Positions 1 to 64,000 of a stretch of 64,000 nt of DNA are shown here, one piece after another. The DNA is from Toxorhynchites rutilus septentrionalis. Taxonomy: Eukaryota; Arthropoda; Insecta; Diptera; Culicidae. The first letter of the stretch is position 1. Every line of letters starts with the position of its first letter. The stretch is from assembly GCF_029784135.1 (NCBI RefSeq), contig NC_073746.1, positions 39,447,378 to 39,511,377 of the forward strand, given 5' to 3'. The position numbers and the translations under genes are program-made. The notes beneath the pieces were generated by a model. That model ran no database searches, was not told where the DNA came from, and saw only the letters and a program-made list of their open reading frames with translations.

Positions 1-560
1 CACACAGTTGATTTTTTTTCCGTTAGGCTTTGAATGCGTCAATTGTGTAGGAATGTTCTCAGGCACGCATCCGCATTCGAACATGTCGGTTGGAAAGGTT
101 TTCTCCGTCGCGTGTTCGATGTAATTCGTATCAATAGGCTGTTACGAAGCTACAACATATTGTTTTAGGATAATTCTGTCTTCTGTTATTAGCTTCAAAA
201 TTAACTGCAATCGCTTTGTTAGATTCAATTCTGATAAGATTGAATGAGGGGGTTTGATTTTTACATTACAGATACGATAGCATAATGGACTTGAATCGAA
301 TAGCTAATTCGCATTCACGAAATAATAACGTGTGAACCACAACTACCCAATTAGGTATGTGAAGACAACTCAATACCTAATTCATTGCGGAATAGGTAAT
401 TTTTTCAATTCGTTTCATGAAATTTACGTTCCGCCCCGTAGAAATCTTATCGCGATGCCAAATATGACTGGAATTGATTTCGTCATATTTTTTTCCCGAA
501 ACTTCATCAGTCTTATAAAATCTTATAAAAAGATGATCGATTGTCAAGGATTTTCGAGAC
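1..560. other. AT-rich stretch without recognised gene
   Basis: Both strands carry only short chance ORFs with no domain I recognise. No repeat boundaries could be placed. Confidence 0.5.
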
Positions 561-571
561 AATCTATAAGC

Positions 572-668
572 GGCAAGCTCTAGAATACGCGTGACCATAG
601 TGCGAGTCGGAAGAAATTTCTTTGACGTACAATCCCCGGCCAGAACGGGAATCGAACCCGAACCCCCG
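572..668 (-). repeat. Fragment of tRNA-derived SINE with (GAA)n-tail family
   Basis: The segment matches the central part of the SINE family seen complete at 2305-2580 and 33896-34167. It shares the words GGCAAGCTCTAGAATACGCG and GGGAATCGAACCCGAAC, the latter being the B-box side of the tRNA-like head read on the minus strand. The head diverges after the B box, and the 3' body and tail are absent, so this is a truncated copy. Confidence 0.7.
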
Positions 669-1099
669 AAATGATCATGTGCCAGTCGCGATTGGAACAT
701 TCTACGTTGGTGGCTGGCTTGTGCCCAACACCCATAGAAGAGGATTTTTGAGTGGTTTTCGACATTCTGTAACTTCGCGAAAAATCAATGCATTCAGATG
801 GGGTGTACATCATTCTAAAGCTCCAACTTTCGGGTATTAGAATATTTTACGTACATAATTTTATCTTGGTGTGTGTAGGTGTAGACGGCACAATATCGGG
901 AAGAATTTTTTTTTCTGATTTTGTTGACTAACACATTTTTTTTCTAACCAACTCAATAACAAATCCAATTAACCTTAATAACCAGCTTTCATTTGGTTCC
1001 TCGAACGTTCCTGTGGGACCTTTTCATACGGAGATGTTTCTGTTTGAATGGAAAATTTTCTTTCATCTTTGAAAGGCAGTTTTGAAAACTTCAACAAAT

Positions 1100-3720
1100 T
1101 TTGTAAAAAGTTAATTTATTGCTCAAACGAAACAAAACTTTTGAAATTTTCGCATTGATTTCAAAAAAGTGCCAAAAACAGGTGTTTTGTAGTGTTTTAG
1201 AAAATCATCTGTAATTTTTTAAATATTGCAAATATTTCAAATTTTTGCAGGCAAGTTTTGTTTTCATGGCTTTGGACTAAAAACTTTTTTATATTTTTTC
1301 TTGAAAGCTGAGGTGGTTTCTACAGAACATATCCAAAAATCAATGAGGCATTTTTTCTCCGTTTTTGAGTTCAAAGTTTTCAAAGTTAACCGATGTTCCG
1401 AAAAATAATGTCTTTTTTTCAAAAATTCACATCTTTTGAACTACTGAACCGATTCAGTTGACCGACATATTAAACTGAAGTCAATAAGCTAGTCTCTTAA
1501 AAAAATATTACACTTGCGGAGAAAAATGGATACTTGTCACATAGACCTAGTCTAATCGCATAGGAATAGTGAACAAAGACTTAAAATATGTTTATTTTGC
1601 AAAATAATAACTCAAAAACGAGAAAAAAAATCTCGTTGATTTTTGGATATGTTATGTAGAAAAAACCACAGCTATCAAGAAAAAAAATCAAATTACAGCC
1701 ATTCTATGTCAAACCGATCTAGTGGTCCTCGGGTTTTCGTGAAAAGTGGTATATTTGTTTTTTTTTATCGAAAACTATTAGACCCTTTCTTATTTTTTCA
1801 TTAGAGTGCCCATTTCCATTTTATTGTGGTCCAAAAACTCAATTTTTTTGTCTTTTTCCTCAAAATGTTTTTTTTAATTTAAATTTATTCTTAGGAGGTT
1901 TTAGACTAGAGGGCGCAATATTTTCTCATATTTTTTTTCTTGACAGCTGATGATTTTTTACATAACATATCAAAAAAATCAGGGATGTGTTTTTTTTTCA
2001 TTCTTAAGGTATACATTTTTAAAGCTAACCGATGATATAAAAAATATTTTTTTCTTCTTTTTTCCAATAAAGACATTTTTGAAAAAATCATAACTTTTGA
2101 ACAACAGGACCGATTCAGATGATCGACATATCGAATTGAAGCGAATGATCTAGTCTTCTTTGAAAAAATATTATATTGGCGAAAAATATGAATTTTTGTT
2201 TTAGTAATTATGAAAAATTAACAAAATCAATAGTTTTTTCGATTAAAGAGAAAGGGCGCTATATTTTTTATATTTTTTCTTAAAAGGTGAGGTGTTTTTA
2301 CATTCTCTTCTTCTTCTTATATGGCACTTACGTTCCTAGAGGAGCTTCGCCGTCTCAACGTAGTATTACTTGCGTCATTTTTATTAGTACTTAGATGAGA
2401 TTTCTATGCCAAATAACACGCCTTGAATGCATTCTGAGTGGCAAGCTCTCGAATACGCGTGACCACAGTGCAAGACGGAGGAAATTGCTTTGACGAAAAA
2501 TCCTCCTGACCAGAAGGGGATCCGAACCCGAACCCCCGGCATGTTAGGTTTGACGCTCACCACTCGGCCACGGAAGCACGAAAAGTTTTTTTTACATAAC
2601 ATATACAAAACCCAAAGATGTGTCTTTTTTCGTTTTTGAGTTACGATTTTTCAAATTCAACTTGTTTTCAGTCTTCGTTCAATATTTCTATGCAACGAGA
2701 TTAGATCTATGCGATTAGAATCCATTTTTTTCGCGAGTGTATTATTTTTTCAAAAAAGAATAGCTTCTTGGTTTAAATTTTGTATGTCGATTATCTGAAT
2801 CGATCTGGTAGTTTAAAAGTTATAAATTCAAAAAAAAGTCATTTTTGGAAGAAAAGGCAAAACATGATTTTTTCTGACCATCGGTTGAATTGAAAAATCA
2901 TAACGTAAAAACGAAAAAAAACACATCTCTAATTTTAGAATATGTTATGTAAAAATTTCTTAGCTTTCAAGAAAAAATATAAAAAATATAGCGCCCAAAG
3001 TTCAAAGTAAGTTCAAAGCCTTGAAAATAACAAAAACAAATTCAATAAAAACTACGAAAACCAATCCAAATTTTTGGAAAGCTTAATATTTTTCCTAAAA
3101 AGAATAAGTAATTGGCTTTAATTAAATATATTTATCATCCAAATCGGTCCAGTAGTTCAAAAGTGACGAATTTTCAAAAAAGTCATTTTTGGGAAAAAGG
3201 CGAAACAATTGATTTTCGGACCATCCTGGAATGGAAATGGGCACTCTAATGAAAAAAAATAAAAATACGGGTCTAATATTTTGCGATAAAGAACAAATAT
3301 ACCACTTTTCGCGAAAATCTGAGAACCACTATATCGGTTTGACATGGAATGGCTGGATTTATAGCGCCCTCTATCTTCACCCGAGTAAACTATAAAAAAA
3401 ACAAATACAATCGCTAATTACGAAATTCCAACTTTAATATTTTTTGAAATAAAACTTGCTCATTGGCTTCAATTTGATATGTCGATTGTCTGAATCGGCT
3501 TAGAAAGTTCGAAAGTTATAAATTTTTGTAAAAAGTAATTCTTGAAAAAAAAGTGAAAACATTGCTTTTTCGAAGCACTCTAAAATAGAAATGGGCACCG
3601 TAATAATAAAATTAAAACAATCGGGTTTAATATTTTGCGAACGAACGAAACAATTAATGTTCACGAAAAACTGAGAACCACTACATCGGTTTGGCATAGG
3701 CTGTATAAGAGAAAAGAAAG
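1100..3720. repeat. AT-rich inverted repeat complex around a SINE
   Basis: Several degenerate copies of one AT-rich unit occur here in both orientations. Words such as ACCGATTCAGATGATCGACA (2110 region, forward) recur in reverse complement near 2790, 3140 and 3480. The block at about 1690-1880 (TGTCAAACCGATCTAGTGG ... GTGCCCATTTCCATTTTA) recurs inverted at 3180-3360 and again at 3555-3700. The two orientations meet near the SINE at 2305-2580. No coding potential is visible; it is probably an old non-autonomous element. A related copy lies at about 5880-6100. Confidence 0.6.
2305..2580 (-). repeat. tRNA-derived SINE, full-length copy
   Basis: Read on the minus strand it starts with a tRNA-like head, with A-box-like GTGGCCGAGTGG and B-box-like GGTTCGGATCC. 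An unrelated body follows (about 200 bp), ending in a GAAGAAGAAGA tail. These are the hallmarks of a Pol III-transcribed SINE mobilised by LINE machinery. The words TTTTTACAT on the left and TTTTTTTTACAT on the right suggest a target-site duplication. Sister copies: 16435-16680, 33896-34167, 36208-36425 and fragments. Confidence 0.85.
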
Positions 3721-3899
3721 TTATATTTTCGATTTCACCTCAAATTTCGGTCACCCTATTTTTGACAACATGAAAATGAAAGCTCCATCATATGTAACAA
3801 CTTTATCGGTTACTTTACAGTTTCTATTTAGAGAATATCTGTCGATCTCTAGATGCAAATTTCCATTTTGTTCCTTATACCATTAAGCAATGGCTAGTC

Positions 3900-4754
3900 G
3901 AGTTGACATGGAATTCGTCACCTAGAACAAATACATAATGACGTTTACCTTTGAAATGTTAACAAGCTAATGAACAAAACGGTGGATATTTGACCAAAAT
4001 CAAATTATTCTAGCTGTGCTAAATAAAGTCTTGATAGTTTACGTAAAACAAAGGATTTCGCGTATGTTGATAATTCAAATATAGAAAAATACACATTAAC
4101 TTAAATCTATACCTTTTATAAGCTTTTATTGAAACTTACATTAGGAAAGTTAAATAGAGGAGATGTGTCTAAAACGCGCCTGCCGGGCAATTTGACCCGC
4201 CTGGTTTTCTCGTAAACCAGCAAGAATAGAAATGAAATGAATATAGGCAATCGTGCTAGTCAATGATAGAATCCTACCACGCAAGTTTTACATTTGTAAC
4301 ATGCTTTAAAAAAATAAGAAAAATAATTTTCTTTGGAAGCGATTTTCGATGTAATTTTCTACATCATTTCTATAAGGTTTTTGTTGCTAGAAACCGATTC
4401 AGAGGCGATAACTGTGGGTCATATTATATTTATTGAGCCGAGTTCCCAGTGAATATCTCAGATGAAGAAAATGGTAAGAAAGGATTCTTTTCTTTCTCAA
4501 TTTGATATTTCCCGCATCAGCTTACCATCGGGCAGTATGGCATACCCTCGATCGGGGTAATTTGCTCGCTTTCGGCCGTAAACATTCTCACCAGAGAATA
4601 GCTTGTATGTGAGAGATGCCAGATGATTTTTTCAAATATCTATGCATGGCACGAATAAATGTCTTCAAATATAATCATAATGAACAAAAATGAGCAAACC
4701 ACCACGATATTTCTAAATCATGTTCGATAAATCACACAAACAATTGTTTTCACA
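3900..4754. other. Intergenic, nothing recognised
   Basis: This AT-rich sequence has no ORF worth reporting. Words around 4410-4610 recur, some inverted, at 6575-6660 on the other side of the transposon at 4757-6368. That suggests the transposon sits in a locally duplicated or repetitive target. Confidence 0.4.
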
Positions 4755-4756
4755 TA

Positions 4757-6368
4757 CCGTTTTGTCTCATATTCCGAACAGTCTCAAATTCCGAACACTT
4801 CATTTTTAAATGTAAATTTACTAATCTTTTATGTTACAAATAACTGAAAAATGATAACACAGACATTCTTTGAGGCTTCATTGTGACATCATTTTTAGGT
4901 ATCGATACAGCTTATGATTTATATTATTAGACATTTGCAAAAAAGTGACAGTCAAAACCAATGATAAAATGTTTGCGTTAGCAAATTCCGTAAAAAACAA
5001 GCATCGTTCATCTTTCAATTTTTGTAGTTGTTTCAACAATTTTGTTTGTTGTTTTTATGTTAAGTGCTAGAGAATGTATGAACCTACAATAAATGGGTGA
5101 AAAAAATGATATTTTATACAGAAATCTTCATTAAAATTAATATTGAAGCAGTGTTCGGAATATGAATCAAGTTTCTAAACATGATTCAAATTCCGAAAAC
5201 TTCATTTCCAAATGTAAATTTACTGAACTTTAATGTTGTAAGTAATTGAATAATCAAAACCCTGATATTCTTTGGGTTATAGCCTTCATTTTGACATCAT
5301 TTACAGGTATCAATACAGCCTATAATTTATAATATTAGGCATTTGCAAAAAAGTGACAGTCAAAACCAATGATTAAATGTTTGCGTTAGCAAATTCTGTA
5401 AAAAACAAGCATCGTTAATTGTTCAGTTTTTGTAGTTTTTTCAACTATTTTGTTTGTTGTTTTCGAGTTAAGTGCCACAAATGGCAAGAATCTACAATAA
5501 ATCGATGAAATAAAATGACATTTTATGCAGAAATCTTCATTAAAATTGTTGTTTCGAATGTGTATCATGTTTCTACGCATGATTCAAATTCCGAACACTT
5601 CATGTTTAAATGAGAATATATTGAACTTATTGTAGTATCAGCATCTCGATACTTTTAGACGTCACTGTTCCGTAGAGTTGGTTTCACAAACACTATTGTA
5701 CCGATATAAATGTGTATGGCTAATCTAGAAAGATCGAATTCAGATATGGAGAGTTTTGTACGGACTACCAAGAGAGACGGTTACCTGTAGTTATTACTCG
5801 AGCTGCGACACAACACTTATAAACAATTTAATATTCAAAACTATGACATTCTTAGGGTTATAGACTTCATTTTAACATCATTTACAAGTTTCGTCACCGA
5901 TATAGCGCCCTTGGTCCTGAAACCATGTTAACTATAAAAAATAAATAGAATCAATAATTACAAACGCAAAATCCAATTTTTCTTGTGAGTATAGCATTTT
6001 TCCAAAAAAGACTAGCTAATTGACTTCAATTTAATATATCGATCATATGAATCAGTCCAGTAGTCAAAAGTTATGATTTTTTAAAGAAATTGCATTTTTG
6101 CTGTTCGGAATTTGAGACAAAAGTGTTCGGAATATGATTCAGTGACGAAAATGGTGTTCGGAATTTGAGACAAAAGTGATTAAACAAATTTTTAGTTTTT
6201 CACCATGAATAAGTATTTCTAAATCAATTTTATTGTAGTCAATTGAAAAAGAAGGCTTTGTTGTATCTAAAAAATCAAATTAATTTCGCGAAATAGCACC
6301 ATTTTGAGTAATTAGACACTGTTTAATGGCGATCAAAGCTTAAGTGTTCGGAATATGAGACAAAACGG
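4757..6368. mobile_element. Non-autonomous TIR element with TA target duplication (1.6 kb)
   Basis: The left end CCGTTTTGTCTCATATTCCG and the right end are inverted copies of each other, each flanked by TA (4755-4756 and 6369-6370). A TA target duplication fits the Tc1/mariner/pogo superfamily. Inside are two tandem copies, about 413 bp apart, of a roughly 390-bp unit (about 4775-5160 and 5185-5575). Several subterminal repeats of TTCGGAATNTGAGACAAAA are also present. No transposase ORF remains, so the family and the donor transposase are unknown. Confidence 0.8.
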
Positions 6369-6370
6369 TA

Positions 6371-8238
6371 CTTTGAAATGAGTGCAGTATGTTTTCACAA
6401 AATTAAATGTCTTCCAAACGAAAATATGTTCTCACATCTGGCATCTATATTATGTGCTCAGAGAATGCAGGAAAACAAGAGCGCGGGCTGGAGAATTAAT
6501 GCACGAATACTGGGAGAACATGCTCACCGGAGGAACGGTTTCTTCTTTTCGCCTGTGAGCATGAAGGGAATAGATTGATGGAATCTCTCATTCATACAAG
6601 CTGTTTCTCTGAGCTTTATAGTCTCTGAAAGAAACAACTCATGGGCATATTATACTTCTGTTGAGCCATTTAACACCGTATGATTGGAAATTTAGAATTT
6701 GGGCGTCTTACAAAATAAAATTCATAGCACTTTTGTTATTAAGTATCTAAAATACAGAACGATTACAGATGACTGAGGGTTAACTAATCTACGACTGACG
6801 TAGTTGTTACCTTAAATATTAAGAGCACGGTCAAGATAAATCCATTCTCGTTTAGGGGGTGCGTATTACACAATTCTCCTATACATTCCGAACCGTTCCG
6901 AACCCGTTTTGAAATGTTCGGAAACTGACTTGAGCTTGTTTGTCGGAATTGGTAATGTAATCCGACACAATTGAAAATTATGACACCGATTGCCTACTAT
7001 GCAGGCGTATTCCATACATGCTATTTGGAGATACACTTGTTTGTTTGGTGAGGATGCTTCAGAACTTAAGATTTATTCGTCTCTGGTTTGGAAAAGATTT
7101 TGATGTAATTAACCAGTGGTTTTTGAATCAATCCTCATTTTTTTATACACAACTATTTTCATTTCAATGTATGAAGGATTATAGTATTAGTTATTGGTAT
7201 GAACAGATAAAGGAATACAGTAGGTCAAAAATTTATATCGAACCCAGATAGATACATCAAATAGGTAGCTGCTGTTTTGCGTGTTTTAGCTGCAAGGAAA
7301 CGTCGAATCAGCAGCGATAATGAGCGGCTCATCTGATAAGTGAAGCGAATTTTTACAAATCGGATGCTCTATCTCAATCATAAAATCTGTCAATTTCGGT
7401 ATGGTTCAACTAAGGCAGTCTTCTACAATCAGTGATTTGCCTCCGATGAATTGGTGGATTATCATGTTTATCTCAGTGGTTTCAGTAAGGACAACACGAT
7501 TGATCACAAATTGTCAATATAGGTACCGTACCTAAATTTTACTCGAGACAACTCTGCATCTAAAAACCCACTCCTCTAACAGCACCATTACATCAATCAA
7601 CTTCGGAAGTAACCATACTGTTTGTTTACTTTTGTATTCGGCGTTCGGAACATCTTTGGTGTAGTTTAAACCAAAACAAAAAGCTTGATTTTCATGTAAA
7701 ATGACTTGAACATACAAGAAGGCAAGAACTGATCTTTTCATCCAAAACAGTTGGAAAAGTGGTGTCAGCAGACCAAAAGCCTACATGACCTCGTTGACGT
7801 AACTTGGATTCGTTCCGGATCAGGTTTCCGAGGGAAGTGACCTCTTTATGACCACAACCAAATTCAATCATGCGACATATCGAACATCATGATTTGTCAG
7901 AACTAGCACATTGTTGACTATTTCAAGGGTTTTTAGTCATATTAACCTGGATGGTCTCCGGATGACCTACAACTTAAAATTTAGATCGAGATATGAGAAT
8001 GAAACAAGACAAAGAAATCAGTGATTTTTTTATACATTTTTGAGCATATTATGCACTTACAATTTCAATTTCACCCCATATTTCGAAAAACTTCTCTAAA
8101 AAATTTTCAAACTAACGCTTACGGAAATTTTCCAACAGAAATTGTCATAACATTTTGTTACCTTAGCACCAGTATTGGTTTCGAAAAAAAAATTAGGTAT
8201 AAATTTAATAAAACAATTCGGAACTGCACGCTGCATTA
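6371..8238. other. Intergenic sequence, no supported gene
   Basis: Only short chance ORFs are present, the longest about 77 codons at 7018-7251. None resembles a family I know, and no exon series with consistent splice sites was seen. The stretch ends where the truncated LINE begins. Confidence 0.5.
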
Positions 8239-8239
8239 A

Positions 8240-10490
8240 CTAGAGACTGCACGCTGAGACAACTTGCAGACGATGGAGTTATTTCCATCACGGGTACTAA
8301 TCCCGCCGTTCTGCAAAAACCCTTGCAAGATACCCTGAACAATCTGTTCACGTGGGCTCTCAAGCTGGGTATCGAATTCTCTACGGAGAAAACCGAAATG
8401 GTCGTTTTTTCTAGGAAGCACGAACCCGCCCAATTCCAGCTTCACCTATCCGGCAAAACGATCAAGCACTCGATGTTTATCAAATACCTTGGAGTATATT
8501 TTGACTCTAAATGTACCTGGGGAATACACATTGCGTATTTGAAACAGAAATGCCAGCAAAGAATCAATTTTCTCCAAACAATAACCGGAACATGGTGGGG
8601 TGCCCATCCAGGAGACCTCATTCAGTTATACAAAACAACGATATTATCAGTGTTAGAATATGGCAGTTTTTGCTTCCGATCAGCTGCCAGGATTCATATT
8701 CTCAAGCTGGAGAGAATACAATATCGTTGCTTGCGTATAGCCATGGGGTGTTTGCATTCGACACATACGATGAGTCTCGAAGTTTTGGCAGGAGTACCCC
8801 CGCTTACTCTTCGGTTCACAGAATTATCCTACAGATTTCTCATCCGTTGCAAGATCATGAATCCATTGGTGATTGATAACTTCGAAAATCTACTCCAACT
8901 GACTCCTCAGTCAAGTTTTATGTCTTTATACCATGAGTACCTTACCCACGACGTGCACCCTTCACCAGGCATCTCCAACCAAGTTTGCTTCCCATACTTT
9001 TGCAATTCCTCTGTCATTTTTGATCTGTCCATGCGACAAAAAATCCATGGAATCCCAGATCATCTACGCTCAGATTCTATTCCGCCGATATTTTCGGCAG
9101 AATATGGGGGCATAGTTAGATCTGATAAAATGTTCTTTACTGACGGTTCATTCATAAACGGGTCCACTGGCTTTGGCATCTTCAATGAAAATTCCAGTGC
9201 CTCATTCAAACTCAAAGATCCTTGTTCCGTGTATGTTGCTGAACTGGGTGCGATATACTACGCACTGGGGATCATTGAAACATTGCCCATCGACCACTAT
9301 TTTATTTTTTCAGACAGTCTCAGCTCATTAGAGGCAATCCGCTCAATGAAGGTTGATAAACGCTCATCTTATTTCCTAACAAGAATAAGACAACTATTGA
9401 GTGTTTTGGTCGAAAAATTATTCAAGATTACCTTAGCATGGGTTCCCTCTCATTGCTCGATTCCGGGGAATGAGAAAGCGAACTCGCTAGCTAAGGTGGG
9501 CGCTTTAGAAGGCACACTTTTTGAAAGGCAAATTGCTTATAATGAATTTTTCCACATTCCTCGTCAGTATACGCTCGTAAGTTGGCAGCGCATGTGGAGT
9601 GGAGATGAGTTCGGTCGTTGGTTACACACGATTATCCCTAAGGTCTCGACGAGGGCATGGTTCAAGGGATTGAATATAGGTCGTGATTTCATTCGCGTGA
9701 TATCTCGGCTTATGTCCAATCAACCAAACAACCTAAACGCGCATCTCTATCGCATTGGGATCGCAGCAAACAATCTTTGTGATTGTGGCGATGGCTACCA
9801 CGACATCGAGCATGTTGTCTGGTCGTGTATCCGGTTCCATGCTGCTCGCTCTCAGCTCTCTAGGGCACTAAGAGCACAAGGCAGACAATCGAATATCCCC
9901 GTCCGGGATATCTTAGGTAGCCGTGATCCTGATCTTCTGCTTCATCTATACCTGTTCCTCAGAAACGCCGATGTCAACGTTTAATGATGTTTTCCTTCGT
10001 TGTGTCCCCGTTTCATATCCCTCCTATCCGATCGATAAACTTTTACTTAGTCGCGGCAATACATACACACACACTCTTTACAGACACACGGGCCAAAGGT
10101 TGTGCAGTCCACTGATGATTCAACAAAAGTCAAAGGTTGTACCGCTCATGACAACTCTACACGAGCTGATGATTGCGCCGGCTAGTGACCATTCTATCCT
10201 GGATTCCTCGAGTCGAGAAAGACGCACCACGCTAGATATGAGGTACAGACTAGGGGGGCGTTGCTGATTAATGGTCAGCTGCATCCCAATAGGAAGTATC
10301 CCGTGTCGGGCACACGTACAGAGCATTGGAGACAGCAACATCCCAATTACGAAAACACTTGTAATACTAACCTCGAGCCAACCGCGAGTAATCGGTTACA
10401 TATTACTAACATAGATAATAAGAAAAATTGTATTGAACTCCCGGCCCCGTGAGGCTAACGCCATATGAGCCTTTATAAAAATATATATTT
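8240..10490 (+). mobile_element. 5'-truncated LOA/Lian-like non-LTR retrotransposon
   Basis: Homology starts abruptly just before the reverse-transcriptase catalytic box (read as QLADDG near 8260). It runs through the RT thumb, RNase H, a Cys-rich C-terminus, a 3' UTR of about 500 bp and an A-rich end near 10493-10506. The 5' truncation plus A-tail is the usual result of target-primed reverse transcription. The RNase H domain and C-terminal CxCG...HVVWxC motif place it in the I/LOA group; Lian-like is inference from general resemblance to Aedes elements. Confidence 0.85.
8242..9984 (+). pseudogene. LINE ORF2 C-terminal part: RT palm remnant, thumb, RNase H, CCHC-like end
   Basis: One open frame of more than 550 codons encodes the C-terminal part of a reverse transcriptase. 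Counting from the codon at 8323, RNase H lies at about residues 270-395. Acidic residues are Asp274 (TDGS), Glu307 (AELGAI) and Asp331 (SDSLSS). The expected fourth catalytic Asp in NEKADSLAK is Asn387 (NEKANSLAK). A Cys/His motif CDCG..HVVWSC follows at about 486-502. The frame has no stop before 9982-9984, so the copy is fairly young. The N-terminal endonuclease and most of the RT are missing, so it cannot be autonomous. Confidence 0.88.
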
Positions 10491-10506
10491 TGGAAAAAAA
10501 AAAAAA

Positions 10507-10940
10507 TTCGGAAATATTTACAGTTTTTAGAAAACTGTGAACAAATTGCCCCCCGGTTTACGAAATGTATTATTCAGATTAGTTTGTACTTGAATAAATT
10601 TATTTTTTTACTACCTACTTTTTACCTACTTTTTACCGAAGATGCATCATAACAAGGCCAAACTTTGTACTCGGTAACTCTGCCGAAAACGTTATCACAA
10701 AAAAAAGTGAAAAATAAAAATGAGAAAAATCGTGATTTTGTTATTATTTTCCGTTTTTTTCAAATTTCATTATCCATTTTATGAGAAAAGTTAAAATTTC
10801 AAAATAATTTTATACATGATAAAGGTACCTTATTGTACATAATCTGTTTATTTCCGGCGAGTTCCAATCATGATTTTTTTTATTGAAAAAGTCGCTTGGG
10901 GGCGAGTTGGGGAACTGCAACATTATGTTAATTTTTGGTT
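10507..10940. other. AT-rich spacer
   Basis: This spacer lies between the LINE tail and the pogo-like pseudogene. Homopolymer runs and a local direct repeat (CTACTTTTTACCTACTTTTTACC near 10612-10637, a doubled 11-mer) are the only structure seen. Confidence 0.4.
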
Positions 10941-11440
10941 TTTTATTGCAGATGGTTAGAACTTATAAGCGAAAAAGAGACCAATATTGTTCGGACACCA
11001 GTTTGGAGAATGTTATGAAAGCTATAGAAGAAGGTTTGTCTGTACTGGGTGCTTCAAAACAGTTCGGTGTGCCAGAACCAACTTTGAGACGCTATCGACG
11101 AAAATATCCAGACATGGAGAAATCTGTATCAATTTCAGGATACGTCGTCCAATAAAGGCCGCCTTAAAGCCACATTCAGGTCAAGCTTCGAAGAATTGCC
11201 TATTCGTTTGCGGTTAAAAATGGCATAGAGCACCCTTTCAAAGGAACATGCGCTGGACGGACATGGGTTGAAATGTTTTATGAAGGCTCATAAGAGGCTC
11301 ATCTTTGAGAAAGCCAGAAAATACCTCAGCTCGATTAATGGCGTTCAATGAAGAAAGTTGTGACTTATTTTTTCGAACTTTGGGAGATATACGAGCTCAG
11401 TATCGTTTTCCTGCGTGTGACATTTACAGTGTTGATGACC

Positions 11441-11868
11441 CACGGCTTACAAAGACAAGGCTAGTTCTTTAGCGAGTAAACATTTTTTTTGATGACGTCA
11501 TCTGATTCGTCAGTGTAAACAGTCGCCAGTTGTATTTTGTTTTCCGACTTACGCGTAAATGTTCCCGAAATGAAAAATCGAAAATGGTTCAATGCGCTGT
11601 GAGCGGGTGTATAAATTTTGAAAATGACATTATCGGGCCAAAAAAGAGATTCTTTCGCTTTCCGAAAAACAGAGAATTATGTTCTTTGTGGATAAATGTT
11701 TTATCAAATTATTCATGGCGTTAAATATAATCAACTATATTATCAACGCACAAACTTACAAAGCGCGAAAAATTAAAAATAAGAACACATTGTTTACTTC
11801 AACGACTCAGATGACGTCACTAAAAAATGACTGATCCGGAGTAGCTAGCCTTGTCTCTGTAAGCCGTG
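11441..11868. mobile_element. Short TIR element carrying a THAP-domain fragment
   Basis: Terminal inverted repeats of 25 bp (CACGGCTTACAAAGACAAGG at the left, one mismatch to the right) bound a 428-bp insert. Subterminal TGACGTCATCTGA and GTAAAC words are also mirrored at both ends. It interrupts the pogo-like pseudogene immediately after its VDD motif. A clean target duplication was not found. The internal THAP fragment suggests an origin from a P-element-like transposon, since P transposases carry THAP domains, but the superfamily is not proven. Confidence 0.72.
11584..11724 (+). pseudogene. Truncated THAP zinc-finger domain
   Basis: A Met-initiated frame begins MVQCAVSGC and continues to FFRFPKNRELCSLW. 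It has the first two zinc ligands (C-x4-C), the FFRFPK core and the Trp of a THAP domain, a C2CH DNA-binding fold found in P-element transposases and animal THAP proteins. The frame ends at a stop before the last Cys and His ligands, so the finger is incomplete. It lies entirely inside the 428-bp TIR element, so it is probably a remnant of that element's transposase. Confidence 0.7.
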
Positions 11869-11896
11869 CACTGTTCCAACCAAGAATAAATAAATA

Positions 11897-12236
11897 CTAT
11901 AGAACCTCGATTATCCGCGAGCGCGGATGCGGTGCGGATTAACTGCGAAAGTGAGTTCCCTAGTAATTCTATAAACCTTCCCGGAATTTGTCAGTGAGTG
12001 GCAGAGTCTTACTTTTTTTGTTTAGGTCGTGGCATTCACATTATCTGATCACTGATGTACACGATTTTACAGATTGATAGTTCAATAATTTCTGTATTGA
12101 TGAAACATAGTTTCCATGCTAAGATATCTTTTTTCCGTGTTTGTCCTCATTTTTCGTCCTATATTGTGTTATCCGCGATTTTCGTTATACGCGATGACCT
12201 GGCCCGACTATTTCGTGGATAATCGGGGTTCTACTG
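11897..12236. mobile_element. 340-bp MITE with pogo-like TIRs and TA duplication
   Basis: The ends CTATAGAACCTCGATTATCC and CAGTAGAACCCCGATTATCC (reverse complement of the right end) match with few differences. TA flanks both ends (11895-11896 and 12237-12238). Size, TIR and TA target fit a Tc1/pogo-type MITE. No ORF. Confidence 0.8.
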
Positions 12237-12263
12237 TAATTGTTATTACATTTTGTTGATTTT

Positions 12264-12522
12264 TAGGGGACCAAACTATATTCGCCAACTTGCCTCCACG
12301 CATTCACCATCTTGCCTCCACGTGGAGGCAAGATGGCGAATTCGACGCTTTTTGCGCAAAGCGTTTGGGTGGACAAGTTTTTTAGTTTTTTTGCTCATCC
12401 TATAGATAATATGATAGAAAATACTTCAGTCTATATGAATCAGCATCAATATTAAAAAAAAAAAATCCAAGATCCAGGACTCGCCAAAGCATAACGTCGC
12501 CAACTTGCCTGCCTCTCCCCTA
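12264..12522. mobile_element. MITE with TAGGGGA ends
   Basis: The ends TAGGGGACCAAAC...CGCCAACTTGCC and their inverted counterpart (GGCAAGTTGGCGAC...TCCCCTA) bound 259 bp. A perfect palindrome built on CTTGCCTCCACGTGGAGGCAAG lies at 12310-12337. The terminal TAGGGGA is shared with the elements at 50351-51260 and 52675-53595. No clear target duplication here. Confidence 0.6.
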
Positions 12523-12529
12523 CATATAC

Positions 12530-13231
12530 ATTTTAACAAAACCATACAATTCTGATCGAAACTGACAATAACCAAAATAAAATCGAACACTTGGAAACTG
12601 CTCTGACATCAGACTTGTTTTCAACTGTTTTTTGAAGGAACATACATTACGAGATTTCAAATTGTCGCTAAGGTTGTTATAGAACATAATAGATTTTTTC
12701 AAAATCGAATTCTGGCCAAATCTTCTTGTATTGCTTCTGCTGATACTTAAGTTTACGGGTCAAATTACCGCTTCAGGTGTGGTGCTGGTGCTGATCGGAG
12801 GCCTTTTCTAGATGAGTGTTTGTGTGGACCGTGTTCTAGATGAGTGTTTGTGTGGACCGTATCAGGTGTATATGGGTACATTGGAGACATTTTCTACTAA
12901 CAACAGTTGGTGTTTTGTATGAATGAACTCCGTTGACGTTCTCCAAGAATATCCGAAGAGATTTTTAAAGGCTTTATTCTGAATCACTTAAAGAGATTTC
13001 ATTGCTGATTTATTGACTGCACCCCAGATCAGTATTCCGTAGACTAAACGACTATGGAACAGTGAAAAGTGCAGGTTCCGTTTCGTACCAGTTGGAAGCA
13101 AATCGCAGATTCTTCTGAACACGCCAGCTACCTGTGCCAATTTAGCACCTAGTCTCCGGATATGCTCAAACCACAGTAGTTCACTATCAAGCCATACTCC
13201 TAAGTACTTGAAAACATCCGCTCGATCAATA
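12530..13231 (-). pseudogene. Jockey-like LINE, reverse-transcriptase C-terminal part
   Basis: On the minus strand the sequence reads as the end of a jockey-type ORF2. It includes DVFKYLGVWLDSEL, FEHIRRLGAKLAQVAG, FSLFHSRLVYGILIWG, VIQNKAFKNLFGY and a final block ending FKKQLKTSLMSEQF. An in-frame stop follows NKSAMKSL, and downstream frames shift, so it is dead. The upstream part of the same ORF (HKLTVNISKTKYMLCNIP) lies at 14521-14655, separated by the DD37E element. It encoded reverse transcriptase for a non-LTR retrotransposon. Confidence 0.8.
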
Positions 13232-14520
13232 AAGGGTGTGTCACATCAAATTGCATCACGGAAAAAACGCTGTAGAAATTTAATTTTTAGGAATTATATC
13301 TTCAGCTTTCGCTTATAATCAGATACGAGTGTATAGATCACGTTGGCCATGCTTCACTGTCAATTTTTCGTAAATTTGGAAAAATGTCGTCGAACGAGAA
13401 AGAGCGTCGTGAATTAATCCTGTGCACTCATTTCGAGAATCCGGAGTTGTCACATCGGGACATCGGTAAGATGCTGGGAATCGTCCAATCCACGGTCAGC
13501 AGAGTACTAAAACGATACTTCGAGAACCTAACCATCGACCGGAAGGTGAAGAACGGCAAAAATGGATGCTCCGTCAGTGAAAAAGATCACAAGCGCGTAG
13601 TTAAGCAGTTTAGACGTGATCCGAGAAGTTCGGTCCGGGATGTCGCCAATAAGCTGAATTTGTAAAGTTCATTCGTCCAGCGGATCAAGCAGCGGGAGGG
13701 CCTGCGTACATACAAGAAGAAGAAGGCTCCTAACCGCGACGAAAGGCAAAACATGGTGGGGAAGACGCGAACCCGGAAGCTGTACACCGGAATGCTGACG
13801 AAGCCGCATTGCCTGGACGACGAAACCTACGTCAAAGCGGACTTTCGTCAGCTGCCGGGCCTGTTGTTCTTCTCCGCAGAGGACAAATTCAGCGTTCCGG
13901 AGGAGATTCGCAAGCAGAAACTATCCAAGTTTACAAAGTACATGGTGTGGCAAGCGATCTGCTCTTGCGGAAAGCGGAGCGCCCCCTTCGTGATGACCGG
14001 CACGGTAAACGGGCAGGTTTACCTTAAGGAGTGCCTACAGAAGCGCTTACTACCACTATTGAAGCAGCACAAGGGCCAGACCATCTTCTGGCCGGATCTC
14101 GCTTCGTGCCTCTATTCAAAGGACGTGTTGGAGTGGTACGAAGCCAACGGGGTCACCTTCGTGCCAAAGGAAATGAACCCGCCCAACGTGCCGGAGCTTC
14201 GCCCAATAGAGAAATATTGGGCGATTATGAAGCAGGCCCGCCGGAAGAACCCAAAAGTTGTCAAATCGGAGGCGGACTTCAAGAGAAAATGGATTTCTGT
14301 TCAAAAAAAACTACAACCTGACGTTGTACAGAACCTTATGGACGGGGTAAAGAGGAAGGTGCGAGCATACGGGCTTGGGCTCGAAGTATGAATAAAGAGA
14401 AAATGCCAAAAGTTGTTTAATAGTTTTTATTTTACTGTCTAAAATTTTCAAAAGGATCGGTCTACTGGGCGAATTTCTACAGCGTTTTTTCCGTGATGCA
14501 ATTTGATGTGACACACCCTT
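13232..14520 (+). mobile_element. DD37E mariner-like element (ITmD37E type), copy 1
   Basis: The left end AAGGGTGTGTCACATCAAAT and the inverted right end (ATTTGATGTGACACACCCTT) extend to TIRs of about 45 bp. Both are flanked by TA (13230-13231 and 14521-14522). The element sits in the jockey-like RT gene, splitting it. A second copy is at 28243-29525. Near-identity of the two shows recent spread. Confidence 0.93.
13384..14391 (+). pseudogene. DD37E transposase, copy 1, one in-frame stop
   Basis: The frame runs 335 codons from ATG 13384 to TGA 14389-14391. N-terminal helix-turn-helix blocks (SHRDIGKMLGIVQSTVSRVLK) are followed by the catalytic core. First Asp is in YVKADFR, second in WPDLASC, and Glu in LRPIEKYW, with 37 residues between the last two (DD37E). 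Such enzymes cut and paste DNA at TA sites. A TAA at 13663-13665 (codon 94) interrupts the frame; the frame is the same on both sides. Compared with copy 2, six bases are missing before DDETY (CLDDETY versus CLVMDDETY). It is otherwise open, so only a nonsense codon and a small deletion separate it from an intact gene. Confidence 0.9.
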
Positions 14521-14655
14521 TAATATTACCGACGTATAAAATATTCAGATTAACCTCTTTTGGAATATTGCACAGCATGTATTTTGTTTTAGAGATATTC
14601 ACAGTGAGCTTGTGTTCATTCATCCACACTTATAGACTGCAAAAATCTTCAGTAA
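14521..14655 (-). pseudogene. Jockey-like LINE, upstream RT fragment
   Basis: Minus-strand translation gives NEHKLTVNISKTKYMLCNIP, the block just after the catalytic YADD region of jockey-type RTs. It continues across the DD37E insertion into 12530-13231. The fragment ends at the piggyBac-like material starting near 14656. Confidence 0.7.
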
Positions 14656-14750
14656 CACTAGATTTACGGATCGAGCAAATTTGACTCATTAACAATTTGA
14701 ACACTATGTTTATATAAAACTTTGGTTTTAAGTTAAACAATGAAATATAT

Positions 14751-14822
14751 GCGAAATGAACGGGTCTGCGGGGAAAAGGAATGAACGTTTATTCCTTTTC
14801 CCCGCAGACCCGTTCATTTCGC
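14751..14822. repeat. Perfect 32-bp inverted repeat with 8-nt loop
   Basis: The arms 14751-14782 and 14791-14822 are exact reverse complements (core AACGGGTCTGCGGGGAAAAG), separated by GAACGTTT. The GC content is well above the surroundings. It lies near the 5' end of the piggyBac-like relic and could be a fold-back duplication or a subterminal structure. A small-RNA hairpin is possible but unsupported. Confidence 0.9.
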
Positions 14823-15017
14823 ATTATCGAATGTGGTATACCTATTTTCACGGTGGTGAGCCAATTTGACTCATAGAATGGTTAAACAATTATTTTATTT
14901 CTCTTCTCATATACTCACATACACTGAGAGAAATAATTAGTAAATATAACGAATTTTTTGATAAATACTACCAAATTTACCGTCATTTTTTACAGTAATA
15001 AACAAATCAAAATAAAG

Positions 15018-16376
15018 AATGATCGATCAGATTGAATCTTCAAGCAGAGAAGATGAAGATCTTGTTATATAGCTCCTTACAAAAAAGAGTCATTTCCCGA
15101 TCTGAAACAGAAAGCGAATATGAAGTTTTTCGTTACAAGACTTCTAGTAAAAAAAAGAGCCATAGTTATTTCTGATTCTGAAACCAAAAATGATTTAGAC
15201 GCTATCGATACATCGTTTGATAAAGAAACTTCAACCGAAAAAGTTGCTGATGGGACTTTATGGGAAACATTGAACGAAGACAGATGCGTAGGTAGATCAC
15301 CGATTCATACAATATTCAAAGAAGTTTCTGGTCCAGCTGTCTATGTTAAAAGGCATATTATCCTCGGTTCGGCAAGAAGCGCATTTAATTTGATAATTAG
15401 CGAAGGAATGATGGCGTATATAAAATCATGAACCGAACTCGTAGCTCGTCAAGTTTTGAATAATGAGGAGAGGACGGTCACAGAATCATAATTGTGGACC
15501 TTTGAGCATTTTGTTTTTGCTAGAGGAGCATATGATGCAAAAAATTTGAAATGTTCATACATATTTGTGGTTGGAAGTGGAGTCCGGCTTTTTTTTATAG
15601 ACATACTTCGGTTCATATGTTTTGATAAAAAAAAAATGAACGCAGTGAATGACATTTGCCGTGATTTCAAAAATATGGGGAAAATTTATAGATAAAAATC
15701 AGGTTTGTTACAAACCTCACGCAACAATAACGATCGATGAGCAATTATTCTCTACTAAAGATGTCGATTTACGTAGTACATGCCGAATAAGCCGGATAAA
15801 TTCGGAATCCAATTTTGGTCGACATCCGAAATTAGAAGAAATTTCTTGTAAACAGTTTTACCATGACCATTTATGAAAGCAAGCATGATAAAAAAGTTTC
15901 ACTACTAAGTACAAAACATAAAAATATATATATGTTTTGTACTTAGTACAATTGAAAACAATAAAAAACATGTCCCGAAAACAGTAATCTGTTATAATAG
16001 AACCAAGTATAGTGTTGATGTGCTTGACCAAATGGTCCGAAAATATACCGTTAAAGCAAGTTCACGCAGATGGCCTCATCAAATTTTCTACAACATTTTA
16101 GATTCAGCAACTATCAATGCTTGGACTCCGTGTAAAAAGACGACACAAATATGTATTCCTCGGAAAGATTTTATCTTCTAATTGGCTGAAGAGCTAAGAA
16201 CTAAATATAGAGACGAAATCAAGAACACTTCAATTCCAATCACGGAAATGCATGCTACTGACACACGGATGAATTGTCAAATTCAACAATTATGCAAAAG
16301 AGACAAATGTACAAACCATTGTACTAAATGTAATAAAAATGTCTTCGGAAAATGTGTTTCAAAACAGAATCGCTAA
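15018..16376 (+). pseudogene. piggyBac-like transposase pseudogene
   Basis: Family blocks appear in order in several frames. They are an acidic N-terminus (MIDQIESSSREDEDLV), SEGMMAYIKS, VCYKPHATITIDEQLFSTKD around the first catalytic Asp, MPNKPDKFGIQFW, and YNRTKYSVDVLDQMVRKYTV followed by RRWPHQIFYNILD. A C-terminal Cys-rich stretch follows (CQIQQLCKRDKCTNHCTKCN, stop at 16374-16376). This is the normal domain order of piggyBac transposases, which move DNA between TTAA sites. Stops and frameshifts are frequent, for example after TKDVDL. A 16-bp-arm palindrome (ACTAAGTACAAAACAT, 15905-15950) interrupts it. Left boundary near 14656. Confidence 0.85.
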
Positions 16377-16434
16377 TAGATTCTAAACCATGTTGCCAAC
16401 TGTTCCACACGATGCATCGCTATACTTAATGATC

Positions 16435-16680
16435 TTCTTCTTCTTCAATGGCACTTACGTTCCTAGAGGAACTTCGCCGTCTCAACGTAGTATTACTTGC
16501 GTCATTTTTATTAGTACTTAGTTGAGATTTCTATGCCAAATAACACGCCTTGAATGCATTCTGAGTGGCAAGCTCTAGAATACGCGTGATCACAGTGCAA
16601 GCCGGAGGAAATTTATTTGACGAAAAATTCCCCCGACCAGAACGGGAGTTATGACGCTAACCACTCGGCCAAGGGAGCAC
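16435..16680 (-). repeat. tRNA-derived SINE copy with deleted B box
   Basis: Same family as 2305-2580. The (GAA)n tail is at 16435-16446 and the head ends GTGCTCCC at 16680. ATGATC precedes and follows it (16429-16434 and near 16682), a probable short target duplication. About 30 bp spanning the B box are missing, which would disable Pol III transcription. Confidence 0.8.
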
Positions 16681-16689
16681 GATGATCTA

Positions 16690-18400
16690 AAAACACTGTA
16701 AAAAATAATAGATAACGATCATACGCTATGATACTCATACCAACGACCATCTGCTGAAACGGCGTACATACTTTTTATTCTACTGCGTTATGAACATGAT
16801 TACAATATTTAATTCACCTTCATTTGTTTTGTTTAAACATCCCATCCTGCTCCAGGAGCTGAATAGAATGATCTTCGCACGTCTTGCAAAATAGACATCG
16901 AATAATGACTGTAGAATTCTCTAATTGACTACCACCTAAGAAGGTGATCTCGAGATGAATTTGCTCTGATACATACAACGATTTGGTATAACCTCAAATG
17001 ACGCATGTGAAACAAAGTTTCCCTTTTCTATTTGTATTTACTGAAGAACCAGCGAAGAACGAGTTTTATTTCGCATTAAAGCAAAAATTTGCCGAATGTC
17101 GGTAATCACGGGCTCGCATCCCAATCGCGAGCTAGTTGCTACTGGTGACCTTGAATGAAGAGCACATTTTAATGTGCATATTAATATCATCGTAACTGTG
17201 TCGGACAACAAATGGGGGCACTCAGAGGACCTAGATACCTAGAAGCGAAATTAAATGCACTTGTCGTTAGGGAACGCAGAAATGAAACATATGCTTCAGC
17301 CAGAGACGATCAGCTGTTTGAGGAATAATATCACAGCATTGTTTGCAGCATTTTAATTAATTTATCGAAAAATCTATATCGATAAGAACGAATGCGATCT
17401 TTGCTTCAAATTATTGACTCTATGCATACTATCATTCTACCCTGTCTAGGGAATTTCACAGTTAAATAACGAAAAACCGATTACCACTCTATATCATTGA
17501 ATGACACTAGAAATTCATTGACGCTATATGAGGCGTCTAACAATTGAAATGTTATCTACTATCAAGCGAAATATGAAGCCTGTTGGTGTCAACAATTTTT
17601 GACGTAGGATTACGTCTTTCGGGAACATATTGGGGTACAAATTGGAAATCGAAAATCTAGCACATCGTAAAAATTGTCCAATTTCAAACACTTATTGCTC
17701 AGTCATTTCATGATGGATTGATGAAATTTTTGCGTCAATCGGTTTCGGCACTCCATAACAATTTTTTATATTGAAGATAATAATATTTGTCATGAAACTA
17801 ACTATTGAACAATTGAAAAATCACAACCCCTATCCTAACGGAAATATCCACTTCTGATTGGTCAAAATTGACGACACATGCGGCTGGTCCCTAACAGAGA
17901 CATCAAAACCAAGCTGCCTGGGGGAATTCGGCATTGTAAATATATGCAAGTAGGGGGCATTTTCATATTACAAGTAAGGTGAGTGATACGATTAATTCTA
18001 GCAAATTGAATTTAACTTTGGAACTTTAATGTTGGTTGCTTCGGGAAATTTCATATCAATGACCGATCGTGTTTTGTGAAAAATTCATCACAAGTGTAAG
18101 TGTAAAATTGTACATGGTAGCAGTTGTGTTAAAAATGAGTTGATATATGATACGGTTTATTTCAATTTACATAAATATAAACCAAGGTGTGTTCCCGCTC
18201 GAGAACAAGTCGTTCAGTTTAAGCTGTCTGTTTTGTTGTGTTCATTTTCACCCAAGGAAAGTTTATACGGCGAGAAAAGTTGGAAAAGTGAAGAAATATT
18301 CGAACAAGTGATTTCCCATATGCTCCACATATAGTATTAGGTGTTGTTAGTCCAATTAAAATTTGCATTGGGTTCAATAAACACTCAGAAAGTATAAACA
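16690..18400. other. Intergenic sequence with dispersed repeat words
   Basis: No gene is recognised. TCCCTAACAGAGACATCAAA and GCCTGGGGGAATTCGGC near 17890-17930 match the tandem repeat at 38953-39240. GACGTAGGATTACGTCTTT near 17600 recurs in related form near 21630. These are shared interspersed repeats. Confidence 0.45.
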
Positions 18401-18422
18401 TTACCCAACAACAAAACAAAAC

Positions 18423-18438
18423 GGCCCTTTTCAGGGCC
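18423..18438 (+). terminator. Histone mRNA 3' stem-loop, orphan
   Basis: GGCCCTTTTCAGGGCC forms a 6-bp stem with a TTTC loop, with A-rich sequence before and ACTAAA after. This is the canonical replication-dependent histone 3'-end element bound by SLBP. No histone ORF was found upstream on this strand, so it is probably a relic of a histone gene, or a chance perfect match. Confidence 0.7.
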
Positions 18439-18949
18439 ACTAAATCTTTATCGAAGAGCTTAATTCCTCAAACATATCCTAAATCAACAGCCTAACGGAA
18501 TCCTACGTCATTTATGCGGTCGTGTCTCAGACACAACCCTCCTGTGACTTTTTTTTTCTATTCTAGCACGAGTAGCACGAGCCAGCCTGAATGTTTCGCT
18601 TTTTGTTATCATGATTCATTACATTGAAACAACTAACAGATGGTGAAACCTCAACTTTTTGCACGTACATAAGCCGAGTATACCACGTTAACCTGATGGA
18701 TCAATTCAGTGAGCTCACACTTTGAGAATAGTTCAGATAAATCGTTACGTTTCATGATTGAGGAAGGCGTTCTTACTATATATTATCGATCCGTACAAAA
18801 GATGTTTCTCTCAAATATAAAAAAAAATAATTTTAATATAAAAGGAAATGTTCCTTCCGCTTGAGGTAAAAGTAAGTTAAACTAAAAACAGGAAGTGGGT
18901 TATATCTATGGTATAACCGCAAGGGTAACGTAGGACTATAGTTGATTTA

Positions 18950-19650
18950 GAGATCATTTGTTTGAAGTTGAATCTGAATTCGTTCTGAATGAATGAATAT
19001 TTGGGGGACTTCGAAAACGAGAGCGTTACGTTGGAGGCACAAAGTTTTACGCATCCAATATTGGATACGGAAATATGATGGGGAAGAATAATTTTCAGAA
19101 GCTTTCCTGTTAATTGCGATTGATTGAAAAATCACAAAACCAAATGTATTTGATTGCAGTGTTATATGGATAGAAACATTAGAATAAACTATTTCGCATC
19201 AATGTATTTTTCAATTCCCAGGGGAACTGGCAGAGTATTTTTCAGCAACGATTAATTCTTTTTAGATTTTCTTCGATACTCGAAGTCCACCAGTGGTTAA
19301 TACTAACTCGATAACCACCTGTTAGTAGCATTTGATTAAAAAATATTTGGTCGCAGTGTTACATGGATAGAAAACATTAAAATAAACTCTTTCACATGAA
19401 TGTATTTTTCGATTCCCAGGGGAACTGGCAGATTATTTTTCAGCAATGATTGATTCTTTCCAGCCCTCCAGTGGTTATTGCTAACTCGATAGCCACCTGT
19501 TAATAGCACTTGATTGAAAAATATTTGGTCGCTGTGTTATATGGTTAGAAAACATTAAAATAAACTCTTTCGCATGAATGTATTTTTCAATTCCCAGGGA
19601 ACTGGCAGATTATTTTTCAGCAATGATTAGATCTTTCCGAAATTTTCTCG
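18950..19650. repeat. Tandem repeat, about 180-210 bp unit
   Basis: At least three units contain TTGATTGAAAAAT, TTTGGTCGCAGTGTTA, GAATGTATTTTTCAATTCCC and GGGGAACTGGCAGATTATTT. Starts are near 19119, 19327 and 19505. Further copies occur at 20817 and 21005. They flank the H3 pseudogene and look like degraded histone-cluster spacer sequence. Confidence 0.75.
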
Positions 19651-19733
19651 ATACTGAATGGCGTCCTAACGAAAATATTCCTTTCAGTTTGGTCTGTAAA
19701 AAACTTTTCTGAACTCTTATCCATCAAATTTGG

Positions 19734-19749
19734 AGCCCTGAAAAGGGCA
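19734..19749 (-). terminator. Histone 3' stem-loop downstream of H3 pseudogene
   Basis: On the minus strand TGCCCTTTTCAGGGCT gives a 5-bp stem with one terminal mismatch and a TTTC loop. It lies just after the degenerate H3 reading frame in the same orientation, as expected for a histone mRNA 3' end. Confidence 0.75.
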
Positions 19750-19767
19750 GTTGATTTTATGCTAAGC

Positions 19768-20120
19768 TAATAGCACGTTCTCCTCGGATACGATGGGCCA
19801 GCTGGATGTCCTTGGGCATAATGTGGCGCGCTTTGCGTGGATAGCACAGAAATTGTTATTTTCGAATAGGCCCCCTGTAGCATCATAACCGCGGAAGTTT
19901 GGGAGCGCAAATCGGTTTTGAAGTCCTGAGCAATTCCACGAATCGAATGCTGCAAAGGTAGATTGCGGATCAGCAATTCGGTCGGCTTCTGATAGCGACG
20001 AATTTCACGCAAAGTTCCCGGTCGATAGCGATGTGGTCACACTCCCCGCGGCTGGTGCACTTATCCGAGCTGCTTTCGTGTTGCCTTACCACCGAAAGAC
20101 TAACGAGCTGTGTGCTTGGT
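19768..20120 (-). pseudogene. Histone H3 pseudogene
   Basis: Minus-strand pieces spell histone H3 in order: [79 protein letters not shown]3 is a core nucleosome protein of 136 residues. Lesions include loss of the initiator region (GTGGGACC instead of an ATG context) and a stop after TKHTAR. There are also frameshifts near GGK...RYRPG, a deletion of the EASEAYLV helix and a one-base loss before MPKD. A histone-type 3' stem-loop follows at 19734-19749. This is a decayed replication-dependent H3 gene, outside any intact cluster. Confidence 0.85.
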
Positions 20121-20218
20121 CCCACACAAACGAGTCCTCACGGTGCGAGAGTAGAGTAAGAAATGAACGAAAGCAAAGGAAGCGTCATTTTATAAACCAT
20201 AAAAGTATAAAATGTAAA

Positions 20219-20285
20219 TGGCCCATCGTATCCGAGGAGATCGTGCTATTAGCTTAGCATATAATCAACGGCTCTTTTCAGGGCT
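20219..20285 (+). pseudogene. Inverted H3 C-terminal fragment with stem-loop
   Basis: AHRIRGDRA is encoded on the plus strand, followed by a stem-loop GGCTCTTTTCAGGGCT (20270-20285, with two G-T pairs). It is the inverted partner of the 3' end of the adjacent H3 pseudogene. Confidence 0.75.
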
Positions 20286-20329
20286 CCAAATTTGATGGAT
20301 AAGAGTTCTGAAAAGTTTTTTGCAGGTCG

Positions 20330-21980
20330 AACTGAAATGAGCATTTAGCGAAAATCGTGGTGTCAATGATAAGTCGATACCGATAGGAGCCATGGATACT
20401 GATTTGATAATGAAGAATATGAAATACATGACATTATGTAGTGAATATTTCCTCATATCGAAGAAATCACTTTGATGAAACTGCATTATAAAAATATTTG
20501 TGTACGAATGCCGCAATCGATAGTCGACTCTAATTTGCGCTGGGTAATTTCCTCGGAGGACTCGATTCCTCCTTTGAGCATTAATAATCTCTTTCTGGCA
20601 AAACGAAGTGCTATGAATCACATTATTCGAAAGATAAAATAAAGATGTTTTCTGCCAATTTCCTTCAACCTCCAAACATCTCTTTCTCCCGTTTGTCGTT
20701 TTTGCGTTCGCTAATCCTTTCTCACAACACCCATTTTTCGTTTGAGAAATTGTTGAGTAAACATCGTTTGCCAGTGCGCGTAGAGCGGGAAATCCTACGT
20801 TCTTACGTTGATTGCACTTGATTGAAAAATCCAAAACGAAATGTATTTGGTCGCAGCATTATATGAGTAGGAAGCAAATAATTACTCGAAAATTACATGA
20901 TTTTGGCGATGTGAAATTTTTTCCGTTTTTCATGTTATGCATCCAATATTGGATACGAAAATTATCTACTGATGGGGAAAAATAATAGAAGCTTTCCTGT
21001 CAATTGCGATTGATTGAAAAATCACAAAATCAAATGTATTTGGTTGCAGTGTTGTATGGATAGAAAACATTAAAATAAACTCTTTCGCATGAATATATTT
21101 TTTAATTCTCAGGGGAACTGGTAGATTATTTTTCAGCAACGATGATAGCAACGAGAGTTCCGCGCGTGTATGTGTGTGTGTGGCGGCTGCTCCGATGTTT
21201 CAAGCGGAACCGTGACATCACTCTCCTCCTGATGGATTCCCTTCTGGCCTAAGGTGTACAAACAGGCTCTTGGTAACACCGTTTATCAGCGCTTTCATGA
21301 TAAACGAAGTTAGCTTCATCACAACAGCGACAACATGCTACAATCGCTGTTCAATTATAACTGAGTGGGTTTACGAGCAGCGCTCGCTTATATACCGATT
21401 GGTGATTTCAATAGCCTGTTTTGAAAGCAATTTTAAGGCTATTGAAACAAGTTTTTGGATGAAAAAGTAACAAGTATATAACGCGTAGATATTTTATCTT
21501 TCGAATGAAGTGTTTATCATACCATTTAGTTCAGTTGTTTAGGAGCTATTAACGCTCAAAATCTCGGTCTCCGGCGTAACGCTTTCGTTTTCGAAACTTT
21601 GATTTTACACCCCGGTATAGAAATGAAAGACGTAGTCCTACGTCAAAAATACAAATGAAATAGTACAGATGCGCAGTCGGCGATTCCAATCGAGGCTTCT
21701 AGCAAAAGAACCATGTTTCACACGAGCCTAGGAAAAAAATGTTTTTCTTCACATACCATGAATTGTGGCTAGTGAACTAAGTATGAATAATTATAGAGAA
21801 AACAATAAAAATAGCGTCAATATAAAAAAGGCAATATTCCTCTACTGCTACTTAGAATACTGCTATTTAAGAAAAGTCACACTTAATAATTCAATTAAAT
21901 ATTCTATTTGTATTATTTCACATCACATTTCGTTACACAACACTTTCTGCACTTCCGAACAATTCTATGTAGCATAGCCT
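20330..21980. other. Histone-spacer-like repeats and unassigned sequence
   Basis: Copies of the 180-bp unit recur at 20817-20870 and 20940-21150, including the word GCATCCAATATTGGATACG also found at 19050. A minus-strand open frame of 189 codons at 20265-20834 has no recognisable domain and overlaps repeats, so I do not call it a gene. 21250-21980 holds dispersed repeat words only. Confidence 0.5.
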
Positions 21981-22006
21981 ACCACAACCACCCCCCCCCC
22001 CATTTA

Positions 22007-22928
22007 TCACGGCGGAAGTAACTCGTCAATATCACTCCCTGCCACAACTGCGTTGGCAATTTCCGTCATCGTTGAAGTTAGCTTTCCCACGAGCGCAGGT
22101 TCCACCTCGTCCAGCAAAACGTACGGATTTGCATTGATAGCCTGGTTTCCAATAGCTTCCAACGTTGGTTCACCGTTGAACAAGTTCTTCAGATAAAACC
22201 GCGCATCGTTGAACTTAATATTCATGCCAATCGGATGGAATCTGACATAGTTTTTACCATCTTTCGGTACTAGGTAGAATTTAATCTTCAGATTGACAAT
22301 TGTGTTATCTTAAATTGGAAACAAATGTTGTGTAACACAATGTAGCATCAAATAATACCCAAGCTACTCACTTAGCGTCAAATTGAAGGGCCCTTCACCG
22401 GCAAGCCTCAGAAGTAGAATATTCATGTTCAAGTGATACATCCCTGTCACTAATGTCGATGGTATCTTCACGCTGGCATTTAACATCATGTTCGGCAAAT
22501 CGACCCTGTTAGAAGCAATGTTATTAATAAACTTACACTAAATTAGGGAACAATTGAGACATACTGGAATCTCCGAATCACAAAACCACTGACACCGTTG
22601 ATAGTAATATTCCACAATTTGGTGGTAAAACTTGACCCTTGGTCAATATCGATTCCATCGATCCGCAACGGATCCAACGGAGGCGCAGTCCAATTTCCTC
22701 CAAAGTCTCCGGAAGCGATATTCGGTCGGATTTTATCGACTACACCGAGAATACATTGGGCCAAAGCCGGATCGTTTCGATTGCAAACCTCGAGCACTGG
22801 AGCTGGAAAAAAAATATACCGATTATTTTAAACTGCTACTATACCAGCGTTAAAAAGTTTTTACCAATCGCGGCGAATGCAGCGGTCAAATCGAGCACCA
22901 CGATCAGAACTGTAGGAAACGTTTTCAT
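22007..22928 (-). CDS. takeout/JHBP-family secreted protein, gene 1
   Basis: Four exons: 22865-22928, 22565-22802, 22372-22505, 22007-22308 (minus strand), giving 245 aa. GT/AG junctions and frames are consistent, and lengths (64, 238, 134, 302) match the two complete paralogues. The start MKTFPTVLIVVLDLTAAFAA is a signal peptide. Mature sequence begins APVLEVCNRNDPALAQC, holding the two N-terminal cysteines typical of the family; C-terminal blocks are ARFYLKNLFNG and NPYVLLDEVEPAL. Takeout/JHBP proteins are secreted, bind hydrophobic ligands such as juvenile hormone in a TULIP fold, and are linked to feeding, circadian and mating behaviour. A TATA box lies at 23001-23008. Ligand and expression cannot be read from sequence. 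Confidence 0.93.
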
Positions 22929-23000
22929 TATTGACTCTTCTCCCTCGGGAGGCAATCTGATCCTCTGGCCGTTACGGAACGAATGAATTTATTTTCCAGA

Positions 23001-23008
23001 TTTTATAC
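23001..23008 (-). promoter_or_regulatory. TATA box of takeout-like gene 1
   Basis: GTATAAAA on the minus strand lies 73 bp upstream of the ATG. A CATTCG initiator-like word about 25 bp downstream is conserved in the paralogue promoters (CTCATT context). Confidence 0.7.
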
Positions 23009-23222
23009 GATGTAATACCGTTTACAATTATTATCCAATGGCACGTACTTCCGTGCTACAGTTCCAGGTAGTGAACTAAACTCTGTTACAATCGGTGTGA
23101 ATCTTCAACAGAGCCAATGATATTAATTCTCCTGAATTGAAGATAGTGCTGAATGGGGTGGAAGTCACTAGGACTAAGTACTACTAACTACTATCAGCTG
23201 TTCGTTCATAGGCGCATATTGG

Positions 23223-23228
23223 CACGTG
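23223..23228 (-). promoter_or_regulatory. CACGTG E-box upstream of gene 1
   Basis: CACGTG sits in the word TGGCACGTG about 295 bp upstream of the ATG. The same word is at 33297-33302 for gene 2, in a block of upstream similarity. Such E-boxes bind bHLH factors including CLOCK/CYCLE and MET; the role here is inferred. Confidence 0.45.
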
Positions 23229-23399
23229 CTACAGATCCAGTAACGATCTTTTATCCGATCGTGACCTTTGTCTGTTGTTACTGTTTGCCGAGAGAAAGAA
23301 AATCACAGACGCTATATAAACTTAGTTTAATCAACTATTTTTCATTCATACAAAACTGTTTATAAGACATCTAAGTTGTATCCCATCTCCTCAAAGGCC

Positions 23400-24440
23400 C
23401 AGATTTTAGAAAAAAAAACTGTTATAAATTTAAAATGGAAATATTGACGAATCTAATCGGATATGTTCTTGGTATTGCTTACCACGTGGAAATATTATCT
23501 CTATCTTGGAAATCGTAAAGTTGACATGTGAATATAAATTCGAAGAAAACTTCACACTTGGGTGTCATGTTTTCGCCGATGAATAATGGGCACGATCCTC
23601 ACCAGTAATTAGAATTTGCCACTCTCATCACTCGTTCTGCTTCAAATTGTTAGAGATATTAAGTGCATCTATCGCATTCTAGAATACCAGCAGCAAATAA
23701 GTGAACTTCACAACTTATTTGCTGCTATTTGCAACCCATATTTGAATTTTGAAATTAATGGACTTTGAACAGATATAAATTGATTTCGTTATTCGATTCG
23801 TAATGAATTGCAACACTGTCTTAGTTAGTTTGTTGATGTAACGCTGAAGTGAGAGTTTGTTATTTATTCTAAGTTCGTGGTTCAATAGCACACGTGTCAT
23901 GTTGCACCATGGAACGGTATTCGTGCAACAGGTATGGAAGTTGGTTTTCGAGATTTCAGTCTCTGTTTGGCTGCGGGGACTATTGTACCCAAGGAAATTT
24001 GGTCTGCGTCGCCGATCAAGATTATAAATTTCATCAAACAGATTATTCCTGATGGGCACCTGGCTCGCCCCGAGCCCGCCCCCTCCCCAAGGTCTATTCA
24101 CCATAGAAACGTATCGTGTCCCCTAAATCTTTCGCATGCCAAATTGGGCTCCATTTGCTTGATTAGTTCTCGAGGTATGCAGAAATTTGTGTTTCAATTT
24201 GGTACGAAAATGTCCACGCTTGTCCACGGTGAAGGGGGTGGGAGTTCAGATAATGTCCACGTGGACACGTTAAACAAAAGTTTTTAAAAACACATTCAGA
24301 TCTACATTTTTATCTGCATTTTACATGTGGGGTGTTGATAACATGATGAAACGACCGGAATATTTGGAGGATTATCTAAATAATTTGGGAAGGACTTAGG
24401 GAACCGAGTGCTATCCAAATCTCTATACCTGCACTTGTGT
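23400..24440. other. Intergenic, one copy of a dispersed repeat
   Basis: 24080-24250 resembles one unit of the tandem repeat at 25360-25925 (CCATAGAAACGTATCG, GCTTGATTAGTTCTCGAG). A palindromic GCAGCAAATAAGTGAACTTC...ACTTATTTGCTGC lies at 23690-23726. No gene. Confidence 0.5.
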
Positions 24441-24882
24441 ATTAGATAAAGTGACCAGATGGTCAGAGGTCTAACGCGGGACACAAAAAACAAAACGATA
24501 TGTATATACGTTATTTGAACATAAACCATAGTTGAGCGAGTCTAAACTGATCAGTATTATTTCTTTCTGATCATCGGCACTTAGTTGTGATTTTTCGGTG
24601 GTTTAGATTTTGTTTACGTTCCCCAGGTAAGCGATGATGTCGAATATATCATTCACATCAAGTTCTCGAAGAAGGTCCTTCTCTGTCAGACGTGAAGGGA
24701 ATGTCCAAGCAGCGCTTCATTTACGATACTTCATCAACTCTGCCTCTTCCTGTCGAGTATACACTAGTTCTTCCGGCTTATTTAAAACGTTAAGCCCTGA
24801 CCGAGCTAGAGGACCAAAGATGAACTTTTCGTCTGACTCACGTTGGTCCCTGCGGATCAATAGGGGACTTTTATAAACATCA

Positions 24883-25261
24883 CTAGCTGACCCGGCAAAC
24901 TTCGTCCCGCCCAAATTTTATTTTTCGTTATCACATTCATGTTTCCTTACTAAGCGCTGTTCATGAGTCTAATCGCAGAATTGTTCATTGATTGAAACAA
25001 AAATTATCTTTAAAATTACCTTTTACTATAAAATTCCTAGTACTTCTACCAAAACTCGTCATTATAATATCAGATTATTTTTAGACACAATTCTCGTTAA
25101 ACATTTTTCAACCACTTGCAAATGAAATGTTTCTCCGTTACATGGAATAAATGTTTGATACCGAAAACATGATAGAATAGAGACACCCCTAAATCAGACA
25201 ATTCCTCTCTCGAGTTTTGCTCTTATCAACACATTCGGCGATCCATTCATATTTATATAGA
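24883..25261 (-). mobile_element. Short non-autonomous Helitron
   Basis: On the minus strand it begins TCTATATAAATATGAATGG (25261) and ends CCGGGTCAGCTAG (24883). An A precedes the TC and a T follows the CTAG. These are the classical Helitron rules (5'-TC, 3'-CTRR, insertion between A and T without target duplication). The same 3' end occurs at 46775 and 51872. No ORF. Confidence 0.85.
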
Positions 25262-25359
25262 TAGAAGACCATATAAGAGTGCGTTTTATTACATTAAAAT
25301 CCATTTCCATTTTCGAACGAAAATCAATTTCGTTATCGCAAACATTTGTGTTTAATTTG

Positions 25360-25925
25360 AGAGCCTCCCCTTGGAGAGGGGGGAGGAGTGTCGAACCATT
25401 ATAAAAATGTTTATTAATCTCTAAAACTTCTATATGCCAAATTTGATTCCATTTGCTTGATTAGTTCTCGAGTTATTCAGACCCCCCCCCCTCCTGTAGA
25501 GAGAGGGAGGAGTGTCAAACCACCTCAGAAACTTGTATTGCCTCCTAAAACCTCCACATGCCAAATTTGGTTCTATTTTCTTGATTAGTTCTTGAGTTAT
25601 GCAGAAATTTATGCTTTATTTGTATGGCAGACCGCCCCTCCCCCTTTTTTTTTTTTGAAAAAGGGAGAAGTGTCTTACCACCATAGAAACATTGATTGCA
25701 TCCTTAGACCTCCACATGCCAAATTTGGTTTCGTTTGCTTGATTAATTTTCGAGTAATGCACAAATTTGTGTTTCATTTGTATGGCAGCCCCCCTTTAGA
25801 GAGGGGGAGGAGTGTCTAACCACCATAGAAACATTTCTTGCATCCTAAAACTTTCATTTGTATGGCAGCCCCCCCTTAGAGGGGGGGAGGGGTTTCGAAC
25901 TATCATAAGAACCATCCCCGACCCC
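25360..25925. repeat. Tandem repeat, about 115-135 bp unit
   Basis: Four to five units contain CCACCATAGAAACATT, CTCCACATGCCAAATTTGG, GCTTGATTAGTTCTCGAG, TTTGTATGGCAG and a C-rich/G-rich pair CCCCCCTT...GAGGGGGAGGAG. The C/G runs can pair within a unit. A lone unit is at 24080-24250. Confidence 0.8.
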
Positions 25926-25944
25926 AAAAACTCCTACTTACCAA

Positions 25945-26217
<273 letters not shown>

Positions 26218-26469
26218 ATATATATATAGATTTTCCAATTCTGTTGCTGTTGTTGATGAAACCAGCTCAAAGTATTCATCTTTGGATGCATTAGAAGCGT
26301 TCTTGAACAGTCTGCCAAATAAAAGTTTTTTTTGAGGTTCATCCATTTAAGAACATCAACATGATCAAATTGTGATATTGAAATATATTGATATCGCGGG
26401 AGATTTTCGTTTCTTTTGCCAAATGCGGGACGTTTCGCGGGACGAAATCTTACGCGGGACATTTTGTTG

Positions 26470-27790
26470 AAATGCGGGACGTCTGGTCAGTTTAGTATTA
26501 GAAGAACCAGATTCAGTCCTTTTTGGAGTACCCTCGTTCCCGAATATTTCTCGAATTTTGCGACGTTATCTTTAATACAGCTGAGTTAGGCATGCTCAGC
26601 ACAAGAGAGCGGTTTTTTTTGAGGATCACTTTGTCCTACCGAACGAAAGATTGGGATATTGCAAGTGAGATTTCCGTGAATTAGCACATGTTATTACAAC
26701 ATTCGTGTTTTTTTCAAGAGGCTTTGAATCCGAGATTAGATTACATATTTTGCACCGCAGCCAAGAGGAAACTGCTATCAATTAGATCAATGGCATAGTG
26801 GAAACCACAAGCGATAAGTCTTCCTATATTTGAAATTAAACATGACATTTCCGCGTTTTATGTAATTAACCACATCGGAAATATTTTTGTTTCAAATTAG
26901 AGCATTTTAGGCATTAAAAATATTGTTTTATTTGTTCTAATTTTCGCTTCATTATCTGAACTTGCATTTCGCTGTCAAAGTTCAATAAAGAAGTATGCCG
27001 AAATCCATTGGTTGTTTCTCCATTGGAATGCTTTCGACACATTTTTCTCAATAGTATCTTGATTAGCTTCATTTAAAACAACATTCAATTGTGCTAAATC
27101 ATTTCAGAAATCTTCAGAAAAACTATGTTCGAAAGACACTTGTTTCTCGCAATTGAAAGATTCTATTGCCAAATAAGTTCCCTTAGATGTTATTTCATGC
27201 GTAATTTTACGATTACAAAAAAGTTTTTGCTAGATTATGCAGTTTTACTGCCGTACCGTTTTAACCATTAGAGAAGCAGATATGCATTTGTCGTTGGTTT
27301 TCTCGAATGTTTTCGAAAAGCGATTTTGAAGGAGTAATATTTTGGGCATAATACCAGTTATCATAGTGGAATTATTACATAAATGATTAAATAGATTTCC
27401 ATACGCATTAGAACAAATGAAATGGAAAAGAACGAATTTTGTTTTAGCAATTCTAACCCAGCATTTCATACAGTTGCCCTTACCGAGTTTTTCCTGCAGC
27501 CAACGATTACACATATTTTCAAACTCTAAGATATATTGGTAGGGAAGGGGCAATCAATCAAAGAATAGAAAACAACCGCCGCATCTACTAATGAAGCTTT
27601 TTCGCATTTTTTCTTTTCAAAAAAGGATTTACGATTATGATCTGAATAAAACGATTTCAATTTTGCAGGTTCCGGGAGTGAAGCAGTTTGCGTTGCATCG
27701 AAAGAAAGATGCGCTGCCTGAGTCAAGAATTGTCTAGTGTAATTGTGCCTCACGAGCACTCCGAGAGAAATCTGGATATTCAATGCAGAA
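26470..27790 (-). pseudogene. Possible hAT-like transposase relic with BED-type N-terminus
   Basis: Minus-strand fragments include a possible BED-finger region and linker (27526-27783, with RHNYTRQFLTQAAHL and PAKLKSFYSDHN). A following fragment is at 27245-27553. Near 26590, LSMPNSA resembles the hAT C-terminal LSLPHSNA motif. The flank GACCAGACGTCCCGC (reverse complement near 26479-26493) resembles hAT termini. Stops and frameshifts are many and matches are weak, so the family is uncertain. Confidence 0.35.
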
Positions 27791-28242
27791 TGGTCGCTAG
27801 GAATTTGTTATTAAAACAAGTTTTCAATGCGAAAAAAACCAAAACAAAAGACATCTTTTTTATTCTTTAATTGTTTTTTCTAGTTTTCTTTTTATAATTA
27901 TAAAAACACAAAAAATAAGACTAATTGAAAATTGAATATAGACACAATGCAATTATTTCTTTTTTTCCAATTAAAATATATGGAAGAATGTCCACGTTTG
28001 TCAACGGAGGGGGAAGGGGGAGTCTAAAATCGTGCTGGACAGCCCCTTATTTTCCTTTTCCACTTTTGAAATTTGAAACTCATCATACATTGTCATAGGG
28101 TGTTTTAAATATTATAGAATGACATGTAGAAGGGGTTCTCAATGACAGAAATTTGAAACTCACAATTTAACTATACAAATCAACCACATGGTCATATTAC
28201 CACCACTGCCCGTCTTACCCGCACCTCCCCCACATGCTTTCT

Positions 28243-29525
28243 AAAGGGTGTGTCACATCAAATTGCATCACGGAAAAAACGCTGTAGAAATTTAATTTTT
28301 AGGAATTATATCTTCAGCTTTCGCTTATAATCAGATAAGAGTGTATAGATCACGTTGGCCATGCTTCACTGTCAATTTTTCGTAAATTTGGAAAAATGTC
28401 GTCGAACGAAGAAGAGCGTCGTGAATTAATCCTGTGCACTCATTTCGAGAATCCGGAGTTGTCACATCGGGACATCGGTAAGATGCTGGGAATCGTCCAA
28501 TCCACGGTCAGCAGAGTACTAAAACGATACTTCGAGAACCTAACCATCGACCGGAAGGTGAAGAACGGCAAAAATGGATGCTCCGTCAGTGAAAAAGATC
28601 ACAAGCGCGTAGTTAAGCAGTTTAGACGTGATCCGAGAAGTTCGGTCCGGGATGTCGCCAATAAGCTGAATTTGTAAAGTTCATTCGTCCAGCGGATCAA
28701 GCAGCGGGAGGGCCTGCGTACATACAAGAAGAAGAAGGCTCCTAACCGCGACGAAAGGCAAAACATGGTGGGGAAGACGCGAACCCGGAAGCTGTACACC
28801 GAAATGCTGACGAAGCCGCATTGCCTGGTAATGGACGACGAAACCTACGTCAAAGCGGACTTTCGTCAGCTGCCGGGCCTGTTGTTCTTCTCCGCAGAGG
28901 ACAAATTCAGCGTTCCGGAGGAGATTCGCAAGCAGAAACTATCCAAGTTTACAAAGTACATGGTGTGGCAAGCGATCTGCTCTTGCGGAAAGCGGAGCGC
29001 CCCCTTCATGATGACCGGCACGGTAAACGGGCAGGTTTACCTTAAGGAGTGCCTACAGAAGCGCTTACTACCTCTATTGAAGCAGCACGCGGGCCCGACC
29101 ATCTCCTGGCCGGATCTCGCTTCGTGCCACTATTCAAAGGACGTGTTGGAGTGGTACGAAGCCAACGGGGTCACCCTCGTGCCAAAATGAACCCGCCCAA
29201 CGCGCCGGAGCTTCGCCCAATAGAGAAATATTGGGCGATTATGAAGCAGGCCCTCCGGAAGAACCCAAAAGTTGTCAAATCGGAGGGAAAATGGATTTCT
29301 GTTAAAAAAAAACTACAATCTGACGTTGTACAGCATAACCTTATTGACGGGGTAAAAAGGAAGGTGCGAGCATACGGGCTTGGGCTCGAAGTATGAATAA
29401 AAACAAAATGCCAAAAGTTGTTTAATAGTTTTTATTTTACTGTCTAATATTTTCAAAAGGATCGGTCTACTGGGCGAATTTCTACAGCATTTTTTCCGTG
29501 ATGCAATTTGATGTGACACACCCTT
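28243..29525 (+). mobile_element. DD37E mariner-like element, copy 2
   Basis: Same TIRs as copy 1, flanked by TA (28241-28242 and 29526-29527). Flanking sequence on both sides carries a similar ~50-bp word (ATTATAGAATGACATGTAGA at 28110 and 29587), so the target was itself repetitive. Confidence 0.93.
28396..29396 (+). pseudogene. DD37E transposase, copy 2, stop and frameshifts
   Basis: Nearly identical to copy 1. The helix-turn-helix region is intact, and catalytic Asp residues are in YVKADFR and WPDLASC; CLVMDDETY is complete here. The TAA at codon 94 (28675-28677) is in exactly the same place as in copy 1. A four-base deletion near 29187 (after VTLVPK) shifts the frame before the catalytic Glu block LRPIEKYW, and 12 bases are lost near 29287. 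Two small changes near the end differ from copy 1. It cannot make a functional enzyme. Confidence 0.9.
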
Positions 29526-29744
29526 TAATGCAATAACCAACATTCCTGCATTCCTTTCAATTCATTGTCATAGGGCGATTAAAATATTATAGAATGACAT
29601 GTAGAAGGTGTCTCTCTTTTTTTTCACACCAAAAAATTATTTGTAAACCTATTCAGGACATTCATTATCTCTTTGCGGTCGTATGTCTGCTCTCAGCCGC
29701 CAAACATGTTTTACTGTTCCGATCGTATGGTGGCTCTCAGCCAC

Positions 29745-30085
29745 CGATATCGTTGGAAGACTATTTTTGGCCAGAATTGGAAGATCTTAACATCAATGAT
29801 ATGTAGTTTCAACAATACGGTGCCACTTGATAAACAGCGCACGTTACAACTACACTTTGATCTTAGCCTTTAGGCCGAGAAGCGTTGCACGTTACAACGG
29901 ATTTATTAAAAAGCAAGTTTGGTTGACGCGTTACTTCGAGAGAAGAACCTGTTCGTTGACCGCCTCGTTCATGCGATTTGACGCCATTGTATTTCTTTTT
30001 ATGGGACCTGCAACTTTAGAAGAGCTCAGAGACAATATCCAACGCGAAATTCGCAACTTTCCGGCCGAAAAGTGTAGCTGAGTAG
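29745..30085 (+). pseudogene. IS630/Tc1-type transposase fragment, second-Asp region
   Basis: Plus-strand pieces FWPELEDLNIND and FQQYGAT match the second catalytic block (FQQDGAT, with Asp replaced by Tyr) of a common insect IS630-type transposase. LEELRDNIQREIRNFPAEK near 30013-30075 matches its C-terminus. The intervening catalytic third block is degraded. Confidence 0.65.
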
Positions 30086-30440
30086 CCAACGTTTGACGGG
30101 AACATGACGGTTGTTCTCATCGACGAAGAAATACGGTTCAATCACTCCTCCGCCATGAAAACATAAACAGTATTTTTGCGAATGCAACGGTGTTTCTTGA
30201 AGCACATGTGGGTTTGCATCTGACCAATAACGCATATTTTGCATGTTGACAAAGCCATTTAACCAGAAATGAGCATCATCGCTGAAGATGATTATGTGAT
30301 GAAAATCGTCATTTTCTTCAAGATTCGCCAGAGCCAAGTCACAGAGGTTTCGGCACTACAGAACGGCGAAGACAGAACTTGTATTTTTTGGTATTTCTTC
30401 AAACGGTTTCAAAAGCCTAGCGCACTGGCTCCATGAAGCC
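30085..30440 (-). pseudogene. IS630/Tc1-type transposase fragment, first-Asp region, inverted
   Basis: Minus-strand IIIFSDDAHFWLNGFVNMQN, YWSDANPHVL and PYFFVDENNRHVPV match the first catalytic block of the same transposase family (usual form FSDEAHFxLNGxVNxQN). It points toward the plus-strand fragment, so the gene has been split by an inversion or two copies abut. Confidence 0.7.
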
Positions 30441-30459
30441 CCACTGTTCTCACGTATAT

Positions 30460-31950
30460 ACCCGTTGTGCCTAATTTTATGAGCTGCAAAAAATACTTTC
30501 ATTTTTCGAAACACATGAAATCTTTTCGTGCACAGGTGATTGTGAAATATCGATGGATTATTGACTTTGACTTAGGGAAAACGGGTGCAAGAATATTGAG
30601 TTCAACCATTCCACGAGCAATCGATACATGACCCGGAGTAGGTAGATAACCGGCAGTAGCATATTTAAAAACGTAATGGGATGATATGAGACTAATTTGG
30701 TGGATTCATTTTCCAGTGTTTATCTGAACGAAACCTATTGGACCATTATGATGCAACGATGTCTCTTAATGAGCCAGGAGAGGGGCGAAGAATATGTATG
30801 CTATGCCCAGAAAGTGAAGAAACAATTAGACAAAATTATCGGAGACGGCTGTTTGAACTCTAAATACGTGAAGTGAAAATTACAGGATTTCTACATCCAA
30901 CCAGAACAACCTCCAACATTTAGTTCATTATATGTAAACCGGATTGAATACCTGCAAAAATCCACCACGAATTTGGTTTTCTTCCGATCATTATATTTTA
31001 TTTTTACGTATTCCGTACTCTCCCTTTACAGCGCTCTGATTCGCTTCTCAAACCTACGCTGAGCAACTAATGAATAGCCGACTTCCCTTGAAATCATTTC
31101 ATGAAAGTTGAAAGTTTCGAAAGCGCAATCTAGTGACACATTATATGGCGCGTAGGTAAATTGTTCTGCTAGATCCAGATAGATAGATTCGTCGGAGTCA
31201 ACAACTTGTTCTATTCTTCCACGAGTGACTAATTGTTGTAGAGATTTGCAAGATCCGGTTGTAATTGCTCGTTACTTGCTATCATTATTTTTTATAATTA
31301 GTCGAGCTGATCGAACCTTGGAGTAATTCAAATGACTTGCACGTATTTAGATTTGATATAGCGCATCAATGTGCCCATTCATACGCTTTTTAGAAGCCGC
31401 TCCATTTTTTATAACAGAAAAAACTGGATCAATATTACTGCACATATCTGACCTTTTCACATTGAAATATTTTTGAATTATCCTTCACTTTGACGTCGAG
31501 AATTAAAAAAAAACTGTAAGTGAGTCCGGAAAACAGAACTATGGATTTATTAGGTAACACCGCAAACTACCGTTCTTTAAACCAAATACTTCCAACTCCA
31601 AGTTCGATTGTGTAGGTCGAAACTTAGAGAAGGGTTCGGTGGCGCTGAAGGGGAACACGTTATGGATTATTTAATCGTGAGAGAACGTTGATAAGTAGGT
31701 CGAAATAGGAACATAATAAAAATTCAGACACATAATATCACTCATTACTGTTATTATTATTGAATCTAACATTCTCAGCATATTTAACAACCCTATTTTT
31801 CAATCCATATCACACTTTTTTTTCTGTCCAAAATCACAAGTCCATATCGAAAAGAGGCGGACTTTGAATTTCAGTTCACCACGAGAAGACACTTATTCAA
31901 CCGATAAACTGAATTATTCATTTAACTGTATCATTTGCACTTGTAAACAT
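30460..31950. other. Intergenic, nothing recognised
   Basis: This AT-rich sequence has no supported ORF, repeat boundary or RNA gene. Confidence 0.4.
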
Positions 31951-32019
31951 CATATTGCGCTCCACAACCAATCCAAGCAATTCTAAGCGATCGAGTCTGG
32001 ATAATTTGCCACACTTCAT

Positions 32020-32949
32020 TCATGACGACGGAAGTAGCTCGTCTTCCTCGCCCCCTGCCACAACCGCGTTGGAGATCTCCGTCAGTGATAGGGTTAACTT
32101 GTCCATAAGAGAAGGTTTGACTTCGTCCAGCAAAACGTGGGGATTTGCGTTGATAGCCTGGTTTCCGATTTCCTCCAGCGCAGGGTCACCATTGAACAGA
32201 TTCTTCAGATAAAACCGAGCATCGTTGAACTTAATCTTCAAGCCTACCGGATGGAATTTGAGGTAATTCTTCCCATCTTTCGGTTCTAGGAAGTATTTCA
32301 CTTTCAGACTGACCAAGGTGTCATCTTGAAACAAGAACAAATATATGTTATACACGTGTCATCAGTTGATATCCGAGTTGTTCACCTAACGTTAGATTGA
32401 AAGGTCCTCTGCCGGAGATTTTCAAAAGCAGAATATTCATGTCCAAATCGTATTTGCCTTTCACCAATAGCGATGGTAATTTCGCGCTGATATTGAACAT
32501 CCTGTTCGGCACATCGTCACTGTTGAAACGATCGAATTGGTGAAATCGCTTTAAACTGCATACAATTTAGGCATACCGAATTTTCCGAATCACAAAACCA
32601 CTAACACCAGCAATGGAAATGTCTCTAAGGTTGGCCCTAAAACTTGGCCCATGGTCAATGTCGATTTTATCAATCAGCAGCGGATCCAACGGAGGGGCAT
32701 TTCGATTTTCTCCGTAGTTTCCGGACGCGATGTTCGGTCGAATCTTTTCCACTACGTTGATGATACATTGGCCCAAAGCTGGATCGTTTCGTTTGCAAAC
32801 CTCAAGCACTGGAGCTAGTTAAAAGAGGGACCTCAGCAATTTCTAAACATCACAACACCACGCGTTGGAAGGCACTTGTATTTACCAATCTTGGTGAATC
32901 CGACTGCCAAATTCAGCACCACAACCACAATCACCGAACACGACTTCAT
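32020..32949 (-). CDS. takeout/JHBP-family secreted protein, gene 2
   Basis: Four exons: 32886-32949, 32577-32814, 32386-32519, 32020-32324 (minus strand), 246 aa, with the same phases as gene 1. MKSCSVIVVVVLNLAVGF is the signal peptide. The mature part begins APVLEVCKRNDPALGQC with both family cysteines. Later blocks are KIRPNIASGNYGENR, FLEPKDGKNYLKFHPVGLK, ARFYLKNLFNG and NPHVLLDEVKPSL. No stops or frameshifts, and all introns are short (61-71 bp). It is expected to act as an extracellular carrier of a small lipophilic ligand. Upstream lie a TATA box (33024-33031) and an E-box (33297-33302). Confidence 0.93.
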
Positions 32950-33023
32950 TGTTGGTTTTTATCACTCCCGAAAGGCACCTTTATCTTCTGACAGTTACGA
33001 ATCAAATGAGTTGTTTTCGCGGA

Positions 33024-33031
33024 TTTTATAC
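33024..33031 (-). promoter_or_regulatory. TATA box of takeout-like gene 2
   Basis: GTATAAAA on the minus strand, 75 bp upstream of the ATG, is followed by a CTCATT initiator-like word at the same spacing as in genes 1 and 3. Confidence 0.7.
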
Positions 33032-33296
33032 GATATAACACGTTTCAGCAGAAACCACACTCCGACAGCACGCACTTTACTCACTATTCCAGGCGGTAAT
33101 TTGAACGCGGCTGCGATCGCTGCAAGTCATTAGCAGTGGCAATTAGTTCGACACTTCTTAATTGAAGCGTATTGTTAGAAGGGAGAGTAGTCTTATCCGT
33201 TGGCGGTTGGTAGGCAAACGATAACCGGCAACACGGGGGACGATCAGTTTGGATCAGGAGCAATCCATCTGCTGTTCGTTCGCTGTCGCTTACTGG

Positions 33297-33302
33297 CACG
33301 TG
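33297..33302 (-). promoter_or_regulatory. CACGTG E-box upstream of gene 2
   Basis: CACGTG occurs in TGGCACGTG about 348 bp upstream of the ATG. Flanking sequence (TCTGATCATGACCTT, TTTCTGTTTGCCGAGAGAA) is shared with gene 1 upstream (23250-23296). Confidence 0.45.
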
Positions 33303-33895
33303 TGGAAGATCTAATATCGAGCTCCTATCTGATCATGACCTTCGTTTGCGCCTCGGTTTCTGTTTGCCGAGAGAAGCATGTGTGGATGTGCGTAGTATGC
33401 TGAATCCGTTCTAGTTAGCACCCACATATCGGGCAAAGAGTGAGAGCATGTCAACAATTTATTATGATTATCAAACACCAGTAGATCAATCTAGACCAGG
33501 GGTTCTCAAACTATTTTGGGCCTTTTTCCAGAATAAAGTGATACCTTAGATCCCTATAGCCAAACTTCTTCAATCATATGAAATACTTAACAATTGAATA
33601 ACTTTGCTGTCCACTAACCCTTTATAAAGCCGTGGAAATTAGGCAAGGAATCGACTCAATATTCAGAGAAAATTAGTCTTACATGAGGAAGACACATGTT
33701 TTCGCGGAGAAACTGCGTGAAGAAGTCAAAAGTCATTACCAACTAAATACGGATATAGTCAGTCAGAAAATCAGCTGACTATCCTCAGTTGACTATGACT
33801 ATGCAGAGCCCTGGTTACGCTACGCGCAGGTAAACTAAGCATTTTGTAAATTCTTTTTCAATCACTTTACTTTGGTTCACTTCATTTAGCTTCGT

Positions 33896-34167
33896 CTTCT
33901 TCTTCTTCAATCGCACTAACGTTCCTAGAGGAACTTCGCCGTCTCAACGTAGTATTACTTGCGTCATTTTTATTAGTACTTAGTTGAGATTTCTATGCCA
34001 AATAACACGCCTTGAATGCATTCTAAGTGGCAAGCTCTAGAATACGCGTGACCACAGTGCAAGACGGAGGCAATTTCTTTGACGAAAAATTCCCCGACCA
34101 GAACGGGAATCGAACCCGAACACCCGGCATGTTAGTTGTGACGCTAACCACTCGGCCACGGGAGCAC
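33896..34167 (-). repeat. tRNA-derived SINE, full length with 13-bp target duplication
   Basis: The minus-strand head is GTGCTCCCGTGGCCGAGTGG, with B box GGTTCGATTCC, then the body and a GAAGAAGAAGA tail. CATTTAGCTTCGT is duplicated exactly at 33883-33895 and 34168-34180. The head looks like a tRNA but has no intact cloverleaf that I can draw, so it is not called as a tRNA gene. Confidence 0.92.
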
Positions 34168-34205
34168 CATTTAGCTTCGTAATCACTTCGAATTCAATGA
34201 AAAGA

Positions 34206-34699
34206 GGGGGGCCTCCGTAGCCACATTGGTTGCGCGTTCGCTTAGTAAGCGATCGATCGTGAGTTCGAAACTCAGGGCCCTCATTGACCATCTTTGTGTT
34301 GTTACAGAATAACTACGTCCACGCAACAATCATCAGCGATGGAGATCGATCCACGGTCGAAATATGATCGATTCATCCATACAACTGCTCTGCTCTGCAA
34401 GACACATCGGGCTGCTGCTCTATAAATAACTCAACAATGATCAATCAACTGTCTCCGCTATCCGGTGGTCCAACTGGATTGGATAATGGAAGAACAGAAA
34501 GAATACTCTTACGCCTAAATGGCTACTGTGTGAATGTACCATATGTAATGGTATAGAAGAAATACTGGCGAATGACAACTGTGTAATGTGCTAATTATAG
34601 ATATGATAAATATGTGACATGTACACGATTAAAATTCGGCTCTGTTACAGCTAAAATGCCAATGAGCCTAAAATAAATAAAAGGAACAAAAAAATAAAA
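34206..34699 (+). repeat. Feilai-like tRNA-derived SINE, copy 1
   Basis: The head has A-box-like TAGCCACATTGGTTGCG and B-box-like GAGTTCGAAACTC. A ~400-bp body and an A-rich 3' end follow (AATAAATAAAAGG...). AATGAAAAGA is duplicated at 34196-34205 and 34700-34709. Resemblance to the Aedes Feilai family is from general knowledge. A second copy is at 49166-49630. Confidence 0.88.
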
Positions 34700-34824
34700 A
34701 ATGAAAAGATGAGTGTATTATAATTCAAGCTCCGATGAAGCTTCACAAAGCGTTCTCACAATATGCACAAAGAAAACTGCACAGTACTAAGCATGCTTTG
34801 GTATGGATTTTGATTTAGGATTAG

Positions 34825-35787
34825 GGTAAATGATCTTGGTTTGTCCAATTGGGGGTGTTTTTACGCAACTAGTAAATGCAAATCGATTTTTCTTCATGAA
34901 AATCACACATAATCGATACGAGTTTGGGTTTGTTGAAAAGCCTCAAGTCTCTAGTTGCTAATACTACCATAAAGTGTTGAAATTATTCAAATTTTTATGT
35001 TTTTTAACGATTTTCCTTAAAGAAGAATTATGATCATGGTTTGACCACCTCTGATCATGGTTTGCCCAAAAAAATGATCATGGTTTGTCCGGTTTTAGAA
35101 ATCTCCATTTTTGAATGAAAACATTCGAATTCACAATTAGATGTTGCATTTATCATTGCTTGAGTTTACTGTCATCATATTGATTCATTCATAATTTAGG
35201 CTTTCTTCAGAATATTGCCTTTTCTTGGGCATTTTAGAAGTGTTCACCTCAACACAATCAACACAGAAAAACCATACTTCTGCTATGCGCGAAGCACACC
35301 ATAAACAAACATAAACAACTGCAGCGCGCCAAGCGGTTGCCATAGAAATCATGTGGACGAAACAACATTATTGAATTGGACAACTTATAATCAGAATTGA
35401 GTTCATCAAAATGCGTTAATTTAATGGTTTAGCTATGTAAATCCGATACAAATGGTGAGCAAGCATGATGTTTACAATATTTATAAGTGTTGTAACCCAG
35501 AAAAGGTCTGAATACATGCCAAATAATCATCTGGTGATCGATTAAAAGTTAGCTCGAATGAGGGGCGCATTGACACAAATAGAAGGTGTATTTTATAATC
35601 CTTTAAAACATGTGATTTCGTAAAAATATACTATCAAACTACTATAAATCATGTAAAAGGCAATTTCATTTATATGTTTCGAAACATTCGAAGGCCTTAT
35701 TTGACACAGGAGCGCTGAATTAGAGCATTCAAAAAAGTGGGCAAACCATGATCATATTTTCGACTGGACAAACCAAGATCATTTACC
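34825..35787. mobile_element. Non-autonomous TIR element, GGTAAATGATC ends
   Basis: GGTAAATGATCTTGGTTTG at the left is exactly mirrored at the right end. Internal subterminal repeats (ATGATCATGGTTTG, three near 35030-35090 and one inverted near 35740) resemble the layout of the element at 4757-6368. No ORF, and no convincing target duplication. Confidence 0.72.
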
Positions 35788-35885
35788 GTCTTTCATTTCT
35801 GTACCGGCATGTGAGTTAAAAGCATCAGTAACAAACGTTGGAGGCGTAAGGCTTTGATCGTTAATAACTCTTTTCCGGCTGAACG

Positions 35886-36317
35886 AAGTGGTATGATAAT
35901 CACTTATACTTCAAAGATGACATTTTCAGAATTTGAGACCAAAGTGCAAGCTTGTTATACAGTAAAATATAAGGAACATGTTTCGACTTCAATTTTGTCA
36001 TGACTGCCTCCCATTAAATCGAGTATATGTGTCAAATATAGCACAAGTCAAAATGTGTCTGAAAGTCTTGTACATACATTATCTCGCACGAACTTGTTCA
36101 CGCTTTACTTGCCGGTTTTCCAATCTTTTACGAATTGATGAACATATGTCGATGAGCTTTGTTAGGATATGAAAAGTACGACAATAATTTAATAAATAAT
36201 TCGGGTTCGATTCCCGTTCTGGTCGGGGGAATTTTTCGTCAAAGAAATTTCCTCCGACTTGCACAGTGATCACGCGTATTCTAGAGCTTGCCACTCAGAA
36301 TGCATTCAAGGCGTGTT
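35886..36317. repeat. Left arm of a 432-bp inverted duplication
   Basis: This arm is the reverse complement of 36426-36857 with a single difference noticed near 35934. It includes unique-looking sequence plus the 5' part of a SINE (from about 36208). Confidence 0.93.
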
Positions 36318-36425
36318 ATTTGGCATAGAAATCTCAACTAAGTACTAATAAAAATGACGCAAGTAATACTACGTTGAGACGGCGAAGTTCCTCTAGGAAC
36401 GTTAGTGCGATTGAAGAAGAAGAAG
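36208..36425 (+). repeat. tRNA-derived SINE, 5'-truncated, at the palindrome centre
   Basis: The copy starts at the B box (GGTTCGATTCC) and runs to a GAAGAAGAAGAA tail. Its tail half (36318-36425) forms the spacer between the two arms of the palindrome. Confidence 0.85.
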
Positions 36426-36857
36426 AACACGCCTTGAATGCATTCTGAGTGGCAAGCTCTAGAATACGCGTGATCACAGTGCAAGTCGGAGGAAATTTCT
36501 TTGACGAAAAATTCCCCCGACCAGAACGGGAATCGAACCCGAATTATTTATTAAATTATTGTCGTACTTTTCATATCCTAACAAAGCTCATCGACATATG
36601 TTCATCAATTCGTAAAAGATTGGAAAACCGGCAAGTAAAGCGTGAACAAGTTCGTGCGAGATAATGTATGTACAAGACTTTCAGACACATTTTGACTTGT
36701 GCTATATTTGACACATATACTCGATTTAATGGGAGGCAGTCATGACAAAATTGAAGTCGAAACATGTTCCTTATATTTTACTGTATAACAAGCTTGCACT
36801 TTGGTCTCAAATTATGAAAATGTCATCTTTGAAGTATAAGTGATTATCATACCACTT
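36426..36857. repeat. Right arm of the 432-bp inverted duplication
   Basis: Mirror of 35886-36317. Immediately after it (36858-36992) another SINE 3' fragment with a (GAA)n tail begins at the same internal SINE word (TTCAAGGCGTGTTATT). That suggests template switching between SINE sequences made the duplication. Confidence 0.93.
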
Positions 36858-36992
36858 CAAGGCGTGTTATTCGGCATAAAAATCTCAACTAAGTACTAAT
36901 AAAAATGACGCAAGTAATACTACGTTGAGACGGCGAAGTTCCTCTAGGAACGTTAGTGCCATTGAAGAAGAAGAAGAAGAAGAAGAAGAAGA
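36858..36992 (+). repeat. SINE 3' fragment with long (GAA)n tail
   Basis: It matches the 3' 130 bp of the SINE family and ends in about eight GAA units. It abuts the right arm of the inverted duplication. Confidence 0.85.
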
Positions 36993-37005
36993 CAATAATT
37001 TAAGG

Positions 37006-38020
37006 TTGAGGAAAAAGAAATCCTTTATTTTCTCTATAGATGGCTGTAGTGTTCGATATCTCGTATAGTATCGATCAAACACCTTATTCAATGTTATTCT
37101 CGTTGTCATGGTGACATTTGACACTAAAAAGCCCTTTTGCTGTTTTTCGTTTGTTCCATTCAGTTGTGAGTTGTAGGGTGTTAACAATGGAAGTCAACGA
37201 AGAGAAAATTCGGTACATTCTTTGATAAAGGTGAAAATGCAAGCCAAGCCGAAGATATTGTAAATGGTTTTTGTGCTGCCGATACTGTAACAGCTAGTTT
37301 CGTGCAATTTTGATTTTGTCGATTACATTCAGGCTTTTTTGATATGAAAGATGCACCTGGCACAGACATGCCTGTCGTCGAAATTGTCGATAAAATCACA
37401 GAAAAAATCGAAATTGACCGTAGCACATAGCACAGGAGCTGAAGATCGACCAGAAAACAGTTTTAAACAATATGCGTAGGGCTGGACCCAAAGAGGTTCG
37501 TTGCTTGGGTGCCACACCAATTAGCTCAAAAAAATATGATGGATCGAATTTCTATCTGCGAAGGCTTGGTCAAACGGAATGAAATCGACCCATTTCTTAA
37601 ATGGATAGTGACTGGGGAAGATAAGTGGGTCACATACGATAATATTGTGCGAAAACGATCGTGGTCAAAGCCTGGTGAAGCAGCTCAAACGGTGACAAAA
37701 CCTGGACTAATGGTCAAGAAGGTTTTACTGAGTATTTGGTGGGACTTAAACAGAATAATTTTTTATGAGTTACTTCCATATGGCCAAACACTAAATTTAG
37801 ATCTCTACCACATTTTTCTCGCATTGCAAAGTTATAAGAAATTGGAATCAAGAGAAAATTGTGAAAATCGATCACTATAGTTTTCGCCTATAAGAACCAA
37901 AACTTCTATGAGAGAGACATTATGAAATTACCTTTAAAATGGCAATAACATATACAACAAAACGGTGCATATTCGACTCAAATCGGACAATCGTAAATAT
38001 CTCAAATAAAATTTTGAATT
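37006..38020 (+). pseudogene. Mariner (DD34D) transposase pseudogene, copy 1, diverged
   Basis: An N-terminal block follows ATG 37188 (MEVNEEKIR, then KGENASQAEDIVNGFCAADT after a frame change). The open part at 37509-37880 contains RISICEGLVKRNEIDPFLKW, IVTGEDKWVTYDN, RKRSWSKPGEAAQTV and WWDLNRIIFYELLPYGQT, the canonical mariner core. The first catalytic block reads VTGEDKW instead of VTGDEKW. The second and third Asp blocks are lost. It diverges clearly from the copies at 39944 and 44812, so it is a different and older lineage. Confidence 0.8.
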
Positions 38021-38464
38021 TTTCGCAAAAACTAATACATTATAGTTTTTTGCCTAACCTAATATATTCTACTAAAATATTATTCATTCTCATAACAAGT
38101 TGATTCGCGTAGTACACCTTACACAGTATCTTGAAAATTTCATATTAAGATCATTTGAAAAGCGACAAGAATTTTAGGTTAAAATAGCAGCAGAAGAAAT
38201 TATCAGAACAATGGACAGTGAAAGGCAAATCATTTCAAAGGATATTTGTCGCAGTTTTTTCGTGGAGCAAACAAATGAGAAAAAGATTCGATTTCGATTA
38301 TTCGACGCTCAAGTCTACGGCAAAATTAAATTCCAGAAACTTTTCCAATTTGATTAGCATTAACATTGTGTTAGAAGCATTTCCAGCCTAAAAATAAAAT
38401 TATTCCGTAAGAAAATCACAAATCGCCTTTTCGGCGCTTCGATGCCTTGTTTGTAACATTCTCA

Positions 38465-38570
38465 CTATGCCCCACTCCTCGGCAACTGTCGAGCGATTTT
38501 TTGATGTAGAACTGCATCTTTCAGGAAGGGTGCCAAATCAGAAAACAGGTCACGTTTTTATGAAATAAAG
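38465..38570 (+). pseudogene. hAT transposase C-terminal relic
   Basis: MPHSSATVERFFDVELHLSG followed by RVPNQK resembles the hAT dimerisation block (SSAxVERxFS). No further hAT core was found upstream, so this is a small remnant. Confidence 0.45.
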
Positions 38571-38952
38571 TTAACGTTAATAACTATTTTCACTGTGAAC
38601 AGATTCTCATGATTTGCATACCAATCGAATCGGAAATTTTCTTGAATTTGTTTGATAGGATATTCATTTCAATTCGCTAATCTCTATACGATTTAAATTC
38701 ATGAAAACTGGAAGAACTTGCTTTTTACCCATACATTTGCTCTGCCGATTTGTGTGCTAACCCTACCCGTATTTCGATACTTATAACTCTAACATTTCTT
38801 AACAGAAGATGTTTGCATCAAGTGATAGGAAATATTTCTGCGCGTCTATCACAATTAATAAAATGTTATTTTTCATGGGATAAACAATTGAATAACTGTA
38901 AAATGTCAAGTCTAAACGTCATAATTGTCAAGTTTTGATTGGCAAGATTTAC

Positions 38953-39240
38953 GGTTTCCCCAACACAGACTTCAAAATCGATGTACCTGTGGAAATTCGC
39001 TTTGCTAATATACATGCAAGTCGGGGGTATTTTTGTTCCCACCGAGCTGTTTTTCCCTAACACGGACTTCAAAATCAATGTGCCTGGGAGAATCCGCTTC
39101 ATCAAAACATAAAAGACGGCTTTTCTTTATCCTGCTGGGCTGAGCTAATTTTGAAGTCCCTAACACGGACTTCAAAATTAATGTGCCTGGGGGAATCCGC
39201 TTTGCAAATACATGCAAGTCGGGGGTAATTTTTGGTGTGG
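38953..39240. repeat. Tandem repeat, about 100-bp unit, three units
   Basis: The units at about 38953, 39054 and 39154 share CCCTAACACGGACTTCAAAA, GTGCCTGGGGGAATCCGC and ATACATGCAAGTCGGGGG. A lone relative lies at 17890-17960. Confidence 0.8.
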
Positions 39241-39943
39241 AGCGCTTTTGTACTCGTTTTGTACTGAGGAACCTGGAAAAATCGTCATTTCAGATACTAG
39301 AGGTGGATGAACTCTCGCGGTTCGAAAACTACCTAACCATGAGATGTGCAATTTTTTCAAAGGGAAATGTAAAATACAATGATAGTTTGACAATTTTTCC
39401 GTTCAAATATTTTGGTAGTCCTAGTCATCATATCAAACGTGAAAGGACGTTCATCAAATTGATTTGTAACGAAGAACATAATCTATTACAAAAATCGTGT
39501 CCTAGATACAACCCCTTACAATTTTTCTGAATAAAATCAAAACAAAAATATGCTTTGAAATCGGCTTAGCAACAATACGATGAACGCTATTTCGAGATCA
39601 AAGAATTTGATCAAACATCTCGAAAATTTAAAAAAAATGATATTATGCAATCTAGATTCCAAAAATTATGTATGAGTATTATCAAACACACGAATGACTA
39701 GCAAATGTAAATGTACTATTTGTAGTAAATAAATGAGTATTCTTTAATGCTAATAATTTTTTTTTTCTCTACAACGAATATTTTCGACGGTGTACCGATT
39801 TTTGGAAAAAAAAAGTACAGATGAGAAAGATTTTTGACCCTCTGGTACAGATTTAAATGTGGCAACACTGCTTACAAGTGTTCTCTTTGTTTCTATTTTG
39901 CAACTTGTTTGTACATTTTCATAGTTGCAGCTTTCTCATTATA

Positions 39944-41234
39944 TTAGGCTGTCAAAAAAGTCCTGCGGTATTTCCGCGAGGTGTCGTTGTAAGCGCGTAG
40001 TTCTAGTTGTATTCATTGTATCGAGTCATACTATAGCTTGTTGGAAAGGTATTTTTGCGCGCTATAATATAGTCCTTGACAGTGGTTTGTTTGGTTAAGT
40101 CGTTCGTGAGTTATAGTGTCGCAAATATGGAGCAAAATAAAGAGAAAATCCGACATATTTTACAGTACTACTATGACAAAGGCAAAAATGCATCTTAAGC
40201 TGCCAATAAAATTTGTGCAGTTTATGGACCCGATACAGTTTCCATTTCCACCGCACAACGATGTTTCAACGTTTTCGTTCTGGTGTAGAGGTCGTCGAAG
40301 ATGCGCCACGCTCCGGAAGGCCTGTTGTCGAAAATTGCGACAAAATCGCTGAATTAGCCGAGAAACACCGACATAGTAGCAGCCGTAGCATCGGCCAAGA
40401 GCTGGGGATAAGTCATCAAACCGTTATTAACCATCTGAAGAAGCTTGGATTCACAAAGAAGCTCGATGTATGGGTGCCACACACGTGGACGCAAAAAAAC
40501 ATCTTTGACCGTATCGACGCATGTGAATCGCTGCTGAATCGCAACAAAATCGACCCGTTTCTGAAGCGGATGGTGACTGGCGATGAAAAGTGGGTCACTT
40601 ACGACAACGTGAAGCGCAAACGGTCGTGGTCGAAGCCCGCTGAAGCGGCTCAGACGGTGGCCAAGCCCTCATTAACGGCCAGGAAGGTTCTGCTGTGTGT
40701 TTGGTGGGATTGTCAAGGAATAATCTATTATGAGCTGCTTCCCTATGGCCAAACGCTCAATTCGGACCTGTACTGCCAACAACAGGACCGCTTCAAGGTA
40801 GCACTCATGAAGAAGAGGCCATCTTTGATAAACAGAGGCCGCATTGTCTTCCATCAGGACAACGCCAGGCCACACACTTCTTTGGTGACGCGCCAGAAGC
40901 TCCGGGAGCTCGGATGGGGGTTCTTTTGCATCCGCCGTATAGTCCGGACCTTGCACCAAGTGACTACCACCTGTTTTTGTCCATGGCGAACGAGCTAGGT
41001 AGTCAGAAGTTAGCCACAAAAGAGGCCTGTGAAAATTGGCTATCCGAGTTTTTTTTGCCAATAATGAAGCGAGCTATAACAGGGGTATTATGGGTATTAT
41101 GAAGTTGGCATCTCGTTGGGAACAAGTCATCGAACAAAACGGCGCATATTTGACTTAAAACAGATGATTGTAACTAATTTTATGAAGAAATGAAAATTCA
41201 AAAAAAAAACCACAGGACTTTTTTGACATTAGGC

Positions 41235-41236
<2 letters not shown>
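39944..41236 (+). mobile_element. Mariner (DD34D) element, copy 2
   Basis: The left end TTAGGCTGTCAAAAAAGTCC follows TA. The inverted right end (GGACTTTTTTGACATTAG) is slightly diverged and runs into a TA microsatellite, so the exact right border is uncertain. Copy 3 at 44812-45487 shares its TIR and almost identical internal sequence. Confidence 0.88.
40125..41158 (+). pseudogene. Mariner DD34D transposase, copy 2, lightly damaged
   Basis: ATG 40126 begins MEQNKEKIRHILQYYYDKGK. A TAA at about 40196 and a one-base loss near 40263 break the N-terminus. The frame from 40264 then carries HTH blocks (SIGQELGISHQTVINHLKKL), WVPHTWTQKN, the first Asp in VTGDEKWVTYD and the second in HQDNARPH. A one-base loss near 40912 (GATGGGGG versus GATTTGAGG in copy 3) shifts the frame. 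YSPDLAPSDYHLF with the third Asp is read from 40914. A small repeat insertion near 41060-41095 spoils the end. Confidence 0.88.

Positions 41237-41307
<71 letters not shown>
41236..41307. repeat. (TA)n microsatellite
   Basis: About 70 bp of TA dinucleotide repeat directly adjoins the right end of mariner copy 2, whose TA target may have seeded it. Confidence 0.9.
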
Positions 41308-41308
<1 letters not shown>

Positions 41309-41779
41309 TTTATCTCATTTCCCAAGTTCGATTCAGGTCCATTACCGTGGAATTCAATGTTTAGATTATGTTTTTAGTAGTTTTCAGTATTGTTGTTTAT
41401 GGGTTCATTAAGAGAATTAAGAGCATTAAATCGATGTGTGTTTTTTTGCTATCCGATGTTTCGACCTGGGCCGTAACAGATGTGCTTCCGGCCTGCACTA
41501 GTGCTCGCTTGTTCTCGACCGAACCACTCAAAATAAATTCCAAACGTGTTATATGACATCTTAATCTCAAATAACTATTGTTTGAAAAAAAAACACAAAC
41601 ATTAAGCATGTAAATTTCTTCAATAAACGTTGGGACGACTTAGGTAGAGGAAAAGAACGATAAGAACAAAACAGTTATTCATTCTGATTTTTTTTATTGT
41701 ATTTCAAAAATAAAAAACAAACTTCAAAACCAAAATATAACGGGTCTTTTATTAAGCACAGGTTATTTGAGATAATGAG

Positions 41780-42250
41780 TTCATTTTTTTTCTGGTTGTA
41801 GTTACATTTTAAGAATGAAATTTTGATTTGGGTCATACGACCACCACACACCCGTTTACAGCTATCGATCCGTTGGGTTCGGCCACACGTTTCGACCGGA
41901 ATGTTGCGAATTTCGTGTTGGATGTTGTCTCTGAGCTCTTCTAGAGTTGCTGGCCTATTAGCATAGACCAGTGTCTTGACATAGCCCCATAAAATTAAAT
42001 CCAACGGCGTCGAATAGCATGGGCGAGGCGACCAATTGACAGGTCCATTTCACGAAATAACACGTTCATCAAACGTACTTTTCAATAAATGTAGCGTACG
42101 CTGAGCGGCAAATGGCACCGTCTTGTTGAAACCACATACCATTGATGTTAAGATCTTCCAATTCTGACCAAAAAAAGTTTTCCTACATGTTGCGATAGCA
42201 CTCTCCCTTGACGATAACATGACGGTCGTTCCCATCGACGAAGAAATACG
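41780..42250 (-). pseudogene. IS630/Tc1-type transposase fragment, 5'-truncated
   Basis: Minus-strand blocks in order: YFFVDGNDRHVIVKGECYRN, WSELEDLNINGMWFQQDGAI (second Asp kept), FDERVISRNGPVNWSPRP, and LDLILWGYVKTLVYANRPAT after a damaged third Asp block. It ends with LEELRDNIQHEIRNIPVETC and SCKRVCGGRM. It is the same family as the scrambled copy at 29745-30440. The first Asp region is absent and several frames are needed. Confidence 0.75.
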
Positions 42251-42259
42251 GGAATTATT

Positions 42260-42880
42260 GAATTGGTTCTTAGAGTATCCCTTAATAGTTTGATTCGCTT
42301 TGACGTTGACGGGGCTTCACAGGAACATTCTTCCACATGTTGAATTGACGTAATGAGTTTATTTTCTATCACCGCTATAACAAATTCATTTTATGAAGTC
42401 CAGACAAGCAAAATCATCTCATGACGTCTATATGGTTCAGGTCATGTGAATTAAGCTACTTGCGTAAGAATTTATTCCAATGTCATAAGAATCTCGGGAA
42501 TCACTGTTTTAATCACGCAAAATTTATTTAAAATTTTCTCTTGCATTTAATACTTTTCAATTTTTAGGTTGTTTTCACATTCTTTTCACTGTCAAAAAGA
42601 CCACTTTTGAAACGCTCAAAGCACGATGTATTCGATAGAGTGTTGTAGCCCTAGAATTCAACAATTCCACTAGCAAATGTTTTTCAAATTTGAATCAATA
42701 CATTGGAAGTCGTTTGCGTATTTTCTGCCAACAAATCTCGACTTAATCCAAATCATTAATGCAACTTAAAGTATTTTCCTACATTTCTCTCGGGAACTTA
42801 TATTAAATCCTATATTTTCATGCATCCAGAATAAGTATAAAAATAACACCATTTTTTATCTCTATCACATTTTACGAACC
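42260..42880. other. 3' flank of takeout gene 3, nothing recognised
   Basis: AT-rich sequence with no repeat or ORF I can name. Confidence 0.4.
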
Positions 42881-42887
42881 CAACGCA

Positions 42888-43800
42888 TCACGGTGGGAGT
42901 AGTTCATCCTCCTCGCTCCCTTCCACAACAGCATTCGAAATATCCGTGAGCGATTTGGATAATTTCTCTATCAGTGCAGGTTTCACTTCGTCCAGGAAGA
43001 CGTGAGGATTCGCATTAATGGCCTGGTTACCGATTTGTTCCAGCACCGGATCACCGTTGAACAGATTCTTCAGATAAAACTGCGCATCTTTGAACTTAAT
43101 TTTCAGCCCAATCGGATGGAATTTGATGTAGTTTCTTCCATCCTCCGGTTCCAGGTAATAATGGATCTTCAAATTCACCAAGGTGTCATCTTGAAACGAG
43201 AGCGAACAGTTGAGATGATGTTTTCAGGAAATATTCGTGGTACTCACTAAACGTCATATTAAATGGTCCTTTGCCAGTTAGTTTCAGCACCAAAATAGTC
43301 ATACTCAAGTCGTATTGCCCTTTAACCTGTACCGACGGTAGTCTAGCACTGATGTTAAACTTTCTTTCCGCTAAATTATGACTGTTGAATGTATTGAGAT
43401 TGATAACTCGCTCTAATTCTATCCAATTAAGGCGTACCGAATTTTCCGGAGCACAAATCCAGTAATCCCATAGATTGTAATATTCGTCAAACTGGCCTTC
43501 AAACTTTTCCCTCGGTCAATGTCGATCCTATCGATTTCGAATGGATCCAATGGAGCGGCAGTCCGATTTTCTCCAAAGTCTCCCGAAGCGATATTCGGCC
43601 GCAGCTTGTCCACTACTTCGAAGAGACACTTCGCTAGTGCCGGATCGGTTCGATTGCAAACCTCAATCACTGGAGCTAAAAGAGGGACCTCACCGATTAT
43701 CAAACTCCAACATCACCAGCGCTCGGAAGTATTCACAGATATCGGCATATCCGACGGCCAAATTCAGCGCCACAATCACAGCCACGGCACTCGACTTCAT
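42888..43800 (-). CDS. takeout/JHBP-family secreted protein, gene 3
   Basis: Four exons: 43737-43800, 43438-43675, 43248-43381, 42888-43189 (minus strand), 245 aa. The signal peptide is MKSSAVAVIVALNLAVGYAD. The first donor is GTGAAT rather than GTAAAA, making the residue across junction 1 Ser instead of Ala. The mature N-terminus has PVIEVCNRTDPALAKC with both family cysteines. Other blocks are DKLRPNIASGDFGENR, YYLEPEDGRNYIKFHPIGLK, AQFYLKNLFNGDPVLEQIGN and NPHVFLDEVKPAL. The frame is intact. It is predicted to be secreted and to bind a small hydrophobic ligand. Part of its last exon was copied to 46861-46977. Confidence 0.93.
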
Positions 43801-43872
43801 TATAAGCACTCCCACCTAAAAAGCAACTCTATACACTGGCAGTAACTAGTGGAATGAGTGAATTTTCCGGAA

Positions 43873-43880
43873 ATTTATAT
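43873..43880 (-). promoter_or_regulatory. TATA-like box of takeout-like gene 3
   Basis: ATATAAAT on the minus strand, 73 bp upstream of the ATG, has a CTCATTCC initiator-like word downstream as in genes 1 and 2. No CACGTG was seen within about 400 bp. Confidence 0.65.
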
Positions 43881-43959
43881 GATATATGTGATGCGATTCA
43901 ATAACAGCCGCATTCCCGCGGCACACGCACTTTGCGTACAATAGCAAGTAGCACCGAGA

Positions 43960-44645
43960 TTATGATCTTCCCTTTTTGTTAGAGGCGTAAAATGAGAACG
44001 AACGGGGAGCGATTTCTATTCGATGAAGGGGTAAGCAATTGTATCATGAGGTGACGTCCAGCTGATCCAATACCTTGTTATTAGCATTAGTAGCGAACTG
44101 CTTGACTCATCAGTTTGATAATCGGTTTTATCTTACATTATCTGTGATAGCTCTACTATCACCCCGATTTGATGAGCCTATTTCATTTCTGTTTTTGTTT
44201 GGATGCCCTACAATGCTTCAGCTTGTTTTACATTTAAATGACAAGTAATTTTTTGTATTCCATTTTTTGAAAGCAATCTTTTTTTTAAATGATGATGATG
44301 GTCTCGCTTCGTTTCCCTACAGAGGTTTGAGCAAGACGAGTTATGTAAAAGATAATTTATTTATTCTTTCTCAACATCGAAATCAGTTTAGCAAACACAA
44401 AAAACGCACTGATTTTATTCGCAGATATAAGTTCAAAAAATTGCAATGTCAAAAGATAAGCCAATACTCAGTCATGTCCGCCACAGAGCTGATACGGTCC
44501 CGACGAGGCCCTTGCAGCCAAGTGGTCCACCAGAGCACAAGTCCAACCGCCAGCCTTGTTTCGGATTGACTATGAATATATCAGAGAAATCGAGAAAAAT
44601 TACCTTTACGAAAAATTGCTATACCGGCATTTAAAAAACTTTCAA
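43960..44645. other. Upstream flank of takeout gene 3
   Basis: No gene recognised. A Helitron-like 5' end (TCTTAATATATAAAAGAGAC) starts near 44648 and is probably an older relic beside the Helitron at 44800. Confidence 0.4.
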
Positions 44646-44811
44646 TCTTAATATATAAAAGAGACTTTTTCCCACGTACGTATAACTCATCATCACTGGA
44701 GAACGGCTGATCAGATCTACGTCGTCCATATATTTTGTGAGTTTGTCTTCACCCAAATTAGAATGATAGTGAAAAATTCGAAAAAATTGACTATGCACAT
44801 CTATATATATA

Positions 44812-45487
44812 TTAGGCTGTCAAAAAAGTCCTGCGGTATTTCCGCGAGGTGTCGTTGTAAGCGCGTAGTTCTAGTTGTAACGGTCGTGGTCGAAGCCCGC
44901 TGAAGTGGCTCAGACGGTGGCCAAGCCCTCATTAACGGCCAGGAAGGTTCTGCTGTGTGTTTGGTGGGATTGTCAAGGAATAATCTATTATGAGCTGCTT
45001 CCCTATGGCCAAACGCTCAATTCGGACCTGTACTGCCAACAACAGGACCGCTTCAAGGTAGCACTCATGAAGAAGAGGCTATCTTTGATAAACAGAGGCC
45101 GCATTGTCTTCCATCAGGACAACGCCAGGCCACACACTTCTTTGGTGACGCGCCAGAAGCTCCGGGAGCTCGGATTTGAGGTTCTTTTGCATCCGCCGTA
45201 TAGACCGGACCTTGCACCAAGTGACTGCCACCTGTTTTTGTCCATGGCGAACGAGCTAGGTAGTCAGAAGTTAGCCACAAAAGAGGCCTGTGAAAATTGG
45301 CTATCCGAGCTTTTTGCCAATAAGGAAGCGAGCTTCTATAACAGGGGTATTATGAAGTTGGCATCTCGTTGGGAACAAGTCATCGAACAAAACGGCGCAT
45401 ATTTGACTTAAAACAGATGATTGTAACTAATTTTACGAACAAATGAAAATTCAAAAAAAATACCGCAGGACTTTTTTGGCAGCCTAA
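44812..45487 (+). mobile_element. Mariner (DD34D), copy 3, internally deleted, nested in Helitron
   Basis: Both TIRs are intact (TTAGGCTGTCAAAAAAGTCC and its inverse, ending 45487). About 607 bp corresponding to 40012-40619 of copy 2 are deleted; the junction CTAGTTGTAACGGTCG is at about 44878-44881. It is inserted at a TA in the 5' tip of the Helitron, so it is younger than that element. Confidence 0.92.
44881..45411 (+). pseudogene. Mariner transposase C-terminal part, copy 3
   Basis: The remaining frame encodes the C-terminal half, with second Asp in HQDNARPH and third in LAPSDCHLF (34 residues between). It ends ASRWEQVIEQNGAYLT at stop 45409-45411. The HTH and first Asp are gone through the internal deletion, so it is inactive, yet the frame is open and shows the intact C-terminus that copy 2 has lost. 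One change in the conserved YSPDLAPSD block gives YRPDLAPSD. Confidence 0.9.
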
Positions 45488-46264
45488 TATATAAAATTCT
45501 CGTGTCATCATGTTCGTGGTCGAACTCCTACGAAACGGTTCGACCGATTTTCATGAAGTTATGCACTGAAAACTTGGTAGGCATGAGAATAGGACGTAAA
45601 CTATATATGATACCGCAAGGGTACCGATTACCATATGTTTTATACCGATTAGGGTGGTCCTATGCAAAAAAAATCTTAATAATTTTTATTTCTTTTTTTT
45701 ATAAATTTGGCATAAAAGTACATAAAACCTCAAAGGTCTATCTCCATTTCCTATTTTTAATCGCGATTTTAGTATTTTGGTATAAATAATATCCAAATAA
45801 TCGACCCGTAGATTGTTTTTCAAAGAGAACGAATGTCATCCGACCTTGAAACGCAATGCGTATTGACGTCATTGAGCTTCGTGTTCCATTTCTGTGAAGC
45901 GTAAATTGTTATGAATTTTCGAGTGAAATAAACACGCTTTTAAAACAAAAATTTTGAATGAACTATGGCTCTATTGTGTGTTCTGTGTAACAGAATAACA
46001 CATTCTTTACAGGTAGGGAAAATATCGGACGAAAATAGTCTCTGATAATTATTTTATATTCTGGATAATATTTTGGCTGAAATGCAAGGAGATTTATAGA
46101 AAAATAGTTGAGTTAGGGTCAAGGCTATGTCTACTAAGTATTCAAACAACATCGAATAAACATTTTCATTCAAATTTCAACAATTCAAATTGCTTTCGGG
46201 TCTGCTAATGACGAAATCAGTGATTGTTCGATATTGTTACCACAAACATAGCCTTTTTATAATG

Positions 46265-46440
46265 GCAGAAGATTTCATCAACGACACGACCGCAAGCCTA
46301 GGTGGATGTCTAATATATCAACGAATAAAAACTGATAATGACGGACAATCATTCATAAAAATTAACAACGCAGACATTGACATAGAAAACCGTTCAGTAG
46401 TGCCATATTCGCCTCAGCTGAGCAAAACATTCGATGAAGA
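46265..46440 (+). pseudogene. Helitron Rep-protein relic
   Basis: The frame reads GGCLIYQRIKTDNDGQSF, IKINNADIDIENRSVVPYSP and QLSKTFD. This matches the conserved Helitron-like block (usual form DNRWVVPYSPxLxxxFNAHINVE) that precedes the HUH nuclease core. Homology stops abruptly after TFD, consistent with an internal deletion of nuclease and helicase. Confidence 0.75.
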
Positions 46441-46860
46441 GCAACAAATTTGCAACAAACGAAACTTATTCTTTCTTTCAATTTACATTTAACGTTCAAG
46501 AGAACAAACATGTCAGATTCGTGAATGAAATACATCGGGAATGGAATACAAGGAATATTTTGTGTGTTTTTTAAATTTTTGTCATCGACTTGGCGCTCTA
46601 TACATCAGTATGTCAAACACAAGTATGAAAGAAAGAGTAACGAACGTTTCAAGTATGTGTAGATCTTTAAAATATTTAAACACACTTACAATACATTAGT
46701 TATTTTTTATTTTACAATCAACATATACACTAGAAATAATTTTTATGGCAGAACAACGTTTGCCGGGTCAGCTAGTTTCATATACTTTATATCTGTGTCA
46801 CGAGCGCAATGCTCAAAATTTTGTAAACTACTTTTTTCCAACTAATACAACTATAAAAAC

Positions 46861-46977
46861 GACATATCCGTGAGCGATTTGGATAATTTCTCTATCAGTG
46901 AAGGTTTCACTTCGTCCAGGAAGACGTGAGGATTTGCATTAATGGCCTGGTTACCGATTTGTTCCAGCACCGGATAA
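46861..46977 (-). pseudogene. Fragment of takeout gene 3 last exon
   Basis: 117 bp match 42936-43052 with about three to four differences, in the same orientation. No flanking intron or exon sequence is present. It lies 86 bp beyond the Helitron 3' end and is followed by an A-rich run. It encodes only the DISVSDLDNFSISEGFTSSR-side antisense of the exon and has no expressed frame of its own. Confidence 0.92.
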
Positions 46978-47399
46978 AAATAAAAAATAATAGTCCATCG
47001 TCACCAAGATCATAACAGACATAATAGAGATTAACACAAATTAAAGAAAAAATAATTTAAAAAATTCAGATAGTACACATAATATAATCCCTTCAAAAAA
47101 ACATCGTCAGAGTGATTTAAAATATTAAAACAAACTACAAAAAATTGTCCACATTAATTCTCCGTTCATATAAAACTTCGTCAGTAAAAATCTTCGTCAT
47201 AAAAAGATTAAAAAATAACGTTCGGCTGTTAATAAAACACAGCTTTCACGTGTGAAATACAGTGCCTCTTAAATTCTGTAAGTGTTGTTGCGCATTTAAT
47301 ATGTCCATTACATGGCATCGAAATGAAAACATTTATTCCTTTGAAGTACAACGAATTTTGTGAAGCACATGACAAGAAACTAGGTGTTCTTAATTCATT

Positions 47400-48840
47400 C
47401 GCGTTTCTCTTGTTTTATCTATGAAAGTCAATTCGTCTTTCAACTCGATCACACAAATATCGTGACAGCGAACCGTTAACTACTTTAAAAATGAACACCA
47501 TAGGTACATAAATAATTCTTTGCTTCACGGATAACCATTTTAGAGCGTACAGCATCAAAAATGAGGAAGTGAATTTATTACATTTTAGAATCAACCGCAT
47601 CATTTTGTTCTGCAAACGCTGTAATCTCGATATTTGCGTATCATTAGCTAAAAATAGAATGGAAGAACGAAAGTCTAAATGAGGAGAGATGATTGATTCG
47701 TATAGCTGTGTTTTCCTGCAAATAGTTAAATCGTTTTTCAATCGGCATAAGATTTCATACTTCTTGGCAATTCTCTTGATGACATTGTCAATGTGAGTGT
47801 TGAACTTGAGTTTGTCATCAATAATCACGCCAAGATATTCAATCTCCCGAACGCGATCAATAGTCTCGCCATCAATTACGATAGAGACGTTTTAATTAGA
47901 CCGATTTCGCGAGATTGCCATAAATTCAGTTTTATTTATATTCAATTTCAATTGCTTATACTTCAACCATCTACTTAAAGAACGCAAATCTCCATTCAAA
48001 TGTAAAACGACCTGATTCAAATAATTAGCTGCAATGAATAACACAGTATCATCTGTAAAAAGGTTAAAAGCACAACATCCTAAAACTCGTCGAATGTCAT
48101 TGATGTACATAATGAATAAAAGGGACACTAATACACTTCCCTGAGGTACTCTAAGATTACTCCCTACGGGACTGAAAATTCAATCATTGAAAATAGTCCT
48201 TTGAGTTCTATCCTGCAAATAGCCTTCAAACCATTTATATAAAGAACTCGTAATTCCAAAGCGCTTAATCATATTCAACAACAAGGGCCTAGGAATTGTC
48301 TCGAAAGCGCGTTTCAGATTCAAGAAAACAGCAATGATGGCATCTTTACATTCTAATGTCTCTTCCCATTTTGCCAACACCAAGTTCAGTGGGGTTTCGC
48401 AGGAATGGCCTTCCCGATATGCCGATTGCTCTGGTATTAGCAAAGCGCTGAAATTTGAATATTGCAACAGCTGGCCTTTGACAACTAATTCTAATATTTT
48501 CTCTATGGTGTTCAACATGTTGATGCGACGAAATTCTTCGGCTTTAATCGTTCCAGCAACCTTTAGACTAGGAACTATTAAAGATTCCTTCTACACCTGA
48601 GGCACATGCCCAGTGAATATAGATGTATTATTAAGGTCCAGCAAGATGTAGTCAAAAACATGAAAGCAATCTTGAATAACTCTAGCATTAACACTATCCA
48701 CTCCAGCCGTTTTTTCTAAGGAAAAGCAAATAGTTCTAAGTTCATTTAATGTAACTGGGTGAAAACTTTCAAAACTACAATTACTATCAACCGGCTGTTT
48801 TATTTCTTCAGTTTCATCGACCAATAACCAAAATAGATTA
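47400..48840 (-). pseudogene. Jockey-like LINE, RT-containing ORF2 remnant
   Basis: Minus-strand blocks in order: a pre-RT linker (HPVTLNELRTICFSLEKTAG, then IFTGHVPQV), INMLNTIEKILELVV, and PEQSAYREGHSCETPLNLVL. Motif A reads FLNLKRAFETIPR (catalytic Asp changed to Asn). Motif B is RVPQGSVLVSLLF, motif C FTDDTVLF, followed by LKLNINKTEFMA and DDKLKFNTHIDNVIKRIAKK. It is a non-LTR reverse transcriptase of the jockey group. A stop near 48178 and gaps near 47890 and 48590 break the frame. The upstream endonuclease region was not found; decayed similarity may continue to about 49040. Confidence 0.85.
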
Positions 48841-49054
48841 TTTGATCAATGAAACACTATTGACAAAATAATCGTTGAACTTAGAAGCTATTGTCTGTTC
48901 AGACTGTTCAAGTGTGACATTATAAGTTATGGACCGCGGTTTGCTATTATTAGGTTTCAATAGGAATTTCAAAAGTTTCACTTATCATTAACACATCGAA
49001 AATACATATGGACTTTATCACTTATCAGTGTGGCGCTTCACTTACACGATTCTT

Positions 49055-49890
49055 AGAATACTTTTAAAAAAAAATAACAATTCAATATTAAAGTAAAATG
49101 TATGAACGACATGTTCCGATGAACAATTGCAAATATAAATATATATATAGAGAGGGGCATTTGCAAAGGGGGTCTTCGTAGCCACTTGGTTACGCGTTCG
49201 CTTACTAAGCGATCGATCGTGAGTTCAAACTCAGGGCCCTCAATTGACCATCTTTGTGTTGTTATAGAATAATTACGTCCACGCAACCATCATCAGCTAT
49301 GGAGATCGATCCACGGTGGAACAAAGATCGATTCATCCATACAACTGCTCTGCTCTGCAAGAAACATCGGGCTGCTGTTCTATAAATAACCCAACAATGA
49401 TCAATATCAACTTCTCCGCTGTCCGGTCTGCTGAACAATGGAAGAACAGATAGAATACCCTTACGCCGAAATGGCTACTAGAGTGTAATTTACCATAATG
49501 TAATGGAACAGAAAACCTAACGCCTAAATGGCTACAACTTCTACTGTGTAATTTACAATTTATAGAAACATAAACATATCTACATGTACACGATAAAAAA
49601 AAATCCGGCTAAATAAATGGGATAAAAAAGGGGGCATTTGCATATGAAGTAAAATTCTGATTATACGCGAGCGTAACATGAGCAAATTTATAACACATGC
49701 GAATTGGGGCTCTTTTGGTATTAACAAGTTCTTCCGCACAGCAACTCGATGTTGATAATTCCTTAATATTTTCCTCCGTTGATCGTATTTTTTTCACATA
49801 TCCACGTTGGAGAGCCTTAACCCTTCTCTTCGTTGGCTGAGGCATTTTGATTGAATATAATACTTTTCCGTTTACTATTTTCGAAAGCAT
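49055..49890 (-). repeat. Unclassified repeat, copy interrupted by a SINE
   Basis: 49055-49165 plus 49631-49780 together match 55115-55340 in inverted orientation, for example TTGCTCATGTTACGCTCGCG and AATTCGCATGTG. A minus-strand frame of 93 codons at 49609-49890 starts MLSKIVNGKVLYSIKMPQPT and contains KRRVKALQRGYVKKIRS. I do not recognise it. Confidence 0.6.
49166..49630 (+). repeat. Feilai-like SINE, copy 2
   Basis: Same family as 34206-34699, with head TAGCCACTTGGTTACGCG and B-box-like GAGTTCAAACTC. GGGGCATTTGCA is duplicated exactly at 49154-49165 and 49631-49642. The related locus at 55115-55340 shows the site without the SINE. Confidence 0.9.
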
Positions 49891-49899
49891 AGGCAGCCG

Positions 49900-50342
49900 T
49901 GGCAGTGTTCCGAGCTCTGCAATACAATTTTCTTAACCAATGTTAAAGTTGCTGAAACTTACATTATAGACACATTAAACGTAAAAATAATGGACATTGC
50001 GGAACACATTGCGGAAAATTGAAAAACGAAAATTTAACTTTCAGAGCACTAGCTCGAGTTTTCCGACGTTTTTCACTATACAGTGCGACGGCAGATGAAA
50101 ATTTAATATCTTGTGAGTAATCGATTAGAGTTTGGTTGATGGGTAGTATGCGAAAACGATCAATAAAAATCATTAAAAATCATTAAAAAGATCATTAAAA
50201 AAATTATTGATTTGAAAGAATTGATGGCGCTTATTTCTGGCAACCATTTGTGACTTCCTTCCACCTTCACCTTAACATCATTTAAAAAGTTTTCCGGGGA
50301 AAGTATTTGTCTCACTTTAAATCTCTCTTTTATTTTCTATCA
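49900..50342. other. Intergenic, nothing recognised
   Basis: Only short AT-rich direct repeats (ATCATTAAAA near 50168-50200) are seen. Confidence 0.4.
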
Positions 50343-50350
50343 TATGTTTG

Positions 50351-51260
50351 TAGGGGACCGCGGGTAATACGGACAGTGGGAGTAATATGGACAGGCCGAT
50401 TTCTGTTAATGAGAACACCTTCATTCACCTTCATATTATTCTATTCTATTCTATAATATTTAAGCCACCCTATGGCAATGAATACTGATCAAAAGTGGAA
50501 AAGGGAAATAAAAACCGAAAATCATACATGATTCCGCGTGAGGATATAATTTTAGCTGCTTCGATATTAAGCATTTCGAGTGGTTTAATATCAAAATTCA
50601 ATCCGCTGATGGTTATATTTCGGTTTGTGAGTTAACAGAGAAGCGATATTAGGTATGTACGGAAAAGGTAAATTAATTTTTGAGTGGAAAAATTTAAATT
50701 ATTGAAATAATTGTACTGGTGGGGTAAAACGGACAGTTGCCAGTGGGAGTGAGATGAACTGTGAAAAGACTGTTTAATCTATTCCTAAGGAATTCCCTGC
50801 GTCTATAAATGGAAATCAAATCACCAAAAGTGGACAGTTTAGAAGCTGACTGGAACCAAAAACAAAATAGTCGAGGATCTGTCCGTTTATACTGCTGAAA
50901 AGCACGATATCACTTCTAGGTGGATGAATTCGATTTTTTCATCATTTAACGGTCATTCGTGATGAGTTGGTTTTTTTTATTCCTCTCGCGATCGATAAAC
51001 TTCTACGCTTCATATTTACCATCCTGTCCATATTACCCCCACTACATGTCCATTATACCCGCATCGAAAAAAATGTTATACTTTTCGGTCTGTTTTGATT
51101 CTAGAAAAAAAACATTGAAAAACACTTTTTTGTAAAATATTTGGTCAGTTAGATAGAAAAACAGTATATTAAATTGCAAGAAACTGCATCAAAAATTTGA
51201 GAAACATGAGATATAATTGAAGTTCTTCTTAAAATATCCGTTTTACTCCCACCTCCCCTG
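50351..51260. mobile_element. hAT-type MITE with 8-bp target duplication
   Basis: The ends TAGGGGACCGCGGGTAATAC and CAGGGGAGGTGGGAGTAAAA (right end, inverted) bound 910 bp. TATGTTTG is duplicated at 50343-50350 and 51261-51268. An 8-bp duplication with a YAGGGG terminus is the hAT signature. Subterminal repeats of TAATACGGACAGTGGGAGT and inverses (TGTCCATATTACCCCCAC) are spread inside. No ORF. Confidence 0.82.
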
Positions 51261-51579
51261 TATGTTTGTGTTTTGGACTGTGGTTAAACGGTAGAAGAGA
51301 GTTTCAATGCAGGCTAGATCCTAGAACATCGAACTTACCTCACATGAGAGCATCTTTAAACGCTGAGTTGTGAAGTCATTTCAATTACTTATGAGAAGAT
51401 TCAAATTACCAAATATCAACCTTTTAGGGTCAGAGGTTCAAATCAGACTATTTAAGAGTTCTTGAAACGGAAACAGACCGTCAGAAAATCTTATAAGAGT
51501 ATATAAAATATCTTGCGATAAATCTTCTGAGATATTCAGAGAATTTATGAGCATTTCAGTAATCAAACCTTATTTTTAA

Positions 51580-51872
51580 TCGTTATATATAAAAAAAAGA
51601 TTTTCCCACGTACGTGTAAAATATTATCACAGGAGAACGGCACGCATTTCTTTATATATAAAAGACGGATATTTTATAATAAAAAGGGAAAATTTGGAAA
51701 TAAGAGGTACGCATATGTATGTTTCGCAGTAAAAATTATCATTTGGATCAATTTTACAGATCTGAACGATTACATACATAGACTTTTGAAATGTATTCGT
51801 TATTTTTTGCTAACCAAAAATATTCTCCAGAAATAAATTATATGGCAGAACAACGTTTGCCGGGTCAGCTAG
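51580..51872 (+). mobile_element. Short non-autonomous Helitron
   Basis: It starts TCGTTATATATAAAA after A and ends GCCGGGTCAGCTAG before T. The last 35 bp are identical or nearly so to the Helitron ending at 46775. 293 bp, no ORF. Confidence 0.85.
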
Positions 51873-52670
51873 TTATGTATAAATTATGTTAATGAGTTTT
51901 GTTATGATTTATCTTGTGTTATCCGGATATCCGTTTCATCTCTACTTTTTGAACAGATCTCATACAAACACACTCTACAATTATTGCTTTGAAAATTCTG
52001 TTGATTTATATCCTGCCTGGATTGCAGTGAACTTTCAGCAGAAATTCCAACTTGTTGACGGTCATTCTCATCCGAAGATGACGACAGTATCAAAATTCTT
52101 ATTGGTCTACGTACATTGATTCTCTTTACTATTACTCCCTGAGGAAACAAACAAATTTTCTTCTGATTGATCATAGGTTAGGGATAGCATAGGTTTCAAT
52201 GCTTGTCTTATTTCAGGAACCAATTTCAAAAACACCATCTATATCGGAAAAATCTTCTCATGAATTTGTTACGTCCTCTCTAGATATGTTCGGGCGTATC
52301 GGCATTCTTGGGGTGAAGTTTTATAACTAGATAAAAATATATATTTAGAATTTTGTGAATTTTTCCCCTCAAATATAATAAAAATATTCACAATTTATTT
52401 ACACTGAAAACTAAAATAACTGTAATTTTTTTTTTAAATCAACCCGATTGTCCACAGTATTGTAAGTATTTCAACTGCCTTAATTTCAACCGTACCTATT
52501 TTTACCATTTACAATAACTGTCAATAAGAAAATAAAATTGCTTCACCATATATTACAAAATTCTAAAAAATTGGGAAATACAGAATTTTGTGATTTAGAA
52601 GTAGTAATTGTTCCGAAAATTTTTATTGGCTGGCACCGTAGTGGCAGATTGGTGTAGTTTTCAAGCAATT
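51873..52670. other. Intergenic, nothing recognised
   Basis: Overlapping short ORFs on both strands (51886-52174) have no recognised domain. Confidence 0.4.
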
Positions 52671-52674
52671 TTGG

Positions 52675-53595
52675 TAGGGGAAGGGTGGTAAAGACGGACG
52701 CCCTAAGTAAAAGTTGATTTTCGTAAATTTCACAAAAAAAAATATAGCTATCTCACCATAAATTGATATTCTCTTTTTATAGTAAAATTTGTCTTTGAGT
52801 CAGAAAATTTGAAAAATGAATATCTCCGCCATCTTTGAAAAAAAAATTGAGTCGGGAAAAACGGACACTTGGCGGGAAAGATGGACATTTGGGGTGGGAA
52901 AGATGGACACTAACTGAAAATTCAAGTTTTTGTTCTCGATAAGTTTTGGAGGTCTTCAAATATACCTTCAAAATAGTTAAAAAAGGCTAGACTAAAATCA
53001 CCCAGAAGGGCTTGTAATTTTCCTCATTTTTCCGTGTCTAAAATAGCTTCCGGCATTCGGAATGACTGAATCGGATTACGTTTCAAAAACCACTCTGCTG
53101 ATTCGTCACTGATATCTAGCTGCACTTGCAAACGTAGTAAGTGGGCATCTGTTAATAAAAGAAGGAGGAGATGATCAAATTGTTTTCAAAACCAAATGTT
53201 TGTCTTTAGTCAGTGGAGTGTCCGTCTTACCCGACTTGATTAGTATTTTAGTTTCGTCAATATTTCTGGAGTAAAAATGAGAAAACTTCACCGCTGATTC
53301 GATAAACTGAAAGAGAACTGATGGTAAATCTTTCACGTAACGAAAAATACCCCAAAAAATAACTCGATAACAATGTGAGCCTTATTTTCTGCAGACGACA
53401 ATTTAAATCGAGCTGCTCTTTGTAGATTCCCTTTTTGTTTTTATTTACAATTTTAACAGAAAGTCAACTAGGTGTGCACAGTAAGTGTCAAAGGTATTGA
53501 TACACTGTATTGCAAGTTTGTACATCATTAAAATTTAGAATAAAAACGTAATTTATCAATTATACAGGGTGTCCGTCTTTCCCGACTTTCCCCTA
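52675..53595. mobile_element. MITE with TAGGGGAA ends
   Basis: The ends TAGGGGAAGGGTGGTAAAGA and TAGGGGAAAGTCGGGAAAGA (right, inverted) bound 921 bp. Internal copies of GGGAAAGATGGACA and GTGTCCGTCTTACCCGAC occur near 52855-52910 and 53215-53240. The terminus is shared with 50351-51260, but no target duplication is visible. Confidence 0.72.
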
Positions 53596-53609
53596 TTAGA
53601 AACATTTAA

Positions 53610-53831
53610 AACCACAACCGGTCATTTTGACCGGTCTGTATGTATAGGTATAACACATATGTATTTAAAAAAAATGAAAAGTGGGAGATCAAAATAATTT
53701 AAAATATTAATCAATATACGAATCTAGAAAAAGTAATAACATTATTAAAAGTTATTAAAAAATAATTTCAAAACAAAATCTTGCGAAAAAATGATTTTAC
53801 CGGTCATTTTGACCGGTTGGTAGTTCTAGTG
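53610..53831. mobile_element. piggyBac-type MITE with TTAA flanks
   Basis: The 222-bp element is flanked by TTAA (53606-53609 and 53832-53835). Both ends carry the palindromic word CCGGTCATTTTGACCGGT close to the terminus. TTAA duplication is the piggyBac signature. No ORF. Confidence 0.78.
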
Positions 53832-54079
53832 TTAAAGAAAAAACGAAATGTTCAGCAATAAATATTTTTTTTATTGATTCTTTCTCTCGTCTAGAACTAA
53901 ATTTTTCACAAAATGGGAAAATCTTTATTGTACTGCCTGGTGCAATGTGACACTACGGTGCATTTCATTGGATCAATTTATCTTATTTTTTCTGGCGCCG
54001 AGCCGGTTAATAACTAAACATAGGGCTGAGGAATAATTCGCTAATTCGCTTTGCTACTCATCGTCGCGTGATAAAACTC

Positions 54080-54893
54080 TCACAGCGGTAAAATATCGAG
54101 CTCACTTGCCCCACGAACAGCGCTATTAGCTATCTCTGTGAAAATGTTCCCCAAACTCTGCTCGAAAGCCGGCTTCACCTCATCCAGCAGAACGTGGGGA
54201 TCCTGATTGATCGCATCATTGGCAATTTGTCCCAGCACTGCGTCTCCATCGAACAGATTCTTCAGGTTGAACTTTCCTTTGTCAAATTTCAGCTTAAGCT
54301 GGATCGGTTGGAACTGCACAGACTCCCCACCGGTCTCCTTCTCCTGCTCGAGATAGTATCGCATGCGCATGTTAGCAATTGTGTTATCTGTAACAGTTCA
54401 ATCTTATTTTCGCCAGACCGATTTTCCACCGCAATCAGTACTCACTCAGTATCAAATTGAAATCGCCCTGGCCGGAGATTCGCAGCAAAGGCATTTGCAT
54501 ATCCAGTGCATATTGTCCACTGACGAGCATTCTGGGAAGCTTCACGCTGACGTTGAACTGTTTCTCATCAACATTCAATCTAATCACAGAGAAAATATAC
54601 ACCGATTACCTCGGGGGCTCTATTTGCATAAATTACCCGCCTCCAATCTTACTTCACCCGTCGAATCTCGAACGCGCCGGAGCCCTCGATTGTCACGTTG
54701 GTTAGCTTTACTCGGAAGCCAGGACCGTGGTCAATCGCCATCTGCTTGACCCAGAGCGGCTCAAGGGGAGGAGCCGACGGTTGATCCTCGCCGAAGTTCC
54801 CAACGGCCACGTTGGGACGGATTCGTTCCACCACCTGTTTGACACATTGTTCGAAATTTGGATCGTTGCGTGAGCAGGCGGAGAGAATAGGTG
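54080..54893 (-). CDS. takeout/JHBP-family protein, gene 4 (first exon not found)
   Basis: Three exons can be placed on the minus strand: 54653-54893, 54446-54579, 54080-54387, with the same phases as genes 1-3. The encoded mature part starts PILSACSRNDPNFEQC, keeping both family cysteines, and continues RIRPNVAVGNFGEDQPSAPP. Further on are LKFDKGKFNLKNLFDG and the end ILPL. It is the most diverged of the four and has one extra codon in the first of these exons. The frame is open throughout. An exon coding for a signal peptide should lie to the right of 54893, but I found none with a matching donor in the next few kilobases. It may be displaced by a long intron, or the gene may be a pseudogene. 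Confidence 0.85.
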
Positions 54894-55114
54894 CTGAAAT
54901 TGGATTAACTATTAATTAAGGTTTCTTAATGCCGGGAAATCCCTTTAGATGGATTTCCCGTTAGTGAAAAGTCCCCTAAATAATAGTAGTTTAGAGTAAT
55001 TACACATTTTCTCATGTGTTGCGTGCATTTATTTGCATGTTATTCCCGAGCCAGGGATCTCCAGTATTTTGTGATATTTACTCAACTTCAATTCAACGGC
55101 AAATTCAAGAAGGA

Positions 55115-55340
55115 AACGGCAAAATATTAAGGAATTATCAACAATGAGTTACTGTGCTAGTTAATACCAAAAGAGCCCCAATTCGCATGTGATATAAATT
55201 TGCTCATGTTACGCTCGCGTGTGATCAGAATTTTACTTCATATGCGAATACACCTTATATATACATTTATATATGCAAATGTACATCGGAACACATCGTT
55301 CAAACCTTTCACTTCAGTATTGAATTGTTATTTTTTCAAA
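55115..55340. repeat. Unclassified repeat, SINE-free copy
   Basis: Inverted match to 49055-49780 without the Feilai insertion (see there). Confidence 0.65.
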
Positions 55341-55350
55341 TGTATTCTAA

Positions 55351-55670
55351 GGGTGGGTTTAGACTAGTGATATATTCATGTGAAGAAATATGATGAGATT
55401 TATAGAAATCGCATCAACCGTTTACATTAACGTGAACTTCTATAATGAATATATTCATATTTTAGGTGAATTTACTCACCTGAAGTAGAACTGCATCCAA
55501 CTTTAGTGATTTCTCACCAGTGAGAAATTCTCAAGCGTTTACATATGCTGAATTTATTCAAGTTATATATACCTCGAGTAAGTGTATCATATTTATTCTC
55601 ACCCGTTTACACCTATTTCACGTGAATAAATCCATCTATAGCTATAGATCTCCCTAATGTAAACCCGCCA
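55351..55670. mobile_element. PIF/Harbinger-type MITE with TAA duplication
   Basis: GGGTGGGTTTAGACTAGTGA at the left and TGGCGGGTTTACATTAGGGA (right, inverted) bound 320 bp. Both ends are flanked by TAA (55348-55350 and 55671-55673). The interior is rich in TTCACGTGAATAAAT-like words. A three-base TWA duplication is typical of PIF/Harbinger. Confidence 0.8.
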
Positions 55671-55679
55671 TAAGGCTCG

Positions 55680-56303
55680 TGTCAGTGATAAGTCTGTGTC
55701 AGTCTGATAAGTGAATTGATCTATTTTTGTACCAAAATCAAAAACTCAATTGTAGAGTATTAATCTGAAATGTTGCGTAGGTTCAGTCAAGGGCAGGGAA
55801 TCAAAAATCACGAACCTTTGTACACTGAGAGGAAAATTTAGTATATATGACGAATTTTTTCGTAAATGTTACCAATTCGCTAGTCATTTTCTACCCTAAT
55901 AATCATTGGTACATCTTACAAAAGAAAATTGGTAGGCATTATTTTTGTAGGATGGTGGGCATATTGGCCCACCACCTTTTATTTTCCCGCAGCGAAAACA
56001 AGTTCTCGATATCTTTGTGGTCGAGAATTTGTTTTCGACGAAGAGAAACAAAAGCTACATATATTTTAATCTAATAAAAACCAAAAAACCTTACCTCCGA
56101 ATGGCTTTGTTTCCTCAAGAAGAGCGACGACTGCGAAGAACGCACATTACAGTTACTAGAAATGAAAACAATCAAGGTTACACATGCTATGAAGTAAAAT
56201 GTACGAATCTTTAGTAGGGATGTATATTGCATAAGACATCCGTTTTACAAAGTTTTGGTAATATGTACAAAAAATGCGTACATTTTACCAATGTTTCAAC
56301 TAC
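55680..56303. other. Intergenic, nothing recognised
   Basis: Short ORFs only; no repeat boundary found. Confidence 0.4.
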
Positions 56304-56306
56304 TAA

Positions 56307-57597
56307 AGCCGGGTTCAGACGGTGCGAGTAAGCATACGAGTCGGTCTAGTCAGTTACTGCAGTGCAGCTACTCACACCGTGTGAACACATCATGCCAGTT
56401 ATTGTCATGTGTGATCCGGCGTGCGAGCTACTTCAAAGTTTTTTGAATTTACTCGCACTTGCATGCTTCACAACGTCAAAAACAGAATTTAGCGTTCGAA
56501 TCAGTGATGCCAAATGTAATGAAATGTCTCTATTTTTAAGATATTTGAAAATATGTGAAGATATTTATAGACTTCAAAATTATTGGAAAAACAAATAAAA
56601 CCCTCATAGTTTCTAAACGAAATAATTGTTATTTCGTTTTGCACGCTGGCGGGGCACGCTTTCTTTTTGAGATAGTTTTCTTGAGAATCTCTAATATAGA
56701 ATCATTATCAGATCACAACTTACAAAAAAAAGTATTGTTCTAAGAAACAGAATACATATTCGATTTAAAAAAGTACATTTTCATTCATTATTAAAATTTT
56801 TGAAGCGTATTTATTGCACCTGCAAATCGACTATCATTTTCATTTCACAAAATAAATAAAATTAAAAAAAAATCTTTTAGACTACCATTTATAACATCAC
56901 ATCCTTTCGGAATTATCTGAGCTATGGATGTTTTCGAGATTCTAAAAAATATCGACAACAATCCCAACGATATTCCAAAACAAAGGCACATCAATGTCAT
57001 TTCTAATTTAACTCTTGCAGGTACAGCATCCCTCATGACTGTATCTTGGCGTTGTATTCGTGGAGCAATTAAATCCAACAGTTTTTTTCACTTGTTCAGG
57101 TGTTATTATCAACACTGCTCTGTAATCTCGGGGATCCTCATCGTAGAGTTCCTTCAATATTGTATTTGTTGCTCCTTTTCTTTGCATCTAATTCCTGGCC
57201 CGAATCCTTTTCTCTTTCTGCTTTTTCGGATAGTACCTTCAGTTCAAAGAAATTCAGCACAAAGTATGTATTTTTAAACACGATCAGCGTTTGTTTTGCT
57301 ATAAAATTGTGTGATGATACATTCAACTGAAAACCTAAGATGAAAACTGCCAATAAAGAAGTCGATTTTGGACCAATCATTTGACAAATTCGGACCTGAT
57401 TGCTGTTTCTGACTATTTGATGGACATTTGAAAAGTCGCCTGGCATCCCTGGTAAACCCGTGCCGTAGTATCTAGTTTCTCGCCAGCAGCTCACACTGTG
57501 TGAACGGACAAGGCGAGTCAACCAATTGTCAAGCGAGTCCACCGGGTCAGTAGCTGCTCATTGTCAAGTCAGCTACTAGCAACGTATAAATGGGCCT
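56307..57597 (-). mobile_element. PIF/Harbinger element, degenerate
   Basis: The left end AGCCGGGTTCAGACGGTGCG and the right end (inverted: AGGCCCATTTATACGTTGCT) are related. TAA flanks both ends (56304-56306 and 57598-57600). The subterminal regions share AGTCAGCTACT/CAGTAGCTGCTC words. It encloses the nuclease relic at 56845-57250. Confidence 0.8.
56845..57250 (-). pseudogene. Harbinger nuclease (HARBI1-like) N-terminal relic
   Basis: Minus-strand blocks: KYNIEGTL, then IITPEQVKK in another frame, LIAPRIQRQDTVMRDAVPAR, VKLEMTLMCLCFGISLGLLS and FFRISKTSIAQIIPKGCDVI. This is the DNA-binding region that precedes the DDE_4 core in PIF/Harbinger nucleases (usual form FRISKSTISKIIPEVC). The catalytic DDE core is absent and the frame is broken, so it is inactive. 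Confidence 0.8.
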
Positions 57598-57599
57598 TA

Positions 57600-58500
57600 A
57601 AGATTTGGTAGCTGCATTTACTAATGTTTTCCTCCAGTGTACAATAACGCATGCTCAAAACGAGAGTGACAAATTGCGTTTCAGTTCAATGCGAACAAAT
57701 TTGTATCACCACATCCGTTTGTTGTGCTACGAAAGTAACACACAATTGTACCTATTTGCAAATATCATGATATGCGATATGTCCCAATAAATGAGTTTTC
57801 GCAACAAGAGGTTTGTCGCACAACATTCCTACCAAAAAGAGGAAGACAGACTACTCTTTTCTGACAAATTTTGTAAATGCTTACGACATCGCCGGTTCGG
57901 TAGAAGTTTTTTTATGTTTCATGCGAAATGCGTGCAAATTTGTGCAAATAGAGAAAATCAGCCACATATTTGAAAAAAAAAACAAATTATAAGCAAGCAA
58001 CGAAAGTGTTCGGTTGAAATTGTGCTGTTCGAAGAAAATCGCTAGCAACGTAAGTTTAGTTAGAATGGATAAAAAAGTGCATAAAAAGTGATGTTCGGTC
58101 GGTTGCTTCGTGGCACAAGGAATAAAAAATATTGAGAAAATTATTGAGTGCGATTATCGGAGGTTTGGCAGACTAAGCTGGTCAATTTGAATTTAAATAT
58201 CAAGCCAAGCAATTAGTGCGAGAGGTCCAAAAGTGAAAAATTTGCCATTTCTGAGTGTTCTGCGCTGATGGTGTGTCGTGTGATGTTTATTTTCGATGAT
58301 GTTCAATTCCGCTGCTGCTACTACCGTTGCTTTCATAGCGTTGCGTGTGTGGTTAGTGTGAACAGCACCGAGACAGGACAGTTTTTCTGCTTGATTCGCA
58401 AGTGTGGTAGCGGAATTTATTAAATCTTCGTATGATTGGATCATTGACGATTGTGTTTTCGAGGAATTAAGTTTCCGGGTGCTTGAGATTCTTGGACATA
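57600..58500. other. Unassigned region
   Basis: A GTAAGT donor-like word follows CGCTAGCAAC at 58040-58055, and the region around 58190-58460 is less AT-rich. I cannot support an exon or gene from this alone. Confidence 0.3.
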
Positions 58501-58502
58501 CA

Positions 58503-58597
58503 AGTAAACTTCGATATAACGTACCCTCGATACATCGTACCCTCGATATTGCGTCACTCGATATAACGAACATTTTTTCTCGATATAGCGTACACTT
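58503..58597. repeat. Cluster of TCGATATAACG repeats
   Basis: Four or five imperfect copies of CTCGATATAACGTACC lie in tandem. The same word forms the arms of the palindrome at 60314-60386, so both are probably remains of one pogo/Tc1-type MITE family. Confidence 0.6.
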
Positions 58598-58599
58598 TT

Positions 58600-59510
58600 T
58601 TAATATGATCAAACTTTTTCCCCCATTGATGTACCTTGCTTCAAATGATAAATTCAGATTATTTTAACCATTCAGGCTCTGGAGGGAGAGTCAATTAGCT
58701 ACATAACACCTTTAGGGACAAAGGGCAGCCGTCTTTCATACGGTTTCATTTAGCTTGCCATGATTGCAATGAGGTACATATTGAGGTGGCAGTAGGCGAA
58801 GTATATCTGTATTGGAAAGCAAAATATCGTGTCGTCATTATATGCATTCGATATGGAACGTATATGGAAAAAACAAAACAATGTTCAAAGTACTCACGGT
58901 TGCATGATAATTTGAGCCGAAATTCCCATGAAATCATTCAACTGTTTGTTTTTAACAGATGATAATTGTATTGTGGCTTATTTCGATTATTTATGTAGTA
59001 AAAAGGTCCAAAGAGCAGTCGTATACTTAGATCTCGAAAGCAGTAACATTTTCGGTGTTTTTTTTTATCAATTGCCGATTATTTCCTCACAATATACACA
59101 CCGACACTGAAAGCCTTCAAAACATCAACTTCGTAACGTTAAAATAATGAAATTTCGTTCGTTTCTATGAACGTGGGGGAGTGAATATGGCACATGGAAA
59201 TATCACTTTTATCCGTCTTTTTCGATGTGAATTCACAAATAATCACTGCCTGCTGTCACATTAGCTTTATATTCAGCGGGAACTCTAATAAAGTGTACGT
59301 TTTTAATTGATAAAACACTTCCTGAAAATAGCATTTTCACATGGATGTGGTATGCAATCAAATATAAACACAACGACTGACGTCACTATTTGAGAAATAG
59401 TTATGGCAGCGCATGCTATGTCGCTTAAAAAACCACCATCTTCATTACCTTTTTTCCAGAACATTGCCATGATTGTATGTTTCCAGTAATGTCCCACATT
59501 AGTTGACCGA
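58600..59510. other. Intergenic, nothing recognised
   Basis: No supported ORF or repeat. Confidence 0.4.
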
Positions 59511-59514
59511 AAAA

Positions 59515-59925
59515 TTGAAAAATAAATAAATTGAAAAATTTAAAAATTTAAAAATTCAAAAATTTTAAAATTTTAAAATTGAAAAATTGAAAAATCGAAA
59601 AATTGAAAAATTGGTAAATTGAAAAATTGGAAAATTGGAAAATTGGAGAATTGGAGAATTGGAAAATTGAAAAATTGGAAAATTAGAAATCTGGGAAATT
59701 GGAAAATTGGAAAATTGGAAAATTGGAAAATTGGAAAATTGGAAAATTTAAAAATTGGAAAATTAGAAATCTGGGAAATTGGAAAATTGGAAAATTGGAA
59801 AATTGGAAAATTGGAAAATTGGAAAATTGGAGAATTGGAAAATTGGAAAATTGGAAAATTGGAAAATTGGAAAATTGGAAAGTTGGAAAGTTGGAAAAAA
59901 GAATTGGAAAATTGGAAATTTTGGA
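59515..59925. repeat. Minisatellite of an 8-bp unit
   Basis: About 400 bp of AAAATTGG with variants (AAAATTAG, AGAATTGG, AAAGTTGG) and a degenerate AT-rich start. Two longer blocks containing AAATCTGGGAAATTGG repeat about 80 bp apart (59687 and 59767), showing a higher-order duplication. Open frames in it on both strands are by-products of the repeat. Confidence 0.95.
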
Positions 59926-60313
59926 CAGTTGGGTTCACATATTTTAACGTAAGGACTATTCACTTTTCACATACGAAAAAAACCGTCTCTTCTAAATAAG
60001 ATTTTTGGTGTGAAAATTCATAGTTGACGTAATGTTGTATTAGACTTCCACATACTCCCTTTCCTCCATATTCCATTACGTGATTAGTGAACAACCCACA
60101 ATCTAAGTTCTAATAAATAACAAGCTTTTCTGGAATACAAATCTTAGCAACAGTTAAGGCAGAATTAGTTCCCAATAATAGTTGAATCTGTCCATCAATA
60201 CAATTACTTTGAAGCACACTAATGCATATAATAAACGATCTATTGTATGACCACTGTTCAGAATGTTGAAATTGCGGATTTTCAAAAATCCAAAGAATCA
60301 AAATTAATACAGG

Positions 60314-60386
60314 TAAACTTCGATATAACGTACATTTCACTTTCAAAATTGTACGTTGTTTCGAATTGTACGTTATATCGAAGCAT
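60314..60386. repeat. Palindromic mini-element, CTTCGATATAACGTAC arms
   Basis: The exact 16-bp arms (60318-60333 and 60368-60383) are separated by 34 bp, in which another GTACG word repeats. Confidence 0.75.
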
Positions 60387-60699
60387 AATAAAGTACTCAC
60401 AAACGTAGTCTATAATACATTATTGTGTTGCTGTTTTAGTAAAGTTAATGAATAACTTCAATCAGAAGACGAAGCCAGCCTTTCTCATGATGTTTCCCTT
60501 CGTACTGTTGATTAAAGCTTGATTCATTTAGAATCCGGAATCACAAACCCAGCTGTATTTCGGAATTGATTGAAGGCACAAAACTTGTTTTAGCATCACA
60601 ATACAGATAATTCATTGTTCTATCAGAAAAAAAGTATTGAAAAAAATCATTATCCTCGGAAGATAAAATATCGCAAATCCAGTATCAAGATCGGGTCAG

Positions 60700-60893
60700 T
60701 CCGGCGGAGGATTTCAATGTTGTTCACTACTGGTACGCGCAAAAAATACGAGATAAACGGTACTGGGAGACAGCACGAGTTGTCCTCGCTGCAGCATTTT
60801 CTCAGTCAGACGTGGAGCGAGATTTTTCATCATACAACAGGGTTTTTACAAACGAGAGGAATCGTTTGGGGGCGAAAACGTTGAAAATGTTAT
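60700..60893 (+). pseudogene. hAT transposase C-terminal relic
   Basis: The plus-strand frame DKRYWETARVVLAAAF, then SQSDVERDFSSYNRVF and TNERNRLGAKTLKML with a stop at about 60891, matches the hAT dimerisation domain (SxSxVERxFS...RNRLxxxTLxxL). The core DDE region upstream is not recognisable. Confidence 0.75.
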
Positions 60894-61004
60894 GAAGATA
60901 AAATTGAACAAAGATCTTGTTGAACCCGCTCTTCACATTGCATTGAAACCGCAACCTTCAAATTGATTTCTGCCGAATTATATTATCCTTGGATGTCTTT
61001 TTCG

Positions 61005-61470
61005 TATTCTATTAGTCAAGGCCTTTCATTTGATACCGATATTGTGTGGGTTGGGAATAAGATTGTTGTCATCCACCATTTTGCCATGGCGGTCATCTTG
61101 GATATGTGTGTTTCGTATTTTGCTAGTCAAGACCTTTCATTTGATACCCATATTGCGAGGGTTGGAAATAAGATCGTTGTCATCCACCATTTTGTGATGG
61201 CGGCCATTTCCGATATGTGTTTTTCGTATTCTACTAGCCAAGACCTTTCATTTGATACCCATATTGTGTGGATTGGGGATAAGATTGTTGTCATCCACCA
61301 TTTTGCCATGGCGGCCATCTTGGATATGTGTGTTTCGTATTCAGCTAGTCAAGACCTTTCATTTGATACCCACATTCCGACATTTTATGATGGTGGTCAT
61401 TTTGAATTTATGTTTTTCGTATTCCACTAGTCAGGCCCTTTCATTTGATACTCATATTATGGGGTGGAAA
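61005..61470. repeat. Tandem repeat of about 110 bp, four to five units
   Basis: The units contain AGTCAAGACCTTTCATTTGA, TGTTGTCATCCACCATTTTG and GGCGGCCATCTTGGATATG. They start near 61014, 61125, 61236, 61346 and a short last one near 61425. The 155-codon open frame across it is a product of the repeat. Confidence 0.9.
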
Positions 61471-61479
61471 GAGATTCTT

Positions 61480-62400
61480 TAGAACCTCTATTTTAAAGAG
61501 ATGACCAGTTTGGATTTACAAGAATTTTTCGCTAATTTAAATATGAATATTCCTAATCCGAAATTTATGGTTTTGACTATTCTATGTCAAAATTATTCAA
61601 TGTTTGGAAGACTCTTATTTCTTAATATTTTCAAGAACAAAACAAGTGCATTGTACACAAACAATAATTCAATATTTTATCGCAATTAATTTATATGAAA
61701 ATTATTTAACATACATCATGATAAGTGTAACACAAAACACTCAACCATTGGAGAGACTGAATAATACTGGGTATTTTGTCGTTCGGGTGTTTGTTGCATT
61801 CGGATAATTGATCATTCGAGTATTTGTCACATTCGGGTAAATATTCGTTCGGGTAAACTTTTTTCAGGTAAGTCTTACATTTGGGTAAACGTTTCTCGGG
61901 CATGTAGAATTCGGGTATTTGTTATAGAATCGACACAATAATCATCGCTTCCAACTGCTGATTCAGTACATAACCCATGTTTTCGATTTTGAAAATGGCA
62001 AAAGTACCTTTTTCCAAATCGGGAACAAAGCACATGTTTCCGAAAAAAAAAAACCTGTAAAGGTGTCCTCCAGTTCCATTCAATTATCCTTACCACTTAT
62101 ATTTTCGTACCCAAAATAAGAAAAATATTGAAAAATTTATTTGGAATTTATTAGAAAATGCTTACGTTCCCATTTCGTTACCTATTCAATGCTGCTTTGA
62201 CATAAAAACATGCGATTGAGTTGAAAAATTGTCCCAAATGTTTCATATTGATGAGAAAGTTTCTTTCCTTGTTGTTCATGAAATGCAACAATTACAAACC
62301 GTTTGTCACAGCCACACAAAAACAAATTTGCTGCAGCCTGAATGTGTATCATAACAATGTCACACTGCGATACGCCTTTGTCGTCTCACCGGCGCAACAT
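61480..62400. other. Intergenic with short ATTCGGGTA repeats
   Basis: About eight copies of TTCGGGTA and variants lie between 61775 and 61920. No gene recognised. Confidence 0.5.
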
Positions 62401-62419
62401 TAGTTGATTCTCTCAATTT

Positions 62420-62709
62420 TTTGTTGTGATACACAAACAGTAGCAACAAGAGATTGTGACTCTGAAAGAAAATATCGACTGTATCATTCGGTGATATTAT
62501 CGCTTGTTTTCAAGCAAAAACAATGATAAATTGATTCCCTGGTCAAGGGACTGAATAGAATATGAATGAATTCAGTTACAGGGTTATATTATATACGACG
62601 AGTTTAGGCACAGGGGAGATCTGTCAAATAAACTCTTTTGTATAACGTATAACGAAACGAGCAACACGTTATTATTTAGTTCTGCTCCCGAAATTTAGGA
62701 CCTAACATT
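62420..62709 (+). mobile_element. Probable 5' LTR of a Ty3/gypsy-type element
   Basis: The LTR must end just before the primer-binding-site-like TGGCGGCGAGGAT at 62711, as ...CCTAACA. A TATA-like TTATATTATATAC (62584-62596) and an AATAAA signal (62629-62634) fit an LTR. The left border is a guess based on a TG start (TGTTGTGATACAC) and could be elsewhere. The second LTR is outside the window. Confidence 0.45.
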
Positions 62710-62710
62710 T

Positions 62711-62723
62711 TGGCGGCGAGGAT
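62711..62723 (+). promoter_or_regulatory. Candidate tRNA primer-binding site
   Basis: TGGCGGCGAGGAT directly follows the putative LTR end. TGGCG-type binding sites are common in Ty3/gypsy elements; the primer tRNA is not identified. Confidence 0.5.
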
Positions 62724-63269
62724 TAAAAAAAAGAAGTGTACCAGAAAGTGCTGAAAGTGATTTATAACAAATAAACCGATACTTATATTATACGAATCAG
62801 GTTAGTGCCATACCGAGATTTCGATATTGAGAGTTTTCCTTGACCAACGCTGAAAAAAAAACATGTGCGAGAAAAAAGGTGCTACGCCCTACATAAAATA
62901 ATGACGGATGATATTTCGAGGTTATGTGTATTACCTTGCCAATTTTTTAGTGATTATGTTTCTCGAACGTGGATCGCATTGTTGCCGTAATTTTTTTTCC
63001 CAGCACATACTGGTTCATCTGCAGTATTCTGAGTAAAACGTGAACAAATAGTTAACAGCAATATGGATAGAAATAGAAAGAGAAAAAGTTCGATTGTATG
63101 GAAACGAATTGGTTTATTGGAAAAACGATGAAGTGGAAGAACTGCGAATATTCAGGGGAATGTTCTGCTTTTGATATTGACGAAAAATTCACAATTTCTG
63201 GTTCAAGGAGTGTATTATCCAATGTAAGGAAGTGATTTCTAGGTTATGGACTGTAGTGAGCATCAACTT

Positions 63270-63621
63270 AACTGTTGGTTTAGTTTCTAAGAAACTGCTG
63301 GAACCATTAGGGCTGCGGAACAGAAGAACTCCATTACTGTTGGATTGGAGTGGAAGTGGATATATGGATAGATGAGAACTGCTGGTTCCTTCTAAAATTA
63401 AAATGACAGAGGATGATCGTAAGCTGTTGGCTGAGATCGAAGTGCGAGATTGCAGAGAATAGTTTGTACATTGACTGATAAACTGCTGGTTTGTCGTCAG
63501 GACGAAAATAATCAGAACTGTTGGTTCGGAGGTGTAGAGGTTTGGAAAACGAGAAAGATGAGAACTGCTGGTTCCTTCTGAAAGGGTAATACGGAAAAAT
63601 AAGGTCGGGAGCTGTTGGCTC
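63270..63621 (+). repeat. Array of short hairpins with TGYTG loops in the retrotransposon leader
   Basis: Seven perfect small hairpins: AAC-TGTTG-GTT (63270-63280), GAAC-TGCTG-GTTC (63376-63388), AGC-TGTTG-GCT (63422-63432), AAAC-TGCTG-GTTT (63480-63492), GAAC-TGTTG-GTTC (63515-63527), GAAC-TGCTG-GTTC (63562-63574) and GAGC-TGTTG-GCTC (63609-63621). Two imperfect ones lie near 63293 and 63336. The loop is constant (TGYTG) while stem pairs vary in a compensated way. Location between LTR and gag suggests an RNA-level role such as packaging or dimerisation; this is inference. Confidence 0.7.
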
Positions 63622-63876
63622 AGAAAAAAATGTAAGGTTATATCGAATATCAGATTGGGCATATTAAGCCAATTATTTTCGTCATTTCGGGTATGGGAAA
63701 AAGTATATATTAGAAAAAAGAATAGTTCCATTTCAAATCAGGTAGAGTCACGTTGGTCAAGAGGAAAATGTATATGCATACATACATACATGTACGCGAA
63801 ATTACCCATTGGAATAAATTGATTATTTTGAATTTTGAATTTTCAAATTTAAAATTTGTATAGTGATACGAGCAAT

Positions 63877-64000
63877 ATGGAAACATTTCGGCCAGTTCGA
63901 CAATTCGATTTGAACATTGAGGACAATCGGATGGCAGCAGAGTGGGAAAAATGGAAGAGGCAACTGGAATGTTATTTCAGTACTTCTGGCGTCGTGGATC
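63877..64000 (+). CDS. Ty3/gypsy-type Gag, N-terminus, cut by window end
   Basis: ATG at 63877 opens a frame that stays open to the window edge (41 codons). It begins METFRPVRQFDLN and continues to EWEKWKRQLECYFSTSGV. The W-x2-W-x4-F/L pattern followed by a short turn and SGV resembles the start of the retrotransposon Gag domain of Ty3/gypsy elements. The leader between LTR and this ATG is more than 1.1 kb. The protein would form the capsid of a virus-like particle. pol lies beyond the window, so intactness is unknown. Confidence 0.7.
   Translation, partial: METFRPVRQFDLNIEDNRMAAEWEKWKRQLECYFSTSGVVD

What the first reader, a model, noticed from the sequence alone, without database searches (positions are those of the whole stretch)
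63270..63621. Covarying mini-hairpin array in the leader of an LTR retrotransposon
At least seven hairpins with an invariant TGYTG loop occur within 350 nt between LTR and gag. Stems differ but stay paired (GAAC/GTTC, AAAC/GTTT, GAGC/GCTC, AGC/GCT). Compensated changes in repeats with a fixed loop suggest selection on RNA structure, perhaps a Gag- or host-protein binding array for packaging or dimerisation. I know of no described family with this array.
Basis: partly seen in the sequence, partly recalled or inferred. Interest (0 to 1): 0.75.

Follow-up and report, generated by a model that had tools for sequence, protein, structure and literature searches.

The report
Repeated RNA hairpins leading mosquito retrotransposons
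A mosquito retrotransposon carries, just before its gag gene, a row of tiny RNA hairpins that share one loop while their stems change in matched pairs, and related elements carry similar rows with their own loops, which looks like a repeated docking site, probably for packaging the element's RNA.

Summary
Nine CTGYTGG cores, all on +, lie at 63272-63618 between primer-binding site and gag of an internally deleted Ty3/gypsy element in a mosquito-like genome; seven of nine have 3-8 bp stems. Arms match their own partners better than shuffled arms (P=0.0011); Tandem Repeats Finder sees no array.

The array is not private to this copy. Five copies of a relative carry the same loop, mostly on longer stems. 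Of 50 leaders of gag relatives in this genome, I assigned 33 by eye to ten loop types (UGYUG, UGGAU, UGGG, ACYGNG, GGNU and others), down to about 35% gag identity. Strictly scored (one exact loop, at least 4 units, at least 2 stems differing by two-sided changes): 14 of 50 leaders, 0 of 1000 shuffles, 0 of 57 window pieces.

Best reading: a multivalent hairpin array under selection for loop and pairing, most likely recognised by the element's own Gag nucleocapsid for packaging. Binding is inferred. Predicted folding is weak in the window (z +0.3), some covariation measures do not beat shuffles, and other species could not be tested. My literature searches found no description.

The parts
62544..62624 (+). 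part of the 5' LTR
   Evidence: 88% identical to L056 2154-2236, downstream of the truncated gag-integrase
62711..62724 (+). primer-binding-site-like sequence TGGCGGCGAGGATT
   Evidence: read; related elements have TTGGCGACGAGG, e.g. L062, L074, L086, L098, L102. Match to the 3' end of tRNA-Ser is recalled; PMC3286476 reports Ser or Leu for Culex mag-like elements, with one Arg
62725..63876 (+). untranslated leader, about 1.15 kb
   Evidence: between primer-binding-site-like sequence and gag ATG
63270..63280 (+). hairpin unit 1, AAC-UGUUG-GUU, 3 bp
63295..63301 (+). unit 2, core CTGCTGG without a stem beyond the closing C-G
63337..63343 (+). unit 3, core CTGTTGG without a stem beyond the closing C-G
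63376..63388 (+). hairpin unit 4, GAAC-UGCUG-GUUC, 4 bp
   Evidence: lies in a 31-nt block that recurs at unit 8 with 94% identity
63422..63432 (+). hairpin unit 5, AGC-UGUUG-GCU, 3 bp
63476..63496 (+). hairpin unit 6, 8 bp with two G-U pairs around UGCUG
63515..63527 (+). hairpin unit 7, GAAC-UGUUG-GUUC, 4 bp
63562..63574 (+). hairpin unit 8, GAAC-UGCUG-GUUC, 4 bp
63609..63621 (+). hairpin unit 9, GAGC-UGUUG-GCUC, 4 bp (a two-sided change against units 4, 7, 8)
63877..64000 (+). start of gag; the frame is broken and pol is deleted downstream
   Evidence: gag hit at 59% identity to L062 with one stop

Best explanation
The leader of this Ty3/gypsy element carries a multivalent array of short RNA hairpins. 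Each presents the same small loop (UGYUG here) on a stem whose sequence is free but must pair. Related elements have the same design with other loops. Shown: array, fixed loop, covarying stems, position before gag, one orientation, recurrence across families. Inferred: the loops are bound in the genomic RNA by the element's own Gag nucleocapsid (exposed guanosines in each loop), many Gag molecules per RNA, giving selective packaging; the loop changed as gag lineages diverged.
For: Covariation in three alignments of units: type A (window and L058-L062) 84.1% of cells paired against 71.7% shuffled, two-sided changes in 23 cells against 7.5 (each 0 of 500 shuffles); type E 83.3% against 64.5%, 21 cells against 9.1 (0 of 500); type B (L071, L076, L086) 83.0% against 70.4%, 17 cells against 7.1 (0 of 500). 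Arm-shuffle P below 0.05 in 13 of 14 groups (loops chosen by eye). Strict scan: 14 of 50 leaders, 0 of 1000 shuffles, 0 of 57 window pieces; at least 4 hairpins per loop in 19 of 50 leaders, 0 of 57 window pieces, 0 of 7 gag-pol pieces, 0 of 2000 shuffles. Copies of one family, 21 copy pairs pooled: loops 7/858 changed, stems 28/1920, spacers 186/5592; 21 of 28 changed stem pairs still pair. Over the 33 leaders of types A-J, 245 units in sense, 0 in antisense. The leader is where retroviruses keep packaging signals, and exposed guanosines are what HIV Gag needs (PMC12031250 passages, PMC7395439 abstract); each of the 31 loop variants checked holds a G.
Against: No binding or packaging data. 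Predicted folding is weak: window array MFE z +0.27 and median stem probability 0.25; medians of 0.4 or less in 11 of 14 groups, one leader each; the antisense strand folds better against its own shuffles than the sense strand in 9 of 14. The two measures that count pairs or pair types are less clear than the cell counts: two-sided pairs reached by 23 (A), 153 (E) and 122 (B) of 500 shuffles, further pair types by 29, 487 and 60. Two of nine window units do not pair. A free k-mer scan for covariation alone separated poorly (z>=3 in 6 of 50 leaders, 11 of 500 shuffles, 2 of 57 window pieces), and a first scan on distinct stems set only three leaders apart from all their 60 shuffles. I saw no array in 14 of 50 leaders, among them L064, L067, L078 and L079 at 60-83% gag identity. 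The pooled copy comparison is driven by one family (153 of 186 spacer changes), and type E stems changed more than spacers, type C loops more than spacers. Copies and duplicates are not independent. Type F P=0.16. The control with other LTR clades is tiny.
Confidence: 0.5

Rival explanations
1. The hairpins bind host RNA-binding proteins, for germline localisation, export or translation of the element's RNA, not Gag.
For: Everything that shows an RNA hairpin array fits equally. Long leaders before gag often control translation (established knowledge).
Against: About ten different loops occur within one host genome (types by eye); one host protein would favour one shared loop. Loop type goes with gag relatedness where checked: CTGYTGG cores with stems occur in 9 of 50 leaders, all at 59-100% gag identity to L062. 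Against that, four other leaders of 60-83% have no array.
Confidence: 0.25
2. The repeats are DNA sites, an enhancer or insulator array like the su(Hw) sites in the gypsy leader or the palindromic boxes of Sireviruses; pairing reflects dyad symmetry for a dimeric protein.
For: Repeats in retrotransposon 5' UTRs can be insulators (PMC3286476, passage citing gypsy); Sirevirus repeats are palindromic and likened to transcriptional elements (PMC2829016, passages). Folding does not favour the sense strand.
Against: Half-sites change while the asymmetric centre is fixed, the reverse of a dyad DNA site; 245 units sense, 0 antisense, though duplication also keeps orientation; single departures from Watson-Crick in the inner four pairs are G-U 18 times, A-C 7 times, other 20 times (the G-U excess is partly base composition). 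No su(Hw)-type site in the leader (consensus recalled, one mismatch allowed).
Confidence: 0.1
3. Neutral repeats: units spread by slippage or template switching during reverse transcription, and perfect stems arise by quasi-palindrome correction rather than selection.
For: Unit blocks are duplicated in places: L061 against L060, the 31-nt pair in the window. A second broken copy of the window element has lost most cores (L002). Type E and C copies do not follow the loop-stem-spacer order.
Against: Correction explains perfect stems but not fixed loops among divergent units and spacers (7/858 loop changes against 186/5592 in spacers). Spacing is irregular, and Tandem Repeats Finder finds no array over the window units.
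Confidence: 0.1
4. Dimerisation: loops of two RNAs kiss.
For: Leader position; Ty3 has a palindromic dimerisation candidate at the 5' end of its RNA (PMC11381356, abstract and one section read).
Against: Of 31 loop variants checked only one, in type B, holds a self-complementary stretch of four, and one palindrome would be enough where arrays hold up to 19 units.
Confidence: 0.05

Closest known systems
Mag-lineage elements of Culex with tandem repeats in the 5' UTR (cqgypsy_24, 25, 66; PMC3286476)
   Same: Ty3/gypsy, mosquito host, repeats in the 5' UTR
   Different: reported as tandem repeats; the words hairpin, leader and untranslated do not occur in the main text, and pairing was not examined in the passages and section that I read
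Retroviral packaging signals (HIV-1/HIV-2 5' UTR; PMC7395439 abstract, PMC12031250 passages)
   Same: leader position, exposed guanosines, several recognition sites per RNA
   Different: different hairpins in a complex fold, not many copies of one loop on freely changing stems
Sirevirus repeated motifs (PMC2829016, passages)
   Same: palindromic repeats in high copy number in LTR retrotransposons
   Different: lie in LTRs and near env; a CGG-CCG core is shared, whereas here the stem varies and the centre is fixed; read there as regulatory
gypsy su(Hw) insulator (recalled; cited in PMC3286476)
   Same: array of short sites between LTR and gag
   Different: DNA sites without covarying stems (recalled); its motif is absent from this leader
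Ty1/Ty3 encapsidation determinants (PMC4974528 section 7; PMC11381356 abstract and one section)
   Same: 5' RNA signals read by Gag
   Different: no hairpin array in the sections read; Gag sites described there as not precisely defined

Membership tests
Ty3/gypsy LTR retrotransposons | reverse transcriptase, RNase H, integrase in that order | tested here: met
   relative L062: RVT_1, RT_RNaseH, Integrase_H2C2 and rve in order, over two open frames. The window copy has no visible reverse transcriptase frame
Ty3/gypsy LTR retrotransposons | LTR at both ends | tested here: met
   L059 and L060 carry about 182 bp at both ends; for the window copy only an 83-bp, 88% match
Mag lineage | phylogenetic position with mag in reverse transcriptase | not tested
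   no mag reference sequence was at hand; the placing rests on recall and on resemblance to Culex elements (PMC3286476)
Mag lineage | primer-binding site for tRNA-Ser or tRNA-Leu (PMC3286476) | tested here: inconclusive
   TTGGCGACGAGG-like sites, up to two mismatches, in 13 of 50 leaders; the tRNA match is recalled
Retroviral-type packaging signal | structured element between primer-binding site and gag | tested here: met
   folding energy itself is weak
Retroviral-type packaging signal | bound by Gag nucleocapsid and needed for packaging | not testable with these tools
   needs binding and packaging assays
gypsy-type insulator | su(Hw) sites in the leader | tested here: not met
   0 matches in the leader with up to one mismatch; consensus recalled
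Rfam RNA families | match above the gathering score | tested here: not met
   0 matches in 19 leaders; in window 62000-64000 three matches, all below their gathering scores and at E 0.57-0.6
Simple tandem repeat | head-to-tail copies of one unit | tested here: not met
   no array over the units in the window

The most novel reading that the evidence does not exclude
Each lineage of these retrotransposons carries its own RNA barcode: one loop sequence shown many times on interchangeable stems and read only by its own Gag, so that many families in one genome package their own RNA and not each other's. The non-autonomous Culex elements that carry repeats between their LTRs and no coding sequence (PMC3286476) would then be parasites that multiplied the barcode of a coding element.
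Probability: 0.35. Interest if true: 0.9.

Novelty: new variant of a known kind. Interest (0 to 1): 0.76.

Why it matters
Packaging signals of LTR retrotransposons are poorly defined; even for yeast Ty1 and Ty3 the Gag sites were described as not precisely known (PMC4974528, section 7). Here one genome supplies about ten loop types, several in replicate, with stems that covary, so the recognised part (loop) and the scaffold (stem) separate by sequence alone. That makes Gag-RNA specificity, and how related elements avoid packaging each other, directly testable. The strict scan needs no prior knowledge of the loop and could be run on any genome.

Tried and rejected
Whole-leader folding energy as the test: z +0.29 sense, -0.07 antisense for the window; it decides little for such short hairpins. 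Thermodynamic pairing in context: low in most groups, perhaps because arms of different units can pair with each other; reported as evidence against.

Loop-only triple search of the genome: 78 matches, against 594 and 651 for the reversed control pattern, so it has no statistical force; beyond the six element loci many matches look like CTG-rich or minisatellite sequence. The stem-plus-core pattern gave 31 against 0.

Free k-mer covariation scan and a first scan on distinct stems: too weak, see evidence against. Other species: one viral-contig scan with the L062 gag gave no relative; the protein search gave an Aedes albopictus protein at 81% and an unnamed one at 87%, without DNA. Control with other LTR clades (PF03732 search): 4 stretches of 8 wanted; only L109 (about 720 nt of leader) and L110 (at most 376 nt) hold much leader, no array in any of the four. 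Background: 1 of 42 pieces cut from L003-L023 reached 4 hairpins per loop, all with one stem.

Smaug-type CNGG loops considered (recalled) and rejected: 5 of 9 window loops are UGUUG. Kissing-loop dimerisation rejected, see rivals.

Rows dropped: identical units were counted once (arm-shuffle part). Of the 150 gag matches scored (738 candidates) I fetched leaders of 44 (18, 20, 6), besides the window copy and L058-L062; the other matches were not read. L101 is partly gag. Type B leaves out L075, and one search leaves out type A units of L065, L066, L068.

Full report
WHAT IS THERE. The window lies in a 902-Mb assembly with three contigs of 206, 345 and 333 Mb; the nearest named gag protein in the database is from Aedes albopictus at 81%, so the host is a mosquito or close to one. 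At 62544-62624 lies an LTR segment repeated at 88% downstream of the window; a primer-binding-site-like sequence follows at 62711, a leader of about 1.15 kb, and a gag ATG at 63877. The copy is a relic: the gag frame is broken and the frames pass from gag to integrase with no visible reverse transcriptase. The array region has one other match in the genome, part of a second broken copy (L002, L057).

THE ARRAY. Nine CTGYTGG cores lie within 347 nt, all on +, where 6.84 are expected on both strands of the whole window. Seven of nine have a stem of 3 to 8 bp; units 2 and 3 have none beyond the closing C-G. Own-partner pairing exceeds shuffled arms (P=0.0011 of 20,000; P=0.0027 with shorter arms and identical units merged; P=0.041 for paired cells without contiguity). 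Tandem Repeats Finder sees no repeat over the units, so this is not a plain tandem repeat.

THE SAME LOOP ELSEWHERE. A genome search for one hairpin followed by a second core gave 31 matches against 0 for the reversed pattern: 4 in the window, 26 in five copies of one relative (L058-L062), one elsewhere. Those copies have 8 to 12 cores each in the leader, on stems such as CUAAAAC/GUUUUAG and CAAGAC/GUCUUG. L059 and L060 have about 182-bp LTRs at both ends, and L062 has reverse transcriptase, RNase H and integrase domains in the Ty3 order. Over 23 distinct units from the window and these copies, 5 of 6 stem pairs show two-sided changes, 84.1% of cells pair against 71.7% shuffled, and the covariation score is 0.421 against 0.201 (0 of 500; slid controls at most 0.204). 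At 64-70% gag identity the loop persists, mainly with stems GGC/GCC and GAC/GUC (L065, L066, L068). In all, 9 of 50 leaders have the core with stems.

OTHER LOOPS. Gag searching scored 150 of 738 candidates, down to 31% identity. I read leaders of 44 of them, 50 with the window and L058-L062. By eye, 33 of 50 fall into ten loop types: A UGYUG, B ACYGNG, C GGNU, D CGAG in a two-helix hairpin with a conserved GGAUU, E UGGAU, F CARNNGC, G UGGG, H YGAG, I UNNGU, J ARGGG or AGGGW; the lowest gag identity among them is 35% (L099, L106). Three more (L097, L103, L107) look like arrays by eye only. Fourteen show none that I could see (L064, L067, L069, L077-L079, L082, L084, L085, L088, L090, L093, L104, L105). 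In 11 of these 14 no primer-binding site is visible within the stretch, so truncation or a longer leader is possible; L093 and L104 have a site close to gag, so short leaders, and L085 has a weak site about 650 nt before gag and still no array.

HOW STRONG. Because loops were picked by eye, the family P-values are nominal: below 0.05 in 13 of 14 groups, F at 0.16. The scan without picked loops is the better guide. Requiring one exact loop, at least four hairpins of at least 4 bp and at least two stems that differ by a change on both sides, 14 of 50 leaders pass, 0 of 1000 dinucleotide shuffles and 0 of 57 window pieces; with three hairpins, 17 of 50 (the window's leader among them), 5 of 1000 and 0 of 57. 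The 14 passing leaders represent seven groups and six loop types, since some are copies. Counting hairpins alone, at least four share a loop in 19 of 50 leaders, 0 of 57 window pieces, 0 of 7 gag-pol pieces and 0 of 2000 shuffles, and in 1 of 42 further genome pieces, there all with one stem. Separate alignments of types E and B give the same picture on cells and score, but the measures that count two-sided pairs and pair types are reached by many shuffles (type E 153 and 487 of 500, type B 122 and 60, type A 23 and 29). A scan on covariation alone separated leaders poorly.

SELECTION. Over 21 pairs of copies, loops differ at 7 of 858 compared sites (all seven in type C), stems at 28 of 1920 and spacers at 186 of 5592; 21 of 28 changed stem pairs still pair, and none changed on both sides at this short distance. 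Copy pairs are not independent, L058-L062 supply 153 of the 186 spacer changes, and in type E stems changed more than spacers. All 245 units counted over the 33 typed leaders lie in the sense orientation. Single departures from Watson-Crick pairing are G-U 18 times, A-C 7 times and other 20 times, in the direction expected for RNA of the sense strand, though base composition accounts for part of it.

AGAINST. Predicted folding is unremarkable for the window array (z +0.27) and far better than shuffles only in some groups (E -5.8, H -6.6, J1 -4.8), where the antisense strand does likewise (-7.8, -3.6, -4.9); median predicted pairing of unit stems in context is 0.4 or less in 11 of 14 groups. 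Four-base stems are weak, and repeated arms can pair across units. Bound protein could stabilise them; that is inference.

MECHANISM. Fixed loop, free but paired stem, many copies, one strand, leader position: this is a scaffold that displays one loop many times to an RNA-binding partner. Diversity of loops inside one genome argues for a partner that differs between families, and Gag nucleocapsid is the obvious one. [quoted passage not shown] PMC7395439, abstract). Host proteins, DNA sites, neutral repeats and kissing loops are weighed as rivals.

KNOWN OR NEW. Rfam has no match at gathering scores in 19 leaders. Ten literature searches of an open-access library listed no description of such arrays that I could see; subscription papers are not covered. 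Nearest is the Culex report of tandem repeats in the 5' UTR of three mag-lineage elements (PMC3286476; passages and the non-autonomous section read). I file the finding as a new variant of a known kind, a structured leader signal, with an architecture that I have not seen described.

Noticed in passing
L065, L066, L069, L071, L075, L076, L077, L084, L089, L104 (upstream part): A 23-mer like TTAGACGTAGTCCTACGTCAAAA lies upstream in 10 of 50 leaders of several families, in nine of them with no primer-binding site visible; perhaps the end of another transposon that joined the leaders, or a shared 5' end.
   Followed up: partly
window 59573-59999: Minisatellite with open frames of FPIFQFSN-like and GKLENWKI-like repeats on opposite strands.
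   Followed up: no
G000:C3:64575480-64575591 and C2:36397168, C2:216198057: Satellite-like repeats that contain CTGTTGG, one of a 15-base unit; not examined for a retrotransposon around them.
   Followed up: no
L061 against L060 (minus strand): A block of about 140 bases of the array is duplicated in L061 (12 leader cores against 8), so arrays can grow by block duplication.
   Followed up: partly
L082 and L083 (element orientation, 0-based 74 and 627): A GGTTATA...TATAACC palindrome, upstream of a type I array in L083; a similar one can be read in L002.
   Followed up: no
window 62500-62546: The bases just before the LTR match 16 other genome places at 93-100% over 42-48 bases: probably the end of another, abundant transposon.
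   Followed up: no
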